Positions 1 through 64,000 of a DNA stretch of 64,000 nucleotides are shown here, piece by piece (positions within the stretch are counted from its first letter, which is position 1; each line of letters opens with the position of its first letter). This DNA comes from Luteimonas arsenica (lineage in GTDB: Bacteria; Pseudomonadota; Gammaproteobacteria; Xanthomonadales; Xanthomonadaceae). The position numbers and the translations under genes are program-made. Location of the stretch: assembly GCF_004352825.1 (NCBI RefSeq), contig NZ_SJRW01000001.1, forward strand, positions 620,001 through 684,000. Reading direction: 5' to 3'. The notes beneath the pieces were generated by a model. The model had not been told where the DNA came from. It worked only from the letters and a program-made list of their open reading frames with translations, and did not search any database.

Positions 1-811
1 CGTAGATCATGCCGCGCGCCAGCCCGCGCGAGCCCTGCGCGCTGGGGCTGTCGATGGAGTAGAGCAGCCAGTCGTCGGCGCGGAAGGGGCGGTGGAACCA
101 CAGCGCGTGGTCGAGCGAGGCCATCTGCACGTTCGGCTGGTAGTAGCTGATGCCATGCGGGAAGGTGGCGGTGCCCAGCAGGTGGAAGTCGGAGGCATAG
201 GCCAGCAGCGCGCGGTGCAGCTCGGGCGCGTCGCCGACCTTCTCCGCCAGCCGGAACCAGACCTGCTGGTAGGGCGGGCGCTTGGGCGGGTTGAGCTCGT
301 CGCGCGGGTAGACGTGGCGGAATTCGAAGGGACCGCTGCGGTCGAGCCAGCGCTGGATCTTGGTCGGCAGCGTGGCCAGGACCTTGTCCGGGATCGCGGA
401 CGCCGGCTCGACGTCCTCCGGCCGCGGCACCTCCGGCATCGACAGCTGGTGCTCGGCGCTGTCCTCGGCATCCTGGAAGGAGGCCGCGCAGAAGAAGATC
501 ACCTTGCCGTGCTGGATCGCGGTCACCCGGCGCACCGAGAAGCTGCCGCCGTCACGGGTGCGGTCGACGTCGTAGACGATGGGGTGCTCGATGTCGCCCG
601 CGCGCAGGAAGTAGGCATGCAGCGAATGCGCCGCGCGCGGCTGCGCCAGGGTCGCCTGCGCCGCACTGAGCGCCTGGCCCAGCACCTGGCCGCCGAAGAC
701 GTATTTGGTGCCGATGTCGCGGCTCTGGCCGCGGAACAGGTTGTCCTCGAGGCGCTCGAGCGTGAGCAGTTCGAGGAGTTCGGAAGCGGGGGCGGGGGCG
801 TGGTCGGGCAT
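1..811 (-). CDS. tesB: Acyl-CoA thioesterase II (TesB), 3' end cut by window edge
   Basis: Hydrolyses acyl-CoA to free fatty acid and CoA in the cytoplasm. The minus-strand frame reads MPDHAPAPASELLELL from an ATG at 811 and stays open to the window edge, giving about 270 residues of a family that is usually 285-300 long. Family landmarks are visible: the N-terminal hotdog segment with RAAHSLHAYFLRAGD, the stretch RDGGSFSVRRVTAIQ, and in the second hotdog YASDFHLLGTATFPHG, whose Asp fits the catalytic Asp, followed by SLDHALWFHRPFRADDW. The catalytic Gln/Thr side of the second half is present, and only the last 15-30 residues should be missing. It lies head-to-tail with the AmpD-like gene upstream. 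Confidence 0.93.
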   Translation of the reverse strand, partial: MPDHAPAPASELLELLTLERLEDNLFRGQSRDIGTKYVFGGQVLGQALSAAQATLAQPRAAHSLHAYFLRAGDIEHPIVYDVDRTRDGGSFSVRRVTAIQHGKVIFFCAASFQDAEDSAEHQLSMPEVPRPEDVEPASAIPDKVLATLPTKIQRWLDRSGPFEFRHVYPRDELNPPKRPPYQQVWFRLAEKVGDAPELHRALLAYASDFHLLGTATFPHGISYYQPNVQMASLDHALWFHRPFRADDWLLYSIDSPSAQGSRGLARGMIY

Positions 812-877
812 CGGCGGATTATAGGCGCCCGGCCCTGTACGGACCGTCGGCGTCGGCCGCCCCGGCGACGGCTGGGG

Positions 878-1438
878 CTAGGGTTGCGCCGACGCGGGCA
901 GGCGCTGGAGCGTCGTGCCGGCCAGGATCCGCGACCACGGGAACATCGGGCCGGGATCGCGCTTGCGGTGCACCTGGACGGTCGCGTCGTCGCTGGCCGG
1001 CACCTGGTCCGTGTCCAGGTCCTCGTGGCCGGCGATCCAGCGCAGGGCCGGCAGCTCCCGCCGCAGGGCCTCCAGCAGGCCGGCGAGCGCCTCGACCTGG
1101 GCGTCGGGGTAGGGCTCGTCCATCGCCTGGCGGCGCGAATCCAGCCAGTCGGGCCAGCGGCCGGAGTTGACCAGTTCGATGCCCACCGAGCGCGGGTTGT
1201 AGCCGCGGACGTGGTGGGCGACGCGCGCCGGATCGACCCAGCGCTCGACGCGGCCGTCGCGGTCGAGATACCAGTGGCCGCTGTTGCCGGTGCCGCTGGC
1301 GGGATACAGCACGCGCTCGCCGTATTCGCGCGCGGTGGCGAGGTCGGGCAGCTCGGTGCAGTGGATGACCACCAGGTCGACCTGCGACAGCGGCCGCGGC
1401 TCCAGCAGGCGTTCGTAGGGCAGGGGGTCGATGCGCAC
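878..1438 (-). CDS. AmpD-like N-acetylmuramoyl-L-alanine amidase
   Basis: Zinc amidase of the AmpD/PGRP fold (Amidase_2), which cleaves the muramyl-L-alanine bond, probably of recycled or cell-wall muropeptides. Zinc ligands can be read as His26 in VIHCTE, His138 in AGHEDLD and Asp161 in RDPGP, with Glu88 in VGIELVNSG. The 186-residue length fits cytosolic AmpD, and no signal peptide is seen. The frame is open further upstream, but homology begins at RIDPLPYERLLEPRPLSQVD, so I chose the GTG at 1438; this start is uncertain by some tens of residues. The pair murU-amgK lies about 5 kb away, so a role in anhydro-muropeptide recycling is a reasonable inference. Confidence 0.85.
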   Translation of the reverse strand: MRIDPLPYERLLEPRPLSQVDLVVIHCTELPDLATAREYGERVLYPASGTGNSGHWYLDRDGRVERWVDPARVAHHVRGYNPRSVGIELVNSGRWPDWLDSRRQAMDEPYPDAQVEALAGLLEALRRELPALRWIAGHEDLDTDQVPASDDATVQVHRKRDPGPMFPWSRILAGTTLQRLPASAQP

Positions 1439-1504
1439 GTCGCGGCCGGGGCAGGGGTCGGCCGCGATGCTAGCATTCAGGGTTCCCCCGGTACCGGCGA
1501 CACC

Positions 1505-2037
1505 ATGAGCCTTCGCGGCCACTGCATCCTGTCCCACGGCTTCGAGAGCGGCCCCGACGCGACCAAGGTCACGGCGCTGGCCGAGGTCGCCGAACGCCTG
1601 GGCTGGAGCCACGAGCGCCCCGACTACACTGCTTTCGACGCGAAGCTGGACATGGGCAGGCACGGCGACGTCGCCGGACGGCTGGCGCAGCTGCAGGCAC
1701 TGGCTGCCGCGCGCGCGGCCGAGGGCCCGCTGGTGCTCGCGGGCTCCAGCCTGGGCGCCTGGATCTCCGGGCGGATGTCGCTGCAGGTGCAGGTGCGCGC
1801 GCTGTTCCTGATGGCGCCGCCGATCAACCGCGGCGGCGAATACCCGCTGGAGGCCGCCGACATACCGACCGCGATCATCCACGGCTGGGACGACGAGCTG
1901 ATCCCGGCCGCCGACGTGGTCGCCTGGGCCGCGCCGCGCCGCGACCGCGTGCTGCTGGTCGACGACGGACACCGCCTGTCCGGCCACGTCGAAGCCTCCG
2001 CCGCGATGTTCGCGGAGCTGCTGGCCTCGCTCGCGCC

Positions 2038-2041
<4 letters not shown>
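1505..2041 (+). CDS. YqiA/YcfP-type alpha/beta hydrolase (esterase)
   Basis: Small alpha/beta hydrolase of 178 residues. The start region reads [15 protein letters not shown], as in the YqiA-like esterases. The nucleophile elbow is GSSLGAW, the acid is probably the Asp of GWDDELIP and the base the His of DDGHRLSG. No signal peptide, so cytosolic. The natural substrate cannot be told from sequence. The stop overlaps the GTG start of rlmKL by four bases (GTGA), which suggests translational coupling. It is divergent from the AmpD-like gene, with about 65 bp between the starts. Confidence 0.85.
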
Positions 2042-4194
<2,153 letters not shown>

Positions 4195-4292
4195 GGGCGG
4201 CCGCGGGCAGGGGATCGCAGCGTTGCAGCGGCGGCGCTTCCTTGGCGCGGTGGCGGCACCATGATGTGGGCAGTCCCCAGGAGAAAGCCGCA

Positions 4293-5165
4293 ATGACCAC
4301 CCGTCCGTTCGACTCCGCCCGCGTCGTGCGCAAGCTGCGCGGCCGTGCCGCGTCCGATGGCGCCGGCGTGAAGCTCACGCGCGTCATCGGCGGCCCCGAC
4401 CTGCCCGACCTCGACCCGTTCCTGCTGCTCGACGAGTTCGGCACCGACCGCGCCGAGGACTATCTCGCCGGCTTCCCGGACCACCCGCACCGCGGCTTCG
4501 AGACCGTCACCTACATGCTCGACGGGCGCATGCGCCACCGCGACAACCACGGCAACGAGGGCCTGCTGGTCCCCGGCAGCGTGCAGTGGATGACCGCCGG
4601 CCGCGGCCTGGTGCATTCGGAGATGCCCGAGCAGGAGGAAGGCCGCATGCGCGGCTTCCAGCTGTGGGTGAACCTGCCGGCGAAGGACAAGATGAGCGCG
4701 CCGCGCTACCAGGAATTCGCGCCCGACCGGATCCCGCTGGGCCGCCCGGCCGACGGCGTCGAGGTGCGGGTGGTGGCCGGCGAGGTCGCATCCGGCGACG
4801 GCGGCCGCGTGCGTGGTCCGATCGACCAGCCGGCCACCTCGCCGCTGTACCTCGACATCACGCTGGCCCCGGGCGTGGCCTGGGAGCACGCGTTGCCGGA
4901 AGGCCACAACGCCTTCGCCTATGCCTTCGAGGGCGATGCTGTGCTGGGCAGCGGCGAGGACGCACGTGCCCTGTCCAGCCAGGAACTGGCCATCCTCGGC
5001 GGCGGCGACATGCTCCGCATCGAGGCCGGCGCGGCCGGTGCGCGCCTGCTGCTGGTGGCCGGCCGCCCGCTGCGCGAGCCTGTGGTTCGCCACGGCCCCT
5101 TCGTGATGAACACGAAGCAGGAAATCATGCAGGCCTTCGTCGATTTCCAGGAAGGCCGCTTCTGA
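4293..5165 (+). CDS. Pirin family protein (bicupin)
   Basis: Cytosolic bicupin of 290 residues. Bacterial pirins are variously metal-dependent quercetinase-like enzymes or regulators, and the role here is not known. The N-terminal cupin carries the metal-site pattern of the family: HPHRGFETVTYML, then MRHRDNHGNEG, and further on GLVHSEMPE. The C-terminal cupin contains ATSPLYLDITLAPG. The ATG at 4293 was chosen because it has an AGGAGA ribosome binding site at 4279-4284 and starts the conserved part; an upstream in-frame start at 4242 lacks such support. Confidence 0.92.
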   Translation: MTTRPFDSARVVRKLRGRAASDGAGVKLTRVIGGPDLPDLDPFLLLDEFGTDRAEDYLAGFPDHPHRGFETVTYMLDGRMRHRDNHGNEGLLVPGSVQWMTAGRGLVHSEMPEQEEGRMRGFQLWVNLPAKDKMSAPRYQEFAPDRIPLGRPADGVEVRVVAGEVASGDGGRVRGPIDQPATSPLYLDITLAPGVAWEHALPEGHNAFAYAFEGDAVLGSGEDARALSSQELAILGGGDMLRIEAGAAGARLLLVAGRPLREPVVRHGPFVMNTKQEIMQAFVDFQEGRF

Positions 5166-5166
5166 G

Positions 5167-5186
5167 GCCGGGCGCCGCCGCCCGGC
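5167..5186. terminator. Hairpin between convergent pirin and hypothetical gene
   Basis: An 8-bp perfect stem (GCCGGGCG/CGCCCGGC) with a CCGC loop fills the gap between two convergent stops. There is no T-tract, so it is only a probable transcription barrier for both genes. Confidence 0.5.
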
Positions 5187-5633
5187 TCAGTTGATCGAGA
5201 CGCGCACGTCGTCGAAGCGCAGTGCCTCGGCCAGCGACATCGCCTGCGACATGTCCTGCTCGTTGGTCGCGCGCGCCGAGATGTGCGCGACGTGCCTGGA
5301 GTCGAGTTCGACCAGGGTCTCGCGCACCTCGATGCCGACGCTGCCCGAGAGCTCGCTGCGGTACCACCAGTTCTGGTCGCCGTCGATCCGGGCTTCCTGG
5401 ATGCGGTTGGCGCGTCGCGGCTTGAACGGCGCGTCGCCAGTGATCATCACCGCCAGCACCTGGTGGCCGTCGCTGTCGCGGATGGCCTTGCAGAACGTGT
5501 AGCCGTTGCCTTCGAGCCGCTCCCACGCCGTGCCGCTGTTGGCCGGCAGCGTCGGGCAACTGCCCGTCGACTGGGCATGGGCATGGCCCGCCATGAGCAG
5601 GATGGCCGAAGCCAGCAGAGTCTTGGTTTTCAT
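5187..5633 (-). CDS. Hypothetical secreted protein, 148 aa
   Basis: I do not recognise a family. The N-terminus MKTKTLLASAILLMAGHAHA followed by QSTG is a clear Sec signal peptide with cleavage expected after residue 20. The mature part has two cysteines (GSCPTLP and TFCKAIRD) that could form a disulphide, and a mixed alpha/beta composition with aromatic NWWYRSEL. The ATG at 5633 is chosen over a longer frame reaching 5834 because it starts exactly at the signal peptide. A cyclic-AMP-receptor-type palindrome lies 73-88 bp upstream (see 5706-5721). It ends convergently with the pirin gene across a short hairpin. Confidence 0.75.
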   Translation of the reverse strand: MKTKTLLASAILLMAGHAHAQSTGSCPTLPANSGTAWERLEGNGYTFCKAIRDSDGHQVLAVMITGDAPFKPRRANRIQEARIDGDQNWWYRSELSGSVGIEVRETLVELDSRHVAHISARATNEQDMSQAMSLAEALRFDDVRVSIN

Positions 5634-5705
5634 CGTGTCCCCCTGGGTAGCGCCTGAGCATGCGCCCCGTGTCCCTGAGAGTGTCTTGTGCGGCGCGACA
5701 AAATC

Positions 5706-5721
5706 CGTGATGAAGTTCACG
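5706..5721. promoter_or_regulatory. Candidate CRP/Clp-type operator
   Basis: CGTGA-TGAAGT-TCACG is a perfect 5-6-5 inverted repeat matching the half-site spacing of TGTGA-N6-TCACA, the core bound by CRP and by the xanthomonad Clp protein. It sits 73 bp upstream of the secreted-protein start at 5633, in an A/T-richer stretch. The outermost base of each arm departs from the consensus (C and G instead of T and A), so binding is a guess. Confidence 0.4.
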
Positions 5722-5760
5722 TTTTTCGGGGCGAAAGTGAGGTTTTCCGCCATTTTCGGC

Positions 5761-6483
5761 TCAGGCGGCCCCGCCGTGCCCGGCGTCGCGCAGTTCCGCG
5801 TCGAGCGTCGCCAGCCGCGCCGGCGTGCCGACATCGGTCCAGCGGCCGCGGTGGTGTTCGCCGGTCACCCGCGCGCGTGGCATCGCCGCGCGCAGCAGCG
5901 GCGCCAGCTTGAAGCGTGGCGGGGTTTCGCCGCTGCCGGGCGCGTCGCCGACCACCTCACGCCAGCCATCGAACAGCGACGGCCGGTACACGCCGATGCC
6001 GGCGAAAGTAAGGCGCTCGGCGCCCTGGCTGGCGACGCTGCCGTCCGCGCCGAGCGCGAAGTCGCCGCCGCGGTTGTGCTCCGGACTGTCGACCAGCACC
6101 AGGTGCGCGTCGCCCTCCGGCGAGGCCGGCAGCCGCGCGAAGTCGAAGTCGGTCCAGACGTCGCCGTTGACCGCGATGAAGGGGGCCTCGCCGAGGAGGC
6201 GCAGCGCCTGCCACATGCCGCCGCCGGTCTCCAGCGGCGTCGGTCCTTCGTACGAATAGTGGATGCGCAGGCCCCAGCGGGCTCCGTCGCCGAGTGCCGG
6301 CGGGAACCGGTCGGCCAGCCACGAGGTGTTGAGCACGACCTCGCGCACGCCGGTCGCCGCCAGCTTCTCCAGGTGCCAGGCCACCAGCGGCTTGCCGCCC
6401 ACCGCAAGCAGCGGCTTGGGCGTGGTGTCCGTCAGCGGGCGCATGCGCTCGCCGAGCCCGGCGGCGAGGATCAGCGCCTTCAC
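5761..6483 (-). CDS. murU: N-acetylmuramate alpha-1-phosphate uridylyltransferase MurU
   Basis: Converts MurNAc-1-phosphate and UTP to UDP-MurNAc in the recycling route that bypasses MurA. It is a 240-residue sugar-nucleotide transferase with the signature LILAAGLGERMRPLTD followed by TPKPLL, an acidic metal site in VNGDVWTDFDF, and the late Gly-Asp pattern RWTDVGTPARL. The start is a GTG at 6483 that overlaps the stop of the kinase gene upstream by four bases (GTGA), so the two are co-transcribed and probably translationally coupled. The position after an AmgK-type kinase is what separates MurU from general glucose/mannose nucleotidyltransferases. Confidence 0.92.
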   Translation of the reverse strand: MKALILAAGLGERMRPLTDTTPKPLLAVGGKPLVAWHLEKLAATGVREVVLNTSWLADRFPPALGDGARWGLRIHYSYEGPTPLETGGGMWQALRLLGEAPFIAVNGDVWTDFDFARLPASPEGDAHLVLVDSPEHNRGGDFALGADGSVASQGAERLTFAGIGVYRPSLFDGWREVVGDAPGSGETPPRFKLAPLLRAAMPRARVTGEHHRGRWTDVGTPARLATLDAELRDAGHGGAA

Positions 6484-7508
6484 GTCGCCTCGCCCGGCCG
6501 TTCGCCGGCGGCGGCCAGGGCCGGGCGCACATGGCGGTCGAGCACGCCGGCCAGTGGCGCCAGCTCCGGGTGCCGCGGCAGCGCCTCGTCGAGATAGGCC
6601 AGGAAGCGCGGCGCATCGGCGATGTACTTCGGCTTGCCGTCGCGGTGCTTCAGCCGCGCGAAGATGCCGAGCACCTTCAGGTGGCGCTGGATACCGATCA
6701 GGCGGGCGTCGTGCAGGAATCGCTCTGGCGCGGCGGGCACCGGCACGCCGGCGTCGAGCGCGCGGGCGTGGTAGCGCAGCAGCCAGGCCTCCACGCGTTC
6801 CGCCGGCCAGCTGAGGAAGGCGTCCTTGAACAGGCTGGTCGGGTCGTAGGCCACCGGACCCAGCACCGCATCCTGGAAGTCCAGCACGGCCAGGCCATCG
6901 GATGCCGGCATCAGGTTGCGCGGCATGAAGTCGCGGTGCACCAGTACGCGCGGCTGGGTCAACGCGCTGTCGATGAGGACGCGGTAGACGAGATCCAGCG
7001 CTTCGAGGTCGCCACAGCCGGGCTCCACGCCGAGGTGGCGGCCGAGGAACCATTCGTCGAACAGGCGCAGCTCGCGTGCGAGCAGGGCCTCGTCGTAGCG
7101 CGGCAGGTCTCCGGGCGCGGGGATGGCCTGGATGCGCAGCAGCTGGTCGATGGCGGCATCGAAATGCGCATCGGCGTTGCCGGCGTCGATCACGTGGAGC
7201 AGGGTGTCCGCGCCCAGGTCCTCCAGCAGCAGGAAGCCGCGTTCAACGTCGCGCGCCAGCACTTGCGGCACGCGCACGCCGCCGCCCTCCAGCAGGTCGC
7301 GCATACGCAGCCAGGGGCGGACGTCCTCCAGATCGGGCGGGGAGTCCATCACCACCAGGCTGTCGCCGCCGGTGCCGCTGGCGCGCCAGTAGCTGCGGAA
7401 GCCGGCGTCCGCCGAGGCGCGCTCGAGCGTGAGGCCGGGGATGCCTGCGGCGGTGCGGGCCCAGTCCAGGCGTTCGGCCGGACGGGTGTCGTGAATGGCT
7501 GTGGTCAT
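6480..7508 (-). CDS. amgK: N-acetylmuramate/N-acetylglucosamine kinase AmgK
   Basis: Phosphorylates the anomeric hydroxyl of MurNAc (and GlcNAc) as the first step of the AmgK-MurU peptidoglycan salvage branch. The 342-residue protein has the aminoglycoside-phosphotransferase fold: an N-lobe with SLVVMDSPP, the Brenner loop LVHRDFMPRNLM carrying the catalytic Asp and the Asn, and the metal-binding LDFQDAVLGP. Known AmgK proteins are about this length. The ATG at 7508 starts MTTAIHDTRPAERLDW. It is divergent from xanB, with an 81-bp shared upstream region. Confidence 0.9.
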   Translation of the reverse strand: MTTAIHDTRPAERLDWARTAAGIPGLTLERASADAGFRSYWRASGTGGDSLVVMDSPPDLEDVRPWLRMRDLLEGGGVRVPQVLARDVERGFLLLEDLGADTLLHVIDAGNADAHFDAAIDQLLRIQAIPAPGDLPRYDEALLARELRLFDEWFLGRHLGVEPGCGDLEALDLVYRVLIDSALTQPRVLVHRDFMPRNLMPASDGLAVLDFQDAVLGPVAYDPTSLFKDAFLSWPAERVEAWLLRYHARALDAGVPVPAAPERFLHDARLIGIQRHLKVLGIFARLKHRDGKPKYIADAPRFLAYLDEALPRHPELAPLAGVLDRHVRPALAAAGERPGEAT

Positions 7509-7589
7509 GCGGTCTCCGGGCCGACGGGGCGGCGTCGCGCACAGGGTAAACTCCGCGCTTCCCCCACGACAGCGCAGGCCTATCGCACC

Positions 7590-8993
7590 ATGACCCAGCT
7601 GCTACCCGTGCTCCTGTCCGGCGGTTCCGGTACCCGCCTGTGGCCGCTGTCGCGCGAGGCCTATCCCAAGCAGTTCCTGGCCTTGTCGGGCGGGCACACC
7701 ATGCTGCAGGACACCTGGCTGCGGGTCGCGCCGCTCGCCTCGCTGGCGCCGGTCGTGGTCGCCAACGAAGAGCACCGGTTCCTGGCCGGCGAGCAGCTGC
7801 GCCAGGTCGGCGTGGACGGCGCAGCGATCGTCCTCGAGCCCGTGGGCCGCAACACCGCGCCGGCGATCGCCGCGGCCGCCCTGCAGGCGGGCGCCGACGG
7901 CAGCGACCCGCTGCTGCTGGTGCTGCCGTCCGACCACGTGGTGCGCGACGCGGCCGCCTTCCAGGCGGCCGTGCGCGAGGCGATGCCGTCCGCCGAGGCC
8001 GGCGCCCTGGTCACCTTCGGCATCGTGCCCGAAGCACCGGAAACCGGCTTCGGCTACATCCAGGCCGGTGCCGGCGAAGGCGTGCGCCAGGTGCTGCGTT
8101 TCGTGGAGAAGCCCGATGCCGCCACCGCGCAGCAATACCTCGACGCCGGCGGCTACTACTGGAACAGCGGCATGTTCCTGTTCCGGGCCTCGCGCTACCT
8201 GGAAGAGCTGGGCCGCTTCCGCCCCGACATGCTCGACGCTGTGCGCAAGGCCTTCGACGGCGCCGCGCGTGACGGCGACTTCGTGCGCCTGGACCGCGAC
8301 GCGTTCGCCGCTTCGCCTTCGGATTCGATCGACTACGCGGTGATGGAGAAGACCGACCGCGCCATGGTCCTGCCGGTGGACATCGGCTGGAACGACGTCG
8401 GCTCCTGGTCGGCGCTGTGGGCGGTGAGCGAACAGGACGCCGACGGCAACGCCCACAACGGCGACGTCGTCACCATCGACAGCCGCGGCAGCTACGTCTG
8501 GTCGCGGCGCATGGTGGCCCTGGTCGGCGTCGACGACCTGGTGGTGGTCGAGACCGACGACGCCGTGCTGGTCGCCAGCAAGGACCGCGTGCAGCAGGTC
8601 AAGGACGTGGTGGCGAAACTGAAGGCCGACGACCGCAGCCACGCCGTGCTCCATCGCGAGGTGCACCGCCCCTGGGGCAGTTACGACTCCATCGACCAGG
8701 ACGAGGGCTTCCAGGTCAAGCGCATCAAGGTCAAGCCGGGCGGGCGCCTGTCGCTGCAGTCCCACAAGTGTCGCGCGGAACACTGGATCGTCGTCCGCGG
8801 CACCGCGCGCGTGACCCGCGACAACGACGTCTTCGAACTGCATGCCAACCAGTCGACCTACATCCCGCTGGGTGCGAAGCACCGGCTGGAGAACCCCGGC
8901 GCCGAGGTGCTGGAACTGATCGAAGTGCAGTCCGGCGACTACCTCGGCGAGGACGACATCGTCCGCTACGAGGACGTCTACGGCCGCTCATGA
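7590..8993 (+). CDS. xanB: Mannose-1-phosphate guanylyltransferase / mannose-6-phosphate isomerase (XanB/AlgA type)
   Basis: Bifunctional enzyme making GDP-mannose: type II PMI activity in the C-terminal cupin and GMP activity in the N-terminal half. It has 467 residues, the usual length. The N-terminal part shows [16 protein letters not shown] and YPKQF, then [12 protein letters not shown] and [10 protein letters not shown]. The C-terminal part shows [34 protein letters not shown] and the cupin histidines through [12 protein letters not shown]. The ATG at 7590 starts the conserved block. Its stop overlaps the cysD start as ATGA, an unusual pairing of GDP-mannose supply with sulfate activation. 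Confidence 0.95.
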
Positions 8994-9904
8994 TCGACAG
9001 GGACGCCATCGACCGCCAGCTCGACCGCCTGGAGGCGGAAAGCCTGCACATCCTGCGCGAGGTCGCGGGCCAGTGCCGGCGGCCGGTGATGCTGTATTCG
9101 ATCGGCAAGGACAGCTCGGTGCTGCTGCACCTGCTGCTGAAGGCCTTCGCGCCCGCACGCCCGACGATTCCGCTGCTGCACGTCGACACCACCTGGAAGT
9201 TCCGCGAGATGATCGCCTTCCGCGACCGCCGCGCCGAGGAGACCGGGGTGGAGCTGCGGGTACATGTGAATCCCGACGGCGTGCGCGAGGGCATCGGCCC
9301 GCAGAGCCACGGCGCCAGCCGCCACACCGAGGTGATGAAGACCCTGGCGCTGAAGCAGGCGCTGGACGCCGGCGGCTTCGACGCCGCGATCGGTGGCGCC
9401 CGCCGCGACGAGGAGAAATCGCGCGCCAAGGAGCGGGTGTTCTCCTTCCGCGACGGCAACCACCGCTGGGACCCGCGCCGGCAGCGGCCGGAGCTGTGGA
9501 ACCTGTACAACGCGCGCGTCAATCCGGGCGAGAGCACGCGCGTGTTCCCGCTGTCGAACTGGACCGAACTCGATGTGTGGCGCTACATCCGCCGCGAAGG
9601 CATTCCCGTGGTGCCGCTGTACTTCGCCGCCGAACGCCCGGTGGTCGAGCGCGACGGCACCCTGGTGATGGTCGACGACGATCGTTTCCAGCTGAGTCCG
9701 GGCGAGTCGCCGCAGATGCGTCGCGTGCGCTTCCGCACGCTGGGCTGCTATCCGCTGACCGGCGCGGTCGAGTCCGATGCCGCAGACCTCGACGCGATCA
9801 TCGCCGAGATGGAGGCGGGTACGCAGTCCGAACGCGCCGGCCGCCTGATCGACCACGCCGAGGGCGATTCGATGGAGAAGAAGAAGCGCGAGGGCTATTT
9901 CTGA
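8990..9904 (+). CDS. cysD: Sulfate adenylyltransferase small subunit CysD
   Basis: Catalytic subunit of ATP sulfurylase, which forms APS from sulfate and ATP together with CysN. The 304 residues match the family. Visible landmarks are the PP-loop nucleotide site [25 protein letters not shown], the segment [15 protein letters not shown] and the C-terminal [10 protein letters not shown], which is highly conserved in CysD. The ATG overlaps the xanB stop by four bases, and the TGA shares one base with the cysNC ATG (TGATG), so all three are likely translated from one message. Confidence 0.97.
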
Positions 9905-11733
9905 TGGCGCGCGACTTCCTGCGCATCGTCGCCTGCGGCAGCGTCGACGATGGCAAGAGCACCCTGATCGGCCGTCTGCTGGCGGACGCCGGGCGCGTGC
10001 CCGACGACGAGCGCGCGGCACTGGCGAAGGCCAGCGCCGTGCACGGCACCCGCGGCGGCGATATCGACTACGCCCTGCTGCTCGACGGCCTCGAGGCCGA
10101 GCGCGAGCAGGGCATCACCATCGACGTCGCCTGGCGACACCTGGAGACACCGCGACGCCGCTTCCTGATCGCGGACTGCCCCGGGCATGTGCAGTACACC
10201 CGCAACATGGCGACCGGCGCCTCGGTCGCGGACCTGGCCATCGTCCTGGTCGATGCCACCCGCGGGCTGCTGCCGCAGACGTTTCGCCACACCGCCATCG
10301 CCTCGATGTTCGGCGTGCGCCACGTGCTGCTGGCGGTGAACAAGATGGACCGCGTGGATCACGACCAGGCGACGTTCGACGGCGTCGCCGGCGCATATCG
10401 CGAGCATGCCGCGAAGCTCGGCATCGCCGACGTCACCGTGATCCCGCTCGCCGCGGCCAGCGGAGCCAACGTCACCGCTGCCTCGGAGGACATGCCCTGG
10501 TACACCGGGCCGACCGTCCTGCAGCATCTCGAATCGGTGCAGGTCGAAGCACGCGGCATCGGGCTGCCGGCGCGCCTGCCCGTGCAGCTGGTGCAACGCG
10601 ACGGCGGCGGCGGCCGCTGGCTGGCCGGCACCCTGGCCTCGGGCACGCTGCGTAAGGGCGAGGCGATGCGCGTCGAGCCCCACGGCGTGGACGCGACGGT
10701 CGCCGCCCTGCGGCGGGCGGGTATCGAGGCCGACACCGCGCAGGCGGGCGACGCGGTCTCGGTGCGCCTGGCCGAGGACGTGGATGCCGCCCGCGGCGAC
10801 GTGCTGGCTGCCGCCGACGCACCCTTGGCCGCCACCGACCAGTTCGTCGCCGACCTGCTCTGGTTCGACGAGGCCGCGCTGCTCCCGGGCCGCCGCTACC
10901 GCCTGCAGTCCGGCACCCGCGAGGTTGGCGCGCGCGTGGGCGATATCAAGCACCTGCTCGATCCCGAAACCCTGCAGCCGCTGGCCGCCAAGCGCCTGCA
11001 GGCCAACGACATCGGCGAGGTCGCGATCGCGCTCGACGCGCCGATCCCGTTCGCGCCCCACGCCGAAGAGCCGGCGATGGGCAGCTTCATCCTGGTCGAC
11101 ATGCTCACTCGCGCCACCGTTGGCGCCGGCATGGTCCGCCACGGCCTGCGCCGCGCCGACAACCTCCACTGGCAGGCGCTGGACGTGGACCGCGGCGTGC
11201 GCGCCGCGCTCAAGGGTCAGCGCCCGCGCTGCGTGTGGTTCACCGGTCTCTCGGGCGCCGGCAAATCGACCATCGCCAACCTGGTCGAGCGCGGCCTGGT
11301 CGCGCGCGGTTGCCACACCTACCTGCTCGACGGCGACAACGTCCGCCACGGCCTCAACCGCGACCTCGGCTTCACCGACGAGGACCGGGTGGAGAACCTG
11401 CGCCGCATCGCCCACGTCGCGCGGCTGATGACCGACGCCGGCCTGATCGTGCTGGTGAGCTTCATCTCGCCGTTCCGCGCCGAGCGCGCCTCGGCGCGCG
11501 CGCTGTTCGAACAGGGCGATTTCATCGAGGTCTTCGTCGACACCCCGCTGGCCGAGGCCGAGCGCCGCGACGTGAAGGGCCTCTACGCCAAGGCCCGGCG
11601 CGGCGAGCTGCCGAACTTCACCGGCATCGACTCGCCCTACGAGCCGCCGGAAGCGCCGGAACTGGTGCTCGACACGATGTCCGCGAGCCCGCAGGTGCTC
11701 GCGGAGCAGGTCATCGCCCGACTGCTCGACTAG
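9904..11733 (+). CDS. cysNC: CysN-CysC fusion: ATP sulfurylase GTPase subunit / APS kinase
   Basis: The N-terminal CysN GTPase drives APS formation, and the C-terminal CysC phosphorylates APS to PAPS. In 609 residues it shows the GTPase P-loop GSVDDGKST near residue 12, [26 protein letters not shown] and NKMD, followed by the EF-Tu-like beta barrels. The CysC P-loop GLSGAGKST lies at about residues 448-456, followed by [17 protein letters not shown] and [10 protein letters not shown]. The fusion is common in Xanthomonas. PAPS feeds both cysteine synthesis and sulfotransferases; the reductase genes cysHIJ are not in this window. Confidence 0.96.
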
Positions 11734-11755
11734 GCGTGGCGGCCTGGGGCGGGGT

Positions 11756-13864
11756 TCAGGACCGGACCTCGCCCGGCGCCGGCACGAGCGCGATGCGTTC
11801 GACCTCGATCACTTCGGTGTGGTCCAGCCATACCCGGATCACCAGGTCTTCCGCGGCCGAATCCAGCCGGAGCGGCAGGCCGACGTGGCCGCCGCGGCCG
11901 CGTGGTTCGACCTGGACCCATTCGCGGGCGCGGATGACCTTGCCATCGTCGGAGACCGCTTCCAGCCAGAAGGCACTGCCCGGCGGGCTGCGGGTGCGCA
12001 GCTGCAGTTCGTACTCGCCGGCGGCCACCGGCCGGCGCTCCAGATTCAGCGGCCGACGCGGACGCGGGCGCTCGTCGGCGACCGTCTCCAGCGGCGCATC
12101 GACCTGGATCCCCTGCTGCAGCTGCCAGTCCGGGTAAAGGGTCAGGCCGTTGCCGCGGTCCACCACCACCGCGCACCACTCGCCGCTGGAGGGATCGTCC
12201 AGGAACGCGGTGCAGCGGTCGACGTAGGCCAAGATGTTGTCCGGGTCGCTGTCGTTGAACTGGCGCGGCGCATCCTCCAGCACGATCGACTTGATGTTCC
12301 AGCCGGTGTCGTACTCCAGCATCACCGGCGGGCGGATCCGCTGCAGGCCGGCCACCACCTGGTCGTCCTCGATCCGCAGCGTGCGGGTCTCGGTACCGGT
12401 CCACAGCTGGCGGGCGAAGCCCAGGTACAGCGGATAGCGCTCGCCGTCGTCGGTGAGCGCGGCGATGCTCGCGCTGGGCTTCGGTGCCGGTGACAGCAGC
12501 GAGCGGCCGAAGCCGAGTTTCTCCAGCTTCGGCTCGAGCAGTTGCAGCAGGGTCGCGCCCGAATCCAGGGTGCTCCCGGTGCTTGCCAGTTGCCGCGGGG
12601 GCAGGCCGGTGCCCAGGAACAGCAGCAGGTTCTCGCGCTCCAGCCCGGCCAGCACGTGGCTGAGGTCGTTGGGCATGGCCAGGTGGTCGGATGCCAGCAC
12701 GATCAGGGTGTCGTCGGCGTAGTCGCTCTGGCGGATCCTGTCGATCAGCCCGGTAATCAGCCGGTCGGTGCAGGCCAGCGCGTTCAGCAGGCCGATGTCG
12801 CCGTGCCGGCTTTCGTAGCGGACATCGCGGCAGGCTACGGGGAGGTGCCCGGCGGGATGGTGGGTATCCATGGTCAGTGCGGTCAGCATGAACGGCTGGC
12901 CGGCGGCGGACAGCCGCAGGAAGTCGTCGAACACGTCGTCCAGCAGGACGTCGTCGTGCACGCCCCAGTTGGAGAAATGCTTGCGCGCGACCCCGCTGGC
13001 GCGGAAGTGGCGCTGGTCCTTGACCGCGTCGAAGCCATGGCTGGCGAGGAACTTGTCCTTGGCGGCGAACGCGGAATCCGCGCCGCCGCTGAAATGCAGC
13101 GCATACCCCTGCTGCTTGAGGTAGTCGCTCAGGCAGTGTGCGCCTGGCAGGAACGTGTCCATCCGCCCCATGCTGTTCTCGTCGCCGCGGGCGGTGGTCA
13201 GCGGTACGCCGCACAGCGACGCCACCATGCCCGCGATGGTCCAGCCGCTGCCGGCGGGCGAGGCGATGCCGCGGAAGTCCAGGGCTTCGCCGGCCAGGCG
13301 TGACAGGTTCGGCATCAACCCCGGAAAAGCTTCCGCATCCAGATAGGTCCGTTCCAGGCTTTCGCCGTAGATCCAGACGATGTTCTTTCGCTCGCGCAGG
13401 GGATGGGCGGGCACCACGTATTCGGAGGCGACACGGGTGGGGTCGACTGGCCGCGAATCGCGGTAAAGGCGCAGTGTGTCGTTGGCCAGCGGATTGCCCA
13501 GCGCGGCGATGGCGAAGACCGTCGCGAAGACCGCGATTGTGCTCCTGCCGCGCCACCGCAGTGGAGGCTGCGCCAGGCGCATCCGCAACAGCGGCAGGAG
13601 CGACAGCAGCAACAGCGCGACCAGCCCCAGGATCGGCCGGGCAAAGTCACCGATGCCGGCGCCTTCGACGCCGCTGGCGAGGTGGTAGATCGTCGCGGCA
13701 TTGATGCCGTCGCCGCTGAGCTGGTCGACGAACCACCACAGGCTCAGGGCCAGCAGCAGCGCGCTGAGCAGTGCCGCTTGCGGCCGCGCGCGGCCGGGGG
13801 AGGCCAGCAGCAGCACCATCAGGAGAAGCAGGCAGGCGGCCAGCAGCCAGGCCGGCAGCGTCAC
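11756..13864 (-). CDS. OpgB-like phosphoglycerol transferase (alkaline phosphatase/sulfatase fold)
   Basis: Membrane-anchored transferase of the LTA-synthase/OpgB sulfatase-fold group, 702 residues. The N-terminus carries about four hydrophobic segments (for example WLLAACLLLLMVLLLA and ILGLVALLLLSLLPLL), then a periplasmic catalytic domain. NIVWIYGESLERTYLD holds the Glu and catalytic Thr region, followed by PNLSRLAGEALDF, GWTIAGMVASLCGVPL, VLASDHLAMPND and LFLGTGLPP. The pattern is closest to OpgB, which moves phosphoglycerol from phosphatidylglycerol to osmoregulated periplasmic glucans. A different acceptor such as LPS is possible. The start is a GTG at 13864. It is convergent with cysNC, with a 22-bp gap. 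Confidence 0.82.
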   Translation of the reverse strand: MTLPAWLLAACLLLLMVLLLASPGRARPQAALLSALLLALSLWWFVDQLSGDGINAATIYHLASGVEGAGIGDFARPILGLVALLLLSLLPLLRMRLAQPPLRWRGRSTIAVFATVFAIAALGNPLANDTLRLYRDSRPVDPTRVASEYVVPAHPLRERKNIVWIYGESLERTYLDAEAFPGLMPNLSRLAGEALDFRGIASPAGSGWTIAGMVASLCGVPLTTARGDENSMGRMDTFLPGAHCLSDYLKQQGYALHFSGGADSAFAAKDKFLASHGFDAVKDQRHFRASGVARKHFSNWGVHDDVLLDDVFDDFLRLSAAGQPFMLTALTMDTHHPAGHLPVACRDVRYESRHGDIGLLNALACTDRLITGLIDRIRQSDYADDTLIVLASDHLAMPNDLSHVLAGLERENLLLFLGTGLPPRQLASTGSTLDSGATLLQLLEPKLEKLGFGRSLLSPAPKPSASIAALTDDGERYPLYLGFARQLWTGTETRTLRIEDDQVVAGLQRIRPPVMLEYDTGWNIKSIVLEDAPRQFNDSDPDNILAYVDRCTAFLDDPSSGEWCAVVVDRGNGLTLYPDWQLQQGIQVDAPLETVADERPRPRRPLNLERRPVAAGEYELQLRTRSPPGSAFWLEAVSDDGKVIRAREWVQVEPRGRGGHVGLPLRLDSAAEDLVIRVWLDHTEVIEVERIALVPAPGEVRS

Positions 13865-14147
13865 GCTTCGTCACTCCGGCCGCGCGCGTTCGGCAGTGGG
13901 GAGTGGGCATCGACAACAGTGGATCCCGCTCGGTACGTCATGCCGGAAGCCGCCTTCGTTCACGAAAGCTCGACAGGCTGCCAGCCGTTTCCTGAATGGA
14001 ATGTGGTTTGCGGCGGCGGAGTTCGCGGTTCAACCGGAGGGTGGAGGCATGGCCACGCGATAGACATGCCAGGACGGGAATCCTTCATCCAGGGTGGGCA
14101 GTGCAGCCTTTCCCGAAGCGCTCGTCCCCGGATCTGGGCGAAGAACC
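13865..14147. other. Intergenic stretch without a recognisable gene
   Basis: About 280 bp upstream of the OpgB-like gene (reading leftwards) and before the terminator of the GlsB-type gene. I find no tRNA fold, no convincing coding frame with a ribosome binding site, and no repeat. It should hold the promoter of the OpgB-like gene, but I cannot point to one. Confidence 0.5.
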
Positions 14148-14175
14148 AAAAAAAGCCGGGAAAACCCGGCTTTTT
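14148..14175 (-). terminator. Rho-independent terminator of the GlsB-type gene
   Basis: An 11-12 bp stem, AAAAAGCCGGG/CCCGGCTTTTT with loop AAAA, begins 18 bp after the stop at 14194. On the minus strand the GC stem is followed by a run of seven T, the classic terminator layout. It could also work in the other direction. Confidence 0.9.
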
Positions 14176-14193
14176 CATTGGTGGGGCCCGGAC

Positions 14194-14469
14194 TCAGCGC
14201 CGCCTGCGCTTGCCGTTGATCGCTTCCGCGATGAACAGGATCACGATCGCGCCGACCAGCGAGGCGATGAAGCCGACCTTCTCGCCTTCCGCGTACCAGC
14301 CCAGCAGGCGCCCGATCCAGCCGGCGAACAGCGCGCCCACGATGCCGAGCACCACGGTGAGGATGATGCCGATGTCCTGCTTGCCGGGCTTGATCAGGCG
14401 CGCGAGCACGCCGACCACGAAGCCCACCAGGATGATCCAGAGCCAGCTGCCGCCGAATACACCTTCCAT
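14194..14469 (-). CDS. GlsB/YeaQ/YmgE family small membrane protein
   Basis: A 91-residue inner-membrane protein with three hydrophobic segments: LWIILVGFVVGVLARLI, DIGIILTVVLGIVGALFAGW and FIASLVGAIVILFIAEAI. Gly-rich turns and the segment PGKQDIGI with a basic C-terminal tail (NGKRRRR) fit the transglycosylase-associated family. Members are linked to general stress responses in other bacteria; biochemical function is unknown. It is monocistronic, ending in a strong terminator. Confidence 0.9.
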   Translation of the reverse strand: MEGVFGGSWLWIILVGFVVGVLARLIKPGKQDIGIILTVVLGIVGALFAGWIGRLLGWYAEGEKVGFIASLVGAIVILFIAEAINGKRRRR

Positions 14470-14519
14470 GACGCCCCCTCTTGCGTGGATGATCCGCCGA
14501 GCTTAGCAGGGGCCGGACT

Positions 14520-16028
<1,509 letters not shown>

Positions 16029-16228
16029 GGCGGAACCCCTGTGTTCGGCTGTGAACCCTTGATTCTACGCCTCTCGCGTCAGGGTTTCCGGACGCGGGCA
16101 CGCGCAGCGCGCCGGGGCGCGGACGGGTGGCATGGCGATGCCGGTGCCTGGCGGCTGCGGTCGAGACTGGCCCTGCCGGTGCCAGGACGGCCCGGCTGCA
16201 ACGGCATCCACAACGCAAGGAGAGCGTC

Positions 16229-16606
16229 ATGATTCCCCTGAAATCCGTGCTTGCAACCGTGCTCGCGTCGCTGCTTTTCGCTGGCAGCGCCTTCGCCAGC
16301 GAGAAGGTCAACATCAACACCGCCGACGCCGCCGCCATCGAGCGCACGCTGGTCAACATCGGCATGTCCAAGGCCGAGGCGATCGTCGCCTACCGCCAGG
16401 CCAACGGTGCCTTCAAGAGCGCCGACGAGCTGGTCAACGTCAAGGGCGTGGGCCTTAAGACGGTGGAGCGCAATCGTGATCGCATCGTGGTCGGTGCTGC
16501 CGCGCCCGCCAGGCCTGCAGCCGCCGCGAAAAAGCCGGCCGCAAGCGCGCCGGCCGCGGCAAAGCCCGCTGCGGCGAAGCCTGCTGCCGCCGCCGGGAGG
16601 CCCTGA
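16229..16606 (+). CDS. ComEA-like helix-hairpin-helix DNA-binding protein
   Basis: Secreted or periplasmic 125-residue protein. A signal peptide (MIPLKSVLATVLASLLFAGSAFA) is followed by a helix-hairpin-helix pair, VNINTADAAAIERTL and ADELVNVKGVGLKTVERNRDRI, as in ComEA. It ends in a low-complexity Ala/Pro/Lys tail of about 35 residues that may bind DNA or the envelope. ComEA proteins bind incoming DNA in transformation, and a role in natural competence is inferred. The ATG at 16229 follows an AAGGAGA ribosome binding site at 16217-16223. Confidence 0.88.
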   Translation: MIPLKSVLATVLASLLFAGSAFASEKVNINTADAAAIERTLVNIGMSKAEAIVAYRQANGAFKSADELVNVKGVGLKTVERNRDRIVVGAAAPARPAAAAKKPAASAPAAAKPAAAKPAAAAGRP

Positions 16607-16620
16607 GCCCGCCCGTCACG

Positions 16621-16644
16621 CCCTGGCGCATGGATGCGCCAGGG
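16621..16644. terminator. Palindromic hairpin after the comEA-like gene
   Basis: CCCTGGCGCAT and ATGCGCCAGGG form an 11-bp perfect inverted repeat with a 2-base centre, 14 bp after the stop. There is no T-tract, so it may act as a terminator or mRNA 3' end stabiliser. Confidence 0.5.
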
Positions 16645-16699
16645 AGGGCGGCGGCCATCGCTCCCGAAGCGATTGGCATCCGGCCACCGTCGCGGCCAG

Positions 16700-16723
16700 C
16701 CGGGGCGCAGGGACGCGCCCCGG
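16700..16723. repeat. Second hairpin upstream of hutD
   Basis: CCGGGGCGC / GCGCCCCGG, a 9-bp stem with a 6-base loop, lies 30 bp before the hutD start. Very GC-rich; a terminator remnant or a 5'UTR structure. Confidence 0.4.
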
Positions 16724-16753
16724 TCGCCGCTTCCCCGGCGCTAGACTGCGGGC

Positions 16754-17365
16754 ATGTCCATCACCGCGGCCAGCGTCCGACACCTTCCGGCCAACGGCTA
16801 CCGCCGCCTGCGCTGGCGCAATGGCCTTGGCTGGACGCGCGAGATCCATGCCGCATCGGTCTCCGACGACGGTGGCGACGACTGGGACTGGCGGCTGTCG
16901 ATCGCCGAGATCGAGGCCGATGGGCCGTATTCGGCCTTTCCCGGCGTCGAGCGGGAGCAGGTCCTGCTGTCGGGCGAAGGCCTGGTGCTGGATTTCGGCC
17001 AGGGCGGCGAGCGCCTGCTGGAGCCACCGCACGGGCGGCAGCGCTTCGGCGGTGGCGATGCGCTGCTGGCGCGCCTTCACGCCGGCCGGGTCGAGGTGTT
17101 CAACCTGATGTGGCGTCCGGCGAAGGTGGCGGCGCAGCTGTGGCACCGGCCGCTGGTGGATTCGATGCTGCTGTTCGTCGATCCCGGCAGCACCTGGGCG
17201 GTGCACGTGATGGCAGGCCAGGCGATGCTTGATGGTGGCCGCGTGCTGCCGCTGCTGGAGAGGGGCGACAGCGCCCTGCTCGAGGCCCGCGAGGGCCGTG
17301 AACGGCACCTGCTGGAAGGCAGCGGCGACCTTCTGCTGGTGCGCGTGGAGCCGGTGGCTCAGTAG
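16754..17365 (+). CDS. hutD: HutD family protein
   Basis: HutD-type bicupin of 203 residues. The family is found with histidine utilisation genes and is thought to tune that pathway rather than catalyse a step. Characteristic segments are YRRLRWRNGLGWTREIH, WDWRLSIAEIEADGPYSAFPG and VFNLMWRP. No other hut gene is in the window, so this copy is an orphan here. Its stop overlaps the end of the convergent flavoprotein gene by seven bases. Confidence 0.9.
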   Translation: MSITAASVRHLPANGYRRLRWRNGLGWTREIHAASVSDDGGDDWDWRLSIAEIEADGPYSAFPGVEREQVLLSGEGLVLDFGQGGERLLEPPHGRQRFGGGDALLARLHAGRVEVFNLMWRPAKVAAQLWHRPLVDSMLLFVDPGSTWAVHVMAGQAMLDGGRVLPLLERGDSALLEAREGRERHLLEGSGDLLLVRVEPVAQ

Positions 17366-19053
17366 ACGTCGCGGCGGTAGTGGCCGGCGGCCAGCAGTTC
17401 GTCCACGCGCTCGCCGCCGAGGATGTCCCGCAACGCGGCGTCCACGCCCGGTGCCATGCCCTGCAGGCTGCCGCAGACCAGGATCGCGGCGCCGTCGTCG
17501 ACCCACTGCCGCAGGCGCGCGGACTCGGCGCGCAGCGCGTCCTGGACGTAGCCGCGGTGCACGGCTGCGCGTCCGCCACCCGTCGCGGCCGTGGGCAGGC
17601 CAGTGCCCTCGGGGTCACGGGAAAAGGCCAGGTCCAGGCGCGCCAGTCCGCCCGCGTCGAGCCACTGCAGGAGGTCTTCGCGCTGGTGGAAATCGCGGCT
17701 GGCGTGGCGCTCGCCAAACAGCAGCCAGTTGCGGTGGCGGCCCGCGGCGATGCGTTCGGCCAGGTGCGCGCGCAGCCCGGCGACGCCGGTGCCGTTGCCG
17801 ACCAGCACCAGCGGTGCGTCGGCGGCGGGCGCATGGAAGCCGGGGTTGGTGCGGATGCGCAGGTCGATCCTGCCGCCCTGCGGGGCGTGGTCGCACAGCC
17901 AGCCGCTGCCGATGCCGGGGCTGCCGTCGGGGCGCAGCATGCGCCGCAGCAGCAGGCGCAGGCTGCCTTCGCCGGGCACCGAGGCGATCGAGTATTCGCG
18001 TGCAGGCAGCGGCTGGAGGCGTCCTGCCAGCGCCCGGGCGTCGAGGCCGTCGACTTCGTCGGCGGCGGGGAGGTGGGAGCGCGAGAGCAGGTCGCGCAGG
18101 GTCGCGGGTGCATCGCCGGCGTCCACGCGGGCTTCGGGATCGAGTCCGGTCGCGGCGAGGAGGGCATCGACCGCGTCCGGCGCCTGGCGCGGCCCGATTT
18201 CGGCGATGTCGCCGGCATGCCAGTGCGCGCCACCTTCCGCCGGTGGCGACATGCGGACCTCGTACACCGCGCCGCCGGCGCTGCCGGGATTGAGTTCGCG
18301 GCGGCCGGCCAGCGTCCAGGCGGCGTACGCGGCGGGCGCCCAGTCGGGCAGTTCCGGCGCGCCGGCGACCACGCCCAGGTGGTGCTGCCAGTGGCGCAGC
18401 GCGGCCGGGTCGCCGTTGTCGACCTCGACGAGGTCGAACAGCGGGCTGGCGCCGGCGCCGCGCAGCCATTGGTCGAGCGCGTGGCCGAAGGCGCAGTAGT
18501 GGCGGTAGCTGCGGTCGCCGAGCGCGAGCACGGCGTAGCGCAGGTCGGGCAGGGTGGCACCGGCATGCATGGTGTCGCGGATGAAACCGGCGGCTGAGTC
18601 GGGGGCGTCGCCTTCGCCGGTGGTGCTGGCGATGAACAGGGCCTGCCGCGCGGCGGCCAGGGTGTCGGCATCCAGCGTCGAGATCGCGCGCAGGCGCGCG
18701 CGCCGGCCGGCGGCGCGCAGCGATTCGGCGGTGCGCTGGGCGAATTCGACCGCCTGGCCGGTCTGGCTGGCGTGGACGACGAGCCATTCGTCGGCGTCGG
18801 GGATGCCGGCTTCGGCCGCCTCGGCGGCGGCCTGCGCGCGTTCGCCGCGGCGCGCGCGCAGGAGCGTGGCCGCGCTGGCGCCGACATAGGCAATCCCCAG
18901 CAGGGCGGCCAGCCAGCCGTGGGCGGTCGTGGGTGCGCCCGGCCACCAGGCTTCGTCGTGCAGTGGCACGAAGGCCAGCGCCGCCATGGCCAGGGCGAGC
19001 AGGACGATGCCCTGCGCCGTGCGCGCGGTGCCGGAAGAGGCGGTGCCGCTCAC
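17359..19053 (-). CDS. Membrane-anchored flavodoxin/NADPH reductase (sulfite-reductase-alpha/CPR type)
   Basis: 564-residue diflavin reductase. Two hydrophobic segments at about residues 15-31 and 46-65 anchor it in the inner membrane. A flavodoxin domain follows with the FMN phosphate loop ASQTGQA (95-101), then STTGEGDAP and ALGDRSYRHYCAFG. The reductase half has the FAD motif REYSIAS, the NADPH loop GNGTGVAGLRAHL and FGERH. It should carry NADPH electrons from the cytosol to a membrane partner, most likely the PepSY protein encoded upstream. The GTG start at 19053 overlaps the apbE stop by four bases, making it the last gene of the cluster. An even longer upstream frame lies inside apbE and is rejected. 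Confidence 0.87.
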   Translation of the reverse strand: MSGTASSGTARTAQGIVLLALAMAALAFVPLHDEAWWPGAPTTAHGWLAALLGIAYVGASAATLLRARRGERAQAAAEAAEAGIPDADEWLVVHASQTGQAVEFAQRTAESLRAAGRRARLRAISTLDADTLAAARQALFIASTTGEGDAPDSAAGFIRDTMHAGATLPDLRYAVLALGDRSYRHYCAFGHALDQWLRGAGASPLFDLVEVDNGDPAALRHWQHHLGVVAGAPELPDWAPAAYAAWTLAGRRELNPGSAGGAVYEVRMSPPAEGGAHWHAGDIAEIGPRQAPDAVDALLAATGLDPEARVDAGDAPATLRDLLSRSHLPAADEVDGLDARALAGRLQPLPAREYSIASVPGEGSLRLLLRRMLRPDGSPGIGSGWLCDHAPQGGRIDLRIRTNPGFHAPAADAPLVLVGNGTGVAGLRAHLAERIAAGRHRNWLLFGERHASRDFHQREDLLQWLDAGGLARLDLAFSRDPEGTGLPTAATGGGRAAVHRGYVQDALRAESARLRQWVDDGAAILVCGSLQGMAPGVDAALRDILGGERVDELLAAGHYRRDVY

Positions 19054-20141
19054 TGTACGAGCCAGCGTTGGAAGGCCGCGGTGCAGCGTTCTTGAACGCC
19101 GTCCGCGGTGCGCACCACGAAGCGCGCGGCGATGTCGCGCGCTTCCGCCAGCGCGTATCCCTCGTCGGCGCCGAGCACGGTCAGGGCGGTTGCCCAGGCG
19201 TCCGCGGCCAGCGCGCGCTCGGCGACCACAGTGACCGCCGCGGGCGCGTGGTCGACGGGTGCGCCGCTGCGCGGTTCGATGGTGTGCGAATACAGGCGGC
19301 CGTCGTGTTCGAAGCGGTGCCAGTGGTCGCCGGAGGTGGCGACCGCGGCGTCGTCGAGGACCACGATGCAGGGCGGCTGCGTGCGTCGATCGGCAACGAT
19401 GCCCTCGCCACGGGCGTCGTCCGCATCGCGCCCGCCAGCGCCGTAGCCGTCCGGACCGCCGCCACCCCCGTGGTGGCCCCCGGGCAGGTCGGGCTCTTCT
19501 TCCGGCCAGGCTTCGGCCAGCACCTTCCACGCGCTGCCGTCGGGCTTGCGGCCGTAGCCGCGCAGTTCGCCGCCGACCTCGACCAGGGCCGCGGGCACGC
19601 CGCGCGCGCGCAGCCAGTCGACCACTGCATCCACGCCATGGCCCTTGGCGATGCCGGACAGGTCCAGGCCGACGCCGCCGGGCTGCAGTGCGCGCTGTCC
19701 TTCCACGTCGAGCTCGACCCGCCGCCAGCCCACGCGCGCGCGCGCGGCCGCGAGCGTGCCGGCATCGGGCACGCGGCCGCCATTGCCGCCCGCCCCGAAA
19801 CCCCAGGCCTCGACCAGCGGCCCGACCGTGGGATCGCAGGCGCCGGCGCTGTCGGCGGCGATCGCCAGCGCGTCGCGCAGCACGTCGAAGAACGGCTGTG
19901 GCAGCGCCTGCCAGCTGCCGGCCGGCGCCCGGTTGTAACGGCTGATGTCGGATTCGCGTTCCCAGGTGCTCATCTGCGCGACCACGCGATCCAGGCAGGC
20001 CTGGATGCCGTCGTGGATGGCATGCAGGTCGACGCCGGCAGGCGCCGACACCGAGGCCTGCCAGAGCGTGCCCATGGTGGCGCCGCCCAGCACGTGCACC
20101 GCGTGGGCGGGGCGCGCGCCGGTGGCGCCGGGCGCATCCAT
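19050..20141 (-). CDS. apbE: FAD:protein FMN transferase (ApbE)
   Basis: Attaches FMN covalently to a Thr/Ser of target proteins, using FAD. In 363 residues it shows GGATMGTLWQ at the start, the FAD-binding STWERESDISRYN, DLSGIAKGHGVDAVV, VEVGGELRGYG, ATSGDHWHRFE with SHTIEPRSG, and the metal-binding ADAWATAL near the end. Two oddities stand out. The N-terminus begins straight with the catalytic fold and has neither a signal peptide nor a lipobox, although most ApbE proteins are exported, and no in-frame start lies further upstream. A Gly/Asp/His-rich insertion of about 40 residues (GGHHGGGGGPDGYGAGG) splits the middle of the fold. The ATG shares one base with the DUF4198 stop. Confidence 0.93.
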   Translation of the reverse strand: MDAPGATGARPAHAVHVLGGATMGTLWQASVSAPAGVDLHAIHDGIQACLDRVVAQMSTWERESDISRYNRAPAGSWQALPQPFFDVLRDALAIAADSAGACDPTVGPLVEAWGFGAGGNGGRVPDAGTLAAARARVGWRRVELDVEGQRALQPGGVGLDLSGIAKGHGVDAVVDWLRARGVPAALVEVGGELRGYGRKPDGSAWKVLAEAWPEEEPDLPGGHHGGGGGPDGYGAGGRDADDARGEGIVADRRTQPPCIVVLDDAAVATSGDHWHRFEHDGRLYSHTIEPRSGAPVDHAPAAVTVVAERALAADAWATALTVLGADEGYALAEARDIAARFVVRTADGVQERCTAAFQRWLVQ

Positions 20142-21022
20142 TACTGCGGCAGGACTTCCAGGGTGGCGACGTAGCCCAGACGGCGACCGGTGGCCTGCGG
20201 CACGCTGGCCTTGTCGTCCTGGACGCTGGTTTCCAGCCAGTACATGCCGGCTTCCGGCCAGGTGACCTTCAGCAGGCCTTGGGCGTCGGTGGTCGCGGCG
20301 ATGTCGTCCTGGGCGTTGCGGTAGCGGGTGCCGCCGCGGACGATCTCGAACTCGAGGCCCGCCGCCGGCTGGCCGTCGACCAGGAAACGGAAGGTCGCCT
20401 CTTCGCCGGCGACGAGGTCGCTGGGATGGGTCACCGGCTCCATTTCGATGCCGCTGCCGGTGGGCGCGAGCGCGGTGGTGTCCGGCGCGCCGTTGGTGAC
20501 GAAGGTTTCCACGCGGCTGGCGGTCTGGGTGACCTGCAGGTTCCGTGCGTCCTGCGGCACCTTGGTCGCCAGGTCCTCGGGGGTGGCGTTGCGCAGGAAG
20601 CCGCCACGCGTTTCCGGCGGCGCGCCCGGGCCGCTGACCGGCTTGCCTTCGGCTTCGGCCTTCGCCTTGGCGGCCAGGCTTTCAGGCGTGTCCCAGCGTG
20701 CGGACATGCCGGAGTTGGCGTTGGCGATGCGGTAGGTGCCCTGCTGTTCGAGCTGCACGTCGAAGGTGCTGCGGTACTTGCCGACGCTGGTGTTCCTCAG
20801 CTCGACCTGGCTGCCGTCGGGTGCCGTGGCGGTGACGTTGTCCAGACGCATCGGGAAGTGGTCGGGGAAGAACAGCTGGTTGGAAATCGCGCCGTCGAAG
20901 GTCACCCACACGTCGGCACCGTTGACCACGGCCTGTGACGGGATGATCCACTGCTTGTGCGCGGACGCGGTCATGGGCAGCGCGGCGGCGAGCGCAAGCG
21001 CGAGTACGAGGGTCTTCTTCAT
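20141..21022 (-). CDS. DUF4198 domain periplasmic protein
   Basis: 293-residue exported protein. The signal peptide MKKTLVLALALAAALPMTASA precedes HKQWIIPSQAVVNGADVWVTFDGA, a His right at the mature N-terminus that is typical of DUF4198 and could bind metal. Two beta-rich, Ig-like regions follow, with QPAAGLEFEIVRGGTRYR and ATTDAQGLLKVTWPEAGMYWLE. DUF4198 proteins often sit with TonB receptors and are suspected metal or siderophore handlers; the exact role is unproven. The ATG at 21022 is chosen because it starts the signal peptide; an upstream in-frame start at 21121 is ignored. Confidence 0.9.
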   Translation of the reverse strand: MKKTLVLALALAAALPMTASAHKQWIIPSQAVVNGADVWVTFDGAISNQLFFPDHFPMRLDNVTATAPDGSQVELRNTSVGKYRSTFDVQLEQQGTYRIANANSGMSARWDTPESLAAKAKAEAEGKPVSGPGAPPETRGGFLRNATPEDLATKVPQDARNLQVTQTASRVETFVTNGAPDTTALAPTGSGIEMEPVTHPSDLVAGEEATFRFLVDGQPAAGLEFEIVRGGTRYRNAQDDIAATTDAQGLLKVTWPEAGMYWLETSVQDDKASVPQATGRRLGYVATLEVLPQ

Positions 21023-21092
21023 CGTCGGTCTCCGGAAAGGGTGGCGTGCGGTGTGATGCGGGGCTGGCCTGCGTGCTGCAGGGACGGCTGGT

Positions 21093-21608
21093 TCAGGGCT
21101 TGATGGCGAGGCTGACGGCACCGAGTTCGCTGTCGCCCTGGGCCTTGCCCGACTGCACGGCCTTCGCCGGCCAGTCGAAGGGCATCTTCAGCAGTTCGCG
21201 GCCGCCGACTTCGCGCACGGCTTCGACCACCACGGCGTAGCGGCCGGGGGCGAGGCCGGACAGGCGCGGGTCGCTGCCGTCGAACTTCAGCGCATGGCGG
21301 CCGGCCGGGCGCGTCGGCCCGGTCACGCCGTCGACCGGCAGCTGCTGCGTGCGCCCGGACTTGCGCCACCACTGGCGCAGGTCGGGCAGCCACTTGGTGC
21401 CATGGCCCTCGGCGGTGTCCTTCAGCATGTACCAGACCGCAAGGTCGGCGGCGGCCTTGCCGTCGGCACCTTCGACGTAGACCGCGACGTAGGGGCGGTG
21501 GTACTCGGCCACGGTCATGGACGGGATCTCGACCTCGACGGTCAGCTCCGCGGCGTACACCGGCGTGGCCAGCAGGCCGCCGAGGACGATGGTCAGGGGA
21601 ATGCGCAT
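21093..21608 (-). CDS. DUF2271 periplasmic protein, candidate flavinylated electron carrier
   Basis: 171-residue protein with a Sec signal peptide (MRIPLTIVLGGLLATPVYAA) and a beta-sandwich DUF2271 domain: YVAVYVEGADGK, LAVWYML, KWLPDLRQWWRKSG and PFDWPAKA. Residues 93-99 read D-G-V-T-G-P-T, close to the ApbE target pattern D-x-x-[ST]-G-A-[ST] in which the last Thr takes FMN; only the Ala is changed, to Pro. DUF2271 proteins are known to occur beside ApbE and PepSY genes, so a covalent FMN at Thr99 is inferred. The gene starts 23 bp after the PepSY stop. Confidence 0.88.
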   Translation of the reverse strand: MRIPLTIVLGGLLATPVYAAELTVEVEIPSMTVAEYHRPYVAVYVEGADGKAAADLAVWYMLKDTAEGHGTKWLPDLRQWWRKSGRTQQLPVDGVTGPTRPAGRHALKFDGSDPRLSGLAPGRYAVVVEAVREVGGRELLKMPFDWPAKAVQSGKAQGDSELGAVSLAIKP

Positions 21609-21631
21609 GTGTGGCCTCTCGGGATCGAAGG

Positions 21632-22276
21632 TCAATGGATGAAGAGCAGCGCCAGCAGCACCGGCACCACCAGGCCCAGGCCCACCCAGGGCCAGGTGCC
21701 GGGGCGCTGGCGCGCGTGCATCTGCAGTAGGAACAGGCCGGTCACCGTGAACACGATGCAGGCGATGGCGAAGACGTCGATGAACCAGCCCCAGGCCGGA
21801 CCGCTGTTGCGGCCCTTGTGCAGGTCGTTGAGGTAGGAGATCCAGCCGCGGTCGGTGCGCTCGTACTCGACTTCGCCGCTGGCCTTGTCGATCGCCAGCC
21901 AGGCGTCGCGGCCGGGGCCGGGCATGGACAGGTAGACCTCGTCCTCGGACCACTCCGCCTCGCGTCCGCCAATCGGCGCGCCCAGCTCGCCGCGCAGCCA
22001 GTCGGCGAGCGCGGCGGGCAGGGGCGCGGTGCCTTCTGCGTGGGCCTCGAGGGCGGGCAGCAGGTCGGCCGGCAGTTCGACCTGCCGGTTCTCGACTTCG
22101 GGGCTGCCCTCGATCTTCGAGGCGTGGTTGAGCGTGATCCCGGTGACCGCGAACAGCAGCATCCCCACCAGGCAGGCGGCGGAGCTGATCCAGTGCCACT
22201 GGTGCAGCGTGCGCAGCCAGAAGCCGCGCCGCTGCAGGGCGGCCGCGCTGGTGGTGGGGGATGGCTGTGCGGTCAC
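21632..22276 (-). CDS. PepSY-associated transmembrane protein
   Basis: 214-residue inner-membrane protein. An N-terminal helix ([21 protein letters not shown]) precedes a periplasmic PepSY-like region with [22 protein letters not shown], then come two C-terminal helices ([21 protein letters not shown] and [18 protein letters not shown]). Histidines in TLHQWHW, LNHASK and DLHKGR flank the helices, as in family members thought to move electrons across the membrane, perhaps via heme. Start chosen: GTG at 22276 ([11 protein letters not shown]), because the frame further upstream lies inside the receptor gene. A strong Fur-box-like palindrome lies 38 bp upstream. First gene of the PepSY-DUF2271-DUF4198-apbE-reductase run. 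Confidence 0.87.
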
Positions 22277-22314
22277 GTCGGGGCCGGGGCGGAAGTTCCT
22301 GGAACATAGCTGGT

Positions 22315-22333
22315 GATGAGAAGCATTCTCATC
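22315..22333. promoter_or_regulatory. Predicted Fur box before the PepSY gene
   Basis: GATGAGAAGCATTCTCATC contains TGAGAAG-C-ATTCTCA, a near-perfect 7-1-7 inverted repeat of the Fur type, placed between the receptor stop and the PepSY start. It implies that the five downstream genes can be switched by iron separately from the receptor. Confidence 0.72.
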
Positions 22334-22359
22334 GGATGGAGCAATCCCGCGGGGCATCC

Positions 22360-24750
22360 TCAGAACGACACGTTCACGCTGAGCCACAGGTTCCGCGACT
22401 TGTCCTTGTTGTTGTAGTCGTCCAGGTAGCTCGGCGACCACGCCAGGGTGTCGGGGTTCTGCACCCACACCGTCTGGAAGGAGGTGAAGTCCTCGTCCAG
22501 CAGGTTGTTGATGCGGGCGTTGAAACTGACGTTGTCGTTGAGGCGGTACCGCGCGCCGAGATGGAAGACGACGTAGTCCTCGTAGTACTGCGGGTTGCCG
22601 TCGGCATCGACGCTGCCGCGGTAGCGCTCGGAGCGCGACTCGGCCGCCAGCTGCATGCTGAATGCGTCGGTGGCCTGCCAGTTGAGGCTGGCGTTGGCCA
22701 TGTGCTCGGCGGTGTTGGTCAGCGGCAGGCCCTTCTGTGCGCCGCTCATCTGCTCGCTGTCGGTGTACGTGTAGTTGGCGCGCAGCGACCAGGCCTCGGA
22801 AATGCCCCAGCGGCCGGCCAGCTCCGCGCCCTGCACACGGACCTCGTCGATGTTGATGTTCTGCGCATAGGTCGTGTAGCCCAGCAGCGCGTAGTCGCCC
22901 AGGTTCGCGCAGGGGCGCACGCCGCCGGTCTGCTCGCAGCTCAGGCTGGTCTCGCCGCGGGCGATCTTGTCGTCGAAGTCGTTGCGGAAGACGGTGACGT
23001 TGAAGTTGTGGCGGCTGTCGGCCGACGTCCAGTACAGCGCGACCTCGCTGTTGACGCTGGTCTCGGGCTGCAGGTCCGGGTTGCCGACGAAGGGCGAGGT
23101 GCCCTGGCCGCCGAAGCCGGTGATGCCGTCGTACAGGTCGGTGGTCTTGGGCGTCTTGTAGCCGGTGCTGACGCCGCCCTTGAGGGTCCAGTTCGGGGCC
23201 ACGTCCCACACCGCGTAGGCGCGCGGGCTGAGGTGGCTGCCGAAGACGTTGTGGTCGTCGTGGCGCAGGCCGAAGGTGATGGTCAGGGCTTCGGTGGGGC
23301 TCCAGTTGTCCTCGGCGAACAGCGACCACATTTCGTGGTCCTGCACCGCGCCGGCACCGTCGCCGCCGCCTTCCATGCCGAACACGCCATCGTCGAGTTC
23401 GCCGTCGATCAGCTGGCCGCCGACGATCACGTGGTGCTGCGCGCCCAGGGCGAAGTCGGCCTTCGCGTCGAGCGTGTACTGGCTGCTTTCCATGTTGCGC
23501 TTGGGGCGCGGCAGGAAGGTGGCCTCGGCCAGCTGCCGGCGCTCGTCGCGGCCCATGCCGGCATAGGGGCCGGCGGCGCAGACCTCGGCGTTGCCGCAGT
23601 AGATGTCCTGGTGCAGCAGTCGTTCGGCCACGGTGAAGGGCAGGGTGCGGCCATGGTTGGCGGTGTCGATGTGCGCCAGCGACACGAAGGTGTTGCCCCA
23701 CTCCCACTGGCCCTGGTGGGTGAGCGACCACTGGTCGCGGGTGAACTCCTGGTCGGCCGAATAGCCGACGCGCGGTGCCGCGGCCCAGATACCGTTGATG
23801 CCGTCCACGGTGCCCAGCGGATAGGTCTCGGTGCCGAGGTTGTTGATGTAGGGCGTGTTGTCGTAGACCTGCTCGGAGGTGTCGTACTCGAACACCACGC
23901 TCTGGAAGTCGCTCGGCGTCCAGCTCAGCGTCACGCCGGCGGTCTTGTTGGTGTTGTCGACGGTCTTGCCGCCGCCGCCGAAGCCCAGCGAACGCTCGAA
24001 CAGGGTGCCGTCGGGCGCGGTGATGGTCTCGTACTCCGGAGTGGAGGCATCACGCTCGTACCAGGAACCGCGCACGCCGAGGCCGAGGCGGTCCTTGACC
24101 AGCGGGCCGGACAGCGCGAAATCGAAGGTGCTGTCGGTGCCGAAGTCGTCGTTTTCCTGGTAGTTGTACGAGGCGGTGGCCGAACCACTCCAGCGCTGGC
24201 CGACCTTGCGGGTGATGATGTTGATCACGCCGCCCATGGCGTCGGCACCGTACAGCGTGGACGCCGGGCCGCGGATGACCTCGATGCGCTCGATCATGTC
24301 CAGCGGCGGGATGTGGTTGAACTGGTTGCCGCCGAAGTTGTTCGGATAGATGTCGCCGTGGTTGTTCTGGCGGCGGCCGTCGACGAGGATCAGGGTGTAG
24401 TCCGAACCCATGCCGCGCATGCTGATGGTCTTCTGCCCGGTCTTGTCCGAGGTCTCGCCCACGTCCACGCCTTCCAGGTCGCGCACGGCGTCGATCAGGG
24501 TCATGTACGGGCGGGTGGTCAGCTCTTCGCGGGTGACCACGCTGATGCTGGCCGGGGCGTCGGTGATCTTCTGCTCGAAGCCGGCCGCGGTCACCACGAT
24601 CGCGTCGAAGTCGGTGGCGTCGGCGCTGCCGTCGGGCATCGCGTCCTGCGCCAGGGCGTGCGACAGCGGCAGCAGGGCGGCGATCGAGGCGAAGAGGAGG
24701 GTGCGCGCAGGCGTACGGCCTGCAAGCGTGCGGGCGGCGTGGGTGGCCAT
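22360..24750 (-). CDS. TonB-dependent outer-membrane receptor (ferric siderophore type)
   Basis: 796-residue outer-membrane receptor. It has a signal peptide ([18 protein letters not shown]) and a TonB-box-like DAIVVTA near residue 49. The plug domain shows [31 protein letters not shown] and [19 protein letters not shown], and the 22-strand barrel ends in a terminal Phe (LWLSVNVSF). The plug resembles FepA/CirA/BfeA-type catecholate receptors, so a ferric siderophore is the likely substrate, though this is inference. A cysteine pair in [13 protein letters not shown] may form a loop disulphide. A Fur-box-like promoter lies about 120 bp upstream. Confidence 0.95.
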
Positions 24751-24864
24751 GGAAGTCTAGCTCCGGGCGGGTTCGGGTGAGGGGCCCACGTCTCTGGCGA
24801 TGGCTGGACGGGTCGAACGGACGCCGGTCCTTCTTGGCCCAGGGCGCCCAATTCAGCGGGCGCC

Positions 24865-24893
24865 ATGTTAATGAGAACGATTTACAAACGCAA
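24865..24893 (-). promoter_or_regulatory. Receptor promoter overlapped by a Fur-box-like site
   Basis: On the minus strand, -35 TTGCGT (24888-24893) and -10 TAACAT (24865-24870) are spaced by 17 bp. The 19-mer GTTAATGAGAACGATTTAC (plus strand, 24867-24885) fits the Fur consensus at 13 of 19 positions and covers the spacer and most of the -10. Iron-replete Fur would therefore block this promoter. Confidence 0.65.
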
Positions 24894-24920
24894 CGGATTC
24901 TTAATATCGTTGCCGCGGGC

Positions 24921-25253
24921 TCAGTCGCGGTCGTCGCGGGTCCAGATGCCGTCGTGTTCGCGCTTCACCGGGAACTTGGCCACCGGTTCGTAGGCCGGGG
25001 CGCAGAGCGCGCGGCCGTCGCGGATGTCGAACTTCGCCCCGTGCAGGACGCATTCGATCGTGCCTTCGGCCGGGTCGAAGGCGCCGGCGGAGAGCTCGAA
25101 GTCCTCGTGGCTGCAGACGTCTTCCAGCGCGTAGAGCTCGCCGTCGAGGTTGAGCACCAGGATCGGCACGCCGGTGACCTCGTCGAAGGTGGTCTGCATT
25201 TCGCCGGGCAGCAGTTCGGTGCTCGCGCAGACGAAGGTCCAGGTCTCGCTCAC
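24921..25253 (-). CDS. Rieske [2Fe-2S] ferredoxin (non-heme oxygenase ferredoxin type)
   Basis: 110-residue soluble Rieske protein. The cluster ligands are C47-S-H49 (VCSHEDF) and C68-V-L-H71 (CVLHGAKFD), the C-x-H ... C-x2-H arrangement of dioxygenase ferredoxins. No oxygenase gene is nearby; instead it is the last gene of the suf run. The GTG start at 25253 overlaps the GNAT stop by four bases. A role as an electron donor or a cluster acceptor during SUF assembly is inferred only from position. Confidence 0.92.
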   Translation of the reverse strand: MSETWTFVCASTELLPGEMQTTFDEVTGVPILVLNLDGELYALEDVCSHEDFELSAGAFDPAEGTIECVLHGAKFDIRDGRALCAPAYEPVAKFPVKREHDGIWTRDDRD

Positions 25254-25774
25254 AGCGCTTTCTCCAGGACCTCGAAACGGAGGTCGTCGCGCTTCGGGAT
25301 GCCGAAGCGGGGGTCGCCATAGGGGAAGGGGTGGTGTACGCCGGTGCGGCGGTAGCCGAGGCGTTCGTACCAGGCGATCAGGTCCTCGCGCAGGTCGATC
25401 ACCGTCATCTGCATCTTCGGCAGCCGCCAGTCGTCGCGGGCGATGCGCTCGCACTCGGCGACCATCGCGCGGCCGGTGCCCGCGCCCTGGCAGGTCGGCT
25501 CCACCGCGAACATGCCGAAGTAGCCGCGCCCGCCGAGGTCGGCGACGTGGGCGCAGGCCTGCAGCGCACCATCGTTCAGACCCAGGACCACGCGGCTGGC
25601 GGGGCGGGCGATGTCCGCGCGCAGCACGTCGGGGTCGATGCGCTCGCCGTCGAGGAGGTCGGCCTCGGTGGTCCAGCCGGCGCGGCTGGCCTCGCCGCGG
25701 TAGGCGCGGGTGACCAGGCGCACGATGGCGTCGACGTCGGCTTCGGTGGCGTTGCGGAACTGGAGGTCTGCCAT
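25250..25774 (-). CDS. GNAT family N-acetyltransferase
   Basis: 174-residue GNAT protein. The acetyl-CoA loop reads FAVEPTCQGAGTGRAMVAE (Q-x-x-G-x-G/A variant), with the preceding strand GYFGMFAV and the C-terminal LIAWYERLGYRRTG. The substrate is unknown. It lies between sufS (28 bp upstream) and the Rieske gene (overlapping stop/start), so it is transcribed with the SUF genes. Confidence 0.88.
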   Translation of the reverse strand: MADLQFRNATEADVDAIVRLVTRAYRGEASRAGWTTEADLLDGERIDPDVLRADIARPASRVVLGLNDGALQACAHVADLGGRGYFGMFAVEPTCQGAGTGRAMVAECERIARDDWRLPKMQMTVIDLREDLIAWYERLGYRRTGVHHPFPYGDPRFGIPKRDDLRFEVLEKAL

Positions 25775-25802
25775 CGCGCGATTGTGCCGCTGGCCGCCCG
25801 CC

Positions 25803-27059
25803 CTACGCCAGAAGCCTGCGCACCTTGCGCAGCGCGGCGATGAAGGTGTCGATCTCGTCGTGGGTGTTGTAGAAGGCCAGCGAGGCGCGGCAGGTGGCCG
25901 AGACGCCCAGCCAGGCCAGCAGCGGGTGCGCGCAGTGCTGGCCGGAGCGCACGGCCACGCCTTCCAGGTCGAGCAGGGTGGCGAGGTCGTGCGAATGCAC
26001 GCCGTCGATGGCGAAGGACACCACCGCGGCCTTGCCCGGTGCGGTGCCGAACACGCGGAGGCCGTCGACCTTCGCGAACTCTTCCGAAAGGTGCGCCAGC
26101 AGCTCCTGCTCGCGGGCCTCGACCCGGGCCATGCCCAGGGCCGAGAGGTAGTCCACGGCCGCGCCCATGCCGACGAAGCCGGCGATGTTCGGCGTGCCGG
26201 CTTCGAACTTGCGCGGCGGGTCGTTGAACACGGTGTCGCCGTCCAGGCGCACCTCCTTGATCATCTCGCCGCCGCCGATGAAGGGCGGCATCGCCTCCAG
26301 GTGCTCGCGCCGCGCCCACAGCGCGCCGGTGCCGGTGGGCGCGCACATCTTGTGGCCGGTGAGCGCATAGAAGTCGCAGCCGATGGCGGCGACGTCGACC
26401 GGGCGGTGCGGCAGCGCCTGCGAGCCATCAACGACCGTGACGATGCCGCGCCTGCGCGCTTCGCGGCAGATGTCGGCCACCGGGTTGACGGTGCCAAGCA
26501 CGTTGCTGACGTGGCTGACGGCGAGCAGCTTCACGTCGCCGGTCATCTTCGCGCGCAGCATGTCGAGGTCGAGGCTGCCGTCGGGCAGCAGATCCACGAC
26601 CTCGATGCGCGCGCCGGTGCGCTGCGCCACCAGCTGCCAGGGCACGATGTTGGCGTGGTGCTCCATGCGCGTGAGCAGGATCGCGTCGCCGGCCTTGAGC
26701 CGCGGCAGCGCCCAGGAATAGGCCACCAGGTTGATCGCGAAGGTGGTGCCGCTGGTCAGCACCAGCTCGTCGGCGCGCACGTTGATGAAGCGCGCCAGCT
26801 TCGCGCGCGCGCCCTCGTAGGCTTCGGTGGCCTCGCTGCCGAGCTGGTGCACGGCGCGGCTGACGTTGGCGTTGTGGCGGCGGTAGAAGCCGTCGACCGC
26901 CTCGATCACCGTCGCTGGCTTCTGCCCGGTGTTGGCGGAATCGAGATACACCAGCGGCTTGCCGTGGACCTCGCGCGCAAGCAGCGGAAAGTCCTCCCGG
27001 ACCCTGGCCCAGTGCACGCCCGAAGCCGGCTCGCCTTCCTCCACCTGCGACTCCCTCAC
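25803..27059 (-). CDS. sufS: Cysteine desulfurase SufS
   Basis: PLP enzyme that takes sulfur from cysteine and passes it as persulfide to the SUF scaffold. The 418 residues show the N-terminal DFPLLAREVHGKPLVYLDSA, TSGTTFAINLVA, MEHHANIVPW, VDGSQALPH, the PLP lysine at about residue 237 in TGHKMCAPTG, and the persulfide Cys at about residue 376 in VRSGQHCAHPLL. It is a group II enzyme by the short Cys loop. The GTG at 27059 (VRESQVEEG) overlaps the sufD stop as GTGA; longer upstream frames are rejected. Confidence 0.96.
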   Translation of the reverse strand: MRESQVEEGEPASGVHWARVREDFPLLAREVHGKPLVYLDSANTGQKPATVIEAVDGFYRRHNANVSRAVHQLGSEATEAYEGARAKLARFINVRADELVLTSGTTFAINLVAYSWALPRLKAGDAILLTRMEHHANIVPWQLVAQRTGARIEVVDLLPDGSLDLDMLRAKMTGDVKLLAVSHVSNVLGTVNPVADICREARRRGIVTVVDGSQALPHRPVDVAAIGCDFYALTGHKMCAPTGTGALWARREHLEAMPPFIGGGEMIKEVRLDGDTVFNDPPRKFEAGTPNIAGFVGMGAAVDYLSALGMARVEAREQELLAHLSEEFAKVDGLRVFGTAPGKAAVVSFAIDGVHSHDLATLLDLEGVAVRSGQHCAHPLLAWLGVSATCRASLAFYNTHDEIDTFIAALRKVRRLLA

Positions 27060-28326
27060 GCCAGCACCTGCGCGGCGATCGCCCGGTCCAGCCATCCCTC
27101 CAGCAGCTCCCGGATCGCCGGCGTGGTCACCACCGACACCAGCGGCTCGCGCACGAAGGCCGCGGTCAGCAGCGCCCGTGCCTCGGCCTCGGGCAGGCCG
27201 CGCGAGCGCAGGTAGAACATGGCGTTGTCGTCGAGCTGGCCGACGGTCGCGCCGTGGGCGGCGGTCACCTCGTCGGCATGGATCACCAGCACCGGTTGGG
27301 TGTCGATCTCGGCGGTGTCGGACAGCAGCAGGTTCTTGTTCGACAGCTTCGCGTCGGTGCCGTCGGCGCCCTCGCGGATCTCGATGCCGCCGTGGAAGAC
27401 GGCGCGGCCGCGGCCGGCGGCCATGCCGCGCCAACCCAGCTCGCAGCGGGTGTCGCGCGCGATGTGGTCGATGCCCAGGCGGGTGTCGAGGTGGCGGCGG
27501 CCCGAGGCCAGCAGCACGCCGTTGGCGACCAGCTCGGCCTTCTCGCCCTCAAGGCGCACGTTGAGCTCGTGGCGCGACAGCGCGCCGCCCAGCTCGAGAT
27601 CCAGGCGCCGGTAGCTGGACTCGCGGGCGAGCACGGCGTCGGTGCGGGTGATGAGCGTGGCGCGACCGGATTCGTCCTGCACGCGCGCGTGGCGCAGCGA
27701 GGCACTGGCGGCGACATGCACATGGGCGATGGCGTTGCCGAGATGGGCGTGGTCACCGGCGGCGACGTGGTGTTCGATCACCGTCGCCGAGGCGCCGCGG
27801 CGCAGTTCGACCAGGTGGCGCGAGTGCCAGGCGAGGTCGCCTTCGGCGGGCTGGCCGATGAAGACCAGGTGCACCGGGGCCTGCACGGCCACGCCTTCGG
27901 CGATGCGCAGCACCGCGCCGTCGTCGGCCAGCGCGGCGTTGAGGCGGGCGAAGACCTCGTCGGCGCGCTCGTAGCTGCGCGCCAGCACGTTGCTCTCGCG
28001 CGGGTCGGGGTCGGCCAGGGCCTCGGCCATCGACAGCAGGCGCGCGCCTTCCGGCAGGCCGGCGGTGTCGGACAGCGCGGCATCGTGGCGGCCGTTGACG
28101 AAGACCAGGCGCGGTGCGGGGACGCCGGCGACCAGCGCGGGGTCGACGCCGGCCTGCGGCAGCGGCGCGGGCGAGAAGGCGCGGCGCTCCAGCGCCCGCA
28201 GCGAGGTGTACTTCCAGGCCTCGCTGCGCGCGTGCGGCAGGCCGTCGCGCAGCGCGGCCTCCATCGCGGCCTGGCGCGCGCCGTCGCCGCTGAAGTCCGC
28301 GGCCAGCGAGTCGAGCAGGGTGGCCA

Positions 28327-28327
<1 letters not shown>
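27056..28327 (-). CDS. sufD: Fe-S assembly scaffold subunit SufD
   Basis: Partner of SufB and SufC in the SufBC2D scaffold. 423 residues, the usual length. The N-terminal region has GLPHARSEAWKYTSL, and the beta-helix core ends with VGQLDDNAMFYLRSRGLPEAEARALL, a close parallel to SufB. The His in AHGATVGQLD fits the conserved C-terminal position used in cluster building. The ATG at 28327 shares one base with the sufC stop (TAATG). Confidence 0.95.
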
Positions 28328-29094
<767 letters not shown>

Positions 29095-29156
29095 GTGTGT
29101 GTTCTGGATTCTTTGGGAAATGGTCGCGGGGTTTGCCCCCATCCGCCCTTCGGGCA

Positions 29157-29180
29157 CCTTCCCCCGCGGGCGGGGGAAGG
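29157..29180. repeat. Hairpin in the sufB-sufC spacer
   Basis: CCTTCCCCCGC and GCGGGGGAAGG-like arms form an almost perfect 24-base palindrome three bases beyond the sufB stop, with a smaller GCCC-TTC-GGGC hairpin (29145-29155) beside it. The sequence style is that of the short CT/GA-rich palindromes scattered between xanthomonad genes. It is the only large gap inside the operon. Confidence 0.55.
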
Positions 29181-29183
29181 GAG

Positions 29184-30668
<1,485 letters not shown>

Positions 30669-30685
30669 TGCGGGCTGCCTGATGT

Positions 30686-31150
30686 TCATGCGGTGGCGAG
30701 GCGGGCGGGGATGCGCTTGTGCGCTCCGCTCCCGGACTCGGAATGGGGTGGCGCGTCGAGCATCTGCGCGAGGCTGACGCCGCGCAGCGCGTCGGCGACG
30801 ATGTCGTTGATCCGACGCCAGTTGGCGCGCGCGGTGCACTGGCTGGCGATGCCGCAGCTGGCATCCTCCAGGCTGCACTCCGTCATCGCCAGCGGCCCTT
30901 CCATGGCTTCGACGATGGCGATCAGGCTGATCTCCTCCGGCGGGCGCGAAAGGCGGTAGCCGCCGTGCGCGCCGCGGAAGGCCTCGAGCAGCCCGGCCTG
31001 GGCCAGGGGCTTGAGCAGCTTGCTCACCGTGGGGGCTTCCAGCCCCGCGCGCTCGGCCAGCTCGGCCGCGCTCAGCACGCGGTCGGGCTCCGCGGCAAGC
31101 ACGGTCAGCACCACGGTGGCGTAGTCGGTGAGGCGGGTGACGCGGAGCAT
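30686..31150 (-). CDS. sufR: Rrf2-family SUF regulator (SufR/IscR-like)
   Basis: 154-residue winged-helix repressor. The DNA-binding half reads [32 protein letters not shown] and [14 protein letters not shown]. Three cysteines, C92, C99 and C105 ([16 protein letters not shown]), fit the cluster-binding triad of IscR-type sensors with nearly the same spacing. It is the first gene of the suf operon and probably represses it when its cluster is loaded. A candidate operator (31161-31176) and promoter lie directly upstream. Confidence 0.92.
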
Positions 31151-31160
31151 CGGGGCGGGA

Positions 31161-31176
31161 GTCCTTCAATCAGGAC
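31161..31176. promoter_or_regulatory. Candidate operator of the suf operon
   Basis: GTCCT-TCAATC-AGGAC is a perfect 5-bp inverted repeat with a 6-base spacer, located between the predicted -10 and the sufR start codon. This is where an autorepressor would bind; the assignment to SufR is inference. Confidence 0.45.
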
Positions 31177-31180
31177 CGAA

Positions 31181-31209
31181 ATTGTACGCTTTTGCTGCAG
31201 CGCATCCAA
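31181..31209 (-). promoter_or_regulatory. Promoter of the suf operon
   Basis: Minus strand: -35 TTGGAT (31204-31209), a 17-bp spacer and -10 TACAAT (31181-31186), about 31 bp upstream of the sufR ATG. Good match to a sigma-70 promoter. Confidence 0.65.
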
Positions 31210-31342
31210 GCCGGTCCGCTGAACGAAGAATCCCGGCAGCGGCGGCGGCACGCCCGGCAGGTGCCGCAGCGGGCGCCGCGATGGAACATCCCCGGCGCTT
31301 GCACCACAATGAACCTTTCCACACCGCGAGACCGCGCCGCAG

Positions 31343-31843
31343 ATGGCCAAGAGCAGCAAGGACAAGCCCGGCAAGAAGAAAAAGAAGATCGAGGCCCGCC
31401 AGTCCGAGATCCACGGCAACGGCGTCTTCGCCACCGAAGCCATCGCCAAGGGCGAGCGCATCATCCGCTACAAGGGCGCGCTGCGCACCCACGACCAGGT
31501 CGATGCCGACTACGGCGAACTCGAGGAGAACGGCCACACCTTCCTGTTCACCCTCAACGACGACTACGTGATCGACGCCAACATAGAGGGCGGCGTCGCG
31601 CGCTGGATCAACCACAGCTGCGCGCCCAACTGCGAGGCGGTGGTGGAAGAGGACGACAAGGGTCGCCCGCACAAGGACAAGGTGTTCATCGAAGCCATCC
31701 GCGACATCAGGGCCGGCGAGGAACTCACCTACAACTACGGCATCACGCTCGACGAGCGTCACACGCCGAAGCTGAAGAAGCTCTGGGGCTGCCGCTGCGG
31801 CGCCCCGGAATGCACCGGGACGATGCTCCAGCCCAAGCGCTGA
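31343..31843 (+). CDS. SET domain protein lysine methyltransferase
   Basis: 166-residue protein that is almost only a SET domain. The N-terminus is a lysine-rich tail (KPGKKKKKIEAR). The SET motifs are complete: IHGNGVFATEAIAKGERI, NHSCAPN (90-96) and ELTYNYG (127-133). A post-SET zinc site is present as C150-R-C152-G-A-P-E-C157 together with C93. SAM-dependent lysine methylation of a protein is expected; the target is unknown, though a lysine/alanine-rich HU-like protein is encoded about 2 kb away. Divergent from sufR, with 192 bp between the starts. Confidence 0.93.
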   Translation: MAKSSKDKPGKKKKKIEARQSEIHGNGVFATEAIAKGERIIRYKGALRTHDQVDADYGELEENGHTFLFTLNDDYVIDANIEGGVARWINHSCAPNCEAVVEEDDKGRPHKDKVFIEAIRDIRAGEELTYNYGITLDERHTPKLKKLWGCRCGAPECTGTMLQPKR

Positions 31844-31864
31844 GGATCGTCGCTGCGCCCCGGA

Positions 31865-32551
31865 TCAGGGGCGCAGTTCGTGCATCTCCGCCGAGGCGAT
31901 GTGCCAGCCCGGCGCCGCGCCTTCCACCTGCGAGCTGCGCATGGTGAAGGCGCCGACCTGGCGCACTTCGCGGCCATCGGCGCCGCGGCTGGTGAGGGTC
32001 ACCGGGATCTCGACGTAGCGCGAACCGGCGGCGCCCTCGACGCGGCCCGGTTCGCCCATCGATACCGTGAGGATCTCAACGCCCTGGAAGCCTGCGGCGA
32101 ACTGCTCCGGCGTGCGGCCACTGCCGCGGCCGCCATCGGACCAGGCTGCGTAGGCGCGGCCGTAGTCGCCGGCGATGACCGCTTCGTAGTAGGCCTGCAC
32201 CGCAGCGACGGCTTCCTGTGCGGTGTCTGCGGCGGTTGCGCTGGCCTCCCCTCCGGCCAGGGGATCGACGCCGAAGCCGGCCTCGGGATTGTCCTGCAGC
32301 GGCTCCAGGCCTTCGCCCGGCGGTGGCACGAGATCCTCGAACCCGGGCGGCGGCGGTGGCGGCGTCCCGCCCAGCGGCACGTCGCCCGGGCCGGGGCCGT
32401 CGGGCATGCCGGTGATCGAGCCCGACGGCTGGCCGGGGGCCGGCAGGGCTTCGGTGGCGGCATCGTCCGCGGCGGCGGGAACGGCTTCGTCGCCACAGGC
32501 CGCGACCGCGAGCAGCAGAAGGCAGGGAAGGGCAAGGCGAAGCTGGGACAT
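31865..32551 (-). CDS. Hypothetical lipoprotein with NTF2-like domain
   Basis: 228 residues. The signal sequence ends in a lipobox (LLLLAVAAC), so Cys19 should be lipidated. A long Pro/Gly-rich linker (GGTPPPPPPGFEDLVPPPG) leads to a C-terminal domain that starts AVQAYYEAVIAGDYGRAYAAW, the helical opening typical of NTF2-like folds, and ends in beta strands (SRYVEIPVTLTSRG, GAFTMRSSQ). Function unknown. The ATG at 32551 is chosen because it begins the signal peptide. Convergent with the SET gene. Confidence 0.8.
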   Translation of the reverse strand: MSQLRLALPCLLLLAVAACGDEAVPAAADDAATEALPAPGQPSGSITGMPDGPGPGDVPLGGTPPPPPPGFEDLVPPPGEGLEPLQDNPEAGFGVDPLAGGEASATAADTAQEAVAAVQAYYEAVIAGDYGRAYAAWSDGGRGSGRTPEQFAAGFQGVEILTVSMGEPGRVEGAAGSRYVEIPVTLTSRGADGREVRQVGAFTMRSSQVEGAAPGWHIASAEMHELRP

Positions 32552-32621
32552 GCTCGGACCGGGCGTCGTGGACCAGGACAGGAACATACGCCCCGCCGAT
32601 GAACGTACCGTCAGCGCGGGC

Positions 32622-33053
32622 TCACGGCGGGTCGGCCAGCACCCGCCGGTGCGGCTGCAGCCAGGCCAGCAGCATGCCCAGCAGGAGCATCGAGACCAGG
32701 TCGAAGGCCACCTGGCGCAGCATCAGTGAAACCGGCAAGGGCTGCCCGACGAAGGCCAGCAGATGCCAGGGCACGAACGACACCAGCGCCACCGCAAGCC
32801 CGAAGCGCAGGCCGCGCGCGAGGTCCACGCCGTCGCTGGCGGGCATGCGCCGGTACAGCCAGGTCATCGCCAGGCCCAGCATCAGGTAGGCCGGCAGGAT
32901 CCAGGCCGCGTGCGCATTCGCCTCGTCCTGGCTGCGGTAGAGCGATGCCAGCGCCTGGTAGTCGGCGCGCAGCAGCACGCCGTGGACGAGGAAGCCGAGG
33001 ATCAGTGCCGCCGCGGCCACCACGATCCCGCAGATCCAGAAGCGCTTGTCCAT
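32622..33053 (-). CDS. Hypothetical four-helix membrane protein, 143 aa
   Basis: Four predicted transmembrane segments: WICGIVVAAAALILGFLVHGV, AAWILPAYLMLGLAMTWLY, GLRFGLAVALVSFVPWHLLAFV and MLRQVAFDLVSMLLLGMLLAWL. I do not recognise a family or any catalytic motif. Charged residues between helices 1 and 2 (RADYQALASLYRSQDEANAH) form the only sizeable loop. It lies between the lipoprotein and the M23 peptidase on the same strand with 70-85 bp gaps, so an operon is possible. Confidence 0.75.
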   Translation of the reverse strand: MDKRFWICGIVVAAAALILGFLVHGVLLRADYQALASLYRSQDEANAHAAWILPAYLMLGLAMTWLYRRMPASDGVDLARGLRFGLAVALVSFVPWHLLAFVGQPLPVSLMLRQVAFDLVSMLLLGMLLAWLQPHRRVLADPP

Positions 33054-33137
33054 GTTGCATCCACCCCCGGCGCATATGCGCGACCCGGCAGAGCCTAGCG
33101 CCCTGTGCTTGCGGCGTCGATCACCACGCGGGATCGG

Positions 33138-33746
33138 TCAGTGCGCGTCGTCCGTCGCCGCCGCGTTTCCAGCCGCGGCGCCCGCGCGCAGCAGCGGCAG
33201 CGGGTCGATGGCGCCACCTGCGCCGTAGATGCCGTAGTGCAGGTGCGGCGGTGTGCCGCGCGCGTTGCCGGTGTCGCCGACGATGCCGAGCACGCTGCCC
33301 TCGACCACCACGTCGCCTTCGGACAGGCCGGGTTCCCAGTCGTCGAGGTGCGCGTAGTAGTGGCGCTGGCGACCGGGGCCGAAGACCCAGACCTGGCGGC
33401 CGCCGAGGCCGCCCTCGCGCACGGAGGACACCACGCCGCGCGTGGCGCTGACCACCGGCGTGCCGCGGCTGGCGAAGATGTCGACGCCCTGGTGGCTGCG
33501 GTCGCGGCCGCGCGGCGCGCCGAAGGTGTCGGCGACCTGGCGCGCCTGCACGCCCTCCACGGGCATCGCCACCGCTGTGGGAACCGGCATCCGCGACAGT
33601 TCCCACAGCGCCCGCGGCCGGGCCATGAAGGGCTGGTGCCAGGCCCAGTGCGCGCCAGCGGCGAGCAGTGCGAGCAGCAGGACGGACTTGAGCAGCGACT
33701 TCAGTGCCGCGGAGTAGTCGCGCTTAGGTGGATGGCTGGACATCAT
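33138..33746 (-). CDS. M23 (LytM-type) peptidase, membrane anchored
   Basis: 202-residue protein. A single N-terminal hydrophobic helix (LLKSVLLLALLAAGAHWAW) anchors a periplasmic LytM domain. The zinc motifs are HQGVDIF (His and Asp), a second His in YYAHLDDW and HLHYG. The set is complete, so endopeptidase activity on peptidoglycan is expected, unlike degenerate activators such as EnvC. Start at 33746; a second ATG directly after it is equally possible. Confidence 0.9.
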   Translation of the reverse strand: MMSSHPPKRDYSAALKSLLKSVLLLALLAAGAHWAWHQPFMARPRALWELSRMPVPTAVAMPVEGVQARQVADTFGAPRGRDRSHQGVDIFASRGTPVVSATRGVVSSVREGGLGGRQVWVFGPGRQRHYYAHLDDWEPGLSEGDVVVEGSVLGIVGDTGNARGTPPHLHYGIYGAGGAIDPLPLLRAGAAAGNAAATDDAH

Positions 33747-33759
33747 TGGGCTGGAAATG

Positions 33760-33786
33760 AAAAACCCCGCACGGGTGCGGGGCTTT
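33760..33786 (-). terminator. Rho-independent terminator of the HU-like gene
   Basis: CCCCGCA/TGCGGGG stem with a CGGG loop, followed on the minus strand by TTTTT; it starts 21 bp after the stop at 33808. Confidence 0.88.
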
Positions 33787-33807
33787 CCGGTGAGGCAGGA
33801 TGCGCGA

Positions 33808-34197
33808 TCAGGCCGCGGCGTCCTTGAGCTTCTTCAGCGGGCGCACCTTGACCTTGACCGAGGCGGGCTTGGCGGCGAACCACTGCTCTTCCTTGGTGAA
33901 GGGGTTGATGCCCTTGCGCTTCGGCTTGGCCGGGACCTTGACCGAGGTGATCTTCAGCAGGCCGGGCAGGGTGAAGCTGCCAACGCCCTTCTTGCTGATC
34001 GAGCCGTGCACCGCGCCTTCGAGCGAGGCCAGCACCGCGCGGACGTCCTTCGCCGCCACGCCGGTGGACTCGGCGATGTGGGACACCAGGCCCGACTTGG
34101 TCAGGGCTTCCTTGATCGCCTTCGGAGCGGCCGGCTTCGCAGCGGCGGCCTTCTTCGGGGCGGCCTTCTTCACCGCCTTGGTTGCTTTCTTCGCCAT
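33808..34197 (-). CDS. HU-family DNA-binding protein with H1-like lysine/alanine-rich N-terminus
   Basis: 129-residue nucleoid protein. The first 35 residues are a histone-H1-like Lys/Ala/Pro stretch (KKAAPKKAAAAKPAAPK). The HU/IHF body follows: IKEALTKSGLVSHIAESTG, VLASLEGAVHGSISKKGVGSF and the DNA-binding arm region KPKRKGINPFTKE. Such extended HU proteins are common in xanthomonads. It has its own promoter and terminator, as expected for an abundant product. The ATG at 34197 was chosen; a longer open frame upstream has no support. Confidence 0.92.
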   Translation of the reverse strand: MAKKATKAVKKAAPKKAAAAKPAAPKAIKEALTKSGLVSHIAESTGVAAKDVRAVLASLEGAVHGSISKKGVGSFTLPGLLKITSVKVPAKPKRKGINPFTKEEQWFAAKPASVKVKVRPLKKLKDAAA

Positions 34198-34257
34198 GTG
34201 AGTGTGATTCCGTTTGATTCGGTAGATGGGATGTCGGCCGACCCCGTCGGCAAGCGC

Positions 34258-34286
34258 AATGTAGGGCATGCCCGGGGCCGCGCCAA
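34258..34286 (-). promoter_or_regulatory. Likely promoter of the HU-like gene
   Basis: Minus strand: -35 TTGGCG (34281-34286), a 17-bp spacer and -10 TACATT (34258-34263), which leaves a 5'UTR of roughly 55 bases. Confidence 0.45.
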
Positions 34287-34300
34287 GTGGGAAAGCGCAG

Positions 34301-34322
34301 AAAAACCGCAAGTTTTCCGCGG
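34301..34322 (-). terminator. Weak terminator after the EF-G-like gene
   Basis: Minus strand: a short stem CCGC ... GCGG followed by TTTTT, about 20 bp beyond the stop at 34342. The stem is only 4-5 bp. Confidence 0.35.
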
Positions 34323-34341
34323 ATGGCCCCCGTCGCGATCG

Positions 34342-36405
34342 TCAATCGTCCTCCTGGCCAGGGTGCCAGGCCTCGGCCAGCTTCTGCTGCAGTTGTGCAG
34401 GAACCGGCTCGTAGTGGCTGAAATCAAGGGAGTATCGCCCGCGTCCCGCGGTCACCGACTGCAGCTCGGCGGGGTAGCCGTCGAGCTCCGACAGCGGCAC
34501 CTGGGCCTTCACCACGATGTCGCCGCCGCGCGCGGAATCGGTGCCCAGGATGCGCGCGCGACGCCCCGCGAGGCCGCCGCTGATGTCGCCCATGTGCGCT
34601 TCGGGCGCGGTCACCACCAGGTCGACGATGGGTTCGAGCACCTTCGGCGTCGCCTTCGATACGGCATCCAGGAAGGCCTTGCGACCGGCGGTCGCGAACG
34701 CGACCTCCTTGCTGTCGACCGGGTGGTGCTTGCCGTCGTGCACGGTCACGCGCACGTCCTGGATCGGGTGTCCGGCCACCGCACCGGTGGCCATGGCCTG
34801 GCGCACGCCTTTTTCCACCGCGGGAATGAACTGGCCCGGGATGGTGCCGCCCTTGACGGCGTCCACGAACTCGAAACCGCCGCCGCGCGGCAGTGGTTCG
34901 ACGCGCAGCATGACTTCCCCGAACTGGCCCGCGCCGCCGGTCTGCTTCTTGTGCCGGTGGTGGCCTTCGGCGGCCGCGGCGACGGTTTCGCGGTAGGCGA
35001 TGCGCGGCGGCCGCGACTCGACCTCGACGCCGTGGCGCTCGCGCAGGCGCTCGAGCTGGATGCGCAGGTGAAGTTCGGACAGCCCGCGCACCACGGTCTC
35101 GTTGGTGTCGGCGTCGTGTTCGACCTGGAAACAGGGGTCTTCCTCGGACAGCTTGTGCAGCGCGGTGGCCAGTTTCTGCTCCTGGCCGCGGCTGCCGGCC
35201 TCCACCGCCAGCCCGAACATCGGCCGCGGGTAGGCCATCGGCGCCAGGTGGATGTGGTCCTCGTCGTGGCTGTCGTGGAGCACGGCGTCGAAGTGCAGCT
35301 CCTCCACCTTGGCCACCGCGGCGATGTCGCCGGGCACGGCCTGTTCGACCTCGACGTGGTCCTTGCCCTGGATCCGGTACAGGTGCGTGACCTTGAAGGG
35401 CTTGCGGCCGTCGTCGACGAACAGCGGCTGGTCGCGCCGCACCGTGCCCTGGTGCACGCGGAAGATGCCGAGCTTGCCGACGAAGGGGTCGTTGACGATC
35501 TTGAAGACGTCGGCGATCACGTGCGCTTCCGGGTCGGGGCGCGATTCCACGGGCTCGGCGCTGTCGCCGCTGCCGCGGGTGAACGGCGGCGGATTGGCCT
35601 CGCCCGGATGCGGGAACAGGCCGGCGATGGCGTCGAGCAGTTCCGGCAGGCCGGTGCCGGTGCGCGCGGAGACGAAGCAGACCGGCACCAGGTGGCCTTC
35701 GCGCAGGCATTGCTCGAAGGCGTCGTGCAGTTCCTGGCGACCGAGCGAGGCTTCGCCGCCGTCGAAATAGTGCTCCATCACCGACTCGTCGATTTCCACC
35801 ACCTGGTCGAGGATGCGCCGGTGCCAGTCGGCCACCGGACCGAGGTCGCTGTCGCCGGCCCCGCCCGCGAAGCAGTCGACCACGCGGCTGCCGCCGTCGG
35901 CGGGCAGGTTCACCGGCAGCACTTCGGGGCCGAAGTCCTCGCGCAGTTCGTCGAGCAGGCTCGCGCAGTCGGCGCCCTCGGCGTCGATGCGGTTGACCAC
36001 GATCGCGCGGCACAGGCCGCGCTGCTTCGCGTGCTCCATGATCCGCCGCGTGCCGTGGCCGATGCCGTCGGCGGCGTCGACCACGACTGCGACGGTCTCC
36101 ACTGCCGACAGCGCCGACAGTGCGGCGCCGCGGAAATCCGGGTAGCCGGGAGTGTCGAGCAGGTTGAGGCGCGCGTGCGTGCCATCGGCCGTGCGATGGT
36201 CGAGCCCGGCGATGGCGGCGTCGATGGAGTGGCCGCGGGATCGCTCCAGCGGGTCGAAGTCGGACACGGTGCTGCCGCGTTCGATGCTGCCTGCCGCCTG
36301 GATCGCGCCGCCGGCATGCAGCAGGGCTTCGAAGAGCATGGTCTTGCCGGCGCCCGGGTGGCCCGCGAAGGCCACGTTGCGGATCTGTTCCGTCGAGTGG
36401 GACAT
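34342..36405 (-). CDS. EF-G paralogue (FusA2-type translational GTPase)
   Basis: 687-residue protein with full EF-G domain order: GTPase domain, barrel, domain III, and domains IV-V with HKKQTGGAGQFGEVMLRVEP and IVDLVVTAPEAHMGDISGGL. The G motifs differ from housekeeping EF-G. G1 is GHPGAGKT (15-22), the effector RGITI is RGHSI (57-61), G3 reads DTPGY instead of DTPGH (84-88), so the GTPase-activating His is a Tyr, and G4 is NRID instead of NKMD (138-141). This pattern fits EF-G2-like paralogues with poor or no GTP hydrolysis. ATG at 36405; no ribosomal gene lies nearby. Confidence 0.9.
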   Translation of the reverse strand: MSHSTEQIRNVAFAGHPGAGKTMLFEALLHAGGAIQAAGSIERGSTVSDFDPLERSRGHSIDAAIAGLDHRTADGTHARLNLLDTPGYPDFRGAALSALSAVETVAVVVDAADGIGHGTRRIMEHAKQRGLCRAIVVNRIDAEGADCASLLDELREDFGPEVLPVNLPADGGSRVVDCFAGGAGDSDLGPVADWHRRILDQVVEIDESVMEHYFDGGEASLGRQELHDAFEQCLREGHLVPVCFVSARTGTGLPELLDAIAGLFPHPGEANPPPFTRGSGDSAEPVESRPDPEAHVIADVFKIVNDPFVGKLGIFRVHQGTVRRDQPLFVDDGRKPFKVTHLYRIQGKDHVEVEQAVPGDIAAVAKVEELHFDAVLHDSHDEDHIHLAPMAYPRPMFGLAVEAGSRGQEQKLATALHKLSEEDPCFQVEHDADTNETVVRGLSELHLRIQLERLRERHGVEVESRPPRIAYRETVAAAAEGHHRHKKQTGGAGQFGEVMLRVEPLPRGGGFEFVDAVKGGTIPGQFIPAVEKGVRQAMATGAVAGHPIQDVRVTVHDGKHHPVDSKEVAFATAGRKAFLDAVSKATPKVLEPIVDLVVTAPEAHMGDISGGLAGRRARILGTDSARGGDIVVKAQVPLSELDGYPAELQSVTAGRGRYSLDFSHYEPVPAQLQQKLAEAWHPGQEDD

Positions 36406-36625
36406 GGGTCCGTTTCTCCCTTGGCTGGGTGGAAAGGACGTCATGGCTGTCCGTCGCATGCTGCGACCGGGCCTGCTCGCGGCGGGCGGTCATGGCGGAG
36501 TGGAACCTTAGCGCGGCCCCCGCGCGGGCGTCGCGTTGCGACGCAGCATCCCGGTCCGCGCCACGCCGGCGTAACGGAGCCCGGCCTAGGCTGGCCGTTC
36601 CACATACAGCAACCGGAGCAACGAC

Positions 36626-37060
36626 ATGGGCATCTCGCGCAAGGCCACCGCGCACTGGGAAGGCGACCTCAAGTCCGGCCGCGGCACGATCAGCACCCCC
36701 GCCAGCGGCCTGATGGACGACACGCGCTACGGCTTCAACAGCCGCTTCGGCGACGAGAAGGGCACCAATCCCGAGGAGCTGATCGCGGCCGCGCATGCCG
36801 GCTGCTTCACGATGGCGTTTGCCAACGCGCTGGCCGAGGCCGGGCACGTCGCCGACTCGGTCGATTCGCGCGCCGAGGTCGACCTGTCGCTGGACGGCGG
36901 TCCGCAGCTGAGCGCGATCCGGCTTTTCACCAAGGCGAAGGTGCCCGGCATCGACGAGGCGAAGTTCCGCGCCATCGCCGACGACGCCAAGACCAACTGC
37001 CCGGTGTCGAAGGCGCTGTCGGCGGTGCCGATCACGCTCGAGGCCGAGCTGCTGTCCTGA
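36626..37060 (+). CDS. osmC: OsmC family peroxiredoxin
   Basis: Thiol peroxidase for organic hydroperoxides, 144 residues, cytosolic. The two redox cysteines are C60 in AAHAGCFTMAF and C125 in TNCPVSKAL. The opening TAHWEGDLKSGRGTIS and FGDEKGTNPEELIAAAHAGC are typical of the OsmC rather than the Ohr branch. Probably monocistronic and divergent from the EF-G-like gene. Confidence 0.95.
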   Translation: MGISRKATAHWEGDLKSGRGTISTPASGLMDDTRYGFNSRFGDEKGTNPEELIAAAHAGCFTMAFANALAEAGHVADSVDSRAEVDLSLDGGPQLSAIRLFTKAKVPGIDEAKFRAIADDAKTNCPVSKALSAVPITLEAELLS

Positions 37061-37152
37061 GGCCGGGCGGCGTCGTGCGCGGCGGCGCAGCATTGCCTCG
37101 CCGCGCGACGACCGACATAGTCGGCGCGGTCTTCCACCGGGAAACCCGCCGC

Positions 37153-38826
37153 ATGCCTCGATTCCCCGCCTTTCCGATCCACGTCCTCGCCGCAGGCGTC
37201 CTGCTGGCCGTCTCCGCGGCCGCGCAGGCCGACGGCGAGCGCCTGCTGACCGCCGCGCGCATCCACACTTCGGACGCCGGCAAGCCGGTCGCCACGGCAA
37301 TGGCCTGGGATGGCGAGGGCCGCATCATCGCCGTCGGCGATGCCGAAGAGCTGGCGACCCGCTTTCCCGACGCTGAGCGCATCGACGCCGGCGATGCCAC
37401 CGTGGTGCCCGGGCTGATCGATGCGCACGCGCACCTGGTCGACCTCGGCCACGCGCTGATGCAGGCCGACCTGGTGGGCGCGCGCAGCACCGGCGAGATC
37501 GTGGAGCGCCTGCAGGCCTTCGCGCGCGACCTGCCGGCCGATGCCTGGCTGATGGGGCGCGGCTGGGACCAGAACCTCTGGCCCGACACCGCCTTCCCGA
37601 CCGCGGCGGTGCTGGATGCGGCGTTCCCGGAGCGACCGGTCGTGCTGGAGCGCATCGACGGCCACGCCGCCTGGGCCAACAGCGCGGCGATGCGCGCGGT
37701 GGAGCGCGATCTGTCCGGCGACTGGCAGCCCGACGGCGGTCGGGTGCTGCGCGAGGAAGACCGGCCTACCGGCGTCTTCATCGATACCGCCGCGCGCCTG
37801 CTCTACGCCGCCGCGCCGGCGCCGGATGCGGAATGGCAGGAGCGCGCCTTCGAACGCGCGCTGCAGCATGTCGCCAGCCTCGGCCTGACCGGCGTGCACG
37901 ACATGGGCACGAGCGACGACGGGTTCGCGCTGATGCAGCGCTTCGCCGACCGCGGCGCGCTCAGCCTGCGCGTGCGCGCCTACGCCCACCGCGAGGCCGA
38001 TGCGATCGACGCGCGCTGCCGCGAAGGCGCCTACCGCCATGCTTCCGGGCGACTCGACATGCGTGGCGTCAAGCTGATGATCGACGGCGCACTGGGCAGC
38101 CGCGGCGCGGCGCTGATCGATGACTACAGCGACGACCCGGGCAACCGCGGCCTGCTGGTGCAGGGCGAGGAGGACTACGCCGCCGCGGTGCGCCGTGCCC
38201 ACGGATGCGGCCTGCAGGTGGCCACGCACGCGATCGGCGACCGCGGCAACCGGATCGTGCTCGACACCTACCGGCGCGCGCTCGGCGACGCCGCGTCGGG
38301 CGACCATCGCTGGCGCGTGGAGCATGCACAGGTGATGGCGCCGGGTGACATCGCGCGCTTTGGCGAGCTGAAGCTGGTGGCCTCGATGCAGCCCACGCAT
38401 GCGACCTCGGACATGGGCTGGGCCGGCGATCGCCTGGGCGATGCGCGACTGGCGGGTGCCTATGCCTGGCGCAGCTTCGTCGGGGCCGGCGTGCCGCTGG
38501 CGCTGGGTTCGGATTTTCCGGTGGAGTTTGCCGATCCGCGCCTGGGCCTGCTGGCGGCGGTGACGCGCCAGGATGTGCACGGCCAGCCGCCGGGCGGCTG
38601 GCGCCCGGACCAGGTGCTGACCGCCGCCGAAGCCCTGCACGGCTTCACCGCCGGCGCGGCCTGGGCGGCCTTCGACGAGGACGAGGTCGGGCGCCTGGCG
38701 CCGGGGCTGCGCGCGGACTTCGTGGTGCTGGGCCAGGATCCGCTGGCGGTGTCTGCGAACGAACTGGACCAGCTCGAGGTGCGCTCCACCTGGGTCGACG
38801 GCCGGCCGGTCTTCGAGGCCGAATGA
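37153..38826 (+). CDS. Amidohydrolase (YtcJ-like, amidohydrolase family 3), exported
   Basis: 557-residue metal-dependent hydrolase with a signal peptide (HVLAAGVLLAVSAAAQA). Metal and catalytic residues of the TIM barrel are present: DAHAHL, VKLMIDGALGSRGA (the Lys position often carbamylated is not certain here), ATHAIGDRGN, WRVEHAQ and LGSDFPVE. Members act on N-acyl or cyclic amides such as formamides; the substrate is unknown. The ATG at 37153 begins the signal peptide, although the frame stays open for thousands of bases upstream because of GC bias. Followed by a long palindromic repeat. Confidence 0.9.
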   Translation: MPRFPAFPIHVLAAGVLLAVSAAAQADGERLLTAARIHTSDAGKPVATAMAWDGEGRIIAVGDAEELATRFPDAERIDAGDATVVPGLIDAHAHLVDLGHALMQADLVGARSTGEIVERLQAFARDLPADAWLMGRGWDQNLWPDTAFPTAAVLDAAFPERPVVLERIDGHAAWANSAAMRAVERDLSGDWQPDGGRVLREEDRPTGVFIDTAARLLYAAAPAPDAEWQERAFERALQHVASLGLTGVHDMGTSDDGFALMQRFADRGALSLRVRAYAHREADAIDARCREGAYRHASGRLDMRGVKLMIDGALGSRGAALIDDYSDDPGNRGLLVQGEEDYAAAVRRAHGCGLQVATHAIGDRGNRIVLDTYRRALGDAASGDHRWRVEHAQVMAPGDIARFGELKLVASMQPTHATSDMGWAGDRLGDARLAGAYAWRSFVGAGVPLALGSDFPVEFADPRLGLLAAVTRQDVHGQPPGGWRPDQVLTAAEALHGFTAGAAWAAFDEDEVGRLAPGLRADFVVLGQDPLAVSANELDQLEVRSTWVDGRPVFEAE

Positions 38827-38831
38827 CAACA

Positions 38832-38889
38832 GTGGGAGCGGCTACAGCCGCGATCGTGGTGCCGGGATCGCGGCTGTAGCCGCTCCCAC
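38832..38889. repeat. Long perfect palindrome, REP-like GTGGGAGCGGC element
   Basis: Two perfectly complementary 24-base arms (38832-38855 and 38866-38889) start GTGGGAGCGGCTACAGCCGC and enclose a 10-base loop. It begins six bases after the amidohydrolase stop and lies before the convergent PhzF stop. The arm sequence is that of the REP-like palindromes found in many copies in Pseudomonas, Stenotrophomonas and relatives. Beyond the right arm, CAGGTCCCACAG and CAACAGGTCCCGCTG repeat parts of it imperfectly. Confidence 0.85.
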
Positions 38890-38928
38890 AGGTCCCACAG
38901 CCCCAACAGGTCCCGCTGTCGCCAGGCT

Positions 38929-39807
38929 TCAGAACCAGTCGATCTCGCCGCTCACGACCGTGCGCGCGCGGCCGCCCGACCAGACTTCGCCAGCTTCGTC
39001 CACGCGCAGTTCGATGATGGCGTCGTGGCCGACCTCGCGGCCCTGGCTGATGCGGTAGAAGCCGTCGTCGCCGGGCAGGGCGTCGCGTTCGGCCAGCCAG
39101 GCGGCCAGGGTGGCGTTGGCGGCGCCCGATGCGACGTCCTCGAAGTGGCCGGTCGAGCCCACCCAGGCGCGGACCGCCAGGTAGTACACGGGGTCGTCGC
39201 TGCGCGCGAACACGCACAGGCCCATGGTGCCGGTGGCTTCGGCCAGGGCGCCGATGGCGTTCCAGTCCGGCGTGGCCGAACGCAGCTCGGCCTCGTCGCG
39301 CAGCTCGGCCAGCCACCAGCGGCGGCCGCCGTCCATCAGCGCCGGCGGCAGGGCACCGGTGGCGAGGCCGGCCAGCGCGTCGCGCAGGCGCGGGTCGGCG
39401 GCGTCGGCCACTTCGACCACGCTCGCGCGCGGCGTGCGCACCGCGACCGTGCGCGTGCGGCCTTCGCCGTCCACGCGCAGCGGCAGCTCGCCGACCGCGC
39501 AGGACTGCACCAGGACGCCATCGCGCGGCGTGACCAGGCCGCGGTCGAGCAGCACGTGCGCGGTGCCGACGCTGGGGTGGCCGGCGAAGGGCACCTCGCG
39601 GCGCGGGCTGAAGATGCGCACGGCGTAGTCGGCCGTGGCCGTGGGCGACGGAAACACGAAGGTGGTTTCCGGCAGCCGCGTCCAGCGAGCGATCGCCTGC
39701 ATGGTCGCGTCGTTCAGGCCGCGGGCGTCGGGGACGACGGCCAGCGGATTGCCGGCGCCGGGGCGGTCGGCGAAGACGTCGAGCTGGACGTAGGGGCAGG
39801 GGGACAT
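38929..39807 (-). CDS. PhzF family isomerase
   Basis: 292-residue protein with the diaminopimelate-epimerase-like fold. The catalytic Glu of the family is in RLPETTFVF; REVPFAGHPSVGTA and FEDVASGAANATLAAWL are the two signature loops. PhzF itself isomerises a phenazine precursor, but no phenazine gene is here and the substrate of this subgroup is unknown. The ATG at 39807 starts MSPCPYVQLDVF. Divergent from lysC-lysA. Confidence 0.92.
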   Translation of the reverse strand: MSPCPYVQLDVFADRPGAGNPLAVVPDARGLNDATMQAIARWTRLPETTFVFPSPTATADYAVRIFSPRREVPFAGHPSVGTAHVLLDRGLVTPRDGVLVQSCAVGELPLRVDGEGRTRTVAVRTPRASVVEVADAADPRLRDALAGLATGALPPALMDGGRRWWLAELRDEAELRSATPDWNAIGALAEATGTMGLCVFARSDDPVYYLAVRAWVGSTGHFEDVASGAANATLAAWLAERDALPGDDGFYRISQGREVGHDAIIELRVDEAGEVWSGGRARTVVSGEIDWF

Positions 39808-39918
39808 CGGGACATCCGTTCGCGGGGGCGCGACAGTGTAGCCGCGCGGGGTGGTCGGATCCTTCGGACTCGCTAGAATCGCAGGCCGCGCCCGATCCCC
39901 GGGCAGGCCGGAAGCCCC

Positions 39919-42522
39919 ATGCATCCCACCGCTCAAACCGTCCCCTGGGTCGTGCTCAAGTTCGGCGGGACCTCGGTGTCGAAACGCGAGCGCTGGGACA
40001 CCATCGGCCGGCTGGCATCGCAACATGCGGCGCAGGGGCGGCGCGTGCTGGTGGTGGTGTCGGCGCTTTCGGGCGTGACCAACGAACTCGCCGCGATCGC
40101 CGATGGCGCGGCCGATGCGCCGGCGCGCGTCGAGGCGCTGGTGGCACGCCATCTCGATTTCGCGGCCGCGCTCGGCCTGGCGCCGACCGCGGTCGTGGGC
40201 GCGCGGCTGGACGCGTTGCGCACGCTGGTCGCGGAGCCGCGGGCGGTCACGCGCCCGCTCGACTGGCAGGCCGAAGTGCTGGCCCAGGGCGAACTGCTGT
40301 CCTCGACCCTGGGCGCCGCCTACCTGCACGCTGCCGGCCTGGACTTCGGCTGGTGCGATGCCCGCGACTGGCTGCAGGCGGTCGCGCTGCCGAACCAGAA
40401 TGACTGGGCACGGCGGCTGTCCGTCGCCTGCCGGGGTGAAGCAGGAGGCGACTGGCGAAGCCGCTTCGACGCACAGCCGGCCGGCATCCTGCTCACCCAG
40501 GGCTTCATCGCCCGTCACGAGGATGGTGGCACCGCGATCCTCGGCCGCGGCGGCTCCGACACCTCGGCGGCGTATTTCGGCGCCCTGCTCGGCGCGGAGT
40601 GCGTGGAGATCTGGACGGACGTGCCGGGCATGTTCAGCGCCAATCCGCGCGAAGTCCCTGACGCCCGGCTGCTGACCCGCCTGGACTACGCCGAGGCGCA
40701 GGAAATCTGCACCACCGGCGCCAAGGTGCTGCATGCACGCGCGATCAAGCCCTGCCGCGACGCCGGCGTGCCGATGGCGATCCTCGACACCGCGCGGCCG
40801 GAGCTGCCGGGCACGCGCATCGACGGCAGCGCCGCCACCGTGCCCGGCGTGAAGGCGATCAGCCGCCGCGACGGCGTGGTGCTGGTGTCGATGGAAACCA
40901 TCGGCATGTGGCAGCAGGTCGGCTTCCTGGCCGACATCTTCGAGATCTTCCGCCGCCACGGACTCTCGGTCGACCTGATCGGTTCGTCGGAGACCAACGT
41001 CACCGTGTCGCTGGACCCGAGCGAGAACCTGGTCAGCACCGACGTGCTGGCGCGACTGTCGGAGGACCTGGCGCGCAGCTGCCGGCTGAAGGTGATCGCG
41101 CCCTGCAGCGCGATCACTCTCGTCGGCCGCGGTATGCGCTCGCTGCTGCACAAGCTGTCCGACGTCTGGGCGACCTTCGACCGCGAGCGCGTGCACCTCA
41201 TCTCGCAGTCGTCCAACGACCTCAACCTGACCTTCGTGATCGACGAGGCCGACGCCGACGGCCTGCTGCAGGAGATCCACGACGAACTGATCGCCGGCGG
41301 CGCCATGCCGGTGCGCGAGGCCGGGGTCTTCGGTCCGCGCTGGCGCGAGATTGAAGGTCGGTTGCGCCGGCGCCCGGCACCGTGGTGGCAGGGCCGGCGC
41401 GACGAGTTGCTGGCGCTGGCCGCGCAGGGCACGCCGCGCTACGCCTACGACCCGGGCATGGTGCGCGCGCGTGCACGCCAGTTGGCCTCGGTGGCCGCGG
41501 TCGACCGCCGCTTCTTCGCGATCAAGGCCAATCCGCATCCGGACATCCTGCGCCTGCTGGTGGAGGAGGGCTTCGGCCTGGAGTGCGTGTCGCTGGGCGA
41601 GCTGGAGCACGTGTTCTCCACCGTGCCGGGCATCGATCCGTCGCGCGTGCTGTTCACGCCCAGCTTCGCCCCGATCGACGAGTACGCGGCCGCGTTCGAC
41701 CTCGGGGTGACGGTGACGCTCGACAACGTCGAAGCCCTGCAGCGCTGGCCCGGGGCGTTCCGCGACCGCGCGCTGTGGCTGCGCGTCGACCTTGGCCGCG
41801 GCCAGGGCCACCATGCCAAGGTGGTCACCGGCGGCCTGGCCTCGAAGTTCGGCCTGCAGGTCGACCGCATCGAGGCCTTCCTTGGTGCCGCCCGCCCGCT
41901 GGGCGTGCGTATCAGCGGGCTGCACGCGCACCTCGGCAGCGGCGTCGATACGCCCGACCACTGGCGCGAGGTCTGCGACGAGCTGGGCGGGATCGCCGGA
42001 CGCATCGGCAGCATCGACACCATCGACATCGGCGGCGGCCTGCCGATTCCCTACCGCGAGGACGACGAACCCTTCGACATCGACGCCTGGGCCACGGGCC
42101 TGGCCGAGGTCAAGGCCGCGTACCCCGGGTACCGGTTCGCGATCGAACCCGGCCGCTTCCTGGTCGCGGAGTCCGGCGTGCTGCTGCTCACTACCACCCA
42201 GGTGGTGGAGAAGGGCGGCATCCGCCGCGTCGGCGCCGACGCCGGCATGAACGCGCTGATGCGCCCGACGCTGTACGAGGCCTGGCACGACATCCACAAC
42301 CTGTCGCGCGCGGACGATGGCGACGTCGAGCCCTTCGACGTCGTCGGCCCGATCTGCGAATCCGGCGACGTGCTCGGCCACCAGCGCCCGCTGCCGCGCG
42401 ACACCGCGCCGGGCGACGTGCTGCTGGTCGCCGACGCCGGCGCCTACGGCATGGTCATGGCCAATACCTACAACCTGCGCGCGCTGCCGGACGAGAGCGT
42501 GCTCGTGGAGAGCAAGGAATGA
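39919..42522 (+). CDS. lysCA: Bifunctional aspartate kinase / diaminopimelate decarboxylase
   Basis: One 867-residue protein with the first and last enzymes of the lysine pathway. The kinase part has KFGGTSVSKRERW (Lys14), GRGGSDTSAAYFG, TTGAKVLHARAIKP, and two ACT-type regions with METIGMWQQVGF and HLISQSSNDLN. The decarboxylase part has the PLP lysine at about residue 536 (FFAIKANPHP), HAHLGSGVDTP (near 669), DIGGGLPIPY and EPGRFLV (near 743), and the cysteine of PICESGD. The fusion is typical of Xanthomonas and Xylella. The stop overlaps the murL start as ATGA. Confidence 0.96.
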   Translation: MHPTAQTVPWVVLKFGGTSVSKRERWDTIGRLASQHAAQGRRVLVVVSALSGVTNELAAIADGAADAPARVEALVARHLDFAAALGLAPTAVVGARLDALRTLVAEPRAVTRPLDWQAEVLAQGELLSSTLGAAYLHAAGLDFGWCDARDWLQAVALPNQNDWARRLSVACRGEAGGDWRSRFDAQPAGILLTQGFIARHEDGGTAILGRGGSDTSAAYFGALLGAECVEIWTDVPGMFSANPREVPDARLLTRLDYAEAQEICTTGAKVLHARAIKPCRDAGVPMAILDTARPELPGTRIDGSAATVPGVKAISRRDGVVLVSMETIGMWQQVGFLADIFEIFRRHGLSVDLIGSSETNVTVSLDPSENLVSTDVLARLSEDLARSCRLKVIAPCSAITLVGRGMRSLLHKLSDVWATFDRERVHLISQSSNDLNLTFVIDEADADGLLQEIHDELIAGGAMPVREAGVFGPRWREIEGRLRRRPAPWWQGRRDELLALAAQGTPRYAYDPGMVRARARQLASVAAVDRRFFAIKANPHPDILRLLVEEGFGLECVSLGELEHVFSTVPGIDPSRVLFTPSFAPIDEYAAAFDLGVTVTLDNVEALQRWPGAFRDRALWLRVDLGRGQGHHAKVVTGGLASKFGLQVDRIEAFLGAARPLGVRISGLHAHLGSGVDTPDHWREVCDELGGIAGRIGSIDTIDIGGGLPIPYREDDEPFDIDAWATGLAEVKAAYPGYRFAIEPGRFLVAESGVLLLTTTQVVEKGGIRRVGADAGMNALMRPTLYEAWHDIHNLSRADDGDVEPFDVVGPICESGDVLGHQRPLPRDTAPGDVLLVADAGAYGMVMANTYNLRALPDESVLVESKE

Positions 42523-43889
42523 GCATCGTGTTCGATCGCGACGCGGTGGAGTGCTTCCGCTTCGTCGACTGCGGCTTCGACGCCGCCACGGGCGTCGCGC
42601 GGCTGGTGTACGCCTTCGACGACGGCCCGCACCTGGTCGAGACCGTCACCGTGCCGGGGGCGCCGTTCGCCCTCGACGCCGCGCGCGCCGCGGCCGCGGA
42701 GCAGGCGCTGCGCCTGCTGCACCTGGTCGCGGGCGTGAGCTATTACAAGGCCGCGGTACCCGATGAGATCCGCATCGACGGCTATGCCATCGACGACGAC
42801 ACTGCTGCATTCCTGGAAGACGTGTACCTGCACGGGCTGGGCGAATTTGCCTACCGCAACGGGCTCGACCTGCATGGCCGCATCGCCTTTCCCCGGACAG
42901 CTGGGGACGGGACGGACGGGAACAACCCCGCGGAAGTCCTCGGCCTCCGTCGCCACGCCCTCGTCGCCATCGGCGGTGGCAAGGATTCGCTGGTCTCGAT
43001 CGAAGCCCTGCGCGCCGCCGGCATCGAACAGACCGTGAGCTGGATCGGCGGCTCGCAGCTGATCGCCGCATGCGCCGCGCGCACCGGGCTGCCGACGCTC
43101 AACATCGGTCGCCAGCTGGCGGCGGAGCTGTTCGAGTACAACCGCCAGGGCGCATACAACGGCCATATTCCGGTCACCGCGATCAATTCGGCGATCCTGG
43201 CCTTCGCCGCCGTGCTGCTCGGCGTCGACCAGGTGGTGTTCTCCAACGAGCGTTCGGCCAGCTACGGCAGCCTGATCGAGGGCACCGGCGAGGTGAACCA
43301 CCAGTGGTCGAAGGGCTGGGCCTTCGAGCAGGCCTTCGCCGCCCACCTGCGCCGCCACGTCGCCGCCGACCTGCGCTACTACTCGTTGCTGCGGCCGCTG
43401 TCGGAGCTGGCGGTGGCGCGGCAGTTCGCGAAGATCGACCGCTACGACGCGCACTTCTCCAGCTGCAACCGCAACTTCCACCTGCTCGGCGAGCGCCCGA
43501 CCAGCCGCTGGTGCGGGGTCTGCCCGAAGTGCCACTTCGTGTTCCTGGCGCTGGCGCCGTTCATGCCCAAGCCGCGTCTGGTCGGCATCTTTGGCCGCAA
43601 CCTGCTCGACGACGCGGCGCAGGTGCCCGGCTTCGACGCGCTGATGGAATACCGCGACCACAAGCCCTTCGAATGCGTGGGCGAGGCGCGCGAGTCACGG
43701 GCGGCGATGGCGGCGCTGGCCGCGCGCCCGGAATGGCGCGAGGACGCGGTGGTCACGCGCTTCCGCGACGAGATCCTGCCGCAGATCGACGCCGGCGAGC
43801 TCGGGATCGCGCCGTTGCTGGTGCCCGATCCGGAGCACGACATCCCCGAAGCCGTCTGGAGCCGGCTGCATGCGCATTTCGCAGCTTGA
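42519..43889 (+). CDS. murL: UDP-MurNAc-L-Ala-L-Glu epimerase MurL
   Basis: Epimerises the terminal L-Glu of UDP-MurNAc-L-Ala-L-Glu to D-Glu, part of the alternative route known from Xanthomonas. 456 residues. Landmarks are a nucleotide-loop-like [15 protein letters not shown], the segment [15 protein letters not shown]-like helix with [25 protein letters not shown], and the cysteine pattern SCNRNFHL ... [15 protein letters not shown]. It starts inside the lysCA stop and its end overlaps murD2 by 20 bases, which strongly supports the MurL assignment. Confidence 0.9.
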
Positions 43890-45315
43890 AGGCCGTCGCG
43901 TCGCGCTCTGGGGCTGGGGACGCGAAGGCCGCGCGGCCTGGCGGGCGATGCGCGCGCGGCTGCCGTCGCAGCCGCTGACCCTGTTCTGCGGCGTCGACGA
44001 GGCCGCGGCGGCGGACGCGATCGGCGACGGCCTGCTGTCGGTCGAGACCGAGGCCAGCGCCGGCCGCCTGTCGGCGTTCGAGGTGGTGGTGAAGTCGCCG
44101 GGCATCAGCCCCTACCGGCCGGAAGCGCTGCTCGCCGCGCGCGCGGGCACGTTGTTCGTCGGCGGCACCGCACTGTGGTTCGGTGAGCGCGCGGCCGAAG
44201 GCGACGTCGCCCGCGGCGTCGCCTGCGTCACCGGCACCAAGGGCAAGAGCACCACCACCGCGCTGCTCGCGCACCTGCTGCGCGCCGGCGGCCACCGCAC
44301 CGCGCTGGCCGGCAACATCGGCCTGCCGCTGCTGGAGCTGCTGGACGAAGGCGCCGAGGCCTGGGCGATCGAACTGTCGAGCTACCAGACCGGCGACGTC
44401 GCCACCGGCGGCGTGCGCCCGGAAGTGGCGGTGGTCACCAATGTCTTCCCCGAGCACCTGGACTGGCACGGCGGCGAGGAACGCTACGTCGAGGACAAGC
44501 TGGCGCTGGTGACGCGCGCGCGCCCGAGGGTGGCGGTGCTCAACGCCGCCGACCCGCGGCTGGCGGCGCTGGGCGGGCGCCTGGATCCTTCGACCGAAGT
44601 GCGCTGGTACGGGCGTGCCGACGGCTGGCACCTGCGCGACGACGTGCTCCACCGTGGCGAAGAGGCGCTGTTCGATACCCGCGGCCTGCCGCTGCCCGGG
44701 CGGCACAACCGCGGCAACCTGTGCGCGGTGCTGGCCGCGATCGAGGCCCTGGGCCACGACGCCGCGGCGTTGGCGCCGGCAGCAGCCTCGTTCCGGCCGT
44801 TGCCGCACCGCCTGCAGCCGCTGGGCGAGCGCGACGGTGTGGCCTGGGTCAACGACTCCATCAGCACCACGCCGCACGCGACCCTGGCCGCGCTTGATGT
44901 CTACCGCGACCGGCGCGTGGCGCTGCTGGTCGGCGGCCACGACCGCGGACTGGACTGGTCGGACTTCGCCTCGAAGATGCGCCGCGGCGCGCCGGCGGTG
45001 ATCGTGACCATGGGCAACAACGGGCCGCGCATCCACGCGCTGCTGGAGCCGGTGGCGGAGGAGGCCGGATTCATGCTGCGCGCGGCGGCCGGTCTGGGCG
45101 ATGCGGTGGCGGCGGCGCGTGATGCGCTGGCGGCGAGCCCGCGCCGGACGGACGGGGACGGGGACGTCATCCTGCTGTCGCCGGGCGCCCCGAGCTTCGG
45201 CACCTACCGCGACTACGTCGAGCGCGGCCGCGACTTCGCCCGGCTCGGGGGCTTCGATCCGGACGCGATCGCGGCGATCCCGGGGCTGGGCATCGCCTCG
45301 TCGAATCCCGGCTGA
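43870..45315 (+). CDS. murD2: UDP-MurNAc-L-alanine:L-glutamate ligase MurD2
   Basis: Mur ligase of 481 residues that adds L-Glu, not D-Glu, to UDP-MurNAc-L-Ala. Visible are an N-terminal Rossmann part ([17 protein letters not shown]), [12 protein letters not shown], the P-loop [15 protein letters not shown], the ligase core [10 protein letters not shown] and [12 protein letters not shown], and the C-terminal [16 protein letters not shown]. Its place after murL, sharing 20 bases, separates it from the housekeeping MurD, which sits in the dcw cluster. Confidence 0.91.
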
Positions 45316-45326
45316 TCGCCGGGGGA

Positions 45327-46340
45327 TCAGGCGCCGCGGTCGACGGCGTGGCGCACCAGGCCGCGCAGCGCGGCGATGGCTTCGGCGTCGCTGGCCTCCA
45401 GCCCGTCCAGCGCGGCCTCGGCCAGCGCGGCGTACTCACGGGCACGCTGGATGCTGTACTCCAGCCCGCCGCTGGCGCGGATCGCGGTGATCGCCTCGTC
45501 GAGCGCGGCCACGTCGCCTGCCTCGACGATCGTGCGCAGGCGCGCGCGCAGGGCCTCGTCGGCGTGGGCCATGGCGTGGATCAGCGGCAGGGTCATCTTG
45601 CCCTCGGCCAGGTCGTCGCCGAGGTGCTTGCCGAGCGCGGCCTCGTCGGCGCTGTAGTCGAGCACGTCGTCAGCGATCTGGAAGGCGATGCCGAGGTTCA
45701 GGCCGTAGTCGTGCAGCCGCTGCTGTGTGGCCTCGTCGGCGCCGGCCAGCAGCGCGCCCAGGCGGGTGGCGGCGGCGAACAGGATCGCGGTCTTGCGCTC
45801 GATCACGCGCAGGTAGGCGGCCTCGTCCACGTCCGGGTTGCGCACGTGCAGCAGCTGCAGCACCTCGCCCTCGGCGATGCGGTTGGTGGTGTCGGCCAGG
45901 ATCTCCTGCACCCGCATCGAGCCCAGCTCGACCATCAGCTGGAAGCTGCGCGAATACAGGAAGTCGCCGACCAGCACGCTGGCGGCGTTGCCGAAGACGG
46001 CGTTGGCGGTGCTGCGGCCGCGGCGCAGGTCTGACTCGTCGACCACGTCGTCGTGGAGCAGGGTGGAGGTGTGGATGAATTCGACCACCGCCGCCAGCTG
46101 GTGGGCGTCGGGGCCCTGGTGGCCGAGGGCGCGGGCGGCGAGCAGCAGCAGCATCGGGCGCAGGCGCTTGCCGCCACCGGCGACGATGTGCTCGGCCACC
46201 TGGTTGACCAGGACCACGTCGGAGGCCAGGCGGCGGCGGATCAGGGCATCGACCGCGGCCATGTCGGCGGCGGCACAGGCCTGGACCTCGGGCAGCGGCA
46301 GGGCGGGGCTGGCCGGGGTGGCCTGGGCGGTGGGAGGCAT
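45327..46340 (-). CDS. ispB: Octaprenyl-diphosphate synthase (long-chain trans-prenyl synthase)
   Basis: Builds the side chain of ubiquinone. 337 residues with GGGKRLRPMLLLL, the first Asp-rich motif LLHDDVVDESDLRRG, GDFLYSRSFQL, and the second motif FQIADDVLDYSAD. Product length is inferred from the family. Convergent with murD2 (11-bp gap) and divergent from ssb, a layout common near ssb in related genomes. Confidence 0.94.
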   Translation of the reverse strand: MPPTAQATPASPALPLPEVQACAAADMAAVDALIRRRLASDVVLVNQVAEHIVAGGGKRLRPMLLLLAARALGHQGPDAHQLAAVVEFIHTSTLLHDDVVDESDLRRGRSTANAVFGNAASVLVGDFLYSRSFQLMVELGSMRVQEILADTTNRIAEGEVLQLLHVRNPDVDEAAYLRVIERKTAILFAAATRLGALLAGADEATQQRLHDYGLNLGIAFQIADDVLDYSADEAALGKHLGDDLAEGKMTLPLIHAMAHADEALRARLRTIVEAGDVAALDEAITAIRASGGLEYSIQRAREYAALAEAALDGLEASDAEAIAALRGLVRHAVDRGA

Positions 46341-46455
46341 GCTCGGGTGCGGTTCTGGGGAGCGTCATTATAGTGTCCGGCGCCAGGCCCAGGGCCCGGG
46401 GCGGCGTAGTCCCACCCCCGGCCGGGCCTCCACCGGATGGCTGCGGGGCGGCGGG

Positions 46456-46461
46456 TATAAT
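46456..46461 (+). promoter_or_regulatory. -10 element of the ssb promoter
   Basis: A perfect TATAAT, rare in this GC-rich window, 50 bp before the ssb start. I see no good -35 at the right distance, so activator help or an alternative contact is possible. Confidence 0.6.
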
Positions 46462-46471
46462 CACTCTTTTA

Positions 46472-46491
46472 CTCCGCCAATCCCGGCGGAG
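46472..46491 (+). promoter_or_regulatory. 5'UTR hairpin of ssb
   Basis: CTCCGCC and GGCGGAG pair over a 6-base loop, ending 20 bases before the ATG and next to the AAGGAA ribosome binding site (46497-46502). It lies in the predicted leader and could tune translation. Confidence 0.4.
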
Positions 46492-46511
46492 AGCGCAAGG
46501 AACCCATACCC

Positions 46512-47021
46512 ATGGCCCGCGGAATCAACAAGGTCATCCTCGTCGGCAACCTCGGCAACGACCCCGATGTCAAGTACACCCAGGGCGGTAGCGCCATCAC
46601 CACGATCAGCGTGGCCACCACCGAAGCCTGGAAGGACAAGCAGACCGGCCAGCAGCAGGAACGCACCGAGTGGCACCGGGTGAAGTTCTTCGGCCGCCTG
46701 GCGGAGATCGCCGGCGAGTACCTGAAGAAGGGCCGCCAGGTCTACATCGAGGGCTCGCTGCGCACCGACAAGTACACCGGCAAGGACGGCGTCGAGCGCT
46801 ACACCACCGACATCATCGCCAACGAGATGCAGATGCTCGGCGGTGGCGGCGAGGGCGGTTCGCGCGGTGGCGGCGGTGACTTCCAGCGTGGCGGTGGCGG
46901 CGACTATCAGCGCGGTCCGCGCGAGTCGTCCGGCGGCCCGGCCCGACAGGCGCCCGCGGCGGCCCCGGCGGCGGCACAGTTCGATGACGGCGGCTTCTCG
47001 GACGACGATATCCCGTTCTGA
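46512..47021 (+). CDS. ssb: Single-stranded DNA-binding protein
   Basis: Homotetrameric ssDNA-binding protein for replication and repair, 169 residues. The OB fold runs from [15 protein letters not shown] through [20 protein letters not shown] to [13 protein letters not shown], followed by a Gly/Arg-rich linker and the acidic tip DDDIPF that docks partner proteins. It precedes the rml genes, with 42 bp in between. Confidence 0.98.
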
Positions 47022-47063
47022 CCGCTGCCCGCGGTAGCAGCAGTTCCTGGAGGAATTCCCCAC

Positions 47064-48119
47064 ATGCCAGTTTGGTTGGTCACCGGCGGTGCCGGTTTCA
47101 TCGGCGGCAATTTCGTGCTCGAGGCGGTCGCGGCGGGCGTTCGCGTCGTCAACCTCGACGCGCTCACCTATGCCGGCAACCTCGACACCCTGTCTTCGCT
47201 GGAAGGCAACCCGGACCACGTCTTCGTGCATGGCGATATCGGCGACCGCGCGCTGGTCGAGCGCCTGCTGGCGGAGCACCGCCCGGACGCGGTGGTGAAC
47301 TTCGCCGCCGAAAGCCACGTCGACCGTTCGATCGACGGTCCCGCGGCGTTCGTGCAGACGAACGTGGTCGGCACGCTGGCGCTGCTCGAGGCCGTGCGCG
47401 ACTACTGGAAAGCGCTCGAGGGTGACGCGAAGGACGCCTTCCGTTTCCTGCACGTGTCCACCGACGAGGTCTATGGCACGCTCGGCGAGACCGGCCTGTT
47501 CACCGAGACCACGCCGTATGCGCCCAACTCGCCGTATTCGGCGTCGAAGGCCGCGTCCGACCACCTGGTGCGCGCCTTCCACCACACCTACGGGCTGCCG
47601 GTGCTGACCACCAACTGCAGCAACAACTACGGGCCCTATCACTTCCCCGAAAAGCTCATCCCGCTGGTGATCGCCAAGGCCCTGGCCGGCGAGCCGTTGC
47701 CGGTGTACGGCGATGGCAAACAGGTGCGCGACTGGCTGTTCGTCACCGACCACTGCGCGGCGATCCGTACCGTGCTGGCGAAGGGCCGGGTGGGCGAGAC
47801 CTACAACGTCGGCGGCAACGCCGAGAAGCAGAACATCGAGGTGGTGAAGACGATCTGCGCGCTGCTGGATGAGCGCCGGCCGCGCGAGGACGGCCAGCCG
47901 CGTGAATCGCAGATCACCCACGTCGCCGACCGCCCGGGGCATGACCGCCGCTACGCGATCGACGCCTCCAAGCTGCGCGACGAGTTGGGCTGGGAGCCTG
48001 CGTACAGCTTCGAGCGCGGCATCGCCGAGACCGTCGACTGGTACCTCGACAACCAGCCCTGGGTGCAGCGCGTGCTCGACGGCAGCTACCGCCTGGAGCG
48101 GATCGGGGCGGCGGCATGA
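47064..48119 (+). CDS. rfbB: dTDP-glucose 4,6-dehydratase
   Basis: Second step of dTDP-L-rhamnose synthesis. 351-residue SDR enzyme with [11 protein letters not shown], the Ser-Thr-Asp-Glu motif STDEVYG and the catalytic YSASKA, plus [20 protein letters not shown] ribosome binding site lies at 47049-47053. First gene of a four-gene rml set with overlapping junctions; rhamnose probably goes to LPS O-antigen. Confidence 0.97.
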
Positions 48120-49003
48120 CCGCGCGCCGCGGCATCATCCTGGCCGGCGGCTCCGGCACCCGGCTGTATCCGATCACCCAGGCCATCAGCAAGCAGCTGC
48201 TGCCGGTGTACGACAAGCCGATGATCTACTACCCGCTGAGCGCGCTGATGCTCGCCGGGATCCGCGAGGTGCTGATCATCAACACCCCGCACGAGCAGGC
48301 GCTGTTCCAGCAGCTGCTCGGCGACGGTTCGCAGTGGGGCATGGACATCCGGTACGCCGTGCAGCCCAGTCCTGACGGCCTGGCCCAGGCCTACCTGATC
48401 GGCCGCGACTTCGTCGGCGGCAAGCCGAGCTGCCTGGTGCTGGGTGACAACATCTTCCATGGCCACGGCTTCACCGAAATCCTCAAGCGCGCCGATGCGC
48501 GCGAGGACGGCGCGACCGTGTTCGGCTACTGGGTCAGCGACCCCGAGCGCTACGGCGTGGCCGACTTCGACGCCGACGGCAAAGTGGTCGGGCTGGAGGA
48601 GAAGCCGGCCAACCCGCGCTCGAACTATGCGGTCACCGGTCTGTACTTCTACGACGGCCGCGCCAGCGACTTCGCGGGTTCGCTCAAGCCCTCGCCGCGC
48701 GGCGAGCTCGAGATCACCGACCTCAACCGCTGCTACCTCGAGGAGGGCAGCCTGCACCTCGAACAGCTCGGCCGCGGATACGCCTGGCTCGACACCGGCA
48801 CCCACCAGTCGCTGATCGAGGCCTCGAATTTCATCGAGACCGTCGAGGCGCGCCAGGGCCTGCGCGTGTGCTGTCCCGAGGAGATCGCCTGGTCCAACGG
48901 TTGGATCGGTGACGCCGACCTCGAGCGCCTGGCCGCGCCGCTGGCCAAGAACGGCTACGGCCAGTACCTGCTGTCGCTGGCCAAGCGTGGAGTGGTGCGA
49001 TGA
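48116..49003 (+). CDS. rfbA: Glucose-1-phosphate thymidylyltransferase
   Basis: First step of the dTDP-rhamnose route, making dTDP-glucose. 295 residues with [46 protein letters not shown] and [12 protein letters not shown]. The ATG overlaps the rfbB stop as ATGA. Confidence 0.97.
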
Positions 49004-49557
49004 AGGTGGTGGAGACCGGCCTGCCGGGTTGCGTCGTGATCGAGCCGCAGGTGTTCGGCGACGACCGCGGCTTCTTCTACGAATCCTTCAACGCCGACAA
49101 GCTCGCGCAGCACGGGCTCACGCCCGCCTTCGTGCAGGGCAACGTGTCCTCGTCCTCGCGCGGCGTTTTGCGCGGCCTGCACTACCAGTGGCCGAAGCCG
49201 CAGGGCAAGTATGTCTCGGTGATCGAAGGCGAGGTCTGGGACGTCGCCGTCGACATCCGCCGCGGTTCGCCCACCTTCGGGAAGTGGACGGCGGTGTTGC
49301 TCAACGCGGAGAACAAGCGCCACTTCTGGATCCCGGAGGGCTTCGCCCACGGCTTCGTGACGCTCAGCGAGCGCGCGGTGTTCACCTACCTGTGCACCGC
49401 CACTTACGACCGCGAGGCCGACGCCGGGATCCGCTGGAACGATGCCGACCTGGCCGTCGACTGGCCGGTGGCCGATCCGGTGCTGTCGGAGAAGGACGCG
49501 CGCGCGCCGTTCCTGGCCGACGTGCCCGAGGAGCGCCTGCCGGTCTACCTGCCGTGA
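49000..49557 (+). CDS. rfbC: dTDP-4-dehydrorhamnose 3,5-epimerase
   Basis: Third enzyme, a cupin-fold epimerase of 185 residues. Catalytic region [16 protein letters not shown] with the His, the [16 protein letters not shown] segment, IPEGFAHGF and the Tyr of [12 protein letters not shown]. Overlaps rfbA by four bases. Confidence 0.97.
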
Positions 49558-50456
49558 GGTTGCTGCTGCTCGGCGCCAATGGCCAGGTCGGCCATGCCCT
49601 GCGCCGCGAGCTGGCGCCGCTGGGCGAGGTGGTCTGCACCACGCGCAGCGGGACCCTGCCCGACGGCACGGCCTGCGAGCGCGCCGACTTCGACCAGCCG
49701 TCGACCCTGCCGGCCCTGGTCGAACGCATCGCCCCGGACGTGGTGGTCAATGCCGCCGCGTACACCGCCGTCGACCGCGCGGAGGAAGAGCGCGACGCGG
49801 CCTTCCGCGCGAACGCCGAGGCGCCGGCCGCGCTGGCGGAGGCCTGCGCGCGTCGCGACGCGCTGCTGGTGCATTACTCCACGGACTATGTCTTCGACGG
49901 CAACGGCACGCGCCCCTGGCGCGAGGACGATGCCACCGCGCCACTGGGCGTCTACGGCGCCAGCAAGCTGGCCGGCGAGGACGCCGTCCGCGGCAGCGCC
50001 GCGCGCCACATGGTGTTCCGCACCGCCTGGGTCTACGGCGCACATGGCCACAACTTCATGCGCACCATGCTGCGCCTGGGTGCCGACCGCGACGAACTGC
50101 GCGTGGTCGCCGACCAGGTCGGTACGCCGACGCCGGCGCGGCTGATCGCACAGGCCACCGCGCAGGCACTGGCGGCAGACCCCGGCGCGAGCGGCCTCTG
50201 GCACCTCACCGCCGCGGGCAGCACCAGCTGGCACGGTTTCGCCGAGGCGATCTTCTCCGGCGCGCAGGCCCGCGGCTTGCTGCCTAAGGCGCCGCGGGTG
50301 TTGCCCATCGCCACCAGCGAATACCCCACGCCGGCGCGCCGGCCGGCGTACTCCTGCCTGGACATCGGGCGGATGCAGGCGGATTTCGGGACTTCGTTCC
50401 CGGACTGGCACGACGCGCTGTCCAGCGTGCTGGACGAGGTGGCCGCGACCGGCTGA
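49554..50456 (+). CDS. rfbD: dTDP-4-dehydrorhamnose reductase
   Basis: Last step to dTDP-L-rhamnose. 300-residue SDR protein with LLGANGQVGHAL, NAAAYTAVDRAEEE, YSTDYVFDG and the YGASKLAGE catalytic motif, then RTAWVYGAHGHNFMRTML. The GTG start at 49554 overlaps the rfbC stop (GTGA); longer frames upstream are shadows inside rfbC. Confidence 0.96.
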   Translation: MRLLLLGANGQVGHALRRELAPLGEVVCTTRSGTLPDGTACERADFDQPSTLPALVERIAPDVVVNAAAYTAVDRAEEERDAAFRANAEAPAALAEACARRDALLVHYSTDYVFDGNGTRPWREDDATAPLGVYGASKLAGEDAVRGSAARHMVFRTAWVYGAHGHNFMRTMLRLGADRDELRVVADQVGTPTPARLIAQATAQALAADPGASGLWHLTAAGSTSWHGFAEAIFSGAQARGLLPKAPRVLPIATSEYPTPARRPAYSCLDIGRMQADFGTSFPDWHDALSSVLDEVAATG

Positions 50457-50552
50457 GTCTGGAACAATGCCGCAGCGCCCCGATGCGGGTGCCAGGGGCT
50501 CGGCCGCAGGGGATGCGCGGCCTGTGAGAAAACCACGCATACGGGGATGCAC

Positions 50553-52523
50553 ATGCGCAACAACATCATCCGGTTCACGGCCGCCATGCTGCTGGCCGTG
50601 GCCTCCGTCGCGCCCGCGGCGGAGCTGGACATCGAACCCTTCATCCGCAAGTCCGAATTCGGCAGCGTCAAGATTTCGCCGACCGGCGAGTATCTGGCAG
50701 CCCTGGTTCCGCTCGAGGACACCACGGCGCTGGTGGTCGTGCGGACGGCCGACAACAAGGTCACCGGCGGAGGCACCCTCGGTGAGAACCGGCACGTGTC
50801 CGACATGTGGTGGGTCAACGACGAGCGGCTGCTGTTCTCCTCCGCGGAGAAGATGGGCCTGCTGGACGAGCCGCGCCTGACCGGGAACCTGTACACGACC
50901 ACCGCCACGGAGCACCGGGCGCCGATCCTGGTCGGCCAGGACGTGCTGCCAGCGCAGGGCAGCACGCGTCTGGGAGGTGGTCGCGCGGAGATGGTCTGGG
51001 CGCGCCTGGTGGACGGTCTGCGCGACAACGACAACGAAGCCATCATCTCCGTCGGCGGCTTCGGCAACGATCCGTATACCCGTGCCGAGCGCCTGAACGT
51101 GGTCAACGGCCGCCGGCTTCCGGTGACCAAGGCCCCCGTGCGCAATGGCCGCTACGTGACCGATACCTCGGGCGTGGTCCGTGCGGCGTACGGCTTCAAC
51201 CTGGACAACTCGGTCAGGACCTTCATCCGCGAGCGCGATGGCGGCGAATGGATCCAGATCAACGACGAGGAATCGAGTGGCGTGTCCCTGCTGCCGGTGG
51301 GGTTCTCGAGCGACGGCGGGACCATGTACATGCTCGCCCACCGCGAGACCGGCACGTCGGTGGTCGAAGCGTACGACATGGCCACGGGCAAGCGGGCGGT
51401 GGTCCTCGCCGATGAGAAAGCGGAGCCGGAGATCGTGATCTACGAGCCGGTCACGGGAGAGCCGGTCGGCGTGCGCTACATGGATGGCAAGCTGCGCACC
51501 GCCTTCTTCAAGTCCGGCTCCGCCGCCGAGCGCCAGTACCGCAGCCTGGAGGCCGCGTTCGCTGGCGAAGCGCCGCTGATCACGTCCTCGACCAAGGACG
51601 GCCGCGTGGTCCTGGTCCATGTCTCCAGCGATCGCAACGCCGGCGACTACTACACGTTCGACACCGTCAACAACAAGGCGGCCCACGTGCTGAGCACGCG
51701 CGGCTGGCACGACCCCTCGATGATGGCGGAGATGCGCCCGATCACGCTGGCCGCGCGCGACGGCCTGCAGCTGTCGGGCTACGTGACCATCCCCGCGGGA
51801 TCGTCCGGGAAGTCGCTGCCGATGGTGGTCATGCCGCACGGCGGGCCGTACGGCATCTACGACCGCTGGTCGTTCGATACCGACGCGCAGCTGCTCGCGG
51901 CGGCCGGCTACGCCGTGCTCCAGGTGAACTATCGCGGCTCCGGCAACCACGGCCGTGCCTTCCAGCAGGCGGGTGCACGCGAGTGGGGCGGCAAGATGCA
52001 GGACGATCTGACCGATGCCACGCGCTGGGCGGTGCAGCAGGGCATCGCCGACGCCTCGCGCATCTGCATCCACGGCGGAAGCTACGGTGGCTACGCCGCG
52101 CTGATGGGGGTGGCACGCGAGCCCGACCTCTATCGCTGCGCATCGGGCTATGTCGGCGTCTACGACCTGCCTGCGATGCAGTCCGAAACCCAGCGTGACA
52201 GCCGCCGCCTCGGCCGCTGGTCGAAAGACTGGGTGGGCGACGACATGGCGCGCCTGGCCGCCACTTCGCCGACGCGCCTGGCCGGCAACATCAAGGTGCC
52301 GGTGCTGCTGGCGGCCGGCGGCAAGGACGAAGTCGCACCGGTCGAGCACACCCGCAAGATGGAGCGCGCGCTGAAGGCCGCCGGCGTTCCGGTGGAAGCC
52401 CTGTATTACCCGACCGAAGGCCACGGCTTCTACGTCGAGGCCAACCGGCGCGAGTACTACACGAAGCTGCTGGCCTTCCTTGGCCAGCACCTGGGTGGCA
52501 AGACCGCCGGCAGCGGCAAGTAG
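50553..52523 (+). CDS. S9 family prolyl oligopeptidase-type peptidase, exported
   Basis: 656-residue serine peptidase. A signal peptide (FTAAMLLAVASVAPAAA-like, ending before ELDIEPF) precedes a beta-propeller and a C-terminal alpha/beta hydrolase domain. The catalytic triad is Ser510 in HGGSYGGYAALMG, Asp592 in GGKDEVAP and His624 in EGHGFYVE. Periplasmic peptide cleavage is expected. An ATG at 50547 precedes the chosen ATG at 50553, but the GGGG ribosome binding site at 50543-50546 fits the second better. Confidence 0.92.
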   Translation: MRNNIIRFTAAMLLAVASVAPAAELDIEPFIRKSEFGSVKISPTGEYLAALVPLEDTTALVVVRTADNKVTGGGTLGENRHVSDMWWVNDERLLFSSAEKMGLLDEPRLTGNLYTTTATEHRAPILVGQDVLPAQGSTRLGGGRAEMVWARLVDGLRDNDNEAIISVGGFGNDPYTRAERLNVVNGRRLPVTKAPVRNGRYVTDTSGVVRAAYGFNLDNSVRTFIRERDGGEWIQINDEESSGVSLLPVGFSSDGGTMYMLAHRETGTSVVEAYDMATGKRAVVLADEKAEPEIVIYEPVTGEPVGVRYMDGKLRTAFFKSGSAAERQYRSLEAAFAGEAPLITSSTKDGRVVLVHVSSDRNAGDYYTFDTVNNKAAHVLSTRGWHDPSMMAEMRPITLAARDGLQLSGYVTIPAGSSGKSLPMVVMPHGGPYGIYDRWSFDTDAQLLAAAGYAVLQVNYRGSGNHGRAFQQAGAREWGGKMQDDLTDATRWAVQQGIADASRICIHGGSYGGYAALMGVAREPDLYRCASGYVGVYDLPAMQSETQRDSRRLGRWSKDWVGDDMARLAATSPTRLAGNIKVPVLLAAGGKDEVAPVEHTRKMERALKAAGVPVEALYYPTEGHGFYVEANRREYYTKLLAFLGQHLGGKTAGSGK

Positions 52524-52635
52524 GCGCCGGCGCGTCGCGTGGGCGCCCGGCGTCGTCGCCCGCGCCCTGCCGAGGTTGTGGACGGGAGGGCACCAAGGCG
52601 ATTAGCTTTGCGCGTCCACCAGGGAGTCTCATGCA

Positions 52636-54624
52636 ATGGCCAACCCGGCAAGCGGATCCGTTCCGCAGCTGACCTTCCGCGCCGTGCTGCTGGCCATCGT
52701 GCTGGCGGTGATCCTTTCCGCCGCCAACGCCTACCTCGGCCTGTTCGCGGGCCTGACCATCGCCACCGCGATCCCGGCGGCGGTGGTGTCGATGGGCGTG
52801 CTGCGCCTGCTCGGCGGCGGCACCATCCTCGAGAACAACATCGTCCAGACCGGCGCTTCGGCCGGTTCGTCGATCGCGGCGGGCGTGATCTTCACCATCC
52901 CGGCGCTGGTGATCCTGGGGTACTGGCAGGACTTCCGCTATTCCTGGGTGCTGGCGATCGCCGGCCTTGGCGGCCTGCTCGGCGTGCTGTTCTCGGTGCC
53001 GCTGCGACGCACGATGATCGTCGAGGACCCGCTGCCGTTCCCCGAGGGCAAGGCCGCGGCGGAAGTGCTCAAGGCCGGCGAGAACCCCGGCCCGGGCCTC
53101 AGGATCCTGGGCCTGGCCGCGGGCATCGGCGCCCTGGTCAAGGTCGCCGCCGAGAGCGGCATGCGCATGATCCCGGATAACGCGGTGGGCGCCGGCTTCA
53201 TGGGCAAGTACCTGGGCTACATGGGCACCAACCTGTCGCCGGCGCTGCTGGGCGTGGGCTACATCGTCGGGCTCAACATCGGCATCGTGGTGCTGTCGGG
53301 CAGCGTGCTGTCCTGGCACATCGCGATCCCGCTCTACCACGCGATGTTCCTCGACAGCGACCCGGCGCTGGCCGCGGCGATCGCCGGCGCGCCCGCGGCC
53401 GATGCCGCCGGGGCGATCTGGTCGGCGAAGATCCGCTACCTGGGCGTGGGCGCTATGCTGATCGGCGGCATCTGGACGCTGTTCTCGCTGCGCAAGTCGC
53501 TGCTGTCGGGCGTGAAGAGCGGCATCGCCGCCGCGCGCAAGGGCTCGGGCGGCCCGGTCGCCGAGACCGACCGCGACCTGCCGATGAAGTGGATGCTGGT
53601 GGCGCTGGTGGCTTTCGTGCTGCCGCTGGCGCTGCTGTACCACGCGATCGTCGCCGCCGACCCGTCCGTGTCCAGCCCCTGGGCGATCGGCATCCTGATG
53701 ACGATCATCATGATCCTGGCCGGCTTCCTGTTCGTGTCGGTGTCGGCCTACCTGGCGGGCCTGGTGGGTTCGTCGAACAACCCGGTGTCGGGCATCACCA
53801 TCGCCACCATCCTGTTCGCGTCGGTGGTGCTGGTGCTGCTGCTCGGACGCGAGTCGCCGATCGGCGCGGTGGCGGCGATCATGATCGGTGCGGTGGTGTG
53901 CTGTGCGGCCGCGGTGGGCGGCGACAACCTGCAGGACCTCAAGGCCGGCTACATCGTCGGCGCCACGCCGTGGAAGCAGCAGTTGATGCTGGCCATCGGC
54001 GCCTTCTCGTGCGCCCTGATCATGGCGCCGGTGCTGAACCTGCTGGCCGAGGCCTACGGCATCGGCGCGCCGACCGCGGAGCGCCCGCAGTCGCTGGCCG
54101 CGCCGCAGGCGACGCTGATGGCCTCGGTCGCCAAGGGCATGTTCGGTGGGGAACTGCCGTGGACGATGATCGCGATCGGCGCCGGCGTGGGCGCCGCGAT
54201 CATCGCCTTCGACGAGTGGCTGAAGGCGCGCGGCTCGGGCTTCCGGGTGCCGGTGCTGGCCGCGGCCATCGGCATCTACCTGCCGCTGGAGCTGATGGTG
54301 CCGATCTTCCTCGGTGGCCTGCTGGCGCATCTGGTCGAGCGCAGGCACCGCATCGACCGCAGCGACGAGGCCGCGCGCGACCGAATCCACCGCCCCGGCA
54401 CCCTGTTCGCCGCCGGCCTGATCACCGGCGAGGCGCTGATGGGCATCGCCATCGCGGTGCCGATCGTGGTCACCAAGCGTGCCGACGTGCTGGCATTGCC
54501 GGATTACCTGCACTTCAACCAGGTCGTGGGCCTGGCGGTGCTGGCCGTGGTCGGCTGGCTGCTGTACCGCAGCGGGGCGAAGCAGGACACGACCGCGGCG
54601 CCGGTGGAGCCGGGACCGCAGTAG
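52636..54624 (+). CDS. OPT family oligopeptide transporter
   Basis: 662-residue inner-membrane protein with about 14-16 hydrophobic segments. The family opening LTFRAVLLAIVLAVILSAAN followed by AYLGLFAGLTIATAIPAAV is clear, as are VQTGASAGSSIAAGVIFTIP, SNNPVSGITIATILFASV and GAVVCCAAAVGGDNLQDLKAG. Bacterial OPT members take up oligopeptides or metal chelates. Flanked on both sides by S9 peptidase genes in the same direction, which favours peptides. Start ATG at 52636, with AGGGA at 52621-52625. Confidence 0.94.
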   Translation: MANPASGSVPQLTFRAVLLAIVLAVILSAANAYLGLFAGLTIATAIPAAVVSMGVLRLLGGGTILENNIVQTGASAGSSIAAGVIFTIPALVILGYWQDFRYSWVLAIAGLGGLLGVLFSVPLRRTMIVEDPLPFPEGKAAAEVLKAGENPGPGLRILGLAAGIGALVKVAAESGMRMIPDNAVGAGFMGKYLGYMGTNLSPALLGVGYIVGLNIGIVVLSGSVLSWHIAIPLYHAMFLDSDPALAAAIAGAPAADAAGAIWSAKIRYLGVGAMLIGGIWTLFSLRKSLLSGVKSGIAAARKGSGGPVAETDRDLPMKWMLVALVAFVLPLALLYHAIVAADPSVSSPWAIGILMTIIMILAGFLFVSVSAYLAGLVGSSNNPVSGITIATILFASVVLVLLLGRESPIGAVAAIMIGAVVCCAAAVGGDNLQDLKAGYIVGATPWKQQLMLAIGAFSCALIMAPVLNLLAEAYGIGAPTAERPQSLAAPQATLMASVAKGMFGGELPWTMIAIGAGVGAAIIAFDEWLKARGSGFRVPVLAAAIGIYLPLELMVPIFLGGLLAHLVERRHRIDRSDEAARDRIHRPGTLFAAGLITGEALMGIAIAVPIVVTKRADVLALPDYLHFNQVVGLAVLAVVGWLLYRSGAKQDTTAAPVEPGPQ

Positions 54625-54743
54625 GCTCGCCCGGGGCGACTTGGCCGCGCGGGTGGCGGATCACGGCGCGCCGGGACCTTCCGGCTTTGCGCCGCCGCCG
54701 CGCGCCGCCTACCATCGGGCCTTTCCGCCCGGAGTTCCGATCC

Positions 54744-56807
<2,064 letters not shown>

Positions 56808-56835
56808 CCCCAGCCTCCCGCGCGACCGGCCCGAC

Positions 56836-56860
56836 CGCGGCCGGCCGCGCGCGGCCTTTT
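56836..56860 (+). terminator. Probable terminator after the second S9 peptidase gene
   Basis: A run of nested GC palindromes (CGCGGCCGGCCGCG overlapping GGCCGCGCGCGGCC) ends in TTTT, about 30-50 bp after the stop. Confidence 0.5.
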
Positions 56861-56900
56861 CCTCCCGCACCCGATTTCCGAACCGACAGGAACCCTGCCG

Positions 56901-58229
56901 ATGATGGCCCTCGCTCCCGCCGCGCCCGAAGCCCCCACCGAAGCCGCGGCCATCGACGCCATGGATCCGACAGCGGTCGCCGACGTGGTCGAGACCACCG
57001 CGCCGCTGCTCACCAACGACATCGTGGTCTTCGGCCTGATCGCGGGGACCCTGGGCCTGATCTTCTGGTTGGCCTCCGGCCCGACGCCGTTCTGGAAGAA
57101 GTTTTTCGCCTGGGTGCCGGCGCTGCTGCTGTGCTACTTCGTGCCCGCGTTCTACAACACCGCGGGACTGATCGATGGCGAGGGCAGCGCGCTCTACCAC
57201 CTGGCCAGCCGCGTGCTGCTGCCGGCGGCGCTGGTGCTGCTGACGCTGTCGATCGACCTGAAGGGCATCCTGAAACTCGGGCCCAAACTGCTGTTCGTGT
57301 TCTGCGCGGGTACGTTCGGCATCCTGTTCGGCGCCGTCGCCACCTTCCAGATCCTGGAGTGGACGTGGCCTGCGGCGGTGGCCGGCGACACCTGGAAGGG
57401 CATGGCCGCGCTGTCGGGCAGCTGGATGGGCGGCGGTGCGAACATGGTGGCGATCCGCGAGATCTACGAGGTCGACGCGACGCTGTTCGGGCAGTTCGCG
57501 GTGGTGGACGTGGCCATCGCGAGCCTGCTGATGGCCACCCTGCTGTTCCTCGCGAACCGCGCCGACGCCATCGATGCACGCAGCGGGGCCGATACCAGCG
57601 CGCTGGACGAAATGAAGCAGCGCATGGCCGCCCACGAGGCCGCGAACGCGCGCATTCCCGTGCTGTCCGACCTGATGGTGATCGTTGCCTGGGCCTTCGG
57701 CATCGTGGGCCTGTCGCATGCCATTGCCGAGCCGGCATCCGCCTGGTTCAAGGCCAATGCGCCCTGGTCCTCGCAGTTCAGCCTGGACGCACCGTTCGTC
57801 TGGATCGTGGTGCTCTCCACCCTGGGTGGCCTGATGTTGAGCTTCACGCGCGTGCGTCGGCTTGAGGATGCAGGCGCGTCCAGGGTCGGCACGGTCTTCC
57901 TGTACTTCCTGATCGCCTGCATCGGCATGCAGATGGATTTCCTCAAGCTCGCCAACCGGCCGGAGCTGGTCGTCATCGGCCTGCTGTGGATGTCGATCCA
58001 CGTGGCGGTGATCTGGTACGCCGCCCGGCTGGTCAAGGCGCCGCTGTTCTACTTCGGCGTGGGCTCGCAGGGCAATGTGGGCGCGGCGGCTTCGGCACCG
58101 GTGGTCGCGGCGGCGTTCCATCCCAACCTCGCGCCAGTCGGCGTCCTGCTGGGAACCGTGGGCTACGCCACGGGCACCGTGCTGGCGTATGGCCTGGGCC
58201 AGGTGCTGCGGATCATGGCAGGCGCCTGA
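56901..58229 (+). CDS. DUF819 (YjcL-type) membrane protein
   Basis: 442 residues, about ten transmembrane segments in two similar halves, for example IVVFGLIAGTLGLIFWLA, VLLPAALVLLTLSIDLKGIL, GTVFLYFLIACIGMQMDFL and GVLLGTVGYATGTVLAYGLG. Conserved helix-break motifs GSWMGGGANMVAIRE and GSQGNVGAAASAPVVAAAF occupy equivalent places in the two halves, as in inverted-repeat transporters. Substrate unknown. It sits between the peptide-use genes and cstA. Confidence 0.88.
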   Translation: MMALAPAAPEAPTEAAAIDAMDPTAVADVVETTAPLLTNDIVVFGLIAGTLGLIFWLASGPTPFWKKFFAWVPALLLCYFVPAFYNTAGLIDGEGSALYHLASRVLLPAALVLLTLSIDLKGILKLGPKLLFVFCAGTFGILFGAVATFQILEWTWPAAVAGDTWKGMAALSGSWMGGGANMVAIREIYEVDATLFGQFAVVDVAIASLLMATLLFLANRADAIDARSGADTSALDEMKQRMAAHEAANARIPVLSDLMVIVAWAFGIVGLSHAIAEPASAWFKANAPWSSQFSLDAPFVWIVVLSTLGGLMLSFTRVRRLEDAGASRVGTVFLYFLIACIGMQMDFLKLANRPELVVIGLLWMSIHVAVIWYAARLVKAPLFYFGVGSQGNVGAAASAPVVAAAFHPNLAPVGVLLGTVGYATGTVLAYGLGQVLRIMAGA

Positions 58230-58249
58230 CCGCCAGCGGCAGCGATCCC

Positions 58250-58297
58250 CGGATACGAAGCGGCCGCGGCATCACTGCCGCGGCCGTTGCGTATCCG
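58250..58297. terminator. Long hairpin between convergent DUF819 and ybdD genes
   Basis: Inverted repeat: CGGATACG (8 bp), a 3-base internal mismatch, CGGCCGCGGCA (11 bp), loop TCAC, then the complement. It serves both convergent genes; no long T-tract. Confidence 0.7.
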
Positions 58298-58314
58298 TCC
58301 CTCGCAAGCCCGTT

Positions 58315-58539
58315 TCAGCAGCAGCGGAACCCGCTGCGCCCGCCGAAGCGGGCTTCCTGGCGTTCGCGGAAGAAGGTCTTGTAGTCCATCGGCTCCCGGT
58401 CGGGATGCTTCTCCAGCATGTGCCGGACATAGTTGTCGTAGTCCGGGATGCCGCAGCACAGGCGCGCGGTCTGCACCATCCTCCGCCACACACGCTTGTG
58501 CGTGGCGAAGTAGTCCAGCGGGACCAGCGCGCCGGCCAT
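58315..58539 (-). CDS. ybdD: YbdD/YjiX family small protein (DUF466)
   Basis: 74-residue cytosolic protein that accompanies CstA-type carriers and is needed for their activity in studied bacteria. It shows the family pattern [15 protein letters not shown], a [19 protein letters not shown] stretch and the typical C-terminal GFRCC. Its ATG shares one base with the cstA stop (TGATG), so the two are coupled. Easy to miss because of its size. Confidence 0.93.
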
Positions 58540-60614
58540 CAGAGCCAGACCTGCTGCTGCTCGGGCGTCAGCGCCACGTGCGGGGTCTCGCGGTCGGTGC
58601 GCGCCGGGTTCGCGCGCGCCTTGCGGATCGCGCCGACCGAGTAGAACAGCACCGCCAGCACCACGAACATGAAGAGCGCCGTCAGGCCCGCGTTGACGTA
58701 GTTGTTGATCATGATCTGCTGCATGCCACCGAAGTCCTTCGACGGGGCGATCAGCTCGCCGGCGGCGATCGCATCGCGGTAGCGGTTGGCCTGCGCCAGG
58801 AAGCCCACGGCCGGGTTGCCGTCGAAGAGCTTGATCCAGCCCGCGCTGAGCGTGCAGGCCAGCAACCACACCGTCGGCAGGATCGGCACCCAGGCGTAGC
58901 GGTCCTTCTTCATCTTGAACAGGATCACCGTGCACAGCATCAGTGCGATGCCCGCCAGCATCTGGTTGGCGATGCCGAACAGCGGCCACAGCATGTTGAT
59001 GCCGCCCAGCGGGTCGGTCACGCCCTGGTACAGGAAGTAGCCCCACAGCGCCACGCAGCCGGCGGTGCCGACCAGGTTCGCTCCCCAGGACTCGGTCTTG
59101 CGCATCGCCGGGATGAAGTTGCCCAGCAGGTCCTGCAGCATGAAGCGACCGGCGCGGGTGCCGGCGTCGACCGCGGTGAGGATGAACAGCGCCTCGAACA
59201 GGATCGCGAAGTGGTACCAGAAGGCCATCATGCCTTCGCCCGGGATCACCGCGTGGAAGATCTGCGCGATGCCCACCGCCAGCGTCGGCGCGCCGCCGGC
59301 ACGCGAGATGATCGAGGCCTCGCCCACATCCTCGGCGGTCTGGACCAGCACTTCGGGCGTGACCGTGAAGCCCCAGCTCGAAACCGTCTGCGCGACCTGC
59401 ACCGGATCGGTGCCGATGAGCGCCGCCGGGCTGTTCATCGCGAAGTACACGCCCGGGTCGATGATCGAGGCCGCGACCATGGCCATGATCGCCACGAACG
59501 ACTCCATCAGCATGCCGCCGTAGCCCAGGTAGGGCGCGTGGCGCTCGTTGGCCATCAGCTTCGGCGTGGTGCCCGAAGAAATCAGCGCGTGGAAGCCCGA
59601 CACCGCGCCGCAGGCGATGGTGATGAACAGGAACGGGAACATCGAGCCCTTCCACACCGGGCCGCTGCCGTCGGTGAACTGGGTCAGCGCCGGCATCTGC
59701 AGCATCGGCATCGTGATCAGGATGCCGATGGCCAGACCGACGATCACGCCGATCTTGAGGAAGGTGGACAGGTAGTCGCGCGGGGCGAGCAGCAGCCACA
59801 CCGGCAGCACCGCGGCCACGAAGCCGTAGCCGATCAGCATCCAGGTGATCTGGGTGCCGGTGAAGGTGAAGGCCGGGCCCCAGGTCGGGTGCGCGGCCAC
59901 CTGGCCGCCGAACCAGATCGCCAGCATCAGCAGCACCAGGCCGATGACCGAGATCTCACCGATCTTCCCGGGCCGGATGTAGCGCATGTAGATGCCCATG
60001 AAGATCGCGATCGGCATCGTCGCGATCACCGTGAACATGCCCCAGGGACTTTCGGCCAGGGCCTTCACCACGATCATCGCCAGCACCGCGAGGATGATGA
60101 TCATGATCAGGAAGGCGCCGAAGAGCGCGATCGTGCCGGGCACCTGGCCCATCTCCTCGCGCACCAGGTCGCCGAGCGAGCGGGCGTCGCGGCGGCTGGA
60201 CACCACCAGCACCATGAAGTCCTGCACCGCGCCGGCCAGCACGACGCCGGCGATCAGCCACAGGGTGCCGGGCAGGTAGCCCATCTGCGCGGCCAGCACG
60301 GGGCCGACCAGGGGGCCGGCGCCGGCGATCGCGGCGAAGTGGTGGCCGAACAGCACGTGCTTGTTGGTGGGCACGTAGTCCAGGCCGTCGTTGTGGACCA
60401 TCGCCGGCGTGGCGCGGGTCGGGTCGAGGTTGAAGACCCGGTCGGCGATGAAGCGCGCGTAGAAGCGGTAGGCCACCAGGTAGATGGAGACCGCGGCGAC
60501 CACGATCCACAGCGCGTTGATCGATTCACCGCGGCGCAGTGCCACCGTGCCCAGACAGAACGCACCGAGCAGGGCGAGGGCCGCCCATGCCAACTTGCTT
60601 GCCGCACCCTTCAT
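58539..60614 (-). CDS. cstA: Carbon starvation protein CstA (peptide/pyruvate carrier)
   Basis: 691-residue inner-membrane protein with about 16-18 helices. Family segments are [88 protein letters not shown] and [13 protein letters not shown]. CstA members import pyruvate or peptides under carbon limitation. I chose the ATG at 60614, which has GGAG six bases before it; a TTG at 60626 would add four residues. Confidence 0.96.
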
Positions 60615-60708
60615 CACCTGCTCCAAATGCCGGATTCACGAGGCGGACAGGTTCGCGCCTGGGCCGGGCAGGGTCAATGATATTGCGGCGCACAAACGCG
60701 CCGGACGG

Positions 60709-61914
60709 CTAAGACTTTGGTCTATGCCGCGGGCGCCAGAGCACCGCGGCGAACGCCAGCTGCAGCGGCAGCATGAGCGCGACCCAGTGCCCGTTGCGCT
60801 GCGACTGCAGCGGCATCCAGAGCAGGAAGGGGGCGACCACCACGCCAGCCGCGACCACCGCCAGCAGCGTGCGGAACACCGGGCCGCCGTCGCCGCCGCG
60901 CGCGATCCGCCAGGCACCGGGCAGGAGCAGCAGGCACAGCGGGTTGAACAGCAGCAGGTTGTGGTTGGCCCAGCCGAAGCGGTGCGCGGTGCCCAGCCAG
61001 ATGTAGAGCATGGTCGCGCCGGCGGCGACGCACAGCAGCCAGGCCGGCATCGCCGCCGCGGCGACCGCACGCGGGCGGCCGCGCAGCGACCAGGCCAGCG
61101 CGGCCAGGGCCAGGCCCGCCAGCAGCCAGGGCCACCACGCCACCGGCCGCGGCTCGGGTTCGGGCGCGAGGCGGTGGGGCAGCAGCACTTCCTCGGCGAC
61201 CACCAGCGGCCGGCCGTCGGCCAGGCGCGCTTCGCGCAGGGACTGCGCCAGCCGCATCGGCACGAAGGTGTCTTCCCAGAGCGAGTTGGGGCGGTCGGAG
61301 GCCGGCCCGAGGCCAAGGTCGAAGCCGAGCGCCATCAGCGGATCGGGCCGCGCCAGGCGCACGGCTTCGCTGCGGAAGGTGTTGCCCTGCGAGCGGCCCT
61401 GGAGTCCGCGCGCCAGGCGGCCGCGGAGCACGCCGTCGATCGCGTCGCGCACCCGGGTGCTGCAGTTGTCGGTGAAGTAGTCGTAGGTGTAGGCGGCGTT
61501 TTCCGGCAAGGCGTTCCAGGCCAGGCGTGCGGCGAGCGCGGTGGCGTCGCCATCGTCGAGGTCCAGCCACTGGATCGACACCCCGCGGCCGACGCTTTCG
61601 TAGTACGCCAGGTCCTGCGCGAACGGCAGCACCGCCAGCCGGTAGCGCATCTCGCCGCGGGCGAAGCGCAGGTGGAAGTCGGGCTCGTCGGGATCGAAGA
61701 AGCCGAAGTTGTAGGACAGCGGTGGGCCCGCGGCGGGATCGTCGACCACGATCGCGTTGTGGCCGAAGCGCTCGAAGAAGATCTCGCCGGGCTGCATCGT
61801 GGCCACGCCGATCCGCGGCGCGGCCAGCGCCGGCAGGGCACAGGCGAGCAACACCAGCAGGGCGACGAGGCCCGCGACCGTGCCTGCGCGGGCCCCGCGG
61901 GCCTCAGTCGCCAT
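60709..61914 (-). CDS. DUF4105 / Lnb N-terminal domain membrane protein
   Basis: 401 residues. An N-terminal signal-anchor helix (VAGLVALLVLLACALPAL) is followed by a periplasmic DUF4105 domain of about 210 residues and four or five C-terminal helices (WWPWLLAGLALAALAWSL, AWLLCVAAGATMLYIWLG, LLLFNPLCLLLLPGAW, LLAVVAAGVVVAPFLLWM). His52 in ERFGHNAIVV and Cys151 in YFTDNCSTRVRDAID fit a His/Cys catalytic pair. DUF4105 includes Lnb, which forms lyso-lipoproteins in Firmicutes by moving an acyl chain. The gene overlaps the corC stop by 11 bases, where many proteobacteria have lnt. Function here is inferred. Confidence 0.85.
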   Translation of the reverse strand: MATEARGARAGTVAGLVALLVLLACALPALAAPRIGVATMQPGEIFFERFGHNAIVVDDPAAGPPLSYNFGFFDPDEPDFHLRFARGEMRYRLAVLPFAQDLAYYESVGRGVSIQWLDLDDGDATALAARLAWNALPENAAYTYDYFTDNCSTRVRDAIDGVLRGRLARGLQGRSQGNTFRSEAVRLARPDPLMALGFDLGLGPASDRPNSLWEDTFVPMRLAQSLREARLADGRPLVVAEEVLLPHRLAPEPEPRPVAWWPWLLAGLALAALAWSLRGRPRAVAAAAMPAWLLCVAAGATMLYIWLGTAHRFGWANHNLLLFNPLCLLLLPGAWRIARGGDGGPVFRTLLAVVAAGVVVAPFLLWMPLQSQRNGHWVALMLPLQLAFAAVLWRPRHRPKS

Positions 61915-62782
61915 GGATCGACAGGTGCAGCGCGTGCAGCCGGCGCGCGTCGGCGCTGGCGACGCGGAAGCTGAAGCGGCCCAGCGTCAACTCCTCGCCG
62001 GCCTCGGGCAGGTGGCCGATGGCCGCGGTGACCAGGCCGCCGATGGTGTCGTATTCGTCGTCGTCGAAGTCGGCGCCGAAGCGCTCGTTGAAGTCGTCGA
62101 TCGGGGTCAGGGCGTCGACCACGTACTGGCCGTCGGCCTGGGCGGCGATCAGTGCCTCGGGGTCTTCGGCATCGTCGTGCTCGTCGTCGATCTCGCCGAC
62201 GATCTCCTCCAGCACGTCCTCGATCGTGATCACGCCGGCCACGCCGCCGTATTCGTCGATCACGATCGCCATGTGGTTGCGCGACTGGCGGAACTCGCGC
62301 AGCAGCACGTTGAGCTTCTTCGACTCCGGGATCAGCACCGCCGGGCGCAGCAGTTCGCGCACCGTGCCCGGGCCGTTGTCGGCGACCACGCCGCGCAGCA
62401 GGTCCTTGGCCAGCAGGATGCCGAGGATCTCGTCCTTGTCCTCGCCATGCACCGGGAAGCGCGAGTGGCCGGATTCGACCACCTCCTTCATCAGGTCGAT
62501 GAAGCGCGCGTCCACCGGCAGCGAGACCATCTGCGAGCGCGGCACCATCACGTCGCCGACGGTCAGGTCGGACACGGCGATGGCGCCTTCCATCATGCGC
62601 AGGGTGTCGGCCTCGATCAGGCCGTCGCCCTGGGCGTCGCGCAGCAGTTCGACCAGGTCGTCGCGCGAACTGGGATCGCCGGATATGGCAGAGCTCAGCC
62701 GATCCAGCCAGCTGCGCCGGCGTTCGTGATGTTCCGGCGACGCGCCTGGGCCGCCGGTGCTACTACTGTCGTCCTCGGACAT
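61904..62782 (-). CDS. corC: CorC/HlyC family transporter-associated protein (YbeX)
   Basis: 292-residue cytosolic protein with two CBS domains (VGDVMVPRSQMVSLPVD, GHSRFPVHGEDKDEILGILLAKDLL; ESKKLNVLLREFRQSRNHMA with VIDEYGGVAGVITIEDVLEE) and a C-terminal CorC_HlyC domain (FDDDEYDTIGGLV, FSFRVASADARRLHALHL). Linked in other bacteria to magnesium/cobalt efflux and ribosome maturation. The ATG at 62782 is preferred to an upstream in-frame start at 62944. Member of the phoH-ybeY-corC unit. Confidence 0.95.
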   Translation of the reverse strand: MSEDDSSSTGGPGASPEHHERRRSWLDRLSSAISGDPSSRDDLVELLRDAQGDGLIEADTLRMMEGAIAVSDLTVGDVMVPRSQMVSLPVDARFIDLMKEVVESGHSRFPVHGEDKDEILGILLAKDLLRGVVADNGPGTVRELLRPAVLIPESKKLNVLLREFRQSRNHMAIVIDEYGGVAGVITIEDVLEEIVGEIDDEHDDAEDPEALIAAQADGQYVVDALTPIDDFNERFGADFDDDEYDTIGGLVTAAIGHLPEAGEELTLGRFSFRVASADARRLHALHLSIHGD

Positions 62783-62852
62783 CTCGCTCGTATCGTCGCC
62801 CCGGGGAATGGGGCGGCCCGCGCAGTTTAGCGCGTCCGTTCGGCACGCGCGT

Positions 62853-63335
62853 TCAGCCGGCGCGGTAGGGGTCGTCGATGCCCAGGCCGGCGAGGATTTC
62901 CCGCTCGAGCTGCTCCATGGCCTCGGCCTCGACGTCGTCGCCATGGTCCCAGCCCAGCAGGTGCAGAGTGCCGTGCACGGTCAGGTGGGCGTAGTGGGCG
63001 GCCAGCGGCTTGCCCTGCTCGCGGGCCTCGCGGGCCACCACCGGCGCACACAGCACCAGGTCGCCGAGCAGGGGCAGGCGCACGCCCTCGGGCAGGCCTT
63101 CGGGCAGGTCGGTCGGGAAGCTGAGCACGTTGGTGGCGTAGTCCTTGCCGCGGTAGTGGCGGTTCAGCGCACGGCCTTCCTTCGCGTCGACCAGGCGGAT
63201 CGCGAGGTCGGCCTCGCGGATGCGCCCGGCCAGGGCCGCGGACACCCATTTGCGGAAGCTCACCGAGGCCGGCAGCCCGGCGCGGGGCAGGGCATAGCCG
63301 ACGGCTACGTCGAGGCGGACGGGGCCCTGGGTCAT
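62853..63335 (-). CDS. ybeY: Endoribonuclease YbeY (16S rRNA maturation)
   Basis: 160-residue zinc endoribonuclease for 16S rRNA 3' processing and ribosome quality control. The zinc motif is H121-GTLH125-LLGWDH131, and NVLSFPTD and [11 protein letters not shown] are typical. The ATG at 63335 starts [12 protein letters not shown]; it follows the phoH stop by 10 bases. Confidence 0.97.
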
Positions 63336-63345
63336 GCGCGGCAGT

Positions 63346-64000
63346 CTACGCCGGGCCGGTCGACGCGTCCTGCGCGTCGCGGCGTTCATAGGCGTTGACG
63401 ATGCGCGCCACCAGCGGATGGCGGACCACGTCGCGTGATTCGAAGAAGGTGAAGCTGACGCCGTCGACATCGCGCAGCACCTCGACGGCGTCGCGCAGGC
63501 CCGACTTCACCTGCTTGGGCAGGTCGATCTGGGTGAGGTCGCCGGTCACCACCGCGGTGCTGCCGAAACCCAGGCGGGTCAGGAACATCTTCATCTGTTC
63601 GATGGTGGTGTTCTGCGCCTCGTCCAGGATCACGTAGGCGTCGTTGAGCGTGCGCCCGCGCATGTAGGCCAGCGGCGCGATCTCGATGACGTTCTTCTCC
63701 AGCAGCCGCAGCACCGTCTCCACGCCGAGCATCTCGTACAGCGCGTCGTACAGCGGCCGCAGGTAGGGATCGACCTTCTGCGACAGGTCGCCGGGCAGGA
63801 AGCCGAGCTTCTCGCCGGCCTCGACCGCCGGGCGCACCAGCACCACGCGCTGCACCCGCGATTCGTTGAGCGCCTCGACCGCGCTGGCCACGGCCAGGTA
63901 GGTCTTGCCGGTGCCCGCCGGGCCGACGCCGAAGTTGATGTCGTGGGTGGCGATCGCGTGCAGGTACTTCTGCTGGTTCGCGCCGCGGCCGCGGATGGTG
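63346..64000 (-). CDS. phoH: PhoH-like ATPase (YbeZ), 5' end beyond the window
   Basis: C-terminal about 218 residues of a PhoH-family NTPase, usually 320-350 long. Walker A is [11 protein letters not shown] and Walker [10 protein letters not shown], followed by [21 protein letters not shown] and [17 protein letters not shown]. It runs off the right edge at [14 protein letters not shown]. Acts with YbeY in ribosome/RNA metabolism. The left end overlaps nothing; ybeY follows after 10 bases. Confidence 0.96.

Follow-up and report, generated by a model that had tools for sequence, protein, structure and literature searches.

The window, that is, the whole stretch of 64,000 nucleotides of Luteimonas arsenica DNA that was analysed, contains a chain of six genes on one strand (Table 1). 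Pfam confirmed all six families and their common strand as the sequence-only reading had given them, and the stop-start overlaps claimed for the end of the run could be read directly off the sequence: the TAA of the DUF4198 gene and the ATG of the ApbE gene have one common base at 20141, and the ApbE TGA overlaps the reductase GTG at 19050-19053. The two Fur-like sites were recovered as well, scored against a 19-mer that we take to be the Fur consensus. In sequences drawn from a first-order Markov model fitted to the window (10 samples), about 0.1 sites scoring at least 13 come up per 64 kb, but further window sites scoring 13-15 lie at 53.7 kb and, as two overlapping sites, at 60.1 kb, so the Fur score by itself is not specific.

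Table 1. Positions of the genes and putative regulatory sites in the window
Feature	Positions	Strand	Evidence or remark
Six-gene cluster	17359-24750	-	receptor, PepSY, DUF2271, DUF4198, ApbE, reductase
Membrane-anchored flavodoxin/CysJ-like reductase	17359-19053	-	Flavodoxin_1 2e-25 (Pfam); GTG start
ApbE flavin transferase	19050-20141	-	PF02424 8e-74 (Pfam); start on DUF4198 stop codon
DUF4198 protein, exported	20141-21022	-	PF10670 6e-57 (Pfam)
DUF2271 protein, exported	21093-21608	-	PF10029 2e-49 (Pfam); motif DGVTGPT (residues 93-99)
PepSY_TM_like_2 membrane protein	21632-22276	-	PF16357 5e-88 (Pfam)
Second Fur-like site, receptor-PepSY gap	22312-22330		14/19 to consensus
TonB-dependent receptor, CirA/FepA-like	22360-24750	-	PF00593 5e-58, Plug 7e-30 (Pfam)
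Fur-like site, 5' of receptor	24867-24885		13/19 to consensus

The nearest solved chains of the receptor are the colicin I receptor CirA (2hdf, 7e-88) and then ferric enterobactin receptors. The reductase, presumably NADPH-dependent, reaches 7e-60 against the NCBIfam CysJ model but only 203 bits, far under the equivalog cut-off, and its N-terminus carries two hydrophobic segments at about residues 10-35 and 47-66. The PepSY protein also matches PF03929 (1e-9, Pfam), and with its three hydrophobic segments it shows the PepSY-like family and the three transmembrane segments by which the class of Méheust et al. 2021 was defined. In an alignment of 48 sequences (47 of 80 named loci and the window sequence), His28 and His153 are invariant, while His25, His51 and His187 are kept in at least 90%. 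Its structure model (pLDDT 88, pTM 0.68) gave no significant fold match, FoxB included, in the Foldseek and VIA lists; the best Z of 6.7 is within the common range, and the absence of FoxB there is no evidence against a likeness. Sequence searches of solved structures also gave nothing useful, and FoxB was not among the matches listed.

The two exported proteins also agree with that class. The N-terminus of DUF2271 is signal-like (score 2.42 in a hydrophobicity scan, not SignalP), through which the operon falls under the inclusion rule of that class (a signal peptide on one or more of the ApbE, FMN-binding, DUF3570 or DUF2271 genes), and the DUF4198 protein is of the secreted kind that the class contains, with a signal-like N-terminus and an AxA cleavage pattern followed by a His at residue 22, which is kept in 98% of 157 sequences. 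Compared with the published DxxTGAT motif, DUF2271 keeps the Asp, Thr, Gly and final Thr but has Pro in place of Ala, so the letter string [S/T]GA[S/T] is not matched. Neither this proline variant nor the lack of an export signal in ApbE (see below) figured in the earlier reading.

To describe the surroundings of DUF2271 in relatives, we used 187 records, of which 186 are loci and one is the window part. A set of 55 genomes in the analysis was hand-picked rather than random; in most of them the cluster has an ApbE gene adjoining, and by our count about 108 genomes had a DUF2271 over the cut-off to choose from. Our own profile found DUF2271 in 170 records, and 11 of these were left out as carrying the same DUF2271 domain sequence as another record, so that 159 non-redundant clusters remain; the 17 profile-missed records (L072, L074, L200-L212, L216 and L217) were inspected apart and lie outside all counts based on 159. 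It turned out that PepSY, DUF2271, DUF4198, ApbE and reductase occur together in 118 of the 159 clusters, all chosen by DUF2271. The sequence-only reading thus withstands its own refuting condition, that the genes do not co-occur in relatives. ApbE adjoins DUF2271 in 133 of the 159. Less favourable to the proposed route, in a broad sample ApbE and the reductase each adjoin DUF2271 in only 24 of 44 clusters and a receptor in 11 of 44. Upstream DNA was surveyed for Fur-like sites in the 152 clusters that have PepSY and enough upstream sequence. Ahead of PepSY, 41 of the 152 have a site of at least 13, and ahead of the receptor 29 of 79 do. For either region the count is 65 of 152; among random windows it is 12 of 624. 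The comparison is tilted somewhat towards the clusters, since "either" picks the better of two windows and those taken for the receptor are longer.

We consider it likely that the six genes form an iron-starvation operon of Fur type, belonging to the PepSY-like flavinylation class, which would carry electrons from NADPH to the periplasm and reduce siderophore-bound Fe(III) there. A ferri-siderophore, presumably of catecholate type, would come in through the receptor. NADPH in the cytoplasm would serve as donor to the membrane-anchored flavodoxin/CysJ-like reductase, whose domains are seen. Electrons would then cross the membrane on hemes at the conserved PepSY histidines, as suggested by FoxB, and pass to an FMN that ApbE may put on DUF2271, at the final Thr of its DGVTGPT motif, by analogy with a flavinylated homologue. 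The DUF2271 flavin would reduce Fe(III) in the periplasm. The mature N-terminal His of DUF4198, a protein of predicted fold, may bind a metal, and the protein probably holds released iron or substrate.

The sequence-only reading is supported in part. Its electron route agrees with the proposal of Méheust et al. 2021 (PMC8238504), whose available text describes PepSY/DUF2271/DUF4198/ApbE clusters, some with a TonB receptor, and proposes reduction of siderophore iron. The suggestion of a "little-described" system has to be given up, as the cluster type is already in print and the Luteimonas operon is a further example of it. The same goes for the claim that DUF2271 and DUF4198 have no firm biochemical role, since a DUF2271 homologue of A. 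ursilacus was reported in 2021 to be covalently flavinylated by its cognate ApbE and a DUF4198 homologue was reported in 2025 to bind Ni2+. The window operon and the Méheust class have PepSY, ApbE, DUF2271, DUF4198 and sometimes the TonB receptor in common (DUF4198 is frequent but not universal in the class, in 1500 of 3220 clusters). Differences are the class motif [S/T]GA[S/T] against TGPT, the reductase as a separate membrane-anchored protein, and an ApbE that shows no signal for export. Caulobacter crescentus CC_3059-3063 (CCNA_03155-03159), likened here by its published description, has the same five kinds of genes in the same series. It is reported to be Fur-controlled and repressed by Fur (PMC3751524), and insertions in it to lower fitness in EDTA (PMC12004947), which is compatible with the route; the available descriptions name no receptor in it, whereas the window operon has one.

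The main rival to this reading is that ApbE serves another cytoplasmic protein and DUF2271 is a plain, non-flavinylated periplasmic partner. In alignments of the ApbE with PDB 5mgy and 6nxi, the match runs across the active-site segments ATSGD, SHTIEP and ADAWATAL, in which the active-site Ser, His and Asp, residues whose roles are given in a 2025 review, appear to be present. Upstream of the fold, no uncharged hydrophobic run that could serve as an export signal or lipobox is found within 80 codons from any start codon, and according to the same review a cytosolic ApbE is known to modify soluble fumarate reductase. The TGPT motif, in place of TGAT, also favours this rival, and the review reports that an Ala to Val change in the motif of another substrate halved flavinylation. 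Against it, of the three substrate classes searched for in the genome (DUF2271, FMN_bind and NqrB/RnfD) only DUF2271 was found, once, alongside a single ApbE. All of 12 aligned DUF2271 sequences have the Asp and the final Thr of the motif, and a flavinylation-like motif is present in 151 of the 159 DUF2271 proteins, compared with 0 of 153 PepSY, 0 of 156 DUF4198, 1 of 133 ApbE, 1 of 130 reductases and 1 of 107 receptors. The adjacency of ApbE and DUF2271 in most clusters points the same way, and we regard another target as improbable.

A little less probable still is that the cluster handles or reduces another metal (Ni, Cu or Zn) with DUF4198 as its carrier. The closest fold to the DUF4198 model is Zcp (PDB 9MHI series; Z 18.8, rmsd 3.0, 211 aligned), solved with Zn, Cu or Co, followed by the Ni-bound homologue IsDUF4198 (PDB 9GCB; Z 15.4, rmsd 4.2, 204 aligned), both with only 15-17% identity. 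A single-sequence search of solved structures found no match for DUF4198, and a profile search found a weak one (9mhi, E 0.0024). IsDUF4198 is reported to bind Ni with a Kd of 18 nM and to prefer it, iron being absent from the metals listed in the available text, and the Bordetella PepSY protein CrpH is tied to copper. IsDUF4198 and the window protein have the N-terminal His in common, but the second Ni ligand at mature position 18 has no His counterpart in the window protein (by number, not structural equivalence), where His34 and His178 are conserved instead (49 of 80 named loci and the window sequence). The Fur-like sites here and in relatives, the iron-responsive, Fur-repressed Caulobacter operon and the receptor nearest CirA/FepA also speak for iron.

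That the PepSY protein acts as a siderophore permease of the inner membrane instead of carrying electrons, a role proposed for Alteromonas PepSY proteins (PMC7190382), would agree with the lack of any FecCD permease over the cut-off in the genome, but is very unlikely given only three hydrophobic segments, the conserved His set, an adjoining reductase and ApbE that suggest redox chemistry, and the reported reading of FoxB and HiuB as reductases. HiuB is reported to be required for xenosiderophore use, in line with the iron-reduction reading. Like the window operon, FoxB and HiuB combine a PepSY membrane protein with an adjoining receptor gene, and their paired histidines may have a counterpart in the conserved His set of the window protein, whereas the available texts describe no DUF2271, ApbE or flavin part for them, and the window PepSY is a PF16357 protein of three segments.

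For iron reduction itself, the lack of FecCD over the cut-off fits release of iron in the periplasm. Against the reading counts that, as importers of Fe(II), no Nramp over the cut-off was found in the genome, nor a convincing FeoB, as judged on three of nine FeoB_N matches. From its sequence and neighbours we take the best of the three to be Era, and the two others, in one 490-aa frame, to be Der-like.

There remains a mismatch of place: ApbE looks cytosolic, whereas its apparent target DUF2271 is exported, a combination that we did not find stated in the available literature on such clusters. By a simple hydrophobicity scan (threshold 1.8, not SignalP), 16 of 129 stand-alone cluster ApbEs pass loosely, 10 of the 16 being genuine by eye, while 142 of 154 stand-alone DUF2271 proteins are positive. 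As controls, 142 of 142 DUF4198 proteins with the AxAH pattern and 1 of 94 HutD proteins are positive. For a second subtype (14 ApbEs and 17 DUF2271), signals were judged by eye only. Joint evolution of the proline motif and the missing ApbE signal was considered on a FastTree tree of the 129 ApbEs, with signal state by eye, and dropped, as the tree offers only 3 supported independent pairs, not enough to test it. The missing export signal on the window ApbE suggests that DUF2271 probably receives its FMN ahead of export. More tentatively, in most PepSY/DUF2271 systems a cytoplasmic ApbE might load FMN before Sec export, with no periplasmic FAD needed, and the proline motif may be a lineage form.

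The operon offers a clean case, linked to a receptor, of an iron-reduction class that is already in print. Since a single ApbE was found in this Luteimonas-like genome, and no ABC permease for siderophores over the cut-off, a small number of genes may be enough to read the function. With ApbE and its apparent target seemingly in different places, it becomes a testable question where exported proteins get their flavin and how FAD, whose supply to ApbE the 2025 review calls obscure, reaches the enzyme; if loading does take place inside the cell, flavin loading would precede export.

Six genes from receptor to reductase were recognized by Pfam, NCBIfam and direct reading of the sequence, and the one-strand architecture with overlapping starts and stops claimed by the sequence-only reading was borne out. 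The DUF4198 stop and the ApbE start codon have one base in common, and the ApbE stop is in turn overlapped by the GTG start of the reductase. Pfam also identifies a convergent HutD gene downstream of the operon and, upstream of it, a gene for a Rieske protein. Further upstream, SUF-like iron-sulphur assembly genes (SufS-, SufD- and SufC-like by eye; 25803-30480, same strand) are separated from the operon by the Rieske and GNAT-like genes.

Genes of the operon (17359-24750)
Gene	Position	Strand	Source
TonB receptor	within 17359-24750	-	Pfam
PepSY protein, PF16357	within 17359-24750	-	Pfam
DUF2271	within 17359-24750	-	Pfam
DUF4198	within 17359-24750	-	Pfam
ApbE	19050-20141	-	Pfam
Flavodoxin/CysJ-like reductase, N-terminus with two hydrophobic segments	within 17359-24750	-	Pfam, NCBIfam

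A profile search picks up DUF2271 in 43 of 150 relatives. At class level it occurs in 26 of 369 genomes, 13 of them above the cut-off, and at phylum level in 70 of 398, with 65 above it. The genome itself is Luteimonas-like, the nearest named match to its DUF2271 being from Luteimonas padinae (89% identical). Within the genus the cluster is patchy, with DUF2271 in 16 genomes besides the window's own and none in many others listed. We compared 46 loci from relatives, 80 named loci (the best 80 of 534, hence biased to close kin) and 60 from the phylum and class searches. Among the 159 non-redundant clusters, all selected for holding DUF2271, most have PepSY (153), DUF4198 (156), ApbE (133, four of them fusions to DUF2271) and the reductase (130) nearby, and a TonB receptor lies within 6.5 kb in 107. 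The five genes other than the receptor co-occur as anticipated, all being present in 118 of 159 clusters. In the broad sample of 44 loci the counts are PepSY 42, DUF4198 43, ApbE 24, reductase 24 and receptor 11. By these counts, the PepSY-DUF2271-DUF4198 core is general, and the TonB receptor is a partner mainly in the close relatives' form. A cluster was also seen in a record titled Bacillus subtilis SK7B5 (L128; DUF2271 68% identical to the window's), which ranks among Stenotrophomonas and Xanthomonas loci; the assembly is probably contaminated.

The architecture and the proposed electron route, from NADPH through reductase and PepSY to a flavinylated DUF2271, had been read correctly in outline but are not new: Méheust et al. 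(PMC8238504) put both forward in 2021, and they were partly tested in Caulobacter (CC_3059-3063). This counterpart operon is repressed by Fur, according to reporter and binding data in passages of PMC3751524. In the window, the two suggested Fur-like sites were found (14/19 and 13/19; about 0.1 expected per 64 kb under a first-order Markov model), but three more elsewhere in the window score 13-15. Sites of at least 13 upstream of PepSY or receptor are commoner in related clusters (65 of 152) than in random windows (12 of 624).

The motif D-x-x-[ST]-[GSA]-[AP]-[ST] is present in 151 of 159 DUF2271 proteins and almost absent from other operon proteins. Passages of PMC8238504 report that a DUF2271 with [S/T]GA[S/T] is flavinylated and that a Thr to Ala change abolished it. 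The candidate flavinylation site of the window protein, DGVTGPT, has Pro where the published motif has Ala, as in 26 of 43 clusters from relatives, 66 of 71 from the named set and 7 of 44 from the broad sample. In another substrate, Ala to Val reduced flavinylation to about half (passages of PMC12052999).

Besides, 17 loci missed by the DUF2271 profile (L072, L074, L200-L212, L216, L217) form a second subtype with divergent DUF2271, whose motif is mostly GxTGAS or GxSGAS. Pfam shows a PepSY_TM-flavodoxin-NAD-binding fusion in L072 and L074, and DUF4198 was not found in the 17 loci. All 14 ApbEs seen there are without signal and DUF2271 has one, both by eye.

In PepSY, the aligned His residues at 25, 28, 51, 153 and 187 are conserved, consistent with two putative heme sites; neither sequence search nor fold search of the model listed FoxB. 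Among solved structures, the receptor is nearest to CirA and FepA. Profile searches of the own genome gave no FecCD or Nramp over the cut-off, and the best FeoB_N match was Era; periplasmic iron release therefore fits. For DUF4198, His directly follows the AxA cleavage pattern in 98% of 157 sequences, and the predicted structure (pLDDT 92) matches Zcp (Z 18.8), whose solved structures contain Zn, Cu or Co, and Ni-bound IsDUF4198 (Z 15.4). The Ni ligands of the latter are the N-terminal His and His18 (PMC12537917), whereas the window protein lacks His at mature position 18 and has conserved His34 and His178. The window DUF4198 is thus a candidate metal-binding protein.

The window ApbE has no hydrophobic N-terminus whichever start codon is taken, the upstream frame included, and it is the single ApbE found in its genome. 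Exactly one ApbE occurs in 47 of 55 hand-picked cluster genomes. We tabulated signals (hydrophobicity scan, threshold 1.8) for 43 of these 47, leaving out three with a signal by eye and G797, whose ApbE lies elsewhere. It turned out that 34 of 43 combine signal-positive DUF2271 with signal-negative ApbE, 4 are positive for both, and 5 negative for both, with DUF2271 scores of 1.5-1.78, below the threshold. Of 129 stand-alone cluster ApbEs, 16 are positive and 10 look genuine; across the window and 128 related loci, ApbE is mostly without an export signal and DUF2271 has one.

The simplest reading of these sequences is that FMN would be attached to DUF2271 before export. Alternatively, ApbE may be exported by an unconventional route, or act on a different substrate. 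On the latter, of three substrate classes searched for in the own genome, DUF2271 was found but not FMN_bind or NqrB/RnfD, and 51 of the 55 hand-picked genomes have no FMN_bind. On attachment before export, a cytosolic ApbE is paired in the passages of PMC8238504, PMC11334425 and PMC12052999 solely with substrates that are soluble or intracellular. Signal-less ApbEs of broad-sample loci (e.g. L159, L179, L187) have a common short N-terminal tail like RVLIP, for which a regular expression matches 19 of 129 ApbEs, one match (L035) being a signal peptide. The window ApbE also has a Gly/His/Asp-rich insertion (residues about 214-256) between two stretches aligned to PDB ApbEs.

In conclusion, the operon belongs to a published class and has a single unexplained feature that lends itself to testing: its ApbE shows no export signal.
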